In this document: one piece after another, positions 1-40,793 of the stretch
Numbering within the stretch: the stretch's first letter is position 1
Layout of the letters: each line of letters opens with the position of its first letter
Translations under genes and position numbers: made by a program
Notes under the pieces: model-generated
The model's database searches: none
What the model saw: only the letters and a program-made list of their open reading frames with translations
Told to the model about the DNA's origin: nothing
DNA from: a virus
IMG/VR virus record: IMGVR_UViG_3300042518_000099
Location: 1-40,793 of that record
Reading direction: 5' to 3' (one strand)
Length of the DNA: 40,793 nt

Positions 1-295
1 AGGTAGCCATTCCTTTTGTCGCCACTGTCCTGTTACCTGTAGCACCATTGGCAAGCTGAAAGGTAACACCAGCACCAGAGATCGTAAGGTTTCCAGAGTT
101 GTTATTAACGACAAGGATCGTTGTACCTACATCAATCGCCGTAGTTGCGTTTGTGTTTACCGTAAGGGTTGCTGTAGAGCCACCAGTGAAGTAAATATGC
201 TTACCTGCATCGCTTGCAGCCACAGTCGTATTCGTGCTCTGTGGAGCGCCGATATAACCAACCTTGTTAGTACCATCTACCGTACAGTTAGATAA
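1..295. repeat. Copy A of a near-identical long repeat
   Basis: Positions 1-295 match 35938-36232 in the same orientation, with only five substitutions that I can find (near 128, 188, 239, 275 and 290). Both copies code for the C-terminal module of a fibre protein. The match begins at base 1, so the true left limit of this copy is unknown. Confidence 0.92.
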
Positions 296-697
296 GTTAC
301 CCGATGTAGGTGTTCCTAAGATCGGAGTTACTAAGGTAGGTGTATTAGCAAAGACATTAGCACCTGTACCTGTCTCATCCGTAAGCGCTGCTGCTAAGTT
401 TGCAGACGATGGCGTGGCTAGGAAGGTAGCTACGTTAGCTGCAAGACCAGATATACCTGTACTTACTGGTAAGCCTGTACAGTTTGTGAGCGTACCTGAC
501 GATGGTGTACCTAACGCACCGCCAGAGGTTAGTCCTGTAGCAAAGGTTAAGTTGCCTGAACCATCAGTCTGTAGAAACTGATTAGGACTACCGTCTGTGC
601 CAGGAAGCGTAAAGGTTGTGTTGCTGCTGGTATTGGCAGATTGGACGGTTGTTGTCCCTGTCCCAGAAGCGTTACCCTGAATTTTAAGTTTAGACAT
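1..697 (-). CDS. Tail fibre protein, cut by the left edge
   Basis: The gene starts with ATG at 697, with a GGGG-type ribosome site about 7 bases upstream, and runs off the left edge with its stop codon missing. The N-terminus (MSKLKIQGNASGTG, then TLPGTDGSPNQFLQTDGSGN) is the phage-fibre type in which short motifs built on GTDGSGNL repeat. The last 98 or so visible residues are almost identical to the C-terminus of the 239-residue protein at 35885-36604. By that comparison only about 18 residues are missing. It lies directly downstream of the 922-residue fibre gene (3-base gap). The role in host contact is inferred from composition and place; no enzymatic domain is visible. Confidence 0.8.
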   Translation of the reverse strand, partial: MSKLKIQGNASGTGTTTVQSANTSSNTTFTLPGTDGSPNQFLQTDGSGNLTFATGLTSGGALGTPSSGTLTNCTGLPVSTGISGLAANVATFLATPSSANLAAALTDETGTGANVFANTPTLVTPILGTPTSGNLSNCTVDGTNKVGYIGAPQSTNTTVAASDAGKHIYFTGGSTATLTVNTNATTAIDVGTTILVVNNNSGNLTISGAGVTFQLANGATGNRTVATKGMAT

Positions 698-700
698 AAG

Positions 701-3469
701 TTACCCCAAAACCATCCACGATTGACCATCTGGAACCGTCACAGCATAACCTGCCGCGACCGTGACAGGACTGACAGACAGTCCGTTTGTGTTGCTCGTA
801 AGTGTGACATTGCTCGAAATCAAGATTTGCGATTCTAGGATTGGCCCACCAGCACCGCCACCTGTAGCCGACAGCGTACCAGCCGACAAACTAAGGCCAG
901 AACCTACCGTGACGTTGCTAAACCCGCCCGTACCGTTATTGGCTAAAAGCTCTGTATTCGCACCCGTAGGAGCAGGAGCAGCACCTAACGTATTGTAGGA
1001 AAGTGTGACTGCTGTAGAACCGTCAAATGTCGTTCCTGACGCTGCGCCAGAACCAGAGTTATTAAGGGTTAAAGCATTGGTTGTTGTGCCACCTCCACCG
1101 GCAGGAGTAGCCCATGTCCCATCACCTCTCCAGAATGTCGAGGAAGATGCGCCCGTTCCTGAGTTCAGATTCGTAACCGGAAGGTTTCCTGTTACACCTG
1201 TCGATAAAGGCAATCCCGTGGCGTTAGTGAGCGTTCCAGACGAAGGTGTACCTAATGCACCACCGTTAACGACAAACGCGCCAGAAGAGCCTACATTGAC
1301 TCCTAAAGCGGTAACGACACCTGTTCCTGTTGTGGCTGAGGTAATCCCAACGCCAGAACCACCGCCAACAAGAATCGCGTTTGTGAGTAGCGTTCCTGCC
1401 TGCGTCACCATGCCGCTTACGGTATTAGTCTGGACTCCTAATGCCGTAACAACACCTGTGCCTGTAGACAGGTTTACAAACCCGCCTGTTCCATTTGAAG
1501 CCAGGATTTGATTAAGCACACCCGTTGTAGCAGGAGATGCGCCAATCGTGTTGTAACTAATGGTTCGTGCTACCGATCCATCGAAGGTCGTTCCTGAAGC
1601 AGCGCCGGAGCCTGAGTTGTTGAACGTAACCGCATTGGTAGTCGTTCCACCACCGCCAGACGCAGCAGCCCAAACAAACCCCGTTCCATTCCAAGAGAGG
1701 TAAGTCGAGCTAACCGTTGGGCCTGCAATAAAGCTCGTAGTTCCTGAGCTTGTTTGGTAAGGGATCTGGTTAGGACCACCGCTAGCAAGGTTTGTCGAGG
1801 TTGTCGCAGAGGTTGCAGACGTTGCACTTGTCGCCGTTGCCGCGTTGATATTCCAGTTACCTGTCGCGCCTGTACCTGTGATCGGTACATAGTCCGTACC
1901 AGCAGTTGCATTTGCAAAGCCACCAGAACCGTTAGCCTTTAAGATCGAGGTTCCTGTTGTCGCAGGAGCGTAGTCAATCCCAGACGATGCAGTAGAAAAG
2001 CCACCTGCGTTGTCGCCTTTTAGGATGCCTGTGCCTGACGTTGGTGGAGCGAAGTCAGTACCAGACACTGCCGCAGAGATAACGCCGCTAGCAGCCTTCA
2101 GAACGCCCGTAGTGCCTGCCGCCTTTACTAACTTGCCCGTACTACCATCAAACAAAACGATTTGATTAGCGGTCGCTCCAGACGGTCCTACAACGTCACC
2201 TGTTCCTGCTGGAGTCGCCCAGGTTAGTGCGGTCCCATTCCACGAGAGGTAAGTCCCTGACGAGGATGGAGCGGTTACAAAGCCCGTTGTATTAGATGCG
2301 GTCTGTACCGCAAGACGATTGGCAGCGCCGCCTGCAAGATTGGTTGCGGTTGTTGCCGATGTTGCACTTGTCGCACTATTGGCAGAACCAAGAATGTCGA
2401 TGTTCCAGGTTCCAGTAGCACCAGAACCCGTGTTAGAAGGAACGCCTAGATTGGTGCGAGCGTCACTTGCTGTAGAAGCGCCAGTACCACCGTCTGCAAC
2501 GGCTAGGTCTGTAATCCCTGTGATCGAGCCACCAGAGATAGAAACCGAATTAGCCGCTTGTGTAGCGATAGATCCAAGACCGAGGTTCGTTCTTGCGGTC
2601 GAGGCCGACGATAGGTCAGAGAGATTGTTAGCCCTGTAAGCGTAGGTCGTGTCCTGGCCTGTCGCAGTCACACCTAAGTTAGTGCGAGCATCTAATGCAG
2701 AAGAAGCTCCGGTCCCACCGTCTGCCACGGCAAGATCGGTAATTCCTGTAATCGAGCCGCCAGTAATAGATACGCTAGCAGCAGACTGTGTGGCAATCGT
2801 GCCTAAGCCTAAATTCGTGCGAGCAGTCGATGCCGAAGAAAGATCAGAGAGGTTGTTGGACCTAAAGGCATACGTTGTGTCCTGGCCTGTCTCGGTAACG
2901 CCTAAGTTAGTTCTCGCAGTCGCAGCATCTGTCGCGCCTGTACCACCGCGAGCGACTGTCAGGGTTCCTGTCGTTCCCGCGATAATAGGAAGGCCCGTGG
3001 CGTTAGTTAAGGTTACCGCAGAGGGAGTGCCGAGATCAGGTGTCGTTAGTGTTGGAGATGTTGCGCGAACAACATTGCCCGTACCCGTAACGGATGAGAA
3101 AGAAAGATTTCCAGACCCGTCTGTGCCTAGTAGGGTGTTGGCAGCGCCATCGGCAGAGGGAAGTACAAAGGTCGTATTGGTGGAGATAGAGGCGGCAGCG
3201 CGTAACTCAACGTAGTTAGAACCGTTGTCTGCATCCTCTCCGAGACGAACGCGACCTGCGTTAGCCGTTACACCCTGAACCGTTAAGACATCAGAAGAGG
3301 TAAATGAGTCGCCATCTAAGCCTGCCTGTTGATTCTTGAGCTGCGACATAAGCTCACGAATCGCGTTGTTGATGTTACTAGGAGCGCAGCCCTCAGCAAT
3401 ATCGATGCCATCAATATCGGTGTTGTTGCCTGGAGTTGAGGAGAACTCGGAAATCTTTGTCTTTGCCAT
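701..3469 (-). CDS. Large repeat-rich tail fibre protein
   Basis: 922 residues, ATG start with GGAG six bases upstream. The N-terminus ([20 protein letters not shown], then [14 protein letters not shown]) is a conserved phage-fibre opening that probably attaches the fibre to the tail. Residues about 170-350 hold copies of a unit ending GGTGA..ARTNLGV, with two close copies of a block containing [16 protein letters not shown] and [19 protein letters not shown]. Further on come repeated [14 protein letters not shown] blocks. The C-terminus ends in a VTVPDGQSW motif also found at the end of the collagen-like fibre at 36615-38171. No catalytic motif is visible. Assigned as a fibre or receptor-binding protein from repeats and position. 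Confidence 0.85.
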
Positions 3470-3471
3470 GA

Positions 3472-5376
3472 TTACTCCGCTAGCAACGATGGGGTTAAAT
3501 AAGCCCCAGCGCCATACGCCCCTGCGCTTCTTGCGCCTACCGCAGTGCCGCCCATAATTTGACCGACCCTACGCTGTAAATCTGCCATCACGCTATCGTC
3601 CTGTAACGCCCTTCTAACAAGAGTTGGGTCTGTTTCAACCAAAATCTTTGCAACACGCTCACGATCAGGCTCGGAAAGATTTTGAGTTTTGCTACTCAGG
3701 ATTTTACGGGTTACGTTCAATAAAGCGAAGGGATCTCCGCTCATAGCCGAAACCATCTCCTGAGCAGAAACATTAGAACCAACTTTTTGAGCCTGTAACA
3801 GGCTAGGAGCAGTTTGAGATCCACCAAGAACCGAAGTGGCTGTTTTTTGAGATTGAGACGCAAGATCAATTTTCTTCATCAAGTCGGAAAGCGAATCTTG
3901 AGGGTACACAGACCTTAAGATTTTTGCTTCTTTGCTCTCAGGGTCTGCGAGCGTTGTCATTAAAGACTTGCGCTGCCCAGTTGTGAACTTGTTGCGGAAT
4001 GAGTCCATAACGCCAGAGCGATATGCTTGTAATTGCTGTGCGTTTAGTCCCTGAACTTCCAAATCAACCTGGTCTGCACTTTTCGTAAGAGCTTTCCTGC
4101 CCTCGCCAAAAGCGTCTCTTGCTTGACGCAATGCAGCAGCACCTGCCCTGGCTTTGGCTAATGGCTGAGATGCTGCGTCCAGTGCCGTTTTGATGTTTAA
4201 CTCAAGGTTTTTAAGGATCTCTCCATAAGACCCCTGCCCTGCTCGATAGGCTTGATCTGCCTCGTCGCGCAAAGCCCTTCTTGCAATCTCGAAATCTTCA
4301 AGTGTTGCGCCTTTATCAAACTTCACATTGCCATCAACAACCTCAAAAAAGTTTTTCTTACCTGTTTCTGCTCGGTAATTGCGGTTGATGTTTTCAACTA
4401 CATTGGGAACTTTTTTGATTGCATCGCCAAAGGCTAGTGTTAACTCAGGAGATATGATCCCGCCTTGTTCAAAGGCTTGTTTGTATGCCTGGCGCTCTGC
4501 TGCTCTTGCAGCGTCATCAGTCATCTTCATGGAGCGAAGCACGCTCTTATTAACGCCAGGCGTTAATCCTGCCTGCATCATGCTTTGAGCAGACTTTCTA
4601 AACGCTTCAGGTCGGACCGTTAATGCTTCTCTAAGAATATTGGAAGCAGAGCCACCCTGTGAGTACAGCGCACGAACCGCTGTTCTCAGCGTCTCGTTTT
4701 CTGCCATGATTTCGCCCTTAGCGATACGATCAACGATCTCATCTGTTGTCATGCCGCTAGTGCTTGCGAGCCTTTGGATTTCCGTTTCGACAGCCTTGCT
4801 TCCTCGACCGCCTATGTTGCGCCTAGCCCAATCGACAACCTTGTCGGCAGTAAACCCAAGAGCCTCCATACCCTTCTGAGCAATCGGACCTAGCGCAGCG
4901 CCTGTAACCGCTCCGGTAACCGCGCCAGCGCCACGTTCTTGCATACCACCCTCAGCAGATGCAAATCCAGTGATACCACCTTGCGCTCCACTGAGCGCAG
5001 CAGCGCGTCCTAGCGTCATTGGAATAGATGCGCCGCCAGTAAGCGGAGCGGTTAATAAACCCATACCCGCCGCACCCATCAATTCAGCACCAGTTGATTC
5101 AACGGGCTGTGCTTGCTGGTAAGCCTTGATCTTTGTACGGATCTCGCTAAGAACCTCGTCGTACGGCCTTCCCGTCCATCGAGAAACAATCGCGGCCTCA
5201 GCCTCGTCAGATGCTCCCATCGTAAAACCTTGGGCGGCAGTACGAAGTCTTTGCGTAGGAGGCTCCTTTTGAGCCTGCATTAGTGCCGCCTGATACGCTT
5301 GCTCGTCCGTAAGTTCTTGCTCGGACTCTACGCGAAACCGACCTTGGCCTGGAATCTCGACGCTGTAGGTTTTCAT
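3472..5376 (-). CDS. Probable internal virion / DNA-ejection protein
   Basis: 634 residues. The first 35 residues ([20 protein letters not shown]) form a short conserved opening seen in phage virion proteins. Next comes a glycine/alanine-rich stretch (about 100-175) that could be membrane-active, then a long, mostly helical, charged region. Its start overlaps the stop of the upstream gene by one base (TAATG). The size, the hydrophobic Gly/Ala segment and the place between the tail hub and the fibres resemble ejection proteins of podoviruses. No lytic transglycosylase motif is visible, so the role is inferred. Confidence 0.6.
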
Positions 5377-6830
5377 TAGCGTTCCCTAATAACTCTTACG
5401 CCTGGAGGCAGTCCAGCAGAACCAACGGACCTAAGCCCTTCAAACTTGCGCCTTAATTGATCTCCAGACGTTGTGTAAACAGGAGACGTTTGCCTAAAGT
5501 TTTCCAAAGCCCTGTCTTGTTCAGCCTTAGCTTTGATAGGGTTTGACGCAATAATTTTTTCGTTTTCTTGAACCCATCTTGAAGAGAAATCAGCGTCAGC
5601 AAGTTGCCGCTCCGCTTTAACTCGTAATGCTTCGAGTATTAGTTTATTACCTTCAACTGACTTGGATAATTCCGGCGATGATTTAGCAATAAACGCCAAA
5701 TCCTTGTCTGTTGGATTTGCGCCAAGCGATTTAACCTGCGGCAAAACAAGCTGCGCCGTAGCCGCCTGAACAGCCTCAATACCAGCGGTTTCTGGAACCT
5801 TAAAGTTAGGATCAATTGCCTGACCAATTCGATTAAGAGTTGCCCTAGACTCGGCCCCAAAACCTGTTTTTACTCCAGCATCAAGGAATCCTTGTAGCTG
5901 ACCAACAACACCAAGCGTTGTTCTTGCGTTGCCAGCAGCCTCTTGAATACCCTGATAGCTAGCAAAAACACCTTTGCCAAATTCACTTTGAGTCGGGACG
6001 TTAACCCCAACATTAGTCGCCCCAGCTTTTTTAGACTCTATGACACCTTTCTGCCAAACGTCTTGCCTTTGTTTTGGGGTTAATTTTGCAGGATCGCTAG
6101 TGCCATATTCACTAAGGGCATAATTTGCCGCCTCCCCTGTAAACCCTTTGCCGCCAGCATCCATAACTCTTACTAAAGACGGTGTTTTTGCATTTTTGTC
6201 ATAAGCAAAAATACCCTGGTCTGTTGACATATAGCCCATCTCAGAACTTTGTGGGACGGTATGCAGCACCTGCCCAGTTACTTCGTCCATGATTACATCG
6301 CCAGGCTTATAAACCTTTGTTTGCGGTTTAGTAAATGATTGAATCTGTTGGCCTAGCGGAATAGCAACCGTTGGCGACACACCGGCAGCAGTTGCTCTTT
6401 GCAAAAACTGTTGAGGATCAAATCGAGCTGGACCCGTAGCAACAGAAGGAGTTCTCATTTCCATCCGCTCAAGATCCGTCAACTCTCTTTGAGGAGCGAC
6501 CATAGCGCCCTGAATAAGGCCAGGTAATGCTTGTTCAGCTCTTTGTTTCTTCGCCATCTCGCCAAGCTGTAGCGCAGTCATCTTATCCTGCACCGCTTGC
6601 TGCACAGCACCGCGATAGGCTTGTTGGCCTGTCATAAGACCCTGCCCGATGATCTGGCCTATGTTCTGCCTTTGTGCGGAAGGCCCAGAAGCCATGAGAA
6701 GCCCGATACCAGCACCTAACAAGCCTTGGTTTTGCGCTTCTCTGCGTAACCTCTCAGCCTCATCCGCTCCCATGAGTTGCCCCATGTAGGACGGTCCTGA
6801 ACCAAACAATCTTTGTAAATACTCGTCCAT
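5376..6830 (-). CDS. Probable internal virion protein, about 484 residues
   Basis: I place the start at the second of two adjacent ATGs because it sits five bases after GAGG; the first, at 6833, would leave only two. The protein opens MDEYLQRLFGSG and has a glycine-rich hydrophobic segment near residues 35-55 (LLGAGIGLLMASG). A mainly helical body rich in Q, A and K follows, ending in PPGVRVIRER. It sits in a run of four low-complexity structural genes with touching ends. This gene order is typical of podovirus core or ejection proteins. No domain that I can name is present. Confidence 0.6.
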   Translation of the reverse strand: MDEYLQRLFGSGPSYMGQLMGADEAERLRREAQNQGLLGAGIGLLMASGPSAQRQNIGQIIGQGLMTGQQAYRGAVQQAVQDKMTALQLGEMAKKQRAEQALPGLIQGAMVAPQRELTDLERMEMRTPSVATGPARFDPQQFLQRATAAGVSPTVAIPLGQQIQSFTKPQTKVYKPGDVIMDEVTGQVLHTVPQSSEMGYMSTDQGIFAYDKNAKTPSLVRVMDAGGKGFTGEAANYALSEYGTSDPAKLTPKQRQDVWQKGVIESKKAGATNVGVNVPTQSEFGKGVFASYQGIQEAAGNARTTLGVVGQLQGFLDAGVKTGFGAESRATLNRIGQAIDPNFKVPETAGIEAVQAATAQLVLPQVKSLGANPTDKDLAFIAKSSPELSKSVEGNKLILEALRVKAERQLADADFSSRWVQENEKIIASNPIKAKAEQDRALENFRQTSPVYTTSGDQLRRKFEGLRSVGSAGLPPGVRVIRER

Positions 6831-6837
6831 CATGACC

Positions 6838-7341
6838 TCATAGCAACGATAAGCGTTTGCGTTGGATAGGTTGAGGTAAATACGATGCAATATCTGGAGC
6901 CTGCAAAGCCTGACCTCTCTTTATGCCTGGAGCCTGCCCCATAGGTCTTGGCTGAGACTGTTGCAACATACTTACCCCTTGCAGGCCCATTGATGCGGTT
7001 TTAGCCGTTCCTGGCGAAAACAATGCCTTAGCAAGTGGACCGCCTGCACCTGAGTACGTTGCAGAGCCGCCTGTAGACATCAGACCAGGAAGGCCAAACT
7101 CTCCCGTCTGTGCAGCTAACATCGCAGCCTGTTGAGATCCAGCAGTCATGCCAGGCAAGGAGCCATAGGCAGAAGATAAGAACGGATTTGCCGCTCCCGT
7201 TGCTGTTGCCGCTGTTTGTGCCGCACTAGCAGCAGCCGCCGCCTCAGCAGCAGTTGCAGCAGCCGCCGCCGCAGCAGCGCCCTCTGCCGCCGCAGCAGAA
7301 CCAATAACCTCAGCGGCAATAATTGGCTCCGCACCGCTCAT
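6838..7341 (-). CDS. Small alanine-rich virion protein
   Basis: 167 residues. Residues about 8-50 are almost pure alanine with a few E, T and S, written with GCA/GCC codon runs prone to slippage. After this comes FLSSAYGSLPGM (about 53-64), a motif shared with the C-terminus of the gene just upstream. The rest is glycine-rich with a basic C-terminus. The start overlaps the upstream stop by four bases (ATGC...TGA). The context suggests a virion protein encoded with the internal-protein genes; the function is unknown. Confidence 0.6.
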   Translation of the reverse strand: MSGAEPIIAAEVIGSAAAAEGAAAAAAAATAAEAAAAASAAQTAATATGAANPFLSSAYGSLPGMTAGSQQAAMLAAQTGEFGLPGLMSTGGSATYSGAGGPLAKALFSPGTAKTASMGLQGVSMLQQSQPRPMGQAPGIKRGQALQAPDIASYLPQPIQRKRLSLL

Positions 7342-8345
7342 GCTAACAACGCCTTTCCTGCCAATGCCGCGCCAAGAACGCCAGCTAGCGGATTAGAGTA
7401 GGTGGGTTGGATAGTCTGCATACCAGCAGGCGATCCATAAGCACTCGACAGAAACGACTGTAGGTTCGCGTAAGGTTGTTGTTGTTGGTAGTTGAACTTC
7501 TGAATGGCATCCGCAAGAGCAGCCTGCTGGTATTGCTCTGCTGTCTGACCAACCTGAGCAAGTTGTGCAATGTCCGTGTAGTCCTGAGCAGCAAGACCTG
7601 GCGCAGCACCGATAGCCGCCTGTTGTCTAGCTCTTTCTTGCTCATAAAGATTGGTTGTCAAACCAAGCGCTGCCTGTTGTCTAGCTTTCTCTTGCTCATA
7701 AAGGTTTGCGCCGAGACCAAGCGCAGACTGCTGTCTTGCTCGCTCGTCCGCGTAATTTTGATAAGCAAGCTGACCCGCTTGGGAAGTTATCGCATTTGCT
7801 AACGCTCCTTGAGCGCGAGCCTCTTGAGACATAAGAGCTTCATTTGTCCCGTAGCGACCAGAAGCAGAAGCTCTAGACCTCATCTGGTTGATTGCGTCTT
7901 GATAAGACTGCGTTGCTTGAGAAAACCCTGGTTGCAAGGCTTGCGTGAGGTAAGGATTCGGGTTGAGGTAGCTCCCAGATAACGTGCTTTGCAAAACTGG
8001 ATTAAATTGGTTTTGTAAAGTTGTAGCCTGTGTTCCGCTAAGTTGCCCAGCAAGAATCGGGTTAAATTGGCCCTGTAAAGCTGTAGCCTGAGCGCCGCCT
8101 ATCTGGCCTGCAAGTTGTTGTTGGGCTAAAGGTACAAGCGGATTGCCTTGCATAGCCCTTGTCTGCATCGCAGACATTGCTGCCTGAGTCTGTTGCGATG
8201 GTCCAACGTACGTCTGCCCTGTGTAGGCTTGTGGGCCTCCAGTTGCGTATAGACGTTGAGCCTCAGATAGACCGTACTGAACGTACGGCTGCATAGACGG
8301 ATCTAATTCCGTCCTGGTTACTGTGTTTGTTGACCCGCCAGCCAT
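7338..8345 (-). CDS. Glutamine-rich virion protein with internal repeats
   Basis: 335 residues, start supported by GAGAGG seven bases upstream. It is rich in Q, A, G and Y. Two kinds of internal repeats are visible. One is a 20-residue pair at 79-118 (core LQGQFNPILAGQLSG). The other is three 18-residue units at 201-254 (core ARQQAALGLTTNLYEQ). The C-terminus carries FLSSAYGSPAGM, shared with the next gene. The opening (TNTVTRTELDPSMQPYVQYG) is a type common in phage structural proteins near ejection genes. Likely an internal or tail-associated virion protein; the exact role is unknown. Confidence 0.6.
   Translation of the reverse strand: MAGGSTNTVTRTELDPSMQPYVQYGLSEAQRLYATGGPQAYTGQTYVGPSQQTQAAMSAMQTRAMQGNPLVPLAQQQLAGQIGGAQATALQGQFNPILAGQLSGTQATTLQNQFNPVLQSTLSGSYLNPNPYLTQALQPGFSQATQSYQDAINQMRSRASASGRYGTNEALMSQEARAQGALANAITSQAGQLAYQNYADERARQQSALGLGANLYEQEKARQQAALGLTTNLYEQERARQQAAIGAAPGLAAQDYTDIAQLAQVGQTAEQYQQAALADAIQKFNYQQQQPYANLQSFLSSAYGSPAGMQTIQPTYSNPLAGVLGAALAGKALLA
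7584..7745 (-). repeat. Three tandem 54-base coding repeats
   Basis: These repeats encode residues 201-254 of the glutamine-rich protein: ERARQQSALGLGANLYEQ, then EKARQQAALGLTTNLYEQ, then a diverged third unit that begins ERARQQAAIG. The DNA shows the same periodic sequence around TTGTCTAGC and TTGCTCATAAAG. Confidence 0.85.
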
Positions 8346-8346
8346 A

Positions 8347-8733
8347 TTAAACCTCTCTTACCCATTTCCTGGGCCTGAAACCCAACGCTTGAGCTTTGCG
8401 ATCCCAGCCTTTACGCCACGAATCAAAGCTGATAGTCCTTGCGCCACCTTCTCTCGCAATGCGGAGAACATGATCCATGCCTGCATCAAAATCTCCCTTG
8501 CCATAAGCGCACCAAATATGCAAATTATCGCCGATAGGCTGCAAAACAACAAAGCCGCAAGGATAAGTATCCTCAACAAAGACCCAAAGAAGTGATCGCC
8601 CTGCAAAACAGTCCGCGTAAATGTCTTCGGGTATCCATGCTTCTGGACTCTTTCTGAGAATGACTTCCAATCCCTGCCTAACGAACGGCCAGATCTTGCG
8701 AAGATTTTCCGGCTTAACGTATTGAACATTCAT
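8347..8733 (-). CDS. Small GNAT-like protein
   Basis: 128 residues. The layout (N-terminal helix, LWVFVEDTYPCGFVVLQP strands, then a helix with ARTISFDSWRKGW, and KAQALGFRPRK near the end) matches the shape of small GNAT acyltransferases, where a final xLGF segment follows the last helix. The acetyl-CoA loop is not convincing. Proteins of this kind are known next to tail and ejection genes of podoviruses and may be structural rather than catalytic. The start overlaps the upstream stop (ATGA). The function is inferred. Confidence 0.5.
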   Translation of the reverse strand: MNVQYVKPENLRKIWPFVRQGLEVILRKSPEAWIPEDIYADCFAGRSLLWVFVEDTYPCGFVVLQPIGDNLHIWCAYGKGDFDAGMDHVLRIAREGGARTISFDSWRKGWDRKAQALGFRPRKWVREV

Positions 8734-9512
8734 CCAACCACCACATAACCGTACGTCTTATCGGAGGTAGCGTTAGGAAAATGCGTAATCGTCGCGGAGC
8801 CATTCGTAACCGAAGAGATATACACCCCACCGTTAGAAAACCCCCCAACAAACTGCATCGTGGCAATCACAGAAGGAGTCGCAGGTCTCGTCGGACTCGT
8901 TTGAGTGGGGATGTGCTCGATGATGGCAAGCGTTGATGTTGTAGACCACATAAGCTCAATGTAGTCATTGGCCGCCAGGTCCAAGAAGATGTTAAGCGCA
9001 GCAATGATGTGGCCTTTGACCGACCCGTGTTTTGAGTCAATCGAAAACTTAGAGTTACTGTCAGCAACGTCAGTGCCGTTTTTTCTTATCCAAACATCTA
9101 CGTCCTGTATCTGCGAGTCATCGTTAGCAAACTGAATCGAGAACTGGAAGTTGTACTTACCAGCAGCCCTTACATTGATCCTCGACGAGTTTGATAGGTA
9201 GACGTTGTTAGATAGGTCGGTGTTAGATAACGTAATGGCATAGGCTGTTGTGGTGCTTGCAGCAGATTGGTCTGTAACGTCAAAAAACGACCCATAAGGG
9301 ACCGCATCTGCGTAGGCATTGGCAGAGTAAGGAACGAGGATGATCTTGCTTTCTACCCCTATTCTCGCGTCTGTAATCGTGGTTGTGGTGGCGTTTCCAG
9401 TATTAAGCGTCACCGTTCCCGTGTTGTTGGTCTTACCGTCCATGATGTTACGGACGATTTCGGCAACCGCTCTCGCATCGCCGCCAAACGGAGGCAGCGT
9501 ACGGAAGATCAT
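8730..9512 (-). CDS. Head-fibre-like structural protein with C1q-like jelly roll
   Basis: 260 residues. The N-terminus (RTLPPFGGDARAVAEIVRNI, then MDGKTNNTG) is a conserved phage motif near the tail hub gene. Residues about 105-180 (SSRINVRAAGKYNFQFSIQF, then VDVWIRKNGTDV) look like a C1q/TNF-type beta sandwich, common in virion decoration and fibre proteins. The C-terminus is beta-rich. It overlaps both neighbours by four bases, so it is translated with the tail hub gene upstream. Decoration or fibre function is inferred. Confidence 0.6.
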   Translation of the reverse strand: MIFRTLPPFGGDARAVAEIVRNIMDGKTNNTGTVTLNTGNATTTTITDARIGVESKIILVPYSANAYADAVPYGSFFDVTDQSAASTTTAYAITLSNTDLSNNVYLSNSSRINVRAAGKYNFQFSIQFANDDSQIQDVDVWIRKNGTDVADSNSKFSIDSKHGSVKGHIIAALNIFLDLAANDYIELMWSTTSTLAIIEHIPTQTSPTRPATPSVIATMQFVGGFSNGGVYISSVTNGSATITHFPNATSDKTYGYVVVG

Positions 9513-10960
9513 CTCAGCCCCTGCGGTACAACCATGACATCTATTCCAACCGCAGAAGTCCAGACCCCAGAAGGTCTTACCTGCAGCCGATGGTATGTTC
9601 CAGAAGAACGTAAGCCTATACGGTTGTCATCGTTTGCCGTGTAACTCGAACCCGTAAACTGAGCAACCTGGCCCAAACGCTTTCTCGACGAGATTTGCAC
9701 TGAGCACGATCCCGTATCAATCACGGGCCTTACTAGCGTCACTACGCTAGGTGTATCGTTGAGCGACAAATCAGGCGTAATGATGTTTGCCGTTAATGCC
9801 GACCCAGAAAAGGCCACAATCTTCGCGCCTAGCGTACCCGTAAGTAGGTTGGATGTGACCGTATACCCAAAGGAATCAAGGCTTGCAGGAAGCGAATCAA
9901 TGCTTCCGTAAGCGTCTAATTGCTCTAAGGTCAGGCCAGACGAAGAGGTTGTTGTGATAGCGGTCGAAGATGAGATCGTGTCTACATTCACCTCACCATA
10001 GGACCACTTATTAAGGTTGAAGTTGTAGATCAGGACGTTGGTTGACTGACTTGTCGTCTTAAAGCACCAGATAACGAGGTTTTTAAGCGGGTCAATCGCC
10101 GCACTCATCGTAGATAACTGCGATATATCCACGTTGTTGAAGAACCACCTATCTACCTTCTCGACAGAAATAGACTCAACTGCCTGACCATTGCAGCGAT
10201 AAAACCCATCATCAGACAAAAAGAACGACATGCCGCCATACTGGATGATCGAGTTGGGCTCCATACAACCCAAGCCCCTAGAGATCGTGTCGAACTGGAA
10301 CACGAGAGGGCTTCCAACGTAAGACATACGGACAACCGCACGATCCATGTACACAAGACCGTACTCACCACCCGTCAATCCCTTCACATGCCCACCGTCA
10401 GGAATGTCCTGGTAGTCAGACTGTGTGAGAGCGGATGGGGTCCAATCGGTTTCGTCGCCCAACGCGCACCATTCGACACGGTTAGGGTAAATCGTTGCCC
10501 CGTTGTTAAAGCCTGCGACCACAAAGTCTCTAACCGTAGTGACGTACCGAGACTTAGGCGCAGCAGCACCAAGGTCTGCAAAAAGGGTCGATGAGCCCAT
10601 GAGGTAGCCCTGGAGCCTGTCACCACCGTTAGCTGCAATCACTCGGTTGCCGAATTGGGTAAACCGCCACTTCTGATCCGATGGGGTTGTATAACCACCA
10701 GACTTTGATACGTCAGACAAAGCTAAGTTCGTTCCTAGCTTGAACAACTTCGTATCACCGCCAGCAAAGACCGTAACTGCTTCACTAGGTGCAGCAGCAG
10801 CAACAACCGAGTTAAGCGTTTCTGATGCTGCGTTAGACCACTCAGCAGGAGCAGGAAGCGGTCCGTATCCTACTTGTTGCGGAATGACGTTCTTAGCATC
10901 CACGAGCGCACCAGCCACGCCTGGCTGATCTGGTAACCACTCACCAAAGTTAACTCTCAT
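9509..10960 (-). CDS. Tail hub / stabilisation protein (P22 gp10-like)
   Basis: 483 residues. The start (MRVNFGEWLPDQPGVAGALV, then DAKNVIPQQVGYGP) and the beta-propeller-like repeats (KLFKLG, WRFTQFGNRVIAANG, YVTTVRDFVVAG, GLVYMDRAVVRMSYVG, MSFFLSDDGFYRCNG) fit the phage stabilisation protein family. This is the nozzle or hub of podovirus tails, like P22 gp10 and functionally T7 gp12. It closes the channel below the adaptor. It is coupled through ATGA overlaps to the adaptor gene upstream and the head-fibre-like gene downstream. Confidence 0.78.
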   Translation of the reverse strand: MRVNFGEWLPDQPGVAGALVDAKNVIPQQVGYGPLPAPAEWSNAASETLNSVVAAAAPSEAVTVFAGGDTKLFKLGTNLALSDVSKSGGYTTPSDQKWRFTQFGNRVIAANGGDRLQGYLMGSSTLFADLGAAAPKSRYVTTVRDFVVAGFNNGATIYPNRVEWCALGDETDWTPSALTQSDYQDIPDGGHVKGLTGGEYGLVYMDRAVVRMSYVGSPLVFQFDTISRGLGCMEPNSIIQYGGMSFFLSDDGFYRCNGQAVESISVEKVDRWFFNNVDISQLSTMSAAIDPLKNLVIWCFKTTSQSTNVLIYNFNLNKWSYGEVNVDTISSSTAITTTSSSGLTLEQLDAYGSIDSLPASLDSFGYTVTSNLLTGTLGAKIVAFSGSALTANIITPDLSLNDTPSVVTLVRPVIDTGSCSVQISSRKRLGQVAQFTGSSYTANDDNRIGLRSSGTYHRLQVRPSGVWTSAVGIDVMVVPQGLR

Positions 10961-11577
10961 CGTTTAGCAAGCGCCATCGCAAGAGGAACGCCCGAATACT
11001 GGCTCTCCTCGTCGGATCTCGTAAGCGCAGTGATCGCACGATCATACAAAACACCCCAGGTCTGCAACCGAGGGTCATTCATAAGATAAGGCTCAGCCTC
11101 GCCTAAAGCGCCGTACAAAAGCGCATCAGGGCAAGTCGTTAGGAAGAGGTTTGTTGTGTTGGAAGTCGAGAGAAAAGCAGGCGCTGCGTAGTAGAGGATC
11201 TTAATCGTGTAATTGCTGTCAGGAATTGGCGCAAGCTGAATGGTCGAACCGAGGATCGTGTAGAAAGCCGGTACACCACTCTCGTTCGTCCTGCCGTTCC
11301 TGATGAAGATACTCGGCGTTGCGAACGTGATCGGGAAGTCGGGATCAGAATCAACGTACACATCCCGCGCTTGCAGGAAGTCAGTAGGGAGGTTAATTGT
11401 TGCGCCACCACCTGTAGCCGTGACCGATGTTTGGGTAAGCATCTGTCGCAGGCGTAGATCTCTGCGTAGGCGTATTTCCGCGAGTTGGATGAAGTCAGGG
11501 ATCGCGGTAGTAAGATCATCTCTACTGAGATAATTAGCTATCGTCGTTTGCAGTTCGCTGTAAGTGCTTAGGGCCAT
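10957..11577 (-). CDS. Head-tail adaptor (SU10-type / tail tubular protein A-like)
   Basis: About 206 residues from ATG 11577 (MALSTYSELQTTIANYLSRD); an ATG three codons earlier (11586) is possible but has its GGAG only two bases away. An alpha-helical N-terminus (FIQLAEIRLRRDLRLRQM) precedes a beta-rich middle (INLPTDFLQARDVYVD, TIQLAPIPDSNYTIKILYYA) and a C-terminal helix pair with CPDALLYGALGEAEPYL. This pattern is well known for short-tailed-phage adaptors that sit under the portal. The gene lies between the capsid block and the tail hub, as expected. Confidence 0.75.
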   Translation of the reverse strand: MALSTYSELQTTIANYLSRDDLTTAIPDFIQLAEIRLRRDLRLRQMLTQTSVTATGGGATINLPTDFLQARDVYVDSDPDFPITFATPSIFIRNGRTNESGVPAFYTILGSTIQLAPIPDSNYTIKILYYAAPAFLSTSNTTNLFLTTCPDALLYGALGEAEPYLMNDPRLQTWGVLYDRAITALTRSDEESQYSGVPLAMALAKR

Positions 11578-12199
11578 ATTCGACATCGCTCCATCGATAT
11601 TCGTACGTCCCGATGTGTCCTATCTCAAGACTCAATTCGTGATCCACGAACGTCTGAATACCGTGATCTAGGGCTTTTACGCAGAAATGCACATCTTCGC
11701 CAATTAGACCACCCGCCCCCCATACTACATCAAACCAAGGTTGGGGCATAGCCTCAAACACAGATTTATGGGTTAGCACAACCCCAAAACCTACAGCAGT
11801 GACAGCCTCGATACCCTTCTTGCCTCTGCTCTCAATCTTCTCGAAGATCTCTTTGTCTTGATGGAAGTTAATCGCCGTAGGTAAAACGGGCTTTCGTCTC
11901 GTGACTGCGTTAACCCCAACGATCTGTTTGCCGTGAGCTAACAAACGCTCCAAGGTGTTCTTGGGGAATCTCATATCTGAGTCAACCCAGAGAATGTATT
12001 CCGCACCGTCTGCCAGCGCTTCTTTGGCTAGAGACTCGCGTTGAGAGAAGATCAGCGTGCCTGGTGCTGTGTAGAGCAATAAAGCACCGCCGTGTTTGCC
12101 GACCCGATTAGCACCGTCATAAGCAGCCAATCGAGCCATGTCAAAAGATGTGCCGGTCATCATCGTGTCCCTACATGGGACGCATAGAGCTACTTTCAT
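11534..12199 (-). CDS. GT-A fold glycosyltransferase
   Basis: About 221 residues from ATG 12199, with AGGA five bases upstream. It has the N-terminal strand MKVALCVPCRDTMMTG, then ILWVDSDMRFP (a DxD metal site of GT-A enzymes, near residue 75), IVGVNAVTRRKPVLP, and a later GEDVHFCVKALDHG segment typical of glycosyltransferase family 2 relatives. It probably transfers a sugar to a virion or host target; donor and acceptor cannot be read from sequence. It sits between the adaptor gene and a small conserved gene, overlapping the former by 44 bases and the latter by 4. Confidence 0.7.
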   Translation of the reverse strand: MKVALCVPCRDTMMTGTSFDMARLAAYDGANRVGKHGGALLLYTAPGTLIFSQRESLAKEALADGAEYILWVDSDMRFPKNTLERLLAHGKQIVGVNAVTRRKPVLPTAINFHQDKEIFEKIESRGKKGIEAVTAVGFGVVLTHKSVFEAMPQPWFDVVWGAGGLIGEDVHFCVKALDHGIQTFVDHELSLEIGHIGTYEYRWSDVEYGPKHLQRTANDDS

Positions 12200-12483
12200 A
12201 CTTTTCCTGGCCTCGTCCTGAAGTGTCTGTTTTCTGGGTCGTTCATCCACGCCCTGAATCTTTTCTCGTCAATCACCGCAAACCCACGCATGATGCCCTT
12301 GGCGTTTAGGTCATCAACCACAACAAAGGGAAGTTGTGCGTAGCGTGTCCATTCTCCCCATCGCTCACGCTCGTCTGTCGCGTTGTACAGGGCTTTGTTC
12401 TGCTCGACGATGTCAGTTATCTCTTGCGTTCTCTGGAACACAAACTGATCGTCGGTAGCGTGAAATGTTGTCTTTGTGCTCAT
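12196..12483 (-). CDS. Conserved small phage protein next to the capsid gene
   Basis: 95 residues, hydrophilic, with FRTRPGKV at the end and FVFQRTQEITDIVEQNKALY near the start. No known domain is recognised. The ATG comes directly after the U-tract of a terminator, so there is no Shine-Dalgarno sequence within 20 bases except the GGGAGG that forms the 5' arm of that hairpin. It overlaps the glycosyltransferase gene downstream (ATGA). The function is unknown. Confidence 0.6.
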   Translation of the reverse strand: MSTKTTFHATDDQFVFQRTQEITDIVEQNKALYNATDERERWGEWTRYAQLPFVVVDDLNAKGIMRGFAVIDEKRFRAWMNDPENRHFRTRPGKV

Positions 12484-12510
12484 AAAAAAAGGGAGGTTGT
12501 TACGCCTCCC
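12484..12510 (-). terminator. Intrinsic terminator after the capsid gene
   Basis: Read on the minus strand: GGGAGG, a loop of about 8 bases, CCTCCC, then seven T. It lies 23 bases after the capsid stop codon, in the same relative place as the terminator after gene 10 in T7. It probably lowers transcription of downstream tail genes relative to capsid genes. The T-tract touches the next gene's ATG. On the plus strand the stem is followed by TTCTTTTT, so weak two-way function is possible. Confidence 0.85.
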
Positions 12511-12533
12511 TTCTTTTTACCACAGTTTATAAC

Positions 12534-13490
12534 TTAAGCAGACTTCAGATCCGCGAGGATACCGTGAGCTGCTTCGTTACGCATTTCCATCGTGAACTCG
12601 GCAAGGATCTGGGTCTTTTCAGAGTCACCAGTTTTTGCAAGTTCGTTCGTCTGGAACGGACGCAGGTAACCAATCGCTGCGTACTCAGGGTCAAGGATGA
12701 ACGCATCACGGCTACGAATGAAACGATCAGGTACAACAGAGATCGAACCAAAGTCGCTGAGATAAACGTCAGCCGCGCCGATGATGGTCGTAGGAGCATC
12801 CGAAGGAGCCATGTAACGCTGTGCTGCGATACCAGCAAAGGTAGATACAGTCTGCTTCAGTGCAGGACCAACCACGAGGATCTTGGGGCTGCCGCCAGAG
12901 GTGTAAACCTGCTGAACGCCATCCTTAAGGATTGCCTCGGTAAAGGTACGGGTTGTACCGTCCGAACGGGTCGAAACACCGATGGTGGTGGGATTAGCAC
13001 CGTCCGAGGTGTTGTAGTTCGAGTTGGTCTTGAGCCAAGAAAGCAACGAACCCATCTTACGAGCGGTCGATGCGCCACCAGCAGAACGGCCCTGGTTAGC
13101 AGAAATGATCGTCTCTTGGTCACGCTTGAGTTCCTGCGAAGCCTTCGAGAGCTGGTAAGCCTTCTCTGCGCGGCGACCTGCAAGATCAACAGCCATCATC
13201 GTGCCGGAAACCTGGATCGTCTTAGCAACGATCTGGGTATAGTTACCGAGACGGGTTGTGGGCGAAAGCGTTGCAGCCGTAGCATCGTCACCTTCAACCT
13301 GTGCGTTGTTGGTTGTTGCTGCTGCGAGGGTATCCGTCTGCCACTCGTGGTAAACATTGGTTGCCTTCGTGCGAGCAAGCGACGAAAGGATAGGGGTTTC
13401 TGTGGGGCTGATGTTGTAGATAACATCAGTCAAGTCCTCACGCTGACCGACAGCCGTGAAGGTTTGGTATGTACCTGAAGGGACAGACAT
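12534..13490 (-). CDS. Major capsid protein (SU10 / DUF5309 type)
   Basis: 318 residues, ATG with GGAG six bases upstream. The sequence has the features of the DUF5309 capsid family: YQTFTAVGQREDLTDVIYNI at the start, SPTETPILSSLAR, a long helix with DLAGRRAEKAYQLSKASQEL, RDQETIISANQGRS, and a C-terminal DPEYAAIGYLRPFQTNELAK strand. This is an HK97-fold protein forming the head shell. It lies just downstream of the scaffold-like gene and is followed by a terminator, which fits high, separately controlled expression. Confidence 0.88.
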   Translation of the reverse strand: MSVPSGTYQTFTAVGQREDLTDVIYNISPTETPILSSLARTKATNVYHEWQTDTLAAATTNNAQVEGDDATAATLSPTTRLGNYTQIVAKTIQVSGTMMAVDLAGRRAEKAYQLSKASQELKRDQETIISANQGRSAGGASTARKMGSLLSWLKTNSNYNTSDGANPTTIGVSTRSDGTTRTFTEAILKDGVQQVYTSGGSPKILVVGPALKQTVSTFAGIAAQRYMAPSDAPTTIIGAADVYLSDFGSISVVPDRFIRSRDAFILDPEYAAIGYLRPFQTNELAKTGDSEKTQILAEFTMEMRNEAAHGILADLKSA

Positions 13491-13504
13491 CTTAATCTCC
13501 TAAA

Positions 13505-14440
13505 TCATAAAAATCGTTCAAATACTCTGGCAGCGTCTTGACGAGATCCCGTCTTTTTTAGCCGCGCAAAGTCCTGTTTTGCAGCCTCTGTGGCTATGGT
13601 CTTACCTGTTGCGTTCCCAGCCCTTAGCATCTTGGGAGCCTCGGTAACCTTCTTGGTTACACCAGGCTTTGCCTTCTGCAACTTCTGGTACTGGCTTGCC
13701 ATCCACAACGTCAATACAGCACGAGAGTCCGTTGCGTTAGCCAACTCGGTATCTGAATACCCGATTGACTTTGCAAAGCTACGAAGTTCAGACCGAACCT
13801 TCTCACCCTTCTCAGGATGGGCATAGTCAGGAATTGCTTCTGCAACCCTCTTAGCCTCCTCAACAAGATGCTTCTCCAGGTGTGCCTCGCGCTCTGCCTG
13901 TTGCTCTCTAGCAATGCGTTGCTGCTCTGCACGAATCTGCTGGACCTGCTTTTCCTGCTGGGTTCGTTCTGCGACCTTCACTGCGTAAGCAATGGGATCG
14001 GTTTCCTTCAAGCTCTCAATATCCTCGCCACGCATTTGTTGGCTCAGGAAGTTATCCATCGCCTGCAAACGCTGCGAGTACGCATCTCTCGCCTGCTTTG
14101 CTTGCTCGATTGCGGTCTTTTCTGCCTCTACTGCCTTCCGCTGCTCGGCAAGCTGATTAGTCTTTTTGTGGTAATCCGTACCCTTTTGGTAGCCTTCGAT
14201 CAGTTCTTGGAGGGTCACCTCGCGTTCTTCGCCTGCTGCTTTGACTACGAAACGCTGTTCCTCCTCTTGAACTTCCTCTCCAGACTCCTCGGACTCAGAT
14301 TCACTGGCAACAAGTTCTTGCTCGTCTGTCTGGTCTTGAACTTGCTCCTGCGGAGGTTCGCCACCATCCATCATCCCTAAGAACGCATTTGCTGCCTGTC
14401 CCACCGTCAAGCTAGTCCCTTGCGGGTTGCTGCTATCCAT
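13505..14440 (-). CDS. Scaffolding-like protein
   Basis: 311 residues. A strongly acidic stretch (about 35-62, rich in E, S, D and Q) is followed by a long charged coiled-coil region (about 100-215, with AEQRKAVEAEKTAIEQAKQA). The C-terminus is basic (KPGVTKKVTEAPKMLRAG). This order, an acidic N-part, coiled coil and basic tail just upstream of the capsid gene, is typical of phage scaffolding proteins that bind the capsid with a basic C-terminus. GAGG lies about 8 bases before the ATG. No protease domain is visible, so the protein is probably removed intact or by an unidentified route. Confidence 0.75.
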   Translation of the reverse strand: MDSSNPQGTSLTVGQAANAFLGMMDGGEPPQEQVQDQTDEQELVASESESEESGEEVQEEEQRFVVKAAGEEREVTLQELIEGYQKGTDYHKKTNQLAEQRKAVEAEKTAIEQAKQARDAYSQRLQAMDNFLSQQMRGEDIESLKETDPIAYAVKVAERTQQEKQVQQIRAEQQRIAREQQAEREAHLEKHLVEEAKRVAEAIPDYAHPEKGEKVRSELRSFAKSIGYSDTELANATDSRAVLTLWMASQYQKLQKAKPGVTKKVTEAPKMLRAGNATGKTIATEAAKQDFARLKKTGSRQDAARVFERFL

Positions 14441-14454
14441 AAACTAACCTCAAT

Positions 14455-14688
14455 TCAAAATATACGAAACCGTTTCTTGACCATCTCGCCTTCGGCGGCA
14501 ATAGCCTCCAAACGGGCTTTTACCTGATTGACTGCGCGAATAGAACTGTAAGCCTCTTCACGTTGGTCAATCTCATCAGGATTGCTTCGGATAATACGCT
14601 CGATGTTGTCTTTTTCCAACTCAGCAAAGACTTCTTGCAAAAACTCATCGCCGAGTAATGCCTTGGCTCGTTCCCATCGTTGCGTCAT
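14455..14688 (-). CDS. Small conserved phage protein near the scaffold gene
   Basis: 77 residues, highly charged and probably all helical (KALLGDEFLQEVFAELEKDN, then RIIRSNPDEIDQREEAYSSI). Proteins of this size with an LL..E.L.E..A.LE pattern are common between portal and scaffold genes in short-tailed phages. The ATGA overlap with the 522-residue gene upstream shows coupled translation. The role is unknown, possibly head assembly. Confidence 0.65.
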   Translation of the reverse strand: MTQRWERAKALLGDEFLQEVFAELEKDNIERIIRSNPDEIDQREEAYSSIRAVNQVKARLEAIAAEGEMVKKRFRIF

Positions 14689-16253
14689 AACAGGCTCTTC
14701 ACTTTCTTTTTAGAAATCCTTGACTCGTTCAAGGCTTCTAGGAAATCTTCGCCGTACTTGTTGACAGCCTTCTTTCTGATAACAAACTCTCCGTACTGGA
14801 GCGCACCAAAACCATCGTCATCGTTACTTGGGTTAGGTCCAAGCAAGGATTTAACCTTGCCGCCCTTTGACAGTTTTGTTTGTTCCGCAGCCTCGTCTGC
14901 CGCTTTTTGTGCTGCTTGTTCAGCTAACTGAGCGTCAGTCTTAGCCCAATCGTAATTAGCGATAAGACCTGAGCGGTTAAACGGTCCAGGCTGAAACTGT
15001 TGTACGTTAGACGTAACAGCAGGAGTTCCAAACTCTAGGGTCATAGGGCGCAGGTTTGTGTATCCTGCTGCGCCAGACTGAAACTGGAATGGAACTTCAG
15101 GTGTTGGCGTTGTCTTGTAAAAGAAACCCGTAGTAGGGGCAGCAAGGCTTGTCTGTCCACCGCCAGTAGCAAACGGCACAAAGTTAGTCGCAGGAAGATT
15201 GTAGGCAGGCGGCAAAAAATCTTCTGGCCTGAAAGTTGGCGTTGTTGGCGTTGTTGGTGTCGTTGGTTTTGGTGTTGTTGTCGGTACTGAACCAAGCCCC
15301 AACGTAATCGCGCCCTGTACGTCCGTCTCAGGAACACCCATTGCTCGCAGCATATCTGCTGTGACTTTGTTCTGGTTGTACCAATCAACCTTTTGTTGGC
15401 CCGTGAAGGTAGACCAGCCAGAAGGAAGCGTCATACCCGTTGGAAGCTGCCAAGATGGAGCAGGAGCGGTAGTTGTGCCGAGGCCTAGTTGTTTAGCGTA
15501 ATCAATATCTGCTTGAGGAACCTTGTAGTCCTTAAGCGTCTGCTCGGTAATCTTGTTGGCGTTAAACCAGTTAACCTTATCTTGTGCGGTGTAATAAGGC
15601 CATTCAGCAGGAAGTCCTAAACCTAACTGCGCTGCCATCAGCGTTACAGCGTCTTGTGATGTGTTTCTTGGTTGCTCAACAATCGTCGTTGTTGGCTGCT
15701 GTACGGTTGCAGTTGGTGTAAATGTAGGCGTAGGGGTCGGAGTTGGAGTCGGGGTTGGTGTTGGAGTTGGAGTTGGAGTCGGTATGCCAAGCAGATCAAA
15801 GTTTGCTTGTGTTGCGTTAGTTGGGTCTAACTCAGTAATCCTGGCCTTTATTTGATCTGGCGTAATACCTGCGGAAAGTAATGACTGAATGTATCCCTGC
15901 TTAGTCGCAAGGCTCGCACCAGAGTTCCAAGACAAACCAAATACGTTGTAAGTCGGAGCGGCAGGAGGAGGTGTGTATACGGGTTGTGTATACACAACTT
16001 GTTCGCTCTCTTGCTCCTGATTAACAGGCTCTGGCTGTACATAGACAGGTTCTGGCTGCGTGTAGACAGGCTCTTGCTGTACAGGTTGCGGAGGGCTGAA
16101 CCCATTAGACAGCATCCATGTAATGTCTGACTGTGGAACCCCAGCGCCTACAAGTTCCTCGATAGTCGTTCCTGCCGCATTAAAGGCAGCGATCTTCTGC
16201 GAAGGTGTATAACTCGCCCAGGCTGAGGTATAGACTGCTGATGGAATTGCCAT
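14685..16253 (-). CDS. Repeat protein with Pro-Thr linker, between portal and scaffold
   Basis: 522 residues. It has three or four copies of a roughly 42-residue helical motif (W.xYT..QKV.W.N.NKIT..L...GVP..DI....LGLG) at about 12-52, 218-260 and 280-321, with a diverged one near 104-142. A Q/E/P-rich spacer (54-100) and a pure (TP)n stretch (158-177) separate them. The C-terminus (LQYGEFVIRKKAVNKYGEDF, then LEALN) is a motif known from phage virion proteins that end with GEFV...A..KYG...L..LN. The gene lies three bases downstream of the portal gene's stop. Likely a virion protein; the function of the repeats is unknown. Confidence 0.7.
   Translation of the reverse strand: MAIPSAVYTSAWASYTPSQKIAAFNAAGTTIEELVGAGVPQSDITWMLSNGFSPPQPVQQEPVYTQPEPVYVQPEPVNQEQESEQVVYTQPVYTPPPAAPTYNVFGLSWNSGASLATKQGYIQSLLSAGITPDQIKARITELDPTNATQANFDLLGIPTPTPTPTPTPTPTPTPTPTFTPTATVQQPTTTIVEQPRNTSQDAVTLMAAQLGLGLPAEWPYYTAQDKVNWFNANKITEQTLKDYKVPQADIDYAKQLGLGTTTAPAPSWQLPTGMTLPSGWSTFTGQQKVDWYNQNKVTADMLRAMGVPETDVQGAITLGLGSVPTTTPKPTTPTTPTTPTFRPEDFLPPAYNLPATNFVPFATGGGQTSLAAPTTGFFYKTTPTPEVPFQFQSGAAGYTNLRPMTLEFGTPAVTSNVQQFQPGPFNRSGLIANYDWAKTDAQLAEQAAQKAADEAAEQTKLSKGGKVKSLLGPNPSNDDDGFGALQYGEFVIRKKAVNKYGEDFLEALNESRISKKKVKSLL
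15723..15782 (-). repeat. Hexanucleotide-type simple repeat coding (Thr-Pro)n
   Basis: About ten tandem Pro-Thr codon pairs, written on the plus strand as GGAGTT, GGAGTC and GGTGTT units. The repeat separates the N-terminal and central motif blocks of the 522-residue protein and is likely to vary in length between relatives. Confidence 0.85.
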
Positions 16254-16256
16254 GAT

Positions 16257-18224
16257 TTACCCTGGTATCTCGATGTTGGAAGTAATACCCGCGCCGACCT
16301 TCATTGCCTTCATCTGAGCCTCGGCCTCGAACTCCATCTTCTTAAGCTCTAGCTCGGCTATGGCCTTCTCTCTTGCAAGCTGAATGTCTGCCATTGCTTT
16401 CTGACGCTTGATCTCAATGTCTGCTTGAGCCTGCGCCATCATCATCTGAACCGCAGGATCTGGTCCTTGTTGCTGAGGTTGCGCAAGGGCTTGATCGACC
16501 TCTTGCGTGACTGGCTTGAAGAACTCAGCAGAATCCGCAAACCCTGCCGCTTCAACCAGTTTTCCGAGCGTTGCACGATATTGCGAGAGCGACACTAAAG
16601 GATTGTTTGGCCCCAGCATCTGGAGCATTTGCTCTTGTTTTGAGAGAACCATTGAAAGCATAGCCATCTTTTGCTCGATGTTGCCTGTCCCAAGACCCAC
16701 ATTCACTGAGACATCGTATTGGTTCGACCACTCTCTCGGATCGTACTGGACGTACTGCCCACGCATCCGAAGGATGACTGCCTTGTCCTGGTACTTGCAT
16801 AAGAGGTGTAAGAGTCCTTTGAATAAGTCTTTTACACCTGTCTCCGCAAAAACACGAGCAATAAGTTCGATCTTGCCTTGTGACGCTTGCGTGAGAGCCG
16901 CAATAGCCGCAGCAGTCACGTTCTGCAAGATGTTGGGGTCTAACCCTTGAGAAGCCTCTGTTAGGCCTGTTCTCTTGGCTTGTACCTGGTCTAGGTACTC
17001 TAAGAGCGGAAAGGCTTGCTGGCCTACAGGAGGTGTTTGTATGGGAACCAAAGCACCAGGGTTCTTGAGCCTGATAACACCACCAGGTGTAACGCTTAAG
17101 AGGTCATCCAGGTTGACCTGACCTTCCACAGCACCCATGCGGGTATTGTTCTGAAGGTACATATTGTCCAGCATCTGCCTCGTTACAGTAGTCTTGATAA
17201 GCTGGAGATCAACTGTACGATCAGCAGGGCAATCCCCAAAGAAGCGATGAGGGATCGGAATAGGACAGATAGAGTAAAACGGCACATAGTCGGTTTCTTC
17301 ATTCGCAAGTATCTCGTTTCCAGAGAAGTAAACCTGCCTTAGCTCCGCGATCCCATCTCCGTCATAGTCTGTCTTTAGGTAGCACTCGAACACCTCAACC
17401 GTCTGCATACTCTTATCGAGACTAGGCTCCATGAAGGGCTGCTCGTCTCGGTTGTATCGAGCAATGTACTCGGCAGAGAACTCAAGGTCGTTGTAGACCG
17501 GCAGGTTCATGATGATCTCGGCATCGAACCCCATCGCAATCAGGTCAGACCTCGTGATGAGTTTTCTATGCGCGACGAAAGGTGTGTCTCTTACGGTCTT
17601 GCCTGCCTTAGAGATCAAGAACTCCTCTGGAGGCACGTTCTCAACCTTAACCTTGCCTGCCTTGGTCTTTCTCATGAGAGCCACGTTATGGACACGCATG
17701 ATCTGCCCGTCCATCTCTTGCTCTATCGTCTCTTGACCTGCGATCTCCATCGTTCCATCAGACAGAAGCATTGCAAGTTCATCGTCGGTCAGGTTCGCGT
17801 ACTGCTCCTTCGTAACCGAAATGGAGTCATCCCAGTAAGCCTTGACGATCCCAACTTTCTGAAGGATCGCATCCTTGAACCAATCGTGCATGATCGCAAT
17901 ACCTGGGTTCTGTTTCATCAGCACCCAGTTGCAGTATTCGGTAGCCTGCTCTGCTAATGGCTCATCGCCTGGTCCTACAGGCTCGAACACACCGATCTGA
18001 TCCGCAGAGGTAAAGAGACGCATGAGAGGCGGCAGCATCCCGTCTACAGCCTCTGCGACCTCACCCGTGACAATCTGAGACCTGCCCTCGACCTCGTTGC
18101 CGTAGGGGTCCCTCATATACGCGGTAAGTGCGTTCTTGCGTTGCTCGACGGTCTCTGTCTCTAAGAAACCAATGGCGTTGTCGATCTCGCCTTGTAGGAT
18201 TGCTTTTAGCCGACCATCATCCAT
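16257..18224 (-). CDS. Portal protein (P22-type)
   Basis: 655 residues, a normal length for P22-like portals. Recognisable segments are RKNALTAYMRDPYGNEVEGR followed by SQIVTGEVAEAVDGMLPPLM near the start, a wing region with DWFKDAILQKVGIVKAYWDD, a central NMYLQNNTRMGAVEGQVNLD segment, GLDPNILQNVTAAAIAALTQ near the channel helix, and a C-terminal helical tail rich in Q, A, E and K. It forms the dodecameric DNA gate at one head vertex and binds TerL and the adaptor. The gene follows terL directly (stop TAA next to ATG). Confidence 0.9.
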   Translation of the reverse strand: MDDGRLKAILQGEIDNAIGFLETETVEQRKNALTAYMRDPYGNEVEGRSQIVTGEVAEAVDGMLPPLMRLFTSADQIGVFEPVGPGDEPLAEQATEYCNWVLMKQNPGIAIMHDWFKDAILQKVGIVKAYWDDSISVTKEQYANLTDDELAMLLSDGTMEIAGQETIEQEMDGQIMRVHNVALMRKTKAGKVKVENVPPEEFLISKAGKTVRDTPFVAHRKLITRSDLIAMGFDAEIIMNLPVYNDLEFSAEYIARYNRDEQPFMEPSLDKSMQTVEVFECYLKTDYDGDGIAELRQVYFSGNEILANEETDYVPFYSICPIPIPHRFFGDCPADRTVDLQLIKTTVTRQMLDNMYLQNNTRMGAVEGQVNLDDLLSVTPGGVIRLKNPGALVPIQTPPVGQQAFPLLEYLDQVQAKRTGLTEASQGLDPNILQNVTAAAIAALTQASQGKIELIARVFAETGVKDLFKGLLHLLCKYQDKAVILRMRGQYVQYDPREWSNQYDVSVNVGLGTGNIEQKMAMLSMVLSKQEQMLQMLGPNNPLVSLSQYRATLGKLVEAAGFADSAEFFKPVTQEVDQALAQPQQQGPDPAVQMMMAQAQADIEIKRQKAMADIQLAREKAIAELELKKMEFEAEAQMKAMKVGAGITSNIEIPG

Positions 18225-19481
18225 TTAGACCACCCAAGATACGTTAGGTTTCAGAGGCTTGGACCAACTTGTTGTCTCATTCATCCCGACCGCTAAATAC
18301 CGAAATGCGTCTGCTGCGTGAGATGCCCAATCGTGAAGAGGCTTATCCCAGTAGACTTGACGCTTATCATCGTATTGTCTCCGATAATTGCGTAGCGCGT
18401 CCACACCGCGCTTAGTCTTAGGGTCGAACCAACAGTAAGGAATAAGCCTTCTCACGGCCTGTATCCCATCGTCCACGCCCATCCTTGGCACGATTGTGAT
18501 GTTTAGCCCTGCCTCTTGTAGAAGTTCGAGCCTTGATCTACCTGAGCCTAATTCTCTGACTTGTACGTCATGCGGAAGTAACTGCTCTGCAAGCTCGTAG
18601 TTGTTCGTCCTGAGCCAGTTCACATACCAATCTAACCCCTGCCCGTGGTTCTCAACGAAGTCAATAAGCCTTGTTTCTAAACCTACCCTCTGGCAAACCC
18701 AGATCGCAGTGGAGTCGCCTATCCCTAAGTCCCAGGCGCAATAAGTCTTGGCTATTCCATCCCTTGGGATCTCTCCGAATCGCTCAGACGGTAACTCATT
18801 AAGAATTTGTCCGTAGTAAGCACCTTCGATAGCCGAGTCGAAGGAACACTCAAACTCTTGCAGGTACTTATCGTCTCCCATCTCTGACCTAGCGGCATCG
18901 AGTTCAGATTGAGGGATAAGACCTGTTTCTGACGCTCTGAACTCAAGCATGGCCCAATCGTTATGCTCTGCTGCATGGTCTCTCAGGGTCTTGAAGTGAT
19001 TTGCGCCTTTTGGGGTTCCAAGGAATAAGGCCCATCCCATCCTATCGGACAAGGCTGGACGAACCACCTCCGACCAGATACGCGGGTCTTGATCGCCAAA
19101 TTCGTCGAATACAACGCCATCGAAATACTGTCCTCGCAGAGAGTCTGGGTTATCAGATCCTGCAAGCTGAATCCTTCTGCCCCAGAAATCAACCCTAAGT
19201 TCCGCAATATTCGCAGTGGCGTTGAGGGGTTGGGTAAACTTGAGGAGGTAATCCCAGATAACTCGTTTGGTTTGAGAGTAGGTAGGACCGATGAACGCAT
19301 ATCTCGGAGCCTCCTTGTTGTTTTCTATCGCTGCTCTGATGAGATGGTTGACAGCACTGACTGACTTTCCCATGCGTCTGTGCGCGACAACAACAGCAAA
19401 ACGCTTGTCTGATAGCGCATTGTGGATCTTTAGCTGCTGCTCCCTTGGCGCATACGGTATGACTATTCGGGTTGCGCCCAT
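18225..19481 (-). CDS. terL: Terminase large subunit
   Basis: 418 residues. The ATPase part has the Walker A-type motif AHRRMGKS (33-40), Walker B with the catalytic acid in VVFDEFGD (123-130), and the coupling motif GTPKG (155-159). The RNase H-like nuclease has acids in WDLGIGDST (D251, D256), PHD (D305) and HDWASHAADAFRY (D391). It cuts concatemeric DNA and drives it through the portal. The gene overlaps the small-subunit-like gene by 19 bases and has no clear ribosome site, so it is probably translated by coupling. Confidence 0.95.
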   Translation of the reverse strand: MGATRIVIPYAPREQQLKIHNALSDKRFAVVVAHRRMGKSVSAVNHLIRAAIENNKEAPRYAFIGPTYSQTKRVIWDYLLKFTQPLNATANIAELRVDFWGRRIQLAGSDNPDSLRGQYFDGVVFDEFGDQDPRIWSEVVRPALSDRMGWALFLGTPKGANHFKTLRDHAAEHNDWAMLEFRASETGLIPQSELDAARSEMGDDKYLQEFECSFDSAIEGAYYGQILNELPSERFGEIPRDGIAKTYCAWDLGIGDSTAIWVCQRVGLETRLIDFVENHGQGLDWYVNWLRTNNYELAEQLLPHDVQVRELGSGRSRLELLQEAGLNITIVPRMGVDDGIQAVRRLIPYCWFDPKTKRGVDALRNYRRQYDDKRQVYWDKPLHDWASHAADAFRYLAVGMNETTSWSKPLKPNVSWVV

Positions 19482-19768
19482 GACACTTGCATTTGGACAG
19501 GTTGACCGTCAGTTCCCGTTACCTCTGTTCGCGCTAATTTAGGTATGTGGTACTCGATTGCTCTCAGATAGATGTCGCAAGCCTTCTCTGGGCTCTTCTG
19601 AGCCACTTCATCCAACCACATTGCGAACCTCGGAGCGTTCATCTCAGCCATTTTTGCAATAGCTTCTCTCACCGCAGCAGTGCTTTTGTTAGGTACTCCC
19701 TTCTGCCTTCCTATGCCGGCAGCAGGAGGTACTCTCTTTTCACCATCATTCAGCACTTTGTTGTCCAT
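19463..19768 (-). CDS. Terminase small-subunit-like protein
   Basis: 101 residues. It contains GIGRQKGVPNKSTAAVREAI (DUF5681-like N-terminal basic motif) and then a helical region with KACDIYLRAIEYHIPKLART. This layout, directly upstream of and overlapping terL, is frequent for DNA-recognition subunits of phage terminases. No ribosome site stands out before the ATG at 19768, so an internal start remains possible. The assignment rests on motif and position. Confidence 0.65.
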   Translation of the reverse strand: MDNKVLNDGEKRVPPAAGIGRQKGVPNKSTAAVREAIAKMAEMNAPRFAMWLDEVAQKSPEKACDIYLRAIEYHIPKLARTEVTGTDGQPVQMQVSWAQPE

Positions 19769-19789
19769 TCGTTGTTTGTTTACAACAGA

Positions 19790-20089
19790 TTACTTTGCCT
19801 TATTTCTACTAGAAATAGCCTTAGCCTTTGCTTTCGCATCAGCCTTGGAACTTGCACCCCACGCCTTTAGGCTCAAAAGAAGTCTGGTAGGGCTCCCATC
19901 GGGTTTTCTCTCTGGGCCTGGCATGTTACCCATTCGCGCAAGAAAAGACGCTCTACGCGGGTTATCGCCTGACTTAACAGGAGCCTTCAGATCAGACCCA
20001 GGATTCTCACGCTCGTAAGACTTCCGGCCCTTCTCGTTGAGGCCACCTTTGGCGTTCTTGCCTTCCTTACGAGTCCAAGCGGCAGTCAT
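19790..20089 (-). CDS. Basic conserved phage protein (DUF6321-like)
   Basis: 99 residues, very basic. The N-terminus AWTRKEGKNAKGGLNEKGRK and the later RRASFLARMGNMPGPERKPD match a phage family of unknown function that I know as DUF6321. The rest is a lysine/alanine-rich tail. The charge suggests nucleic-acid binding, which is inference only. It is the downstream member of a chain of small genes linked by ATGA overlaps leading into the packaging genes. Confidence 0.7.
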   Translation of the reverse strand: MTAAWTRKEGKNAKGGLNEKGRKSYERENPGSDLKAPVKSGDNPRRASFLARMGNMPGPERKPDGSPTRLLLSLKAWGASSKADAKAKAKAISSRNKAK

Positions 20090-20241
20090 TTCTTAGCCGT
20101 TTTAGCTGATTCTTTGAAAGCCTTAGCCGTTGGCGCACCAGGACTGCCAGGCTTACGCATTTTCTCTGGAGTCTTTCCCGCAGCCTTTTGCTTGGCTATG
20201 CGCTCACGCTTGGCGTGAATATTTGCGTATAAGCCTTTCAT
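20086..20241 (-). CDS. Small basic protein, 51 residues
   Basis: The start MKGLYANIHAKRERIAKQKA and the later MRKPGSPGAPTAKAF belong to a small basic protein type common in environmental phages, function unknown. Its ATG lies in the ATGA shared with the stop of the gene upstream, and its own stop shares an ATGA with the next gene. This double coupling and the family match make it real despite its length. Confidence 0.75.
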   Translation of the reverse strand: MKGLYANIHAKRERIAKQKAAGKTPEKMRKPGSPGAPTAKAFKESAKTAKK

Positions 20242-20393
20242 TTCTTCTTGACCTTAGCTTCAGAAAGCGCAATCGCGAGGGCTTGCTTAGGGTTAGTCAC
20301 GGTCGGACCTTTCTTGCTTCCAGAGTGCAACTTACCTTTGTTGTACTCAGTCATCACCTTGGAGATCTTCTTCTCCGCTTTCGTTTTCTTCAC
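20238..20393 (-). CDS. Small basic protein, DUF6496-like, GTG start
   Basis: 51 residues from GTG at 20393, with GGAG seven bases upstream; the longer frame to 20459 lacks a good site and overlaps the upstream gene much more. The body (KKISKVMTEYNKGKLHSGSK, then TVTNPKQALAIALSEA) matches the DUF6496-type pattern of phage and bacterial small proteins with a VMxExxxGxLxSGS core and a KQAxAIALSEA helix. The function is unknown. It is coupled to the next gene by ATGA. Confidence 0.75.
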   Translation of the reverse strand: MKKTKAEKKISKVMTEYNKGKLHSGSKKGPTVTNPKQALAIALSEAKVKKK

Positions 20394-20733
20394 TTTTCCA
20401 CTCCATACAAGATTTCTCAGGCGCACACATAAAGTTCCACTCGTGGCAGTACCCGACACCTTCAGGTAGACAATCCTTCATCTCCATGTCGAAATATCCA
20501 CAATTACCGCAGCGCCTCTCTTGGGCCTGGCTTGCAGAGATACGCCACTTTGCACCTAGATCGCGCCAGAACTGAGTATCGCCCTCTCTCTCAGGGCCGT
20601 ACATACCCTCTTCCCTGGCGATCTGCTTGTTTTCCTCGTTCAGCTTCTCGTCTTGTGTCGGCAGCGGACACTCGTTTTCATCATCTTTTTGCTTGATGAC
20701 GATCATGACCTTCGGAGCTAGTAGACCCTTCAT
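20347..20733 (-). CDS. Cysteine-rich small protein, possible metal binding
   Basis: 128 residues. An acidic N-terminal half (DDENECPLPTQDEKLNEENK) precedes a cluster of six cysteines: CGNCGYFDMEMKDC, then GYCHEWNFMCAPEKSCMEW. The spacing (CxxC, then C, C, C, C) suggests a zinc or iron-sulphur site. The C-terminus is acidic and overlaps the DUF6496-like gene by 47 bases in another frame. The start is coupled by ATGA to a 25-residue reading frame upstream. The function is unknown. Confidence 0.65.
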   Translation of the reverse strand: MKGLLAPKVMIVIKQKDDENECPLPTQDEKLNEENKQIAREEGMYGPEREGDTQFWRDLGAKWRISASQAQERRCGNCGYFDMEMKDCLPEGVGYCHEWNFMCAPEKSCMEWKSEENESGEEDLQGDD

Positions 20734-20807
20734 TTCTTGACCTTTTTGGGTTGTAGAGGGATACCTACTTTTCGGTCGTACCTAATAGGAACCGGAGGAA
20801 CCTTCAT
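20730..20807 (-). CDS. Possible micro-gene, 25 residues
   Basis: This frame reads MKVPPVPIRYDRKVGIPLQP and ends in KKVKK. Both ends are coupled: its ATG overlaps the stop of the glycosyltransferase gene (ATGA) and its TGA overlaps the start of the cysteine-rich gene (ATGA). It fills an otherwise empty gap exactly, and its basic end resembles those of the neighbouring small proteins. It may encode a peptide or simply carry ribosomes from one gene to the next. Confidence 0.5.
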   Translation of the reverse strand: MKVPPVPIRYDRKVGIPLQPKKVKK

Positions 20808-21496
20808 TCGGTAGGGAGATGGTAGTGCCTTGCTATCCCTGGTTCGTTTTTCCACATCCATCGTGAAGCCTCCATGAGGTTTTTACGGTCATCCTTGCCG
20901 ACTGTCTGAGAGCCAGCGTGATGAACGTAAGCCCTTGATACAAAATGCCTAAAGTCTAATACCGTAAGTGTATGACAAAAGACGTTGTCTGAGAACCAAT
21001 TTATAGGCGGAAACCTGACCTGACTAAAAGCCTCCTTTGAGACGTAGGCAAAGATAGGCGCAATAACCGAGGCTTCCCTGATCGTCTCTTCCTCTGCCCA
21101 TTTCATCCCGTTTCTTGGGCCAGACTCATACCGGATGTTCTGGGTATCCAGAATAAAGTCAGACCTGCAACCAATAACACCCAATTTATGCCCTGCGTCC
21201 TTAAGATGCTGGACATCCTCACAAAGCAATCTATACGAGTCAGGAGTCAGGCATATATCGTCGTTGGCTATGATGACTTCATCGTAATGCTGGAAGGCAT
21301 CGTCCATGATCCTGTTGTATGCGTCACCGAAGTTACTCGACGAGTTGAGTACCCATTTGTAAATTCGTGGGTCCATTGTCTCGGACCTGCTCGACAGATA
21401 AACAGGCGCTTCTTTGGCGTATAGACTGATGCTCGACAGCGTGATTTCAAGGCTTGGCGATCCTGTTGTGCAGATGAGAATCGGTAACTTTTTCAT
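20804..21496 (-). CDS. Glycosyltransferase-like protein
   Basis: About 230 residues from ATG 21496, preceded by GGAGGAGT. Its N-terminus (KLPILICTTGSPSLE) and the DEVIIANDDICLTPDSYRLL segment, with an NDD metal-site-like motif near residue 82, follow the GT-A pattern. RFPPINWFSDNVFCHTLTVL and AYVHHAGSQTVGKDD fit the acceptor side and the final His of family 2-type enzymes. The substrate is unknown. It overlaps the end of another glycosyltransferase-like gene by about 50 bases, so the two are probably made together. Confidence 0.65.
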   Translation of the reverse strand: MKKLPILICTTGSPSLEITLSSISLYAKEAPVYLSSRSETMDPRIYKWVLNSSSNFGDAYNRIMDDAFQHYDEVIIANDDICLTPDSYRLLCEDVQHLKDAGHKLGVIGCRSDFILDTQNIRYESGPRNGMKWAEEETIREASVIAPIFAYVSKEAFSQVRFPPINWFSDNVFCHTLTVLDFRHFVSRAYVHHAGSQTVGKDDRKNLMEASRWMWKNEPGIARHYHLPTE

Positions 21497-22145
21497 ACTC
21501 CTCCATTCTGTGATGGGCAACCACCTGAAAGTATTCGTTGTTCATGAGTGACTTGTTGCAAACATTGACTTCTAAACCATGTTCTGACGCGACAATCGGG
21601 AATGAGAGCTGGTCTTGTAAGCTCCACTTCATCATCTCCTCCCACCATGCTTGGTTGGCTCTAGGATTGATGTAAGACCGCTTCCAACAGATAACCCCAC
21701 CTGCGATAAGACCGCCGTTCTCAGGCCATCCTAAGTCCCTGTAGTGCTCAACCTGAGCCAAGATGGGTTGATCCCTGTACTTAAGCATGTCATGGCACTC
21801 TTGGGCTTCTTCGTAGATGCACGTTCTCCAAGGGTGTTGAAACGCTGCCATCGTATCTCCGGCCTGCTCGACCATGTACTCCACAAACTTAGCGCTCGTA
21901 ATCCGTATGGACCCGTCCACCCAGATCACATAGTCCTCGTCAAACTCCAACTTGTCAGGAAAGACTTTGTACCACTTAGCTTCCATCCTGGGATCAGAGA
22001 ACCGTCTCGTGGTTACGATCTGCTTCCAGCCCTGATGAGGTTTAGCCTCATCGACAATCGCGTAGAAGTTCGTAGCAACAGACTGCCTGACCGCGTAGTG
22101 CAGCGGGTCATAACTCCCGAAGATGGATGTGTAGACAGCAATCAC
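21447..22145 (-). CDS. DUF616-like glycosyltransferase, GTG start
   Basis: About 232 residues from GTG 22145. VYTSIFGSYDPLHYAVRQ, then VTTRRFSDPRMEAKWYKVFP, YVIWVDGSIRI (metal-binding D.S site) and MAAFQHPWRTCIYEEAQECH follow the pattern of the DUF616/TOD1-type glycosyltransferase family. A frame extension to GTG 22178 exists, but it runs through a terminator hairpin and lacks a ribosome site. The GTG follows eight T of that terminator directly. It is the first gene of the leftward unit that includes the second glycosyltransferase. Confidence 0.65.
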   Translation of the reverse strand: MIAVYTSIFGSYDPLHYAVRQSVATNFYAIVDEAKPHQGWKQIVTTRRFSDPRMEAKWYKVFPDKLEFDEDYVIWVDGSIRITSAKFVEYMVEQAGDTMAAFQHPWRTCIYEEAQECHDMLKYRDQPILAQVEHYRDLGWPENGGLIAGGVICWKRSYINPRANQAWWEEMMKWSLQDQLSFPIVASEHGLEVNVCNKSLMNNEYFQVVAHHRMEEYEKVTDSHLHNRIAKP

Positions 22146-22172
22146 AAAAAAAAGCCTGGCATCGCGCCAGGC
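22146..22172 (-). terminator. Intrinsic terminator ending the early leftward unit
   Basis: On the minus strand the arms GCCTGGC and GCCAGGC form a perfect seven-pair stem around a five-base loop, followed by eight T. It lies 27 bases after the stop of the 60-residue gene at 22200 and should stop transcription from the early cluster. The T-tract is followed at once by the GTG of the next gene. Confidence 0.88.
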
Positions 22173-22199
22173 AAACACAGGAGGAGTTCCATCGTTAGT

Positions 22200-22382
22200 T
22201 TACTCCCCCGTTAGAAAGTTGAGAAGCTCCTCGGCTTGTAGTCGAAGATCGATGCTTGCTTTGTGTAGTTCTACGCTCATGTTGACTAAAGCCAAGACTC
22301 GTGATTCTAGCTCACTGGAATCCATCGCGTCTTGAATAACGTCTTGAGCAAGTGCTTTGGCTGCTGCTTCATTTAGATTCAT
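22200..22382 (-). CDS. Small helical protein of unknown function
   Basis: 60 residues from ATG 22382, with AGGA seven bases upstream. It is fully helical in character (NLNEAAAKALAQDVIQDAMD, then LRLQAEELLNFLTGE), amphipathic and acidic. No family is recognised. It overlaps the DUF3310 gene by 14 bases and is the last gene before the terminator at 22146. Confidence 0.6.
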   Translation of the reverse strand: MNLNEAAAKALAQDVIQDAMDSSELESRVLALVNMSVELHKASIDLRLQAEELLNFLTGE

Positions 22383-22581
22383 TACTGATCCTTTGTATCT
22401 CACGGTTGATATACCAAATTGCCTTCTTCAGATCCTCGACCTGGTTGCCCTTAAGGTCAGCCCTCCAGATGTATTTCACTGCGTTACCGAGGTTAAATCC
22501 CATATGCTCCGTGATCTGGATGCACTCAACACCCGAAGGATGCTCAGTGTAGTGTCTGGGATGGTTGACGTTGTCGCTCAC
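22369..22581 (-). CDS. DUF3310 protein (T7 gp1.7-related)
   Basis: 70 residues, GTG start with AGGAG seven bases upstream. The sequence is almost entirely the DUF3310 signature: NHPRHYTEHPSGVECIQITE, then GFNLGNAVKYIWRADLKGNQ, then EDLKKAIWYINREIQR. This domain occurs in T7 gene 1.7 protein, reported as a nucleotide kinase, and in many other phages. A role in nucleotide metabolism is therefore possible but not shown by sequence alone. It is coupled to its neighbours in the early cluster. Confidence 0.85.
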   Translation of the reverse strand: MSDNVNHPRHYTEHPSGVECIQITEHMGFNLGNAVKYIWRADLKGNQVEDLKKAIWYINREIQRISNESK

Positions 22582-22760
22582 AGTAACTCCTTTATGTGCT
22601 CAGGAACCTTTGGTAGCGGAGCCCATGCAACCGCCCAATCCGACCAATGCCCGATCACACAGACACCTCCAGGGTTCAGCAAAAGCATCTTGGTTCCCAG
22701 CGGAGGTGTTTTGTCACTTGGTGTCATCCAGTGGGTATGCCCTGAAACATAGTCCTTCAT
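22578..22760 (-). CDS. DUF551-like small protein
   Basis: 60 residues from ATG 22760 behind a strong GGAGGAAGG site. The pattern HWMTPSDKTPPLGTKMLLLN, then GHWSDWAVAWAPLPKVPEH, matches the DUF551 layout of W..P....PP....VLL at the start and H W.PLP..P at the end. The function of that family is unknown. It overlaps the upstream winged-helix gene and the downstream DUF3310 gene by four bases each. Confidence 0.65.
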   Translation of the reverse strand: MKDYVSGHTHWMTPSDKTPPLGTKMLLLNPGGVCVIGHWSDWAVAWAPLPKVPEHIKELL

Positions 22761-23071
22761 ACCTTCCTCCGGTAATACCAGGCCCAAGCACCATGCCTCC
22801 CTTCTGTCCACCGATACCTAGACTCTCTCTCTATCAATCCCTTTGACATCAAGACCTTTAGATGCTTCCTTGCGCCCTCTGTCGTACATCCAAAGTGCTC
22901 TGATAGCTCGATGAGCGAGTAAGGCTGAGTAAGATGGTTGAGATACATCTTCTCGGTTTTTGTCAGCGGCTTGTGCTTGCGGAGAATCTGACGAACCAAC
23001 GCTTTAACTTGATCGGTGTGATGAACAAGACCTAGGTTATGCGCCATTCTTTGTATTTCAGCGCCGGTCAT
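22757..23071 (-). CDS. Winged-helix DNA-binding protein
   Basis: 104 residues. Residues about 36-90 form an ArsR/MarR-like winged helix: LTKTEKMYLNHLTQPYSLIE, then LSEHFGCTTEGARKHLKVLM as the helix-turn-helix, and SKGLIERESRYRW as the wing. The N-terminus is helical. It is probably a small transcription regulator of phage or host genes. No catalytic part is present. The start overlaps the gene upstream by 14 bases. Confidence 0.7.
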   Translation of the reverse strand: MTGAEIQRMAHNLGLVHHTDQVKALVRQILRKHKPLTKTEKMYLNHLTQPYSLIELSEHFGCTTEGARKHLKVLMSKGLIERESRYRWTEGRHGAWAWYYRRKV

Positions 23072-23288
23072 TATTCTTTTTCTTTAATTTGGCTTCGACT
23101 GCTTCAATCAAAGAAACACCCCACTCCCTAGTCCTTAATAATTCCTCATAATCATCATCCGTCAGTCCAACCCATTCCTTCTTTTGTGGTTTGCTTGAAA
23201 TACAGGTAACCGTATAAGGCCTGCCACACTGGCAACTCCATGCCACAGGCCCGTCTGCTGGTGTCTTTGCGTTTTTGTTTTCGCTCAT
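23058..23288 (-). CDS. Small protein with WVGLTDDD motif, paralogue of the gene at 23357
   Basis: 76 residues. A short N-part contains CQCGRPYTVTCI and a C-part holds KEWVGLTDDDYEELL followed by a lysine-rich helix. The C-part matches that of the protein at 23357-23701 (RKWVGLTDEEMDELV...EIESKLKEKN). The motif is common in phage small proteins of unknown function. The ATG is coupled to a small disrupted frame upstream. Confidence 0.65.
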   Translation of the reverse strand: MSENKNAKTPADGPVAWSCQCGRPYTVTCISSKPQKKEWVGLTDDDYEELLRTREWGVSLIEAVEAKLKKKNNDRR

Positions 23289-23289
23289 G

Positions 23290-23364
23290 CTAAGAACTCC
23301 TTGATGGCCTCGTACACATCCGTGCGTCCTCTTTCGCCATCTTGATAATGTCGTCTCTATCCAC
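23290..23364 (-). pseudogene. Short frame, possibly a frameshifted small gene
   Basis: From GTG 23364, with GGAG eight bases upstream, the frame reads MDRDDIIKMAKEDARMC and stops after 24 codons. The first part (DRDDII.MA.E) is a well-known opening of small phage proteins. A different frame over the same bases gives RTDVYEAIKEFLA and ends in an ATGA overlap with the next gene, which looks like the original C-terminus. One insertion or deletion near 23325 would join the two. It may be a pseudogene, a sequencing error or a true 24-residue peptide. Confidence 0.45.
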
Positions 23365-23701
23365 CGTTCTTCTCCTTCAGCTTAGATTCAATCTCACGAG
23401 CAAGTCCATATCGTGCAAATCGGTTTACAAGTTCGTCCATCTCCTCATCCGTCAGCCCAACCCATTTACGCGGCGCAGCGTAAAGTTTTGCGTTAACCTC
23501 AATCCCGCTTGCATCATCCCAGGCGACACAAGGTCTACCATTTGGTTCAATCCGGTAAACGTGAGCCACAGGCTTTGGTTCCCAGTTCTCACACTCACAC
23601 ACATACCTGTCAGCGTTGTGTGATGCGTCACGCATGAAGCCATGCGGTGCATCTGGATGTGGGTTGCATTGCAACCTGTCAGTCATCTGTCTTTTCTTCA
23701 T
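23357..23701 (-). CDS. Small protein with WVGLTDEE motif
   Basis: 114 residues. The N-terminal half has NPHPDAPHGFMRDASHNADR and a VCECENW segment. The middle (VAHVYRIEPNGRPCVAWDDA) looks like a small beta unit. The C-terminus has KLYAAPRKWVGLTDEEMDEL followed by a lysine-rich helix shared with the gene at 23058. The 'KLYAAP' form is common in modular phage small proteins of unknown function. The start is coupled by ATGA to the winged-helix gene upstream. Confidence 0.65.
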   Translation of the reverse strand: MKKRQMTDRLQCNPHPDAPHGFMRDASHNADRYVCECENWEPKPVAHVYRIEPNGRPCVAWDDASGIEVNAKLYAAPRKWVGLTDEEMDELVNRFARYGLAREIESKLKEKNGG

Positions 23702-24018
23702 GATGCCCTCAGATTGAAAGGGTTGTTGAAGTTGATCTCGAACACCTCCTCGACCGACCCGTTTTGCAGAATCTTCTTCTTCACCTTTGAGTCTGCCGCA
23801 AGATAAGAATAAGAGAGCCCTGCTTTCTTGGCCGGAGAAGATTGCTTCCAGACCATGCCCCTAATGACCTTGCCATCAAGAATAAGAGGTTCTAACGAGT
23901 TCTGGATAGACCGTGGGCTAACTTTTAACTTCTCTGCGAGCTCAACAGTCGTCACTGGTGTCGATCTTGACTGTAGATACTTCAGACAAAACTCACCCCT
24001 GCTAACCTTTTGTCTCAT
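23698..24018 (-). CDS. Winged-helix protein, possible regulator
   Basis: About 106 residues from ATG 24018 with GGAG upstream; the much longer frame to 24324 runs through two other coupled genes and is not used. RQKVSRGEFCLKYLQSRSTP, then VTTVELAEKLKVSPRSIQNS and LEPLILDGKVIRG, make a winged helix with a clear helix-turn-helix at about 30-50. A basic C-part follows. It is probably a transcription regulator of the early cluster. The start overlaps the upstream stop. Confidence 0.65.
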   Translation of the reverse strand: MRQKVSRGEFCLKYLQSRSTPVTTVELAEKLKVSPRSIQNSLEPLILDGKVIRGMVWKQSSPAKKAGLSYSYLAADSKVKKKILQNGSVEEVFEINFNNPFNLRAS

Positions 24019-24179
24019 GCCATATCTCCTGTCATGTCTATTTCTGTTTCTTGTAAGGTCTTGGTTGCCAACTTCAAGTCTTGCAAGAGAATCCGCAACT
24101 CTCGGCTGTGGACAATCACATAGTCGTTTTCTTCTGCCAGCTTGTGTAGCAGTTTGTATGCTCTTTCTTTCTCGTTCAT
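24015..24179 (-). CDS. Small helical protein, 54 residues
   Basis: The protein opens MNEKERAYKLLHKLAEENDY and continues HSRELRILLQDLKLATKTLQ. It is charged and probably forms two helices in a coiled coil. Both ends share ATGA overlaps with neighbouring genes, which strongly supports it. It matches no family that I recognise. Confidence 0.65.
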   Translation of the reverse strand: MNEKERAYKLLHKLAEENDYVIVHSRELRILLQDLKLATKTLQETEIDMTGDMA

Positions 24180-24481
24180 AGACGCCTCCTCCAATACGCT
24201 TCAGGGTTTTGCCAATAATGTTCAGGTGGATTGATGGAAGGCCCAAAACCCTGACTGAGCATATACGTTCGTTTATTTCGGTTTTGCTTGGCAATCGGAC
24301 GTACTCTTCTTTTCCCGTACCCAAACCTCATTATTGGCTTTCGATACTTCTGGGTAAGCAAAAAAGTATTTTCTTTAAGCGAGTAAAACTTCAAGAAATC
24401 CACTGTGTAGCCTATGTACCGCAGCTTCATCGCTAATCTACTCATGCGAGTAGGAAGGCATTGCTCGTAATTGACCTTCAT
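24176..24481 (-). CDS. Basic protein of unknown function
   Basis: About 101 residues from ATG 24481, which overlaps the stop of the gene upstream (ATGA). It is rich in K, R and Y (MRFGYGKRRVRPIAKQNRNK) and ends with PPEHYWQNPEAYWRRRL. An N-terminal part with RMSRLAMKLRYIGYTVDFLK is helical. The charge suggests binding to nucleic acid, which is inference only. Confidence 0.6.
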   Translation of the reverse strand: MKVNYEQCLPTRMSRLAMKLRYIGYTVDFLKFYSLKENTFLLTQKYRKPIMRFGYGKRRVRPIAKQNRNKRTYMLSQGFGPSINPPEHYWQNPEAYWRRRL

Positions 24482-24840
24482 GCTGCCCTCAGCTTCTCTG
24501 AGATCCTTGCCTTCCAAGAGTTCCAATCCTCTCCTGGCCTAGCTGGACAATTTACCTTTGCCGCCATCTCGGCAGTACCCTTCTCTGTAGCCCACCACAC
24601 CACAACCTTCTCTTGTGTAGGTGCGATCTCTAACTCATCTTCCCATCTTCCTTGGTTCAGCCAGGTAGCAGGATGCGGAATAAACTCCTGACCTGTTCCC
24701 TTGACTTGGTAATACTTGTTGTGCGTCACCAGAGCCTCTACAGCGGACTTTTGCTCAGCAGGCGATAGTTTGTTCCATGCCTTCTGTGCAGCGCGTTTAG
24801 CGACCTTTCTTGGGTACTTACTCCAGAACTCTTCAAACAT
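24478..24840 (-). CDS. Replication-protein-like domain protein
   Basis: 120 residues. The opening FEEFWSKYPRKVAKRAAQKA, then HNKYYQVKGTGQEFIPHPAT and WLNQGRWEDE, is the C-terminal domain found in phage and plasmid replication-initiation and primosome-type proteins (DnaT/DnaD-like helicase-loader context). Here it stands alone, without the N-terminal DNA-binding part. It is the only replication-type gene visible in the window. An AGGAGG site four bases before the ATG lies inside a hairpin, so translation is probably controlled. It is the first gene of the early leftward operon. Confidence 0.6.
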   Translation of the reverse strand: MFEEFWSKYPRKVAKRAAQKAWNKLSPAEQKSAVEALVTHNKYYQVKGTGQEFIPHPATWLNQGRWEDELEIAPTQEKVVVWWATEKGTAEMAAKVNCPARPGEDWNSWKARISEKLRAA

Positions 24841-24864
24841 AAAACCTCCTGTGTTGGAGTTTTT
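24841..24864 (-). promoter_or_regulatory. Hairpin hiding the ribosome-binding site of the gene at 24840
   Basis: On the minus strand AAAAACTCC (24864-24856) pairs with GGAGGTTTT (24849-24841) around a six-base AACACA loop, with one A.G mismatch. The 3' arm holds the GGAGG ribosome site and ends at the ATG. Opening this stem would be needed for translation. It is the last element of the structured leader. Confidence 0.6.
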
Positions 24865-24922
24865 ACTGTAGACCTTTTTTTGTTTGTTGAATGTCGTTCT
24901 GTTGACAATCTTTTACTTTCTT

Positions 24923-25062
24923 TATTTCTGGACATAACTTCCCCAAGGGTGGTAGCACTCACCTCGCCCCGCAAGGGTCACTTCTGGATGTTCCTTGCCT
25001 AGCGTAGCCGAAGCCAGCGATTCTCTCCGACTATCTCTGTGTCTACCACCCATTCAGAAATA
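24923..25062 (-). ncRNA. Candidate structured RNA or leader element
   Basis: Two nested perfect stems close this element: TATTTCTG/CAGAAATA (24923-24930 with 25055-25062) and GGGTGGTAG/CTACCACCC (24947-24955 with 25043-25051). Inside are a GCAAGG/CCTTGC hairpin (24971-24976 with 24993-24998) and a hairpin near 25003-25018. The latter has a C(UUCG)G tetraloop and a G-U pair only when read on the minus strand. No convincing reading frame crosses it. The whole gene-free stretch 24841-25295 lies between two minus-strand genes. I match it to no known RNA class. It could be the 5' leader of the gene at 24840 or a separate RNA. Confidence 0.55.
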
Positions 25063-25182
25063 GTCTACGTCCAGTACCTCACTGACAGTCTGGATCGGAA
25101 GTGCTCTAGGGTGTCCAGGTTCCGGTGTTCTCTCCCGCGCAGCCCATGCAGGCTCTTGATAACGCTCGGGGTACGGTCTGGT

Positions 25183-25263
25183 AAAAACAAAAAAGCCGTT
25201 AAGGATGCCCCCTGGTGGAAGTCCTTGTTGGGAGAAACAAGGCAGGGAACATGCTTAACGGCT
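25183..25263 (-). terminator. Long, layered intrinsic terminator
   Basis: On the minus strand the ten-pair stem AGCCGTTAAG/CTTAACGGCT (25254-25263 with 25194-25203) is followed by T6, a G and T5. Inside it are a CCCTG/CAGGG stem and an inner CCTTGTT/AACAAGG hairpin. The whole hairpin is about 70 bases, much longer than an ordinary terminator. It lies about 30 bases after the stop of the gene at 25296 and should end that transcript. Its extra layers suggest an additional function, such as protection of a small RNA end. Confidence 0.75.
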
Positions 25264-25295
25264 CAATCTGCTTCCACACAGACAAGCTAACTATA

Positions 25296-25646
25296 TCACA
25301 TCTCTACGACCTTACAAGTCCACCCTTCTTTTAGCTTTGCCCATCCATGAACCTCTATCTTCCAACCTGCTCTCAGGATAGCCGGAAGATGCTCACACTC
25401 GCTTATCTTCTTCACCCTAGCGTTGATATTGGCCCTGCTCGTTGTCTGCACCAGCAGCGTCTCTTCGTCTCTGAGGCAAAGTATGTCTCCGATACTGAAA
25501 AGGTCTTGTCGAATACGAGCCCAAGGGTTCCAGTGCTCGACTATTTGGCATAAATAACCTCGCTCCCTAAGTAAGGCTAGAGACCTCTGAGTAGGACTAA
25601 CCGACGAACGGCGTGTTTTCTTGGTGTCAGTGGCAGAGATTGTCAT
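25296..25646 (-). CDS. PD-(D/E)XK-like nuclease-fold protein
   Basis: 116 residues. The core RSLALLRERGYLCQIVEHWN, then DLFSIGDILCLRDEETLLVQ and TTSRANINARVKKI, resembles small restriction-like nuclease folds: a helix, a D in DLF/GD, then a strand with Q instead of the usual E.K pair. The replaced catalytic residues make enzymatic activity doubtful. It sits alone beside the divergent start of the rightward recombination operon. No clear ribosome site is seen before the ATG. The function is inferred from fold-like pattern only. Confidence 0.5.
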   Translation of the reverse strand: MTISATDTKKTRRSSVSPTQRSLALLRERGYLCQIVEHWNPWARIRQDLFSIGDILCLRDEETLLVQTTSRANINARVKKISECEHLPAILRAGWKIEVHGWAKLKEGWTCKVVEM

Positions 25647-25708
25647 CGTGACGACAGTCTTAAAGGTTTATCGAGCCTAAGATTACTCCATCGCAACAAG
25701 GAGAAAAC
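25640..25708. promoter_or_regulatory. Divergent control region of the recombination operon
   Basis: This short gap separates a leftward gene from the rightward operon. It holds small inverted repeats GTCA-TCG-TGAC (25642-25652) and TCGT-G-ACGA (25646-25654), which overlap the start codon of the leftward gene. It also holds a possible -10 TAAGAT (25678-25683) for the rightward unit, without a clear -35. An AAGGAG site precedes the ATG at 25709. Promoter and operator use are inferred. Confidence 0.35.
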
Positions 25709-25858
25709 ATGAAAATCGTACTTACACAAGAGCAGCTAGAAAAAATACTAAAAGAATACTTTTATGACAACTACAACGTAAAGACTGGAGAAATTACGTT
25801 TGACTTAACGAACTATTTAGAAGAATTCTGCGTCATCCATACAAAGGAAGCACCATGA
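25709..25858 (+). CDS. Small acidic protein, 49 residues
   Basis: It opens MKIVLTQEQLEKILKEYFYD and continues TGEITFDLTNYLEEF. The ATG has AAGGAG seven bases upstream, and its stop overlaps the next ATG (ATGA). It is the first gene of the rightward operon. The protein is acidic, with one helix and a short strand region. The function is unknown. Confidence 0.65.
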   Translation: MKIVLTQEQLEKILKEYFYDNYNVKTGEITFDLTNYLEEFCVIHTKEAP

Positions 25859-25989
25859 GCGTTGACTACGATGCTTGGCTTGACAGAAAACTTTACGAAT
25901 ACGACCGCGAGAGGGAACAAAATGACTACCAACAACAGTTGGAACAACAGGAATTTGAACTTGACGAAGTACAAGCCGACGAGGAGTGA
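25855..25989 (+). CDS. Small acidic protein, 44 residues
   Basis: It opens MSVDYDAWLDRKLYEYDRER and then becomes glutamine- and glutamate-rich. It is coupled to the gene before it by ATGA. The charge pattern suggests a single long helix. Short acidic proteins with a DYDAWL opening are common in the early regions of phages; the function is unknown. Confidence 0.55.
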   Translation: MSVDYDAWLDRKLYEYDREREQNDYQQQLEQQEFELDEVQADEE

Positions 25990-26053
25990 CTGGGCACTAT
26001 GCGCGCTATTGGGGATTTGCTACGGAACACTGCTCTTCCTGTTCATAAAGTAA
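25922..26053 (+). CDS. Possible small membrane protein in an overlapping frame
   Basis: 43 residues from ATG 25922, which has AGGG seven bases upstream. After a polar part (TTNNSWNNRNLNLTKYKPTR) comes one strong membrane segment (WALCALLGICYGTLLFLFI) and a final K. Half of it overlaps the 44-residue gene in another frame. It fills the gap before the annealing-protein gene. The membrane segment and ribosome site argue that it is real. Confidence 0.5.
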   Translation: MTTNNSWNNRNLNLTKYKPTRSDWALCALLGICYGTLLFLFIK

Positions 26054-26064
26054 AGGAGCTAAAC

Positions 26065-26595
26065 ATGAAATTCGCTGAGTTAAACAAAATCAACGTCAAC
26101 AGCAAGATCGAGAAGAAAAACAACCTCTCGTATCTATCCTGGGCTTGGGCTGTAGAGCAACTTTTGCTCAACGATCCGAGTGCTACGTGGGAGTACAAGC
26201 CTCACCAAATGTGGGGCGAAACAGTCATGGTGTTCTGCGAGGTCAAAGCATTTGGAGTTTCTCGCACTGCCCAACTTCCGGTTATGGACCACAGAAACAA
26301 GGCGATCTCTAATCCTGATGCTTTTGCAGTCAATACGGCTATGCAAAGGTGTTTAGCAAAGGCAATAGCTTTACACGGCATCGGTTTGTATATCTATGCT
26401 GGAGAAGATCTTCCTTCAGAGGAAAAGGTCGATGAGCTTGAGGCCTACAAGTCAAAACTCGAAGCAGCAGAGTCTTTAGACGCGCTTAAGGCTGAGTTCT
26501 CTCCGGGCTACAAAGCCATGAAAGACAAGCCAGAAATAAAAGAACTCGTCGCTGTTTACGAAGCCAAGAAGAAAGCACTTACGGAAGTCAAATGA
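26065..26595 (+). CDS. DUF1071 single-strand annealing protein
   Basis: 176 residues from ATG 26065, with AAGGAG seven bases upstream. The N-terminus INVNSKIEKKNNLSYLSWAW, then PDAFAVNTAMQRCLAKAIAL and HGIGLYIYAGEDL, is the DUF1071 signature. This family is grouped with phage single-strand annealing proteins related to Rad52/ERF. It should pair complementary ssDNA made by the exonuclease encoded further on, promoting end joining or concatemer formation. The C-terminus is helical and charged. It is coupled to the next gene by an ATGA overlap. Confidence 0.82.
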   Translation: MKFAELNKINVNSKIEKKNNLSYLSWAWAVEQLLLNDPSATWEYKPHQMWGETVMVFCEVKAFGVSRTAQLPVMDHRNKAISNPDAFAVNTAMQRCLAKAIALHGIGLYIYAGEDLPSEEKVDELEAYKSKLEAAESLDALKAEFSPGYKAMKDKPEIKELVAVYEAKKKALTEVK

Positions 26596-26945
26596 ACCTA
26601 GACCGCTTTGAAGAAGGCTTGATCGACGACATCCAGACTGACCGCTGCAAGAAACTCTTGTGGTCGGTCATCAACCTGGCAGTAGAAGATGCTTGCAGGG
26701 CTCCGTACAACAAAAAGCCAAGCACCGAGTCGATAACCGCCATGAGGTTTTTAATCGGGAACGGCAAGGAAGCTGACGTTGATTCTTGGCTTATGTGGTT
26801 AGACGTAAACGGTCCGGTGTTTAGAAGGAGACTCTTGGAAGCTATGTTCTCGGATTACCACGATAAGTTCCCAGACATGGCAAGAAGGGCCTTTAGAGCA
26901 AATTACAACTGGTGGAGGCTCAATGCGACTGATTTTAACGACTGA
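26592..26945 (+). CDS. Conserved helical protein in the recombination operon
   Basis: 117 residues, all helical by pattern (FEEGLIDDIQTDRCKKLLWS, then VINLAVEDACRAPYNKKPST, ending RRAFRANYNWWRLNA). I do not recognise a family. Its fixed place between the annealing protein and NinB, coupled to both by overlaps of 4 and 23 bases, suggests a role in DNA recombination or replication. That is inference only. Confidence 0.6.
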   Translation: MNLDRFEEGLIDDIQTDRCKKLLWSVINLAVEDACRAPYNKKPSTESITAMRFLIGNGKEADVDSWLMWLDVNGPVFRRRLLEAMFSDYHDKFPDMARRAFRANYNWWRLNATDFND

Positions 26946-27342
26946 GAATGACCGTAGGAAGGCTATAGAGGCTCTACAAGCCGCTGAATTGGGTTACATG
27001 GTAACTATTACCAAACCTCCTCGCACAGCGGCTCAAAATCGGTTTTATTGGGCCATCCTTACTGCGTGTTCTGAACAGCTTATGAACCAGGAATACACAC
27101 AGGACATCTGGCACGAGTGGGCTAAGACAAGATTTCTTCCTACAAGGATCGTAGACCTACCTAGCGGCCAGGTGAAAGAGATAGAACCGAGCACCGCTTC
27201 TCTCACGATCTCTGAGTTCTCTGATCTTGTAGAGCAGCTCCTACAGTACGCGTTGGAAAAAGGCTTGATTTGGACTGATGAGATGAAAGACGCTGAACTA
27301 GATTTAAGGAAGATCAATGTACATAAACAAAAAGCTGCTTGA
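26923..27342 (+). CDS. ninB: NinB-family recombination protein
   Basis: 139 residues. The signature TENDRRKAIEALQAAELGYM, then VTITKPPRTAAQNRFYWAIL, and a late SLTISEFSDLVEQLL match NinB (Orf of lambda), which binds ssDNA and SSB and can help load annealing proteins. GGAGG lies six bases before the ATG. It lies in one operon with an annealing protein, an exonuclease and an SSB-like protein, exactly the expected partners. Confidence 0.85.
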   Translation: MRLILTTENDRRKAIEALQAAELGYMVTITKPPRTAAQNRFYWAILTACSEQLMNQEYTQDIWHEWAKTRFLPTRIVDLPSGQVKEIEPSTASLTISEFSDLVEQLLQYALEKGLIWTDEMKDAELDLRKINVHKQKAA

Positions 27343-27610
27343 GGCTTGCAGGCACATCCCTTGCGGATCGTGTTTCGCCGAAGATGGAACGGTTGTCGCC
27401 GCACACAGGAACCAAGGAAAAGGCATGGGCATCAAGGTATCTGATGCTTTAGTAGCATCCCTGTGCTTTCGTTGTCACACATACTTAGATCAAGGAAAGG
27501 ATATGTCTCGTGAAGAACGTCGAGACTTCTGGAACCAAGCGTATATCAACACGATGCAGGCAATGATCGAACGAGGATTTCTAAAGGTGCAAAATGGAAC
27601 AAAGAACTGA
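27317..27610 (+). CDS. YbcO-like HNH-type recombination endonuclease
   Basis: 97 residues. CGSCFAEDGTVVAAHRNQGK, then GMGIKVSDALVASLCFRCHT and YLDQG, form a treble-clef metal site (CxxC, AH, CxxCH). This follows the DUF1364/YbcO pattern of small HNH-like nucleases in phage recombination regions. The family is thought to cut branched DNA or act in place of other resolvases. It overlaps NinB by 26 bases and the exonuclease gene by 17. Confidence 0.75.
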   Translation: MYINKKLLEACRHIPCGSCFAEDGTVVAAHRNQGKGMGIKVSDALVASLCFRCHTYLDQGKDMSREERRDFWNQAYINTMQAMIERGFLKVQNGTKN

Positions 27611-28190
27611 GGATTGGTACAAAGCAAGACTAGGCCACGTAACGGCTTCTAGGGCTTCAGACGCGATTGCAAAGCAAGGTACGGCTACACGTAGGAACTA
27701 TGCAATCCAGCTCGTCACAGAGCGTTTAACGGGCTTACAGACCGATTCTTTTACGAACGCGGCTATGCAGTGGGGTACAGAGCAAGAACCTATCGCTAGG
27801 GTCGCTTATGAGCAGGCTACAGGCTCGATTGTGGAGCAGACAGGCTTTCACAAGCACAAGAGCATAGAATGGCTTGGAGCCTCTCCTGATGGGTTTGTAG
27901 GCTCAGGTCTGATCGAGATCAAGTGTCCTAACAGCAACACTCACGTTGATTATTTACTCGCAAAGGAGGTTCCCACTAAGTACAAAAGCCAAATGCTCAC
28001 TCAAATGCTAGTGACAGGTAAAACATGGTGCGACTTTGTTAGCTTCGACCCAAGGCTTCCCGATCACTTGCAGTTATTCATTGTTAGATACGAGCCAAAG
28101 CCAGAGGAGTTCAAGATCATTGAGCTTCAACTCACGAACTTTCTAGCCGAGGTGAACGAAATGGAGAAATCGCTATGCCAAAAGAACTAA
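27594..28190 (+). CDS. YqaJ / lambda-type exonuclease
   Basis: 198 residues, the usual length. The YqaJ viral recombinase fold shows QRTEDWYKARLGHVTASRAS at the start, GTEQEP (acid in 63-65), LGASPDGFVG (D99) and LIEIKCPN (E108, K110), the PD-(D/E)XK catalytic set. It should resect dsDNA 5' ends and hand ssDNA to the DUF1071 protein. The ATG lies in the end of the YbcO-like gene, with a weak AAAGGTG site. Confidence 0.9.
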   Translation: MEQRTEDWYKARLGHVTASRASDAIAKQGTATRRNYAIQLVTERLTGLQTDSFTNAAMQWGTEQEPIARVAYEQATGSIVEQTGFHKHKSIEWLGASPDGFVGSGLIEIKCPNSNTHVDYLLAKEVPTKYKSQMLTQMLVTGKTWCDFVSFDPRLPDHLQLFIVRYEPKPEEFKIIELQLTNFLAEVNEMEKSLCQKN

Positions 28191-28396
28191 CCGGAAGTAT
28201 TAGCAAGAACAAGAAAAAAGAAAAAGACGCTCACCCTGATTACAGAGGGTCAGCGACTATAGGAGGGATTGACTACTGGGTCTCAGGTTGGGTTAACGAT
28301 GGCTCTGATGGTAAGTATCTGGGTCTGAAGTTCCAGCAGAAGGATGGAGAGTCAAAACCCGCAAAACAAGACGATGACGATTCCGTACCGTTCTGA
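28175..28396 (+). CDS. SSB-like protein with acidic tail
   Basis: 73 residues. PDYRGSATIGGIDYWVSGWV, then DGKYLGLKFQQKDG, has the strand pattern of a small OB fold, and the C-terminus is DDDDSVPF. That tail copies the DDDIPF-type tip by which bacterial SSB recruits repair proteins. A basic patch (NKKKEKDAH) is near the start. It is probably an ssDNA-binding protein working with the exonuclease and annealing protein. The ATG is preceded by GGAG and overlaps the exonuclease end. Confidence 0.7.
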   Translation: MPKELTGSISKNKKKEKDAHPDYRGSATIGGIDYWVSGWVNDGSDGKYLGLKFQQKDGESKPAKQDDDDSVPF

Positions 28397-28406
28397 GGAG
28401 AAAGAT

Positions 28407-28637
28407 ATGCACCTAAGCAAACACCAAAGCCTGTTGAGGCAGGCATACATTGTTAGACCTAAGCTCATAACCGACGATTCTCCCGCTCTTGATAAAGCGA
28501 TCAGGACCATCGAGAGCGAGAATCCCAGTGCGTTTTGGAAAGAGAAAGACTTTGAAAAGCGGAGGTTCTACCATGCGCCACGCCCAGGCACTCCTTATGC
28601 GTCTGCTGTCCATGCGTGGCCGAAAGATCTCTTATGA
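28407..28637 (+). CDS. Small protein of unknown function
   Basis: 76 residues from ATG 28407 behind GAGGAG. It contains KHQSLLRQAYIVRPKLITDD and FWKEKDFEKRRFYHAPRPGT. No family is recognised. It is coupled to the next gene by ATGA and belongs to the end of the recombination operon. Confidence 0.55.
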   Translation: MHLSKHQSLLRQAYIVRPKLITDDSPALDKAIRTIESENPSAFWKEKDFEKRRFYHAPRPGTPYASAVHAWPKDLL

Positions 28638-28819
28638 ACTGGAGAGAGCTAATCAAAAATCAAACCAGGAACGAGAAGTTCAGGCCCGTCGAAGAAATAT
28701 GGAGGGAATACGGGTGGAAGCCACCAAGTACCGAGTGCGAGGAAACGATGGCTAAACACAAAGCGTTTAGGGAATGGTCGATCCGTGGCATCGTGGATCA
28801 ACCTTATCAAGCAAGTTAA
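28634..28819 (+). CDS. Small protein with EEIWREYGWKPPS motif
   Basis: 61 residues. It opens MNWRELIKNQTRNEKFRPVE and continues EIWREYGWKPPS, a short pattern that I know from other phage small proteins near recombination genes. The rest is basic. ATGA coupling to the gene before it supports the start. The function is unknown. Confidence 0.55.
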   Translation: MNWRELIKNQTRNEKFRPVEEIWREYGWKPPSTECEETMAKHKAFREWSIRGIVDQPYQAS

Positions 28820-29054
28820 ATCTTCGGACGTTGAGGAGATCGCGGCAGCGTATGAGAAAGCGCTGCCGTTTGTCGTTCAGGATTGGGCGAAGATGATCCT
28901 AAAACTTCCTAGGACTAAAAGACTCCCAATTATCGAGAAGATAGATAAGGTTCACGGAGACAAGATAGGGCAAATGGTTAGGGACGAAGTTACCGCGCAA
29001 CACCGCGACTTTTCTCGAAAGACCTCATCCCAGCAATCCCCAACATCCCGCTGA
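28785..29054 (+). CDS. Helical protein at the end of the operon, GTG start
   Basis: 89 residues from GTG 28785, without a strong ribosome site but overlapping the previous gene by 35 bases. VKSSDVEEIAAAYEKALPFV, then VQDWAKMILKLPRTKRLPII, forms a helical body. The last 21 codons lie over the end of the opposite-strand holin gene and have low-complexity R/S/Q content. The exact C-terminus may therefore be an accident of overlap. The function is unknown. Confidence 0.5.
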   Translation: MASWINLIKQVKSSDVEEIAAAYEKALPFVVQDWAKMILKLPRTKRLPIIEKIDKVHGDKIGQMVRDEVTAQHRDFSRKTSSQQSPTSR

Positions 29055-29403
29055 GAATCACCCACAGAGCCTCCGTATCGAGCATGGGAGGAGGCGATAC
29101 CTCACGAGGAACATAACCCTCTGCCTGCAACCAGGTCCACGCCCAGACGAGAAGAGGGTAGAGCAGGAACTGGTAAAACATCGCACCAGCACCAACCCAA
29201 CCTATTGCAGGTCTCCAGCCGGCAACGAATAGATTCTGATTAGCAGCCTCGACCTTGTTGACTTCCATTTGGCCGAGATCAATAGCCTGGTCGATGCGTT
29301 TGGCTTCTAACTCAAGCTGCATCCGCTCTTTATCGGTTGTTATCAGGTCCGATGCGACCTTACCAACAGACTCGATCACCGACCCTATGCCTAAGAAGTT
29401 CAT
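28990..29403 (-). CDS. Holin, GTA/3TM type
   Basis: About 137 residues from ATG 29403, coupled by ATGA to the endolysin gene. An amphipathic N-part (GKVASDLITTDKERMQLELE) is followed by LFVAGWRPAIGWVGAGAMFY, a second hydrophobic stretch FLLYPLLVWAWTW, and a third (LWVILSGMLGIAGM). The ...GWRPAIGW... segment with three membrane helices is the GTA_holin_3TM pattern. It forms the membrane lesion that releases or activates the endolysin. It ends 65 bases inside a plus-strand gene. Confidence 0.82.
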   Translation of the reverse strand: MNFLGIGSVIESVGKVASDLITTDKERMQLELEAKRIDQAIDLGQMEVNKVEAANQNLFVAGWRPAIGWVGAGAMFYQFLLYPLLVWAWTWLQAEGYVPREVSPPPMLDTEALWVILSGMLGIAGMRSFEKSRGVAR

Positions 29404-29909
29404 AATTTCAACGTCCGATTTAGCCAACCAAGTAAAAACTTCATCTGGCTTCTGTCCCTGGTCACTATGTCTCTGTACCTAGCGATCTTTGCAAGCGCGT
29501 AGTAGGCCACAAATAGCTCAGGACTGGCTTGATTAAGTGCTTGTACAGTCTTGGGTCCAATAGAACCGTCTGGAGCGGTTTTAACGCATATCTGGGCGAG
29601 TTTGGAAGCGACAGAAACGCCTGTGTTGACTGCAAAGTTAAAGATAGAAGAAGCGATTACGTCTGACTCGATTTCGTCGCCTCTGATCTTGTCCCAGAAG
29701 TTTACTTTGTAGAAGTCTCGGACCATTTGAGTTGGAGGTGTCTCTGTGTAGTCAATGTACTGCCAACCCTCCCAGTTAGGATTCATCTTGCGAGCAATAC
29801 CTGCGTAGGTCATGCCACCTCGATCACCAGGAACCTCATGGAGAACGTAACCACCCTCGTCCTCCATCATCTTATCGAACGCCGACTCAAAGCTAGCCAA
29901 TTGCTTCAC
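29400..29909 (-). CDS. Endolysin, GH108 type
   Basis: 169 residues. FDKMMEDEGGYVLHEVPGDR, then GGMTYAGIARK, is the GH108 catalytic start with the catalytic Glu at residue 18 in EGGY. A later NFAVNTGVSVASKLAQ and DGSIGPKTVQALNQ fit the PG_binding_3 domain fused in this family. It cleaves peptidoglycan glycan strands at the end of infection. No signal peptide is visible, so the holin should provide release. Confidence 0.88.
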   Translation of the reverse strand: MKQLASFESAFDKMMEDEGGYVLHEVPGDRGGMTYAGIARKMNPNWEGWQYIDYTETPPTQMVRDFYKVNFWDKIRGDEIESDVIASSIFNFAVNTGVSVASKLAQICVKTAPDGSIGPKTVQALNQASPELFVAYYALAKIARYRDIVTRDRSQMKFLLGWLNRTLKL

Positions 29910-30831
29910 CCCTGAAATAAGCTGTTCCTTCTATGACCTCGCATAATTCCGGTGGAAGAAGCCTGCCGTTTTGGAACTTTAAGATTGCAAAGCCCTGACA
30001 CCAAGGAACGGGATTGTCCTCCATGTAACTAAACTGATCGCCATCAGGATCTGCAAGCATACCCGTAGACACACCATATCGACGACCAGTGTAGTCGCCC
30101 CAACCTTTGACTTCTAAAAGGTGGGTATGCCCTGAGACGGTAGAGATGCCAGCTTTCAGGACATTGTTGTATCCAGAGTGGATGCCTCCGTGTTGGAGTC
30201 GATGCTTAACCATGCAGACCTCGTTAACCATCACCGACCAAGAGACCGTCCATTCTGGGATATGGTCCTTAAGACATGTTCCACCGATACCCTTGAACTC
30301 AGGAACCTGCCCTGCCAAACGCCTATCGAAGCGTATATCGTGGTTTCCTGTTGTCCTATGTAGGAATGTTCCTAAACCCTTACAAGCCTTGACGATCTTA
30401 TCCATGTGCCACTGGACCGCTTCGAGTTCATCCCTGAGACTCGCAACAGGACTCCAATCCATAGGACCAAATCGGCTAATCGAACCTCCGTCTAGGATGT
30501 CGCCGTTAGCAATAATCGCCTTAGGCTTGAGCATCTTGATGACTTTAAGAAGCGCGTTAAACCCTACGGATGGTTCGCCAGGCATGAAGTGTGCGTCACT
30601 AAAAACCAAGACGTAACCATCAACGGTTAAGATAGATCGTTTAGCGTTTTGAGGAATCGCAAGAGAGTGTTCTGAGTCTAGGAATAAACCGTAACGCGAC
30701 TCAATAGACCTGCGCCTTAGATAGACGCTGCGTTGTGAGGTGTTAAGAGCCCTAGCAACCCCAGCAGGGCTTTTTAGCTCTCGGAATAGCGCAATGAACT
30801 CATCGTCGCTGCATTTTGCGTTGTGAACCAT
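29893..30831 (-). CDS. Metallophosphoesterase with N-terminal helix-turn-helix
   Basis: 312 residues. Residues 8-45 (DEFIALFRELKSPAGVARAL, then NTSQRSVYLRRRSIE) look like a helix-turn-helix that could touch DNA. The rest is a calcineurin-like phosphoesterase with all metal motifs: SDAH (78-81), NGD (109-111), TGNHD (161-165), KHR (209-211) and GHTH (234-237). Such enzymes may act on nucleotides, DNA ends or phosphoproteins; the substrate is unknown. It lies inside the lysis cluster and overlaps the endolysin gene by 17 bases. Confidence 0.8.
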   Translation of the reverse strand: MVHNAKCSDDEFIALFRELKSPAGVARALNTSQRSVYLRRRSIESRYGLFLDSEHSLAIPQNAKRSILTVDGYVLVFSDAHFMPGEPSVGFNALLKVIKMLKPKAIIANGDILDGGSISRFGPMDWSPVASLRDELEAVQWHMDKIVKACKGLGTFLHRTTGNHDIRFDRRLAGQVPEFKGIGGTCLKDHIPEWTVSWSVMVNEVCMVKHRLQHGGIHSGYNNVLKAGISTVSGHTHLLEVKGWGDYTGRRYGVSTGMLADPDGDQFSYMEDNPVPWCQGFAILKFQNGRLLPPELCEVIEGTAYFRGEAIG

Positions 30832-31075
30832 GAAGCCCCCAGTGCTCGACGCTTTGGATCATCTTTCGCGGGATCACTAGCGATTGAGCAATTGCGTCAT
30901 CCGTAACGGACTGACAAATCTTCAGGCCACGCTCATTATCTGCAACTAAAAAGCCAATTGAAGTAACAAGCGGAATCTGAAACTCAGCGGCTTTTTCGAG
31001 GCTCTCACCCCATCCCAAAGTGTCATGCGCTGCATCTTCCCAAACTACTTTAACTATCTGAGGGAGATTTTTCAT
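30800..31075 (-). CDS. Conserved small phage protein in the lysis cluster
   Basis: 91 residues. VKVVWEDAAHDTLGWGESLE, then FLVADNERGLKICQSVTDDA and SLVIPRKMIQSV, is a conserved phage pattern of beta strands and a final basic segment, function not known. It overlaps the metallophosphoesterase gene by 32 bases and the holin-like gene by 26. Confidence 0.65.
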   Translation of the reverse strand: MKNLPQIVKVVWEDAAHDTLGWGESLEKAAEFQIPLVTSIGFLVADNERGLKICQSVTDDAIAQSLVIPRKMIQSVEHWGLHGSQRKMQRR

Positions 31076-31268
31076 TCTTCTTGTCTTTTATCGCGTGATA
31101 CCACTTCCAGACAAGCCAACCGGATTGAAGCACAATATATAACAACGTGGCAAGTGCAACCCATTCATTGAGTGTTAATCCACCAACAGTAACAGCCGTG
31201 GTTATGGCTATGGGAGGCGCTGCTTTTACAGCTTCCGTGATGACATCAGACTTTTGTTCCGGCGACAT
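31050..31268 (-). CDS. Second holin-like membrane protein
   Basis: 72 residues, ATG with GAGG five bases upstream. An opening of SPEQKSDVITEAVKAAPPIA is followed by a hydrophobic segment (ITTAVTVGGLTL), then WVALATLLYIVLQSGWLVWK and a basic tail (KDKKNEKS). Size, two hydrophobic segments and a charged C-end fit small class II holins in podoviruses. With the 3TM holin at 28990 the phage would have two membrane lysis proteins, one perhaps acting as holin and one as pinholin or inhibitor. Confidence 0.7.
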   Translation of the reverse strand: MSPEQKSDVITEAVKAAPPIAITTAVTVGGLTLNEWVALATLLYIVLQSGWLVWKWYHAIKDKKNEKSPSDS

Positions 31269-31275
31269 GACAACC

Positions 31276-31935
31276 TCATACGGCTACTTTACGAATGGCT
31301 CTTGCGATCAATGTTTGATTCTTAGAGTTATTAAACTGACTTCCATCAAGAAACTCAATCCTTGTCGCTGTTGTTAAACCTACACCTGGGTTAGTAGAAG
31401 TCCATTGCCTTGCTGATGTACCAAAGGCTTCAGAACCACCCGATTGGAAGGCAGCCACAGAGGTCTGCGCAGGAGAACCTGTTGTGTAGTTAGAACCCCT
31501 GGAAGGCACTGCGTAAGGATTGCTTCCTACAGTCGTTACATTTGCTCCTGTTGTGGGTTTCAGGTTGTAATAACAGATCTCTAATTCATACAGAGCAGGT
31601 AGATACCAGTCTGAGTAACCGTTGATCGTTAGTGCGGCACACCACTGAGCAGCAGGATAAGTAGCTGAGTCTAATTCGGATGTATTAGTCGCTCCATCGT
31701 AGGTAGATAAAGCTATAGAGTCTGATGTTGTAGATGTTTTCCAAATAACACCAGAGTTCTCACCTGATGACTTAGGAGAGACAAGTAGATAGTAGGTATT
31801 ACCACCAAAGGAGATCTGTCCTGCGTAGTAGCCACCTTCCCAAAACTCACCGATAGCAGACGGTCCAAAGCGATTACGAGCACCTGGGCCAAAGCCTCTG
31901 ACAGAACCACCTCCTAATGCTTCTAGGACAGGCAT
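31276..31935 (-). CDS. DUF1566 / Lcl-domain receptor-binding protein
   Basis: 219 residues. A short glycine-rich start is followed by a C-type-lectin-like domain with NTYYLLVSPKSSG, NGYSDWYLPALYELE (the DWYLPS.xEL hallmark of DUF1566) and ARQWTSTNPGV, ending RAIRKVAV. This type of domain often forms the tip of phage tail fibres and binds host surface molecules. It is coupled by TAATG to a fibre-associated gene upstream. Confidence 0.7.
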   Translation of the reverse strand: MPVLEALGGGSVRGFGPGARNRFGPSAIGEFWEGGYYAGQISFGGNTYYLLVSPKSSGENSGVIWKTSTTSDSIALSTYDGATNTSELDSATYPAAQWCAALTINGYSDWYLPALYELEICYYNLKPTTGANVTTVGSNPYAVPSRGSNYTTGSPAQTSVAAFQSGGSEAFGTSARQWTSTNPGVGLTTATRIEFLDGSQFNNSKNQTLIARAIRKVAV

Positions 31936-32498
31936 TATGCGTACCTGGATTGGCTAGCTAAGACAGTGAACGTTGCTGATCCTGTCTTGATGATGGAATA
32001 GGAATACACGTCGATAGAACTAGCATTACCCGCGGTAGGAGCAGTACCACCTAGCCATTTAGGTGTAACCGATGAACCATCAACCTGTACAGCAGAGTTG
32101 TAATAAGCAGTGCTTCCATTAGTGACTAAGAAGGCACAGGTTAAGACTTCTCCGGTAGCCATTGCGGTATTCAGTGACGTACCAGAAGAGGCTCTGAAGT
32201 TAACCGTAAAGTTCCCAGAGGCGTTAGTTGTGTAGTACAGAACACCTTGGGTTGTCGTGTCAAAGTTAATCGTGCCTGTTGCTGCTGTTGCTGATACCGT
32301 GATTGTCTCAACAACACCTTGTAGCTTTGCACCGATTTGTGAAGATGTAGACGCTAGAGAGAGTTGTTTGGCAAAGGTTGCAGCCTGTGCAGAGGAAATC
32401 GTAAGGGCAAGCGTACCTCCAGTCTTGACCTCTAGGATGTCTGTGTTGTCAGACGTAATCGAGGTTCCAGCGGTAGCTGCATTAAGGACGTTAGCCAT
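31935..32498 (-). CDS. Fibre-associated beta-rich protein
   Basis: 187 residues, ATG with GAGG seven bases upstream. The N-terminus (NAATAGTSITSDNTDILEVK) and later VVETITVSATAATGTINFDT, then QGVLYYTTNASGNFTVNF, are of a kind widely found in phage tail-fibre clusters. It is beta-rich, with no catalytic motif. It overlaps the next gene upstream by eight bases and is followed by the lectin-like gene. Structural role inferred. Confidence 0.65.
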   Translation of the reverse strand: MANVLNAATAGTSITSDNTDILEVKTGGTLALTISSAQAATFAKQLSLASTSSQIGAKLQGVVETITVSATAATGTINFDTTTQGVLYYTTNASGNFTVNFRASSGTSLNTAMATGEVLTCAFLVTNGSTAYYNSAVQVDGSSVTPKWLGGTAPTAGNASSIDVYSYSIIKTGSATFTVLASQSRYA

Positions 32499-32853
32499 TA
32501 TTAACCTCTACCCAATTGACTGCTTCTTCATCCCAGCTATACATCTTGCCATCTTGAGGCATCGCAACAGGAGCTTCCCACTGAGCATTAGCGTTTAACA
32601 ACCAGCTAGCAAAGGGCTTAGGCGGCACAAACGCATCGATGTCTGCTCGGTAGGTATAACCAATCCCTGCATAGTTCTTTCTGATGTTGCCGTTATAACT
32701 TGTCTGCTTCCACGTTCCACCGAGAATCTTCTCAAGATGGGCAGCACCGATGTGTTCTTTCTCAACACCGCTAGCGTCAGACATATCTTTATTGTCAACA
32801 ACAACGACCTGAGTAACAACATTGTTCTCGTCGATTTTGGCGTAATGGCCCAT
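32491..32853 (-). CDS. Conserved phage protein, 120 residues
   Basis: The start is taken at the second ATG (32853), which has GAGG six bases upstream. YAKIDENNVVTQVVVVDNKD, then HLEKILGGTWKQTSYNGNIR and KNYAGIGYTYRADIDAFVPP, is a very conserved pattern in marine and freshwater phages of several types. It ends with PQDGKMYSWDEEAVNWVEV. The function is unknown; it is usually found near fibre genes. Confidence 0.75.
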   Translation of the reverse strand: MGHYAKIDENNVVTQVVVVDNKDMSDASGVEKEHIGAAHLEKILGGTWKQTSYNGNIRKNYAGIGYTYRADIDAFVPPKPFASWLLNANAQWEAPVAMPQDGKMYSWDEEAVNWVEVNNG

Positions 32854-32855
32854 CA

Positions 32856-33320
32856 TTAACCTCTTGCAAAAGAACCGTGAAATTTATCCCGAGCCTCAAC
32901 AGCAACTAACTCGGCAAGCTCTAAATCATCATGCCAACCAAAGAACTTGCGTTTTCTGTTAACAGACATTTCAACAAGCCATTTTTGGCATTTCTTGTCC
33001 CATCTAACATTTTTGACGCCACTGGTGTTGTTCTTATGAATCTTCCTATTTAAGCAGTTTTGCTGTTGCGTTGCTTCCCTAAGATTTTCAATCTTATTGT
33101 CTGACCTATCATTGTTGATATGGTCAATAATTTTTGGCGCATATCCGTGGTGATACACAAATATTAATCTGTGTAATGCATACACCACGCCTTCTACTTT
33201 CATTCGTATATATCTATGATGATTTGTAATTGGCGTGAATTTTGGCTGGTAGCCTTGCTTTGCATACAGAAACCCATCACGATACTCAAACAACTCTTTT
33301 AGGCGTTCTTGAGTAACCAT
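32856..33320 (-). CDS. HNH homing endonuclease with AP2-like tail
   Basis: 154 residues. The HNH core is YALHRLIFVYHHGYAPKIID, then HINNDRSDNKIENLREATQQ, with the usual N after it. The C-terminal part (SGVKNVRWDKKCQKWLVEMS, then RKFFGWHDDLELAE) is an AP2-like DNA-binding domain. Both ends meet neighbours in TAATG, each behind a GAGG site, so it sits as a free-standing cassette inside the fibre cluster. Homing endonucleases of this type spread by cutting related phages. Confidence 0.88.
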   Translation of the reverse strand: MVTQERLKELFEYRDGFLYAKQGYQPKFTPITNHHRYIRMKVEGVVYALHRLIFVYHHGYAPKIIDHINNDRSDNKIENLREATQQQNCLNRKIHKNNTSGVKNVRWDKKCQKWLVEMSVNRKRKFFGWHDDLELAELVAVEARDKFHGSFARG

Positions 33321-33922
33321 TACGCCTCCAGCCTTAAGCCTGTTAAATCCATCTCTTCCCCGACGACACCGACAGGAAAGGTATTAAAACTGAGTGAGAT
33401 TCTTGTGTCCTCGCCTTTGACTTCAGGAACCATATGTGTAAGCGACGAAGGAAAGAGAATCAGCCTGCCTGCATAAGCCTCAAACCACCAACTCTCAGAG
33501 TTATACGGGTTCCACTGGTCGGGAGGAAACTTGATCTGCTGCCAGCCATCTTTGTAGAAGTAAATCCTGTCATCAGGGTTGGTCTGAACATAGAACACAC
33601 CTGAGATGTAACTATTAGGATGAGCGTGTTTGTGGTGGTACTGACCTTGCTCGCTATAGTTGCACCAGCTTTGCGTGACTCTCAGACTTACATTGTGCTT
33701 AGGGTTGACTGTGGACTTGAAGTATTCGCCGACAGCATCTTCAATGAACGATCTCAGGTTCGTCAGTACAGGGCTACGAAGTACGAAGTTATCAGTGCTT
33801 GTGGTGTTGCCTTGATTCGGCCTTGTCTGTAACTCACGGATGAAGAACAACTCCTCATCGGACAAGGGTCTACCGAGTTCAGCAAAGCCTACAGGTGTCG
33901 GAAAGAGATTATGCAATTGCAT
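33320..33922 (-). CDS. 2OG-Fe(II) oxygenase-like protein
   Basis: About 200 residues from ATG 33922, with AGGA eight bases upstream. QSWCNYSEQGQYHHKHAHPN, then SYISGVFYV, supplies the H.H iron ligands. GRLILFPSSLTHMVPEVKGE and DTRISLSFNTF supply the distal His and the 2-oxoglutarate-binding Arg, as in the 2OG-FeII_Oxy_5 family. It may hydroxylate a virion protein or other target; prolines in the collagen-like fibre nearby are one candidate. That link is inference. Confidence 0.72.
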   Translation of the reverse strand: MQLHNLFPTPVGFAELGRPLSDEELFFIRELQTRPNQGNTTSTDNFVLRSPVLTNLRSFIEDAVGEYFKSTVNPKHNVSLRVTQSWCNYSEQGQYHHKHAHPNSYISGVFYVQTNPDDRIYFYKDGWQQIKFPPDQWNPYNSESWWFEAYAGRLILFPSSLTHMVPEVKGEDTRISLSFNTFPVGVVGEEMDLTGLRLEA

Positions 33923-34163
33923 CTTCAATTTCCTTTTGCTTGATGCCCATCTCTTCTAGTTGCTCAGGTAGCCAAATCGTAGGGATGCTGTCCTCAAACT
34001 CTCTGATCTTGTCTATCACCCAATAAACTTCCTCAATACTCGGACAAGGTCTAGGATCATCCCAGCGTGTAAAGACGTTGTTAGAGATTTCCCACTTAGC
34101 ACCCGGACGAAGCAGGTGCATAGCTGTGTCTATTCCCAGAAACTTATAAACTTTTGTAGTCAT
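33909..34163 (-). CDS. Conserved small phage protein
   Basis: 84 residues. KVYKFLGIDTAMHLLRPGAK, then WEISNNVFTRWDDPRPCPSI and IPTIWLPEQLEEM, is a well-conserved pattern in cyanophages and other environmental phages, usually beside fibre or oxygenase genes. No function is known. It overlaps the oxygenase-like gene start by 14 bases. Confidence 0.7.
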   Translation of the reverse strand: MTTKVYKFLGIDTAMHLLRPGAKWEISNNVFTRWDDPRPCPSIEEVYWVIDKIREFEDSIPTIWLPEQLEEMGIKQKEIEDAIA

Positions 34164-34164
34164 G

Positions 34165-35883
34165 TTATTGATTGATTTTGATGATTACGATACCGGAAGA
34201 ACCATTTCCTCCTGCAAATGCAGTTCCGGGGCCGCTTCTAGCACCACCGCCACCGCCAGAACCAGTATTAGCAGACGGCGCATTTGACCCTGAAGTAGTC
34301 CCAGAACCATTGCCTCCAATGCTTGACCCTCCAGTACCCCCGCCCCCTCCTGCGTATGATCCACCTCCACCTCCACCAGCATAAGTCCCGCCGCCTAAAG
34401 CAGCACTAACTGTAGTGCCTGCTCCGCCGTTACCACCTGAAGAACTGCTGCCATTAGAACCAATACCACCGCTACCGCCGCCGCCGCCAGCGCCATAATT
34501 ACCGCCGCTTGTAAAATTGCTTCCTCCGGTATTTCCCTGCGCTGGAGAAGTAGAAGGCGTATCCCCTGCTCCTCCTGATCTGCTTATTCCACTAGCGCCA
34601 CCAGCACCACCGCCAGAACCGCCAGCAACACCATTTGCTACATTCCCCCCACCTTGATCTCCATAACCTCCACCTCCACCTCCAGCAGAAACGATTCCCG
34701 GTGAAGCAAATGCACTAGGACTTGTGCCGCCAACTATAGAAGATAAATTACCGCTACCGCCAGAGGTAACAGGAGATGTAGTGCCGCCGTTACTTCCTCC
34801 AGCGCCAACTGTAATTGTGTAATCAGCGTTTGCTGATACAGTCGTTGTGCCTGTTCTATAACCTCCGGCTCCACCGCCGCCGCCTCCGTTAGCACCACCC
34901 CCACCACCACTTGCAACCACAAGGTAGTCAACAGAGGTCACACCAGTCGGACATTTCCACGTAGTCGTGCCTTTGAATACAAAGACGGTTTGGCTAGCAA
35001 CGGTGTACTTTAGGATGACGATACCGGAGCCGCCGTTGCCGCCTGCAATTGGAGTGACAGCAACGCTACCACCACCACCACCGCCAGTATTAGTGCCACC
35101 AGCAGTTCCAACGGTTGGAGCAATATTACCTGTCCCACCGCCGCCATAACCCCCAGCTCCTCCAGAGCCTCCTGAAGCTACAGAACCGCCACCACCACCA
35201 GAAAAATAACCAGTTGATGGAGTTCCTCCGGGGCCAGCGCCACCATAAGAACTTGCAAAAGATGGGCCTTGAATACCATTACCTCCATTACCTGCGATAC
35301 TTGCTGATGGTGCAGTTTGTCCTGCGCCGCCAGCACCACCACCACCACCCGTTGCATAAGGGCTAGAGTTTGGCCCACCGTTTCCTCCAGCATATCCTTG
35401 AACGGCATTTGAGTCGGGGGGAGAGGATGAAGCAGGAGTATTACCCGCAGCCCCATTAGCCGCGCCACCGCCACCACCACCTGACCCTCCGGCTAACGCA
35501 TAAGAGGGATTTGCATAAGCACCTCCTCGGCCACCGCCGGTAGAAGTAATAGTGCTAAAAACCGAATCTCCACCGTTTGTCGATGGATTTGCGTTAGCCC
35601 CTCCACCACCAACCGTTATTGTGTAATTACCATTGCCATCACCGCCTGTGGTGGATACTGCTAAACCTGTTCCAGTTCTAAAGCCACCCGCACCGCCACC
35701 ACCACCATTATTAATCCCACCGCCCCCACCACCAGCCACTACCAAATACTCAACCTCTGTCACACCCGCAGGGCAAGTCCACGTAGAGGTAGCTGTAAAG
35801 GTTTGGATGACGGTGTAGCCACCACCGCCGCCCCCTGAACCAGCAAAGGCAGCAGCAATCATTGCACTTAATGCACCAGCCAT
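34165..35883 (-). CDS. Glycine-rich fibre protein made of two tandem modules
   Basis: 572 residues. After a short hydrophobic start there are two similar halves. Each opens with TWxCPxGVTxVxYLVVAxGG and continues with long Gly-rich stretches containing YTITVG. They end in GGNGGSGIVILKY and GGNGSSGIVIIK. This is the glycine-rich domain type found at receptor-binding tips of phage fibres, probably folded as polyglycine-II helices. GGAG lies nine bases before the ATG. Likely a host-range protein. Confidence 0.75.
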   Translation of the reverse strand: MAGALSAMIAAAFAGSGGGGGGYTVIQTFTATSTWTCPAGVTEVEYLVVAGGGGGGINNGGGGGAGGFRTGTGLAVSTTGGDGNGNYTITVGGGGANANPSTNGGDSVFSTITSTGGGRGGAYANPSYALAGGSGGGGGGAANGAAGNTPASSSPPDSNAVQGYAGGNGGPNSSPYATGGGGGAGGAGQTAPSASIAGNGGNGIQGPSFASSYGGAGPGGTPSTGYFSGGGGGSVASGGSGGAGGYGGGGTGNIAPTVGTAGGTNTGGGGGGSVAVTPIAGGNGGSGIVILKYTVASQTVFVFKGTTTWKCPTGVTSVDYLVVASGGGGGANGGGGGGAGGYRTGTTTVSANADYTITVGAGGSNGGTTSPVTSGGSGNLSSIVGGTSPSAFASPGIVSAGGGGGGYGDQGGGNVANGVAGGSGGGAGGASGISRSGGAGDTPSTSPAQGNTGGSNFTSGGNYGAGGGGGSGGIGSNGSSSSGGNGGAGTTVSAALGGGTYAGGGGGGSYAGGGGGTGGSSIGGNGSGTTSGSNAPSANTGSGGGGGARSGPGTAFAGGNGSSGIVIIKINQ

Positions 35884-35884
35884 A

Positions 35885-36604
35885 TTAGGTCACTCCTGCA
35901 CCAGAGACATACCACGTATCCGTAGCAACCTTAAGTAAGGTAGCCATTCCTTTTGTCGCCACTGTCCTGTTACCTGTAGCACCATTGGCAAGCTGAAAGG
36001 TAACACCAGCACCAGAGATCGTAAGGTTTCCAGAGTTGTTATTAACGACAAGGATCGTTGTACCCACATCAATCGCCGTAGTTGCGTTTGTGTTTACCGT
36101 AAGGGTTGCTGTAGAGCCACCAGTAAAGTAAATATGCTTACCTGCATCGCTTGCAGCCACAGTCGTATTCGTGCTTTGTGGAGCGCCGATATAACCAACC
36201 TTGTTAGTACCGTCTACCGTACAGTTGGATAAAGTTCCTGAACTAGGAGTTCCTAGAGCACCGCTAGGAGCTACATAATCCGTTCCTGCCGTAGCCGCAG
36301 AGATCGCAGTGCCGTTACCCTTTAAAACTCCCGTAACGCTCGTGGTAAGCGTTATAGCGGGTGTTGTCGTTGCTGTTGCTACAGTACCCGCAAAGCCGTT
36401 AGCCGTGACAACAGATGTAGACGTAACCGAGCCTGCGCCCGCGGATGAGAAACTTAAGTTTCCAGATCCGTCTGTAGAAAGCACCTGACCCGCAGTGCCA
36501 TCTGTGCCGGGAAGGGTGAACGTTTGTGTCGCTGAGGTATTAGCCGATTGAAATGTCGTGGAGCCTGTCCCACTGGCATTTCCTTTTACTATAAGCGCAG
36601 ACAT
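35885..36604 (-). CDS. Tail fibre protein, paralogue of the left-edge gene
   Basis: 239 residues, ATG with AGGA upstream. The N-terminus (NASGTGSTTFQSANTSATQT, then GTDGTAGQVLSTDGSGNL) is similar to the left-edge fibre but clearly diverged. The C-terminal roughly 115 residues (NCTVDGTNKVGYIGAPQSTN onward) are almost identical, showing that this module was exchanged recently. The end, VATDTWYVSGAGVT, shows how the cut left-edge gene should finish. Role in host contact inferred. Confidence 0.75.
   Translation of the reverse strand: MSALIVKGNASGTGSTTFQSANTSATQTFTLPGTDGTAGQVLSTDGSGNLSFSSAGAGSVTSTSVVTANGFAGTVATATTTPAITLTTSVTGVLKGNGTAISAATAGTDYVAPSGALGTPSSGTLSNCTVDGTNKVGYIGAPQSTNTTVAASDAGKHIYFTGGSTATLTVNTNATTAIDVGTTILVVNNNSGNLTISGAGVTFQLANGATGNRTVATKGMATLLKVATDTWYVSGAGVT
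35938..36232. repeat. Copy B of the near-identical long repeat
   Basis: This matches positions 1-295 in the same orientation with about five substitutions. It encodes the C-terminal module of the 239-residue fibre protein. The identity stops sharply near 36232, where the two genes become different. Confidence 0.92.
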
Positions 36605-36614
36605 AGAAGTTCCT

Positions 36615-38171
36615 TTAATACAAAGTTGCTAGCGCATTGGGTTTGAGTATGTACCAACTTTGATCGGTTGGAACGGTTACAGACACGCCAGAGGCTAACG
36701 TAATAGGACCAACCCCAACATTAGCGCCCGTGATCGTTAAGTCACTACCTCCACCACCTCCTCCGGCAATCGTTACTGTCACGGCATTGCCCGCGGCAGT
36801 CGCGCTTACGCCAGACCCAACGAAGTTGAAAGAAGAAACCGCGGCTGTAATCTGTGTGCCTTCATCCGAGACCGGAATGTTTGCTGTAGTGCCAGCAGGT
36901 CCGGTCGGGCCTGTAGGTCCCGCGACAGAAGAAGCCGAACCAGTTGGACCTGTGGGACCGGAAGTTCCCGTTGGTCCGGTAGGGCCAGCCACAGTAGATG
37001 CCGCGCCAGTGGGACCAGTGGGTCCAGCGATTCCCTGAGCGCCCGTGGGTCCAGTAGGTCCTGCAACCGTAGATGCCGCTCCGGTAGGTCCTGTTGGTCC
37101 GGTAGATCCCTGTGCGCCTGTTGGGCCAATAACACCTTGATCGCCAGTAGGACCCGTTGGACCTGCAACACCTTGCGGTCCTGTTGGGCCTGCCACGGTA
37201 GACGCTGCACCCGTTGGCCCTGTAGGCCCAGTTGGACCCATGCCAGCAGAAATCGCGACTGTTACCGCATCACCCACGTTTGTAGCAGTAACGCCGGTTC
37301 CAGTGAAATCGAAAGAAGTAACGTTAGTCGTTAACGTTGTTCCTTCATCTTTTACCGTAATACTTGAACCGCTTCCAGTTGGCCCGGTTGGGCCTGCTAC
37401 TCCAGTAGGTCCTGTTGGTCCCGCAACGGTAGAAGCGGCTCCTGTTGGTCCCGTAGGCCCAAAATCGCCAGTTGGACCTGTCGGCCCCGCTACCGTTGAA
37501 GCCGCGCCAGTTGGACCTGTCGGGCCTGATGTTCCATTAGCACCTGTTGGACCAGTAGGACCCGCTACCGTTGAGGCTGCACCTGTGGGACCGGTTGGAC
37601 CAAAATCTCCTGTTGGTCCTGTGGGTCCCGCGACTGTGGACGCAGCGCCGGTCGGGCCAGTTGGACCTACGGAACCAGCATTACCTGTGGGACCGGTTGG
37701 CCCCGCAGCACCAGTATCACCAGTGGGGCCAGTTGGGCCTGAAACTCCACTTGCTCCCGTTGGACCAGTAGGGCCAAAGTCACCAGTGGGACCAGTAGGT
37801 CCTGATACCCCGGCGGGTCCCGTTGGTCCTGTAATAGAAACACCAGTGGGACCAGTAGGCCCTATGTCTCCAGTCGGTCCTGTTGACCCGGCATTGCCTG
37901 TCGGACCGGTTGGGCCAGATAACCCTGTTGGTCCTGTCGGTCCGCTGCCACCAGTGGGGCCAGCCGATCCAGTTGGTCCTGTTGAGCCAGTAGGTCCTGT
38001 GGGTCCTCCGGGTGTTCCTGCAGCTCCAGTGGGTCCCGTTGCGCCTGTAGGGCCAATTGCTCCGGTGGGGCCTCCGGGTGTCCCCGCTGGTCCGGTCGGG
38101 CCAATAATACCTTGATCTATCGTGAGGGCAATCTGGTTTCCAGACGTGACAACTAAGTTAACGTCGCTCAA
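36615..38171 (-). CDS. Collagen-like tail fibre protein, TTG start
   Basis: 518 residues. The TTG at 38171 lies in a TTGA overlap with the upstream gene and has GGGGTG six bases upstream. A short N-part ([20 protein letters not shown]) is followed by some 250 residues of GPTGPTG-type triplets, then a beta insert ([20 protein letters not shown]), a second triplet region, a second similar insert ([20 protein letters not shown]) and a C-terminal tip ending [13 protein letters not shown]. It should form a long trimeric collagen-like stalk. The triplet DNA is highly repetitive and recombination-prone. Confidence 0.85.
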
Positions 38172-38650
38172 TTTGTCACCCCGTCAGACCTGATGAGGAA
38201 CAGCAAGAAAATAATCATGTCTTGAGCCGGAGTAGATCCGCTTGCAGGGATAGCGACCTTGATGTTTCCTGAAAATCCCACGGGGTTTGTCGCGTTGATG
38301 TCTAGCTCTGGATCTGTGGAAAGAACCGACCACGCAGATTCATCTATCACCAGAGTAAACGATCCGCCAGCAAGATTCTGATTTGAAATCGTCAGACTTA
38401 CAGGTGTAGGCGCTGGCGTGTAGTCGGCTATGTCGAATGTAAGACCGTAGCGCGAGTCTCTGACGTTGGAGAGCTGCCTGCGTAAAATCTGGCTTGTGAT
38501 TGTGGAACCCGTAAGGTCTAGCGGTGTTCCGTCTGAGTTAGCTAGCGAGACATTCCAAAAGGTCTTTTGGTTGTAGACAAGCTCGCCCGCAATGATTTGG
38601 TTGTTGAATCCGCTAACTTGTGTCAGCGTATTGCGATTAAAGATAGCTAT
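38168..38650 (-). CDS. Fibre-associated protein with an apparent ATA start
   Basis: About 160 residues if it starts at 38650. The opening [20 protein letters not shown], then [20 protein letters not shown], is a conserved phage pattern in which relatives begin MAIFN. Here the codon in the M position is ATA (TAT on the plus strand), seven bases after AGGCAGGG. No ATG, GTG or TTG lies in frame before about GTG 38350, which would remove two thirds of the protein. A stop codon lies 19 codons before the ATA. Possible explanations: a true ATA start, a base error, or a weakened gene. The end overlaps the TTG of the collagen-like gene. Confidence 0.6.
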
Positions 38651-38737
38651 GGCTTTACCCTGCCTTTCCCTTACTCGGTAATTGACGCGGTCTATGCACT
38701 CACAGATCCACGGAGGCTATCTTGTCTTTTCTAGAGT

Positions 38738-39028
38738 TTAACCCCACGGCAGCGGTGGGTCAATCGTTGAGGGTGACTGCTTTTCCTGAAGCCTTGTACT
38801 AACAATTTCTTCCGTTCCTTCCTTACTGACTTTCTGCCAGACCCACCCTAAAACCTGATCTTGCGTAAGGCTGTTGTAAGGCGTGAAATCGCCACTAGGA
38901 GGGCTTAACAATGTAACCCCTGAGAATGACTCATTCGCCTCGCTTACAGTCCACGAGGCCGCGATAACAACGTCTGAGAGGCCATTTACGATGGGTTTCA
39001 CTTCTAGTTTGGTGATCTGCCAGTTCAT
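38738..39028 (-). CDS. Small conserved fibre-cluster protein
   Basis: 96 residues. MNWQITKLEVKPIVNGLSDV, then VIAASWTVSEANESFSG, FTPYNSLTQDQVLGWVWQKV and TRLQEKQSPSTIDPPLPWG, is a conserved pattern of small proteins in fibre regions of many environmental phages. It probably has a beta-sandwich-like N-part and a helix. The function is unknown. It is coupled to the S74 fibre gene by ATGA. Confidence 0.7.
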   Translation of the reverse strand: MNWQITKLEVKPIVNGLSDVVIAASWTVSEANESFSGVTLLSPPSGDFTPYNSLTQDQVLGWVWQKVSKEGTEEIVSTRLQEKQSPSTIDPPLPWG

Positions 39029-40793
39029 TCTAGCTCCGCAAGTCTAGCCTCTAATGCCTCGACCTTATGAATTAACTCTAGTAAAGCAAGATCTTTTAGC
39101 ATCTGGAATTTAGTGTTATCAAACGTTAAAACCCGATCATTCGTCCCCGGCACTTTTTGATAATCGCCGTTAGGAAGCATTGGTGATTCAACTAAAGCCT
39201 CTGCAATACCTGCGCCGACTTGCTGTGCCGTATAACCCCAGACCGGATTAGATGCCTCATGTTTCCATTTCCAAATAACAGGCTTTCCAATTGCCTTTAT
39301 AGCCTCTAAAGCATTAGGAACAGGGATGTCGCCTAAAACATCTTTCATCCTTGCGTCGGATGTTAAGGTCGACCACGTTGCGGTTGACCCTCTTTGATTG
39401 ATATAAACGCCCGCATAGGTTCCGCCTGAGAGCGTGTAGTACACCATATTGCCGGTCGTGAGATTGGTGTTCTCTGAACCTAAAAATGTTTGCAGAGTCC
39501 CTGTAGATCCAGTTGCCGCCGCACCGACTACTGAAGTCGACCCGTTCTTAAATCCACCGACATAGGTTTCCGAAACAAGCCCACTCGTGATCTTGCTGCC
39601 GGGAAGATTAGGAATGTCTGATGCGCTAAGACTAGCAAACGTTCCATCGCCTCTCAGGAATTGAGTCGTAGATCCGTTGAAGGCAGAGAACGTATAAGAA
39701 CCGTATCTGATAGTTCCGCTGCGGATGTTTAGCGCATAACCTGAAGAGTCAGCAATAGAGACTTCAGTTCCGCCGCTCGTGTTGTATCCCCTGACGGCAG
39801 CCGAATAAGATCCATCCTGATAGCCTAAGAAACCACTGACTACACCTGATCCGTAATCTCTGGTTCCACTTGCACCCGACCGAATGTTTGTCGAGCCCGT
39901 TCCTACCCACGCTCCTAATGTGCCTTCAATCGAAGCATCAACTGTTTTTGCGTAATAACCATAGGAACTATTACTAAGCCCCGTGACGTTGGGAATCTCT
40001 GCGCTCGCTCCTACTGCCGTTGATCCTGTGATGACAGGGTTAAGCCTTAGTAGTGCGTCTGTACTTGTGCCAGTGCCTCCAAATGTCGCTAGTAATGTAT
40101 TACTAGAGTTGTAAACCGCGACCTTATTGGAGACTCCCTTGTTGATCTCGACCCGCTGCGCCCCGCTTACACCCGTAACTAATTCACCTCTAAGATATGC
40201 AGCATTCGCGTAAAGGTTCCCTGAAGGTTGATCGAGATACCAACCGAGGGTTCCAAAGTTTGTAGTTGTTGGTGGATTTGGCCCGTTGTAGTTATCGGAC
40301 CTAATGCTTTGGAAGATAGATGCAGCAATCGGACCCGTCCACGCTGTCGAGTTAGCCGGAACACCGTCGACCGTGACTGCATTGGCGTTATATCGTCCCT
40401 GTATGTACCAAAGCACTTGCCCGATAGACACCGCAGGAGTTGATGAGGACCAGCCGCTAGGAACCGCAGATCCAGAGGTCGGAGTCGTAAAGGTTGGCGT
40501 TGATGCGCTTTGTGACTGAACAAGATAAGCCGTCAGTGCGGCAATCCCTACCAAACCAGAACTGCCTGTCGGCCCCGTTAATGATGCCCCGGTAGGGCCA
40601 GTGGCCCCGCCTGCTCCGGTCGGTCCTGTCGGTCCGGTGGGCGTAACTGGAGTCCAATTTAATACCGAGCTTGTTGCAGAAAGAGCGCTTTTTGCAGAAT
40701 CATTTTCGACAGAGAAAGCGAAGTAATAATTTCCTGCGGACAATGTGATGTTGTCGAACTTAAAACTTGATGAGTTGGCAAACGTAGAGCCAT
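39025..40793 (-). CDS. Tail fibre with S74 chaperone domain, 5' end cut by the right edge
   Basis: About 589 codons are visible and the frame stays open to the window end, so the start is missing; a TTG at 40743 is inside the frame and not needed. Near the cut end are SSFKFDNITLSAGNYYFAF and a short GPTG triplet region. The middle is a beta-rich fibre. The last 111 residues begin with SDARMKDVLGDIPVPNALEA and contain WGYTAQQVGAGIAEAL, then end in a coiled coil. This is the S74 intramolecular chaperone, which trims itself at the Ser of SDAR after trimer folding. Confidence 0.85.
   Translation of the reverse strand, partial: GSTFANSSSFKFDNITLSAGNYYFAFSVENDSAKSALSATSSVLNWTPVTPTGPTGPTGAGGATGPTGASLTGPTGSSGLVGIAALTAYLVQSQSASTPTFTTPTSGSAVPSGWSSSTPAVSIGQVLWYIQGRYNANAVTVDGVPANSTAWTGPIAASIFQSIRSDNYNGPNPPTTTNFGTLGWYLDQPSGNLYANAAYLRGELVTGVSGAQRVEINKGVSNKVAVYNSSNTLLATFGGTGTSTDALLRLNPVITGSTAVGASAEIPNVTGLSNSSYGYYAKTVDASIEGTLGAWVGTGSTNIRSGASGTRDYGSGVVSGFLGYQDGSYSAAVRGYNTSGGTEVSIADSSGYALNIRSGTIRYGSYTFSAFNGSTTQFLRGDGTFASLSASDIPNLPGSKITSGLVSETYVGGFKNGSTSVVGAAATGSTGTLQTFLGSENTNLTTGNMVYYTLSGGTYAGVYINQRGSTATWSTLTSDARMKDVLGDIPVPNALEAIKAIGKPVIWKWKHEASNPVWGYTAQQVGAGIAEALVESPMLPNGDYQKVPGTNDRVLTFDNTKFQMLKDLALLELIHKVEALEARLAELE

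Follow-up and report, generated by a model that had tools for sequence, protein, structure and literature searches.

Two glycosyltransferases and a probable third in an uncultured short-tailed phage, one of them fixed in the head-tail cassette, suggest sugar on the phage's own particles

Introduction

Why should a short-tailed phage carry three genes that resemble glycosyltransferase genes, two of them overlapping and the third among its head-tail genes, and which molecule would receive the sugar? We addressed this question in a single virus record of 40,793 bases with 50% G+C, the whole of which is called the window here. The ends of the window showed no exact repeat between 12 and 200 bases long, and the record may be a fragment. 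A preliminary description had placed the overlapping genes at 20804-22145 and the third gene at 11534-12199, and open reading frames were indeed found there on the minus strand. The virion, the host surface and the phage DNA had all been proposed as targets.

Phage glycosyltransferases are common, and glycosylation of virions has been reported. For tailed phages, it has been described for a few mycobacteriophages (PMC11256854, PMC12363180). Enzymes of Che8 (gp110), Corndog (gp38) and Myrna are reported to glycosylate capsid and tail-tube proteins (PMC12363180, PMC11256854, PMC12619734), and glycosylation of the mycobacteriophage virion changes its recognition by antibodies (PMC11256854, PMC12363180). 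In STIV, the glycosyltransferase A197 is essential and has been proposed to modify the glycosylated coat protein (PMC4187194, PMC10551542).

Results

Genome context

The protein family scans took in 40 of 50 chosen window genes, the other 10 each encoding at most 114 amino acids. In Pfam, the late genes matched a portal protein (16257..18224, PF23899), a major capsid protein (12534..13490, PF17236, 7e-102) and a head-tail adaptor (10957..11586, PF24175, 4e-37), all of the SU10 type and all on the minus strand. This gene set confirmed the earlier placement of the third gene among head-tail genes. The large subunit of the terminase (18225..19481, minus strand) matched phrog_2, and the overlapping pair is located upstream of this gene in the same orientation. 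The nearest relatives of the window were contigs in viral_contigs, and a capsid search of annotated phages returned Manatee Spring genomes and Methylophilales phage Venkman on top. Venkman, an isolate, is without GT3, the gene in the head-tail block described below.

Some other features of these genomes were recorded. A plus-strand recombination module at 25999-28190 encoded a Sak annealing protein, NinB, a YbcO-like protein (below cut-off) and a YqaJ recombinase domain. The tail block contained a small conserved protein (8347-8733, minus strand) that matched phrog_610 and phrog_10333 only, both of unknown function; its counterpart in MW202481 (30351, 41% identity) carries an acetyltransferase annotation. 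A 60-kb record, IMGVR_UViG_3300047553_000096 (L309-L311), contained, one after the other, two extensive sets of these phage genes that have diverged from each other; the record is either chimeric in its assembly or a true concatenation.

Predicted structure of GT3

The gene in the head-tail block, GT3 (11534..12199, minus strand), encodes 221 amino acids from an ATG start, with a GTG frame extending to 12250. Its best PHROG match was phrog_1574 (1e-17), a family labelled as being of unknown function. The protein scored below the curated Pfam cut-offs of both Glycos_transf_2 (PF00535, 17.8 vs 23.3 bits) and Anp1 (PF03452, 22.9 vs 28.8 bits), and thus it is related to these families in fold and filed in neither. 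In an alignment of 25 GT3 sequences, 21 of which were 37-48% identical to the window protein, D73 and D75 (DxD), G167-E168-D169 (GED) and H195-x-G197 were invariant throughout (25/25). The structure model built from this alignment had a mean pLDDT of 89.8 and a pTM of 0.87, and it gave 236 fold matches in the PDB at E ≤ 0.001.

The closest solved fold was that of STIV A197 (PDB 2c0n), with a Z score of 19.9 and an RMSD of 2.3 over 170 aligned residues. The model could also be superimposed on the glycosyltransferase domain of the lysyl hydroxylase LH3 (Z of 19.0, RMSD of 2.9, 182 residues), Mnn9 (Z of 18.0, RMSD of 3.0, 184 residues), mimivirus R699 (Z of 17.0, RMSD of 2.8, 171 residues) and COLGALT1 (Z of 16.4, RMSD of 3.3, 185 residues). 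Proteins are the substrates of two of these enzymes, LH3 and COLGALT1; function cannot be read from a shared fold. In a sequence search, the GT3 profile matched Mnn9 (7e-05) and A197 (3e-04). GT3 resembles the Anp1/Mnn9 mannosyltransferases (PF03452), which are among its nearest folds and give the best sequence match of its profile, but it scores below the cut-off of the family. Mnn9 is a Golgi membrane enzyme. None of the three window proteins showed a clear membrane segment (maximum Kyte-Doolittle value of 1.31 over 19 residues).

Like A197, GT3 is a small stand-alone viral enzyme of predicted GT-A fold, with 221 residues compared to 191 in the solved chain of A197. However, the two proteins were only 15% identical over the alignment, and STIV, unlike the phage carrying GT3, is an archaeal virus with a double-jelly-roll coat protein. 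The confident model, the fold matches and the invariant motifs indicate a GT-A fold in which the metal-binding motif is intact. On its model and fold matches, GT3 is confirmed as a glycosyltransferase-like protein with predicted activity.

The slot of GT3 in the head-tail cassette

GT3 lies in a slot with the gene order capsid, 95-amino-acid protein, GT3 and head-tail adaptor. The 95-amino-acid protein (12196..12483, minus strand) matched phrog_3982, labelled as unknown function, and its gene overlaps GT3 by 4 nt. Neighbors were counted in 80 close loci and in 80 distant loci fetched by the GT3 sequence alone, using only loci with room for the neighbor in question. Among the close loci, the 4-nt overlap was found in 80/80, the 95-amino-acid gene directly upstream of GT3 in 72/72, the major capsid gene within 800 nt upstream in 58/58, and the adaptor gene directly downstream in 75/75. 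The corresponding counts for the distant loci were 63/72 for the 95-amino-acid gene, 51/57 for the capsid gene and 70/77 for the adaptor gene.

The exceptions among the distant loci were inspected individually. Five of the nine misses of the 95-amino-acid gene (L209, L255, L256, L258 and L261) were over-long frame calls of GT3 with the gene in place, L218 had the gene 437 nt away, and L240, L241 and L284 were without it. Of the six capsid misses, L214, L216 and L218 had the capsid gene just past 800 nt, and it was missing from the expected place in L240, L241 and L284 (of the 57 loci with room). The seven adaptor misses included L224 and L225, which are 243-nt frame overlaps; in L218 and L226, the adaptor gene was located about 3.2 kb from GT3.

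A reverse sample consisted of the 80 loci closest to Venkman, fetched via the adaptor alignment. The slot was empty in 59 of them and held GT3 in 16, two more had GT3 directly upstream of the adaptor gene at the contig start, and two were too short. In the last locus (L323, 4620-5000), the slot was taken by a frame that, read by eye, resembled an HNH endonuclease. Within the adaptor-fetched sample, the slot is empty or contains GT3, with this one exception. Many phages of the same lineage have no GT3 in an otherwise intact slot, and thus this type of capsid does not depend on glycosylation.

Inheritance and selection of GT3

The 235 loci were reduced to 82 representatives for an adaptor tree (51 with GT3 and 31 empty), leaving out L176, loci with GT3 not adjacent to the adaptor, loci with an ambiguous slot state and adaptors shorter than 170 amino acids. 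On this quick tree, whose sample was shaped by the queries, the presence of GT3 required five changes, three of them forced by well-supported branches, a rough count, given the query-driven sample and the long branches of several rows. With shuffled labels, the mean was 25 changes, and a count as low as five did not occur in 500 shuffles. The GT3 and adaptor distances of the 51 carriers were closely correlated (Mantel r of 0.903), and no correlation as high was obtained in 999 permutations. The adaptors of GT3-carrying phages averaged 45% identity.

The dN/dS ratios relative to the window were calculated from ungapped, near-full-length matches with at least 70% identity and dS of 0.05-1.2. The median ratio was 0.043 for GT3 (n = 56), compared to 0.057 for the capsid protein (n = 44) and 0.072 for the adaptor (n = 56), showing purifying selection on GT3. 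The medians of the other two genes were 0.055 for GT2, for which these limits left only close sequences (n = 13), and 0.176 for GT1 (n = 63), which was by this measure the least constrained of the three. In its behavior, GT3 resembles a core head gene and an old, stable resident of the head-tail cassette, mostly co-inherited with the adaptor and under a constraint like that of the capsid protein. The earlier view that the gene had been inserted inside the structural block was right about its position; its behavior is that of a long-standing resident, not of a recent insertion.

The overlapping GT2-GT1 pair

The upstream gene of the pair, GT2 (21447..22145, minus strand), encodes about 232 amino acids from a provisional start codon, and a GTG frame extends to 22178. 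It cleared the Pfam cut-off of TOD1_MUCI70 (PF04765, DUF616) with 54.9 vs 21.4 bits and matched the glycosyltransferase family phrog_26101 (8e-07), and D77-G78-S79 was invariant in 12/12 sequences. The protein was 34% identical to a glycosyltransferase of Synechococcus phage S-SCSM1 over 66% of its length, and no relatives were confirmed in genome_contigs. Plant members of the family have been studied in mucilage polysaccharide synthesis. GT2 is confirmed as glycosyltransferase-like by its Pfam family assignment.

The overlap of GT2 with GT1 was exactly 50 nt in all 86 readable loci, each with the ATG of GT1; these include 10 second fetches of the same contig and so represent 76 distinct places. 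In the remaining 5 of 91 loci, GT1 begins within the first three bases of the locus. A reading of GT2 as an accessory beside a commoner GT1 (19 vs 94 hits) proved wrong and was dropped, since GT2 is found wherever the contig reaches (86/91 loci) and is just more diverged.

GT1 (20804..21496, minus strand) is an orphan protein of 230 amino acids with an ATG start, and a longer TTG frame extends to 21520. At the limits applied, the window protein had no family match in Pfam, PHROG or NCBIfam, and the top Pfam match among its 16 relatives was Transketolase_C with an E value of 0.01. A search of annotated phages gave nothing at E 1e-3, and relaxing the limit to E 10 added just two weak matches (E 5), both to an XkdF gene; a search of PDB sequences gave nothing below E 0.9. 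No relatives were confirmed in genome_contigs, and in an alignment search of viral contigs the best 80 of 107 confirmed relatives were all at least 78% identical. Among the relatives listed from annotated phages, genome_contigs and viral contigs, none lay beyond the close group. The GT1 profile gave nothing against the E. coli transferases WcaA and WcaE. Its comparison with the GT3 profile scored 19.6, a value that column shuffling also reaches (150 shuffles, mean of 15.1, maximum of 22.8, P of 0.058). Altogether, the sequence and profile searches showed no significant similarity of GT1 to any glycosyltransferase family.

The layout of its motifs pointed to a GT-A fold. NDD (78-80), SDN (169-171) and HHAG (192-195) were invariant in 16/16 sequences. 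A strand ends in the NDD motif and is followed by SDN...FC (169-174) and then HHAG, and, compared by eye, the spacings resemble the ones between DSD, GED...FC and HIG in GT3. The GT1 model was of low confidence (pLDDT of 57), and Foldseek returned no match for it at E ≤ 0.001. The best VIA-align match (5ggi, Z of 5.4, RMSD of 5.1, 160 aligned residues) was below the meaningful level of the tool; the first 13 rows of this weak list were glycosyltransferases or the nucleotidyltransferase IspD. Judged from its motif layout and this weak model, GT1 is quite probably a glycosyltransferase, with a putative GT-A fold. The preliminary description had counted three glycosyltransferases, of which GT2 and GT3 hold, the former by family and the latter by model and fold, and GT1 is a probable one with no family match.

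All three genes were present in 9 of 13 longer related records, the GT2 of one of these (G008) being cut by the contig start. The other four (G006, G009, G011 and G013) end before the site of GT1 and GT2, and GT3 was present in all 13. Within the close group of the window, carrying all three genes appears to be a fixed trait. The public relatives MW202462, MW202496 and MW202711 contained GT3 and gave no match to GT1 or GT2 at E 1e-5. Upstream of its terminase, MW202462 (L173:27644-28706) encodes an overlapping FkbM methyltransferase and DXD glycosyltransferase. This different pair lies in the general region of GT2-GT1 in the window, suggesting that the region may exchange sugar-related pairs. 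The glycosyltransferase genes therefore form two units, GT2-GT1 upstream of the terminase and GT3 in the head-tail cassette.

Discussion

Two clear glycosyltransferases and a probable third are encoded in the window, and the fixed slot of GT3 suggests that sugar is placed on the phage's own particles. We consider it somewhat more probable than otherwise that GT3 adds sugar to a putative acceptor protein of the virion while the particle is being assembled, and that GT2-GT1 lengthen this glycan or modify another target. As a soluble enzyme, GT3 would take a single sugar from a nucleotide-sugar of the host and attach it, in the cytoplasm and during head-tail assembly, to a virion protein that has just been synthesized; the capsid protein, the 95-amino-acid protein, the adaptor or another late protein may serve as the acceptor. 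GT2 and GT1, an overlapping pair that is probably translationally coupled, would act as a second unit, either elongating the glycan on the virion or glycosylating a second virion protein. The preliminary description had seen a hint of a virion target in the position of the head-block gene, and this reading is strengthened by the fixed slot, the mostly shared inheritance with the adaptor and the capsid-like constraint of GT3. The conserved place in the late cassette could, however, stem from regulation instead of from the target.

The enzymes, above all GT2-GT1, might instead act late in infection on the surface polysaccharide of the host (LPS or capsule), so that superinfection or the re-adsorption of progeny to debris is blocked. 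Such a role has been proposed for phage glycosyltransferases, for example in Gratiaviridae. The different overlapping pair of MW202462 represents the kind of swapping expected of surface-modifying genes, and the low constraint on GT1 points the same way. However, the absence of a clear membrane segment from GT1-3 is not what such a role would lead one to expect, and Pfam scans of 40 window proteins recognized no GtrA-type flippase, so that neither feature of gtrABC-type serotype conversion was found. Furthermore, the GT3 slot is fixed across phages with adaptors as divergent as those described above. Modification of the host surface, as proposed earlier, is on the whole a minority possibility, and for GT2-GT1 it stays a serious rival to action on the virion. 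A role for GT3 in structure or assembly, with the GT-A fold kept and catalysis lost or not needed, is unlikely. Its obligate place in the assembly cassette and its capsid-like constraint would fit such a role, and the fold matches of GT3 include H3, an envelope protein of vaccinia virus with the fold of a glycosyltransferase. However, the DxD, GED and His-x-Gly motifs are invariant down to 37% identity, as expected for an active enzyme, and the slot is empty in many relatives.

Glycosylation of the phage DNA against restriction, in a T4-like or TET-type manner, had also been suggested. Phage DNA glycosyltransferases are known, and a "TET-associated glycosyltransferase" of Ralstonia phage phiRSL1 ranked 49 among the viral fold matches of GT3. 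The window also encodes a 2OG-Fe(II) oxygenase in the fiber region (33320-33928, minus strand; PF13759, TIGR02466). However, this oxygenase is of the 2OG-FeII_Oxy_5/TIGR02466 type and was found in the records of only 5 of 13 relatives, and G003, G005, G007 and G008 carry the glycosyltransferases without it. In the 40 of 50 genes scanned, no enzyme that hydroxylates or hydroxymethylates bases was recognized, nor was a hydroxymethylase, a TET/JBP-type oxygenase, a base kinase or a cytosine methyltransferase. DNA glycosyltransferases would, in addition, be expected beside replication genes and not head genes. On the genes scanned, DNA glycosylation by these enzymes is thus quite unlikely, and the earlier suggestion found no support. 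Most improbable of all is a collagen-like tail fiber (36615-38171, minus strand) as the target, its threonines being O-glycosylated as in Bacillus BclA with the oxygenase taking part. The fiber of the window is rich in Gly-Pro-Thr triplets, the oxygenase lies 2.7 kb away, and the collagen enzymes LH3 and COLGALT1 are among the near folds of GT3. However, fold similarity is silent on the acceptor. The fiber was not found in the 13 related records, some of which cover its region partly (e.g., G010), or in 8 public stretches; no collagen stretch of at least six triplets was present in the 13 longer relatives or in 7 public relatives, and GT3 was present in 13/13 and 3/7 of these, respectively. 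The fiber was therefore dropped as a general target, since it was not found in these relatives that keep GT3, some of them covering its region in part. An LH3-like oxygenase-glycosyltransferase pathway was also dropped, the oxygenase being absent from the four records named above, which have all three glycosyltransferases. Neither the fiber nor the oxygenase tracks with the glycosyltransferases.

Glycosylation of a virion protein by GT3 would resemble what mycobacteriophage enzymes are reported to do, and the gene arrangement differs. In one F-cluster mycobacteriophage, the glycosyltransferase genes are near the 3' end of the genome, as opposed to GT3 inside the head cassette (PMC11256854). 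In the literature searched, a limited library represented by titles and the starts of abstracts, no glycosyltransferase fixed between capsid and adaptor genes was described, nor was a function for phrog_1574. Nor did these titles and abstracts show a glycosyltransferase that is a stable member of the head-tail cassette, constrained like the capsid protein, across a group of uncultured phages.

More tentatively, GT3 could represent a widespread class of capsid-cassette glycosyltransferases, in which sugar addition is built into the joining of head and tail across a large uncultured group of podoviruses and the single gene in the slot is gained or lost in evolution, and GT1 could represent a family absent from the libraries searched. 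Relatives with and without GT3 in an otherwise intact slot already provide a natural comparison. If the proposed role of GT3 is true, sugar-coated virions would be commoner than isolates suggest, and the unlabelled family phrog_1574 would gain a testable function.
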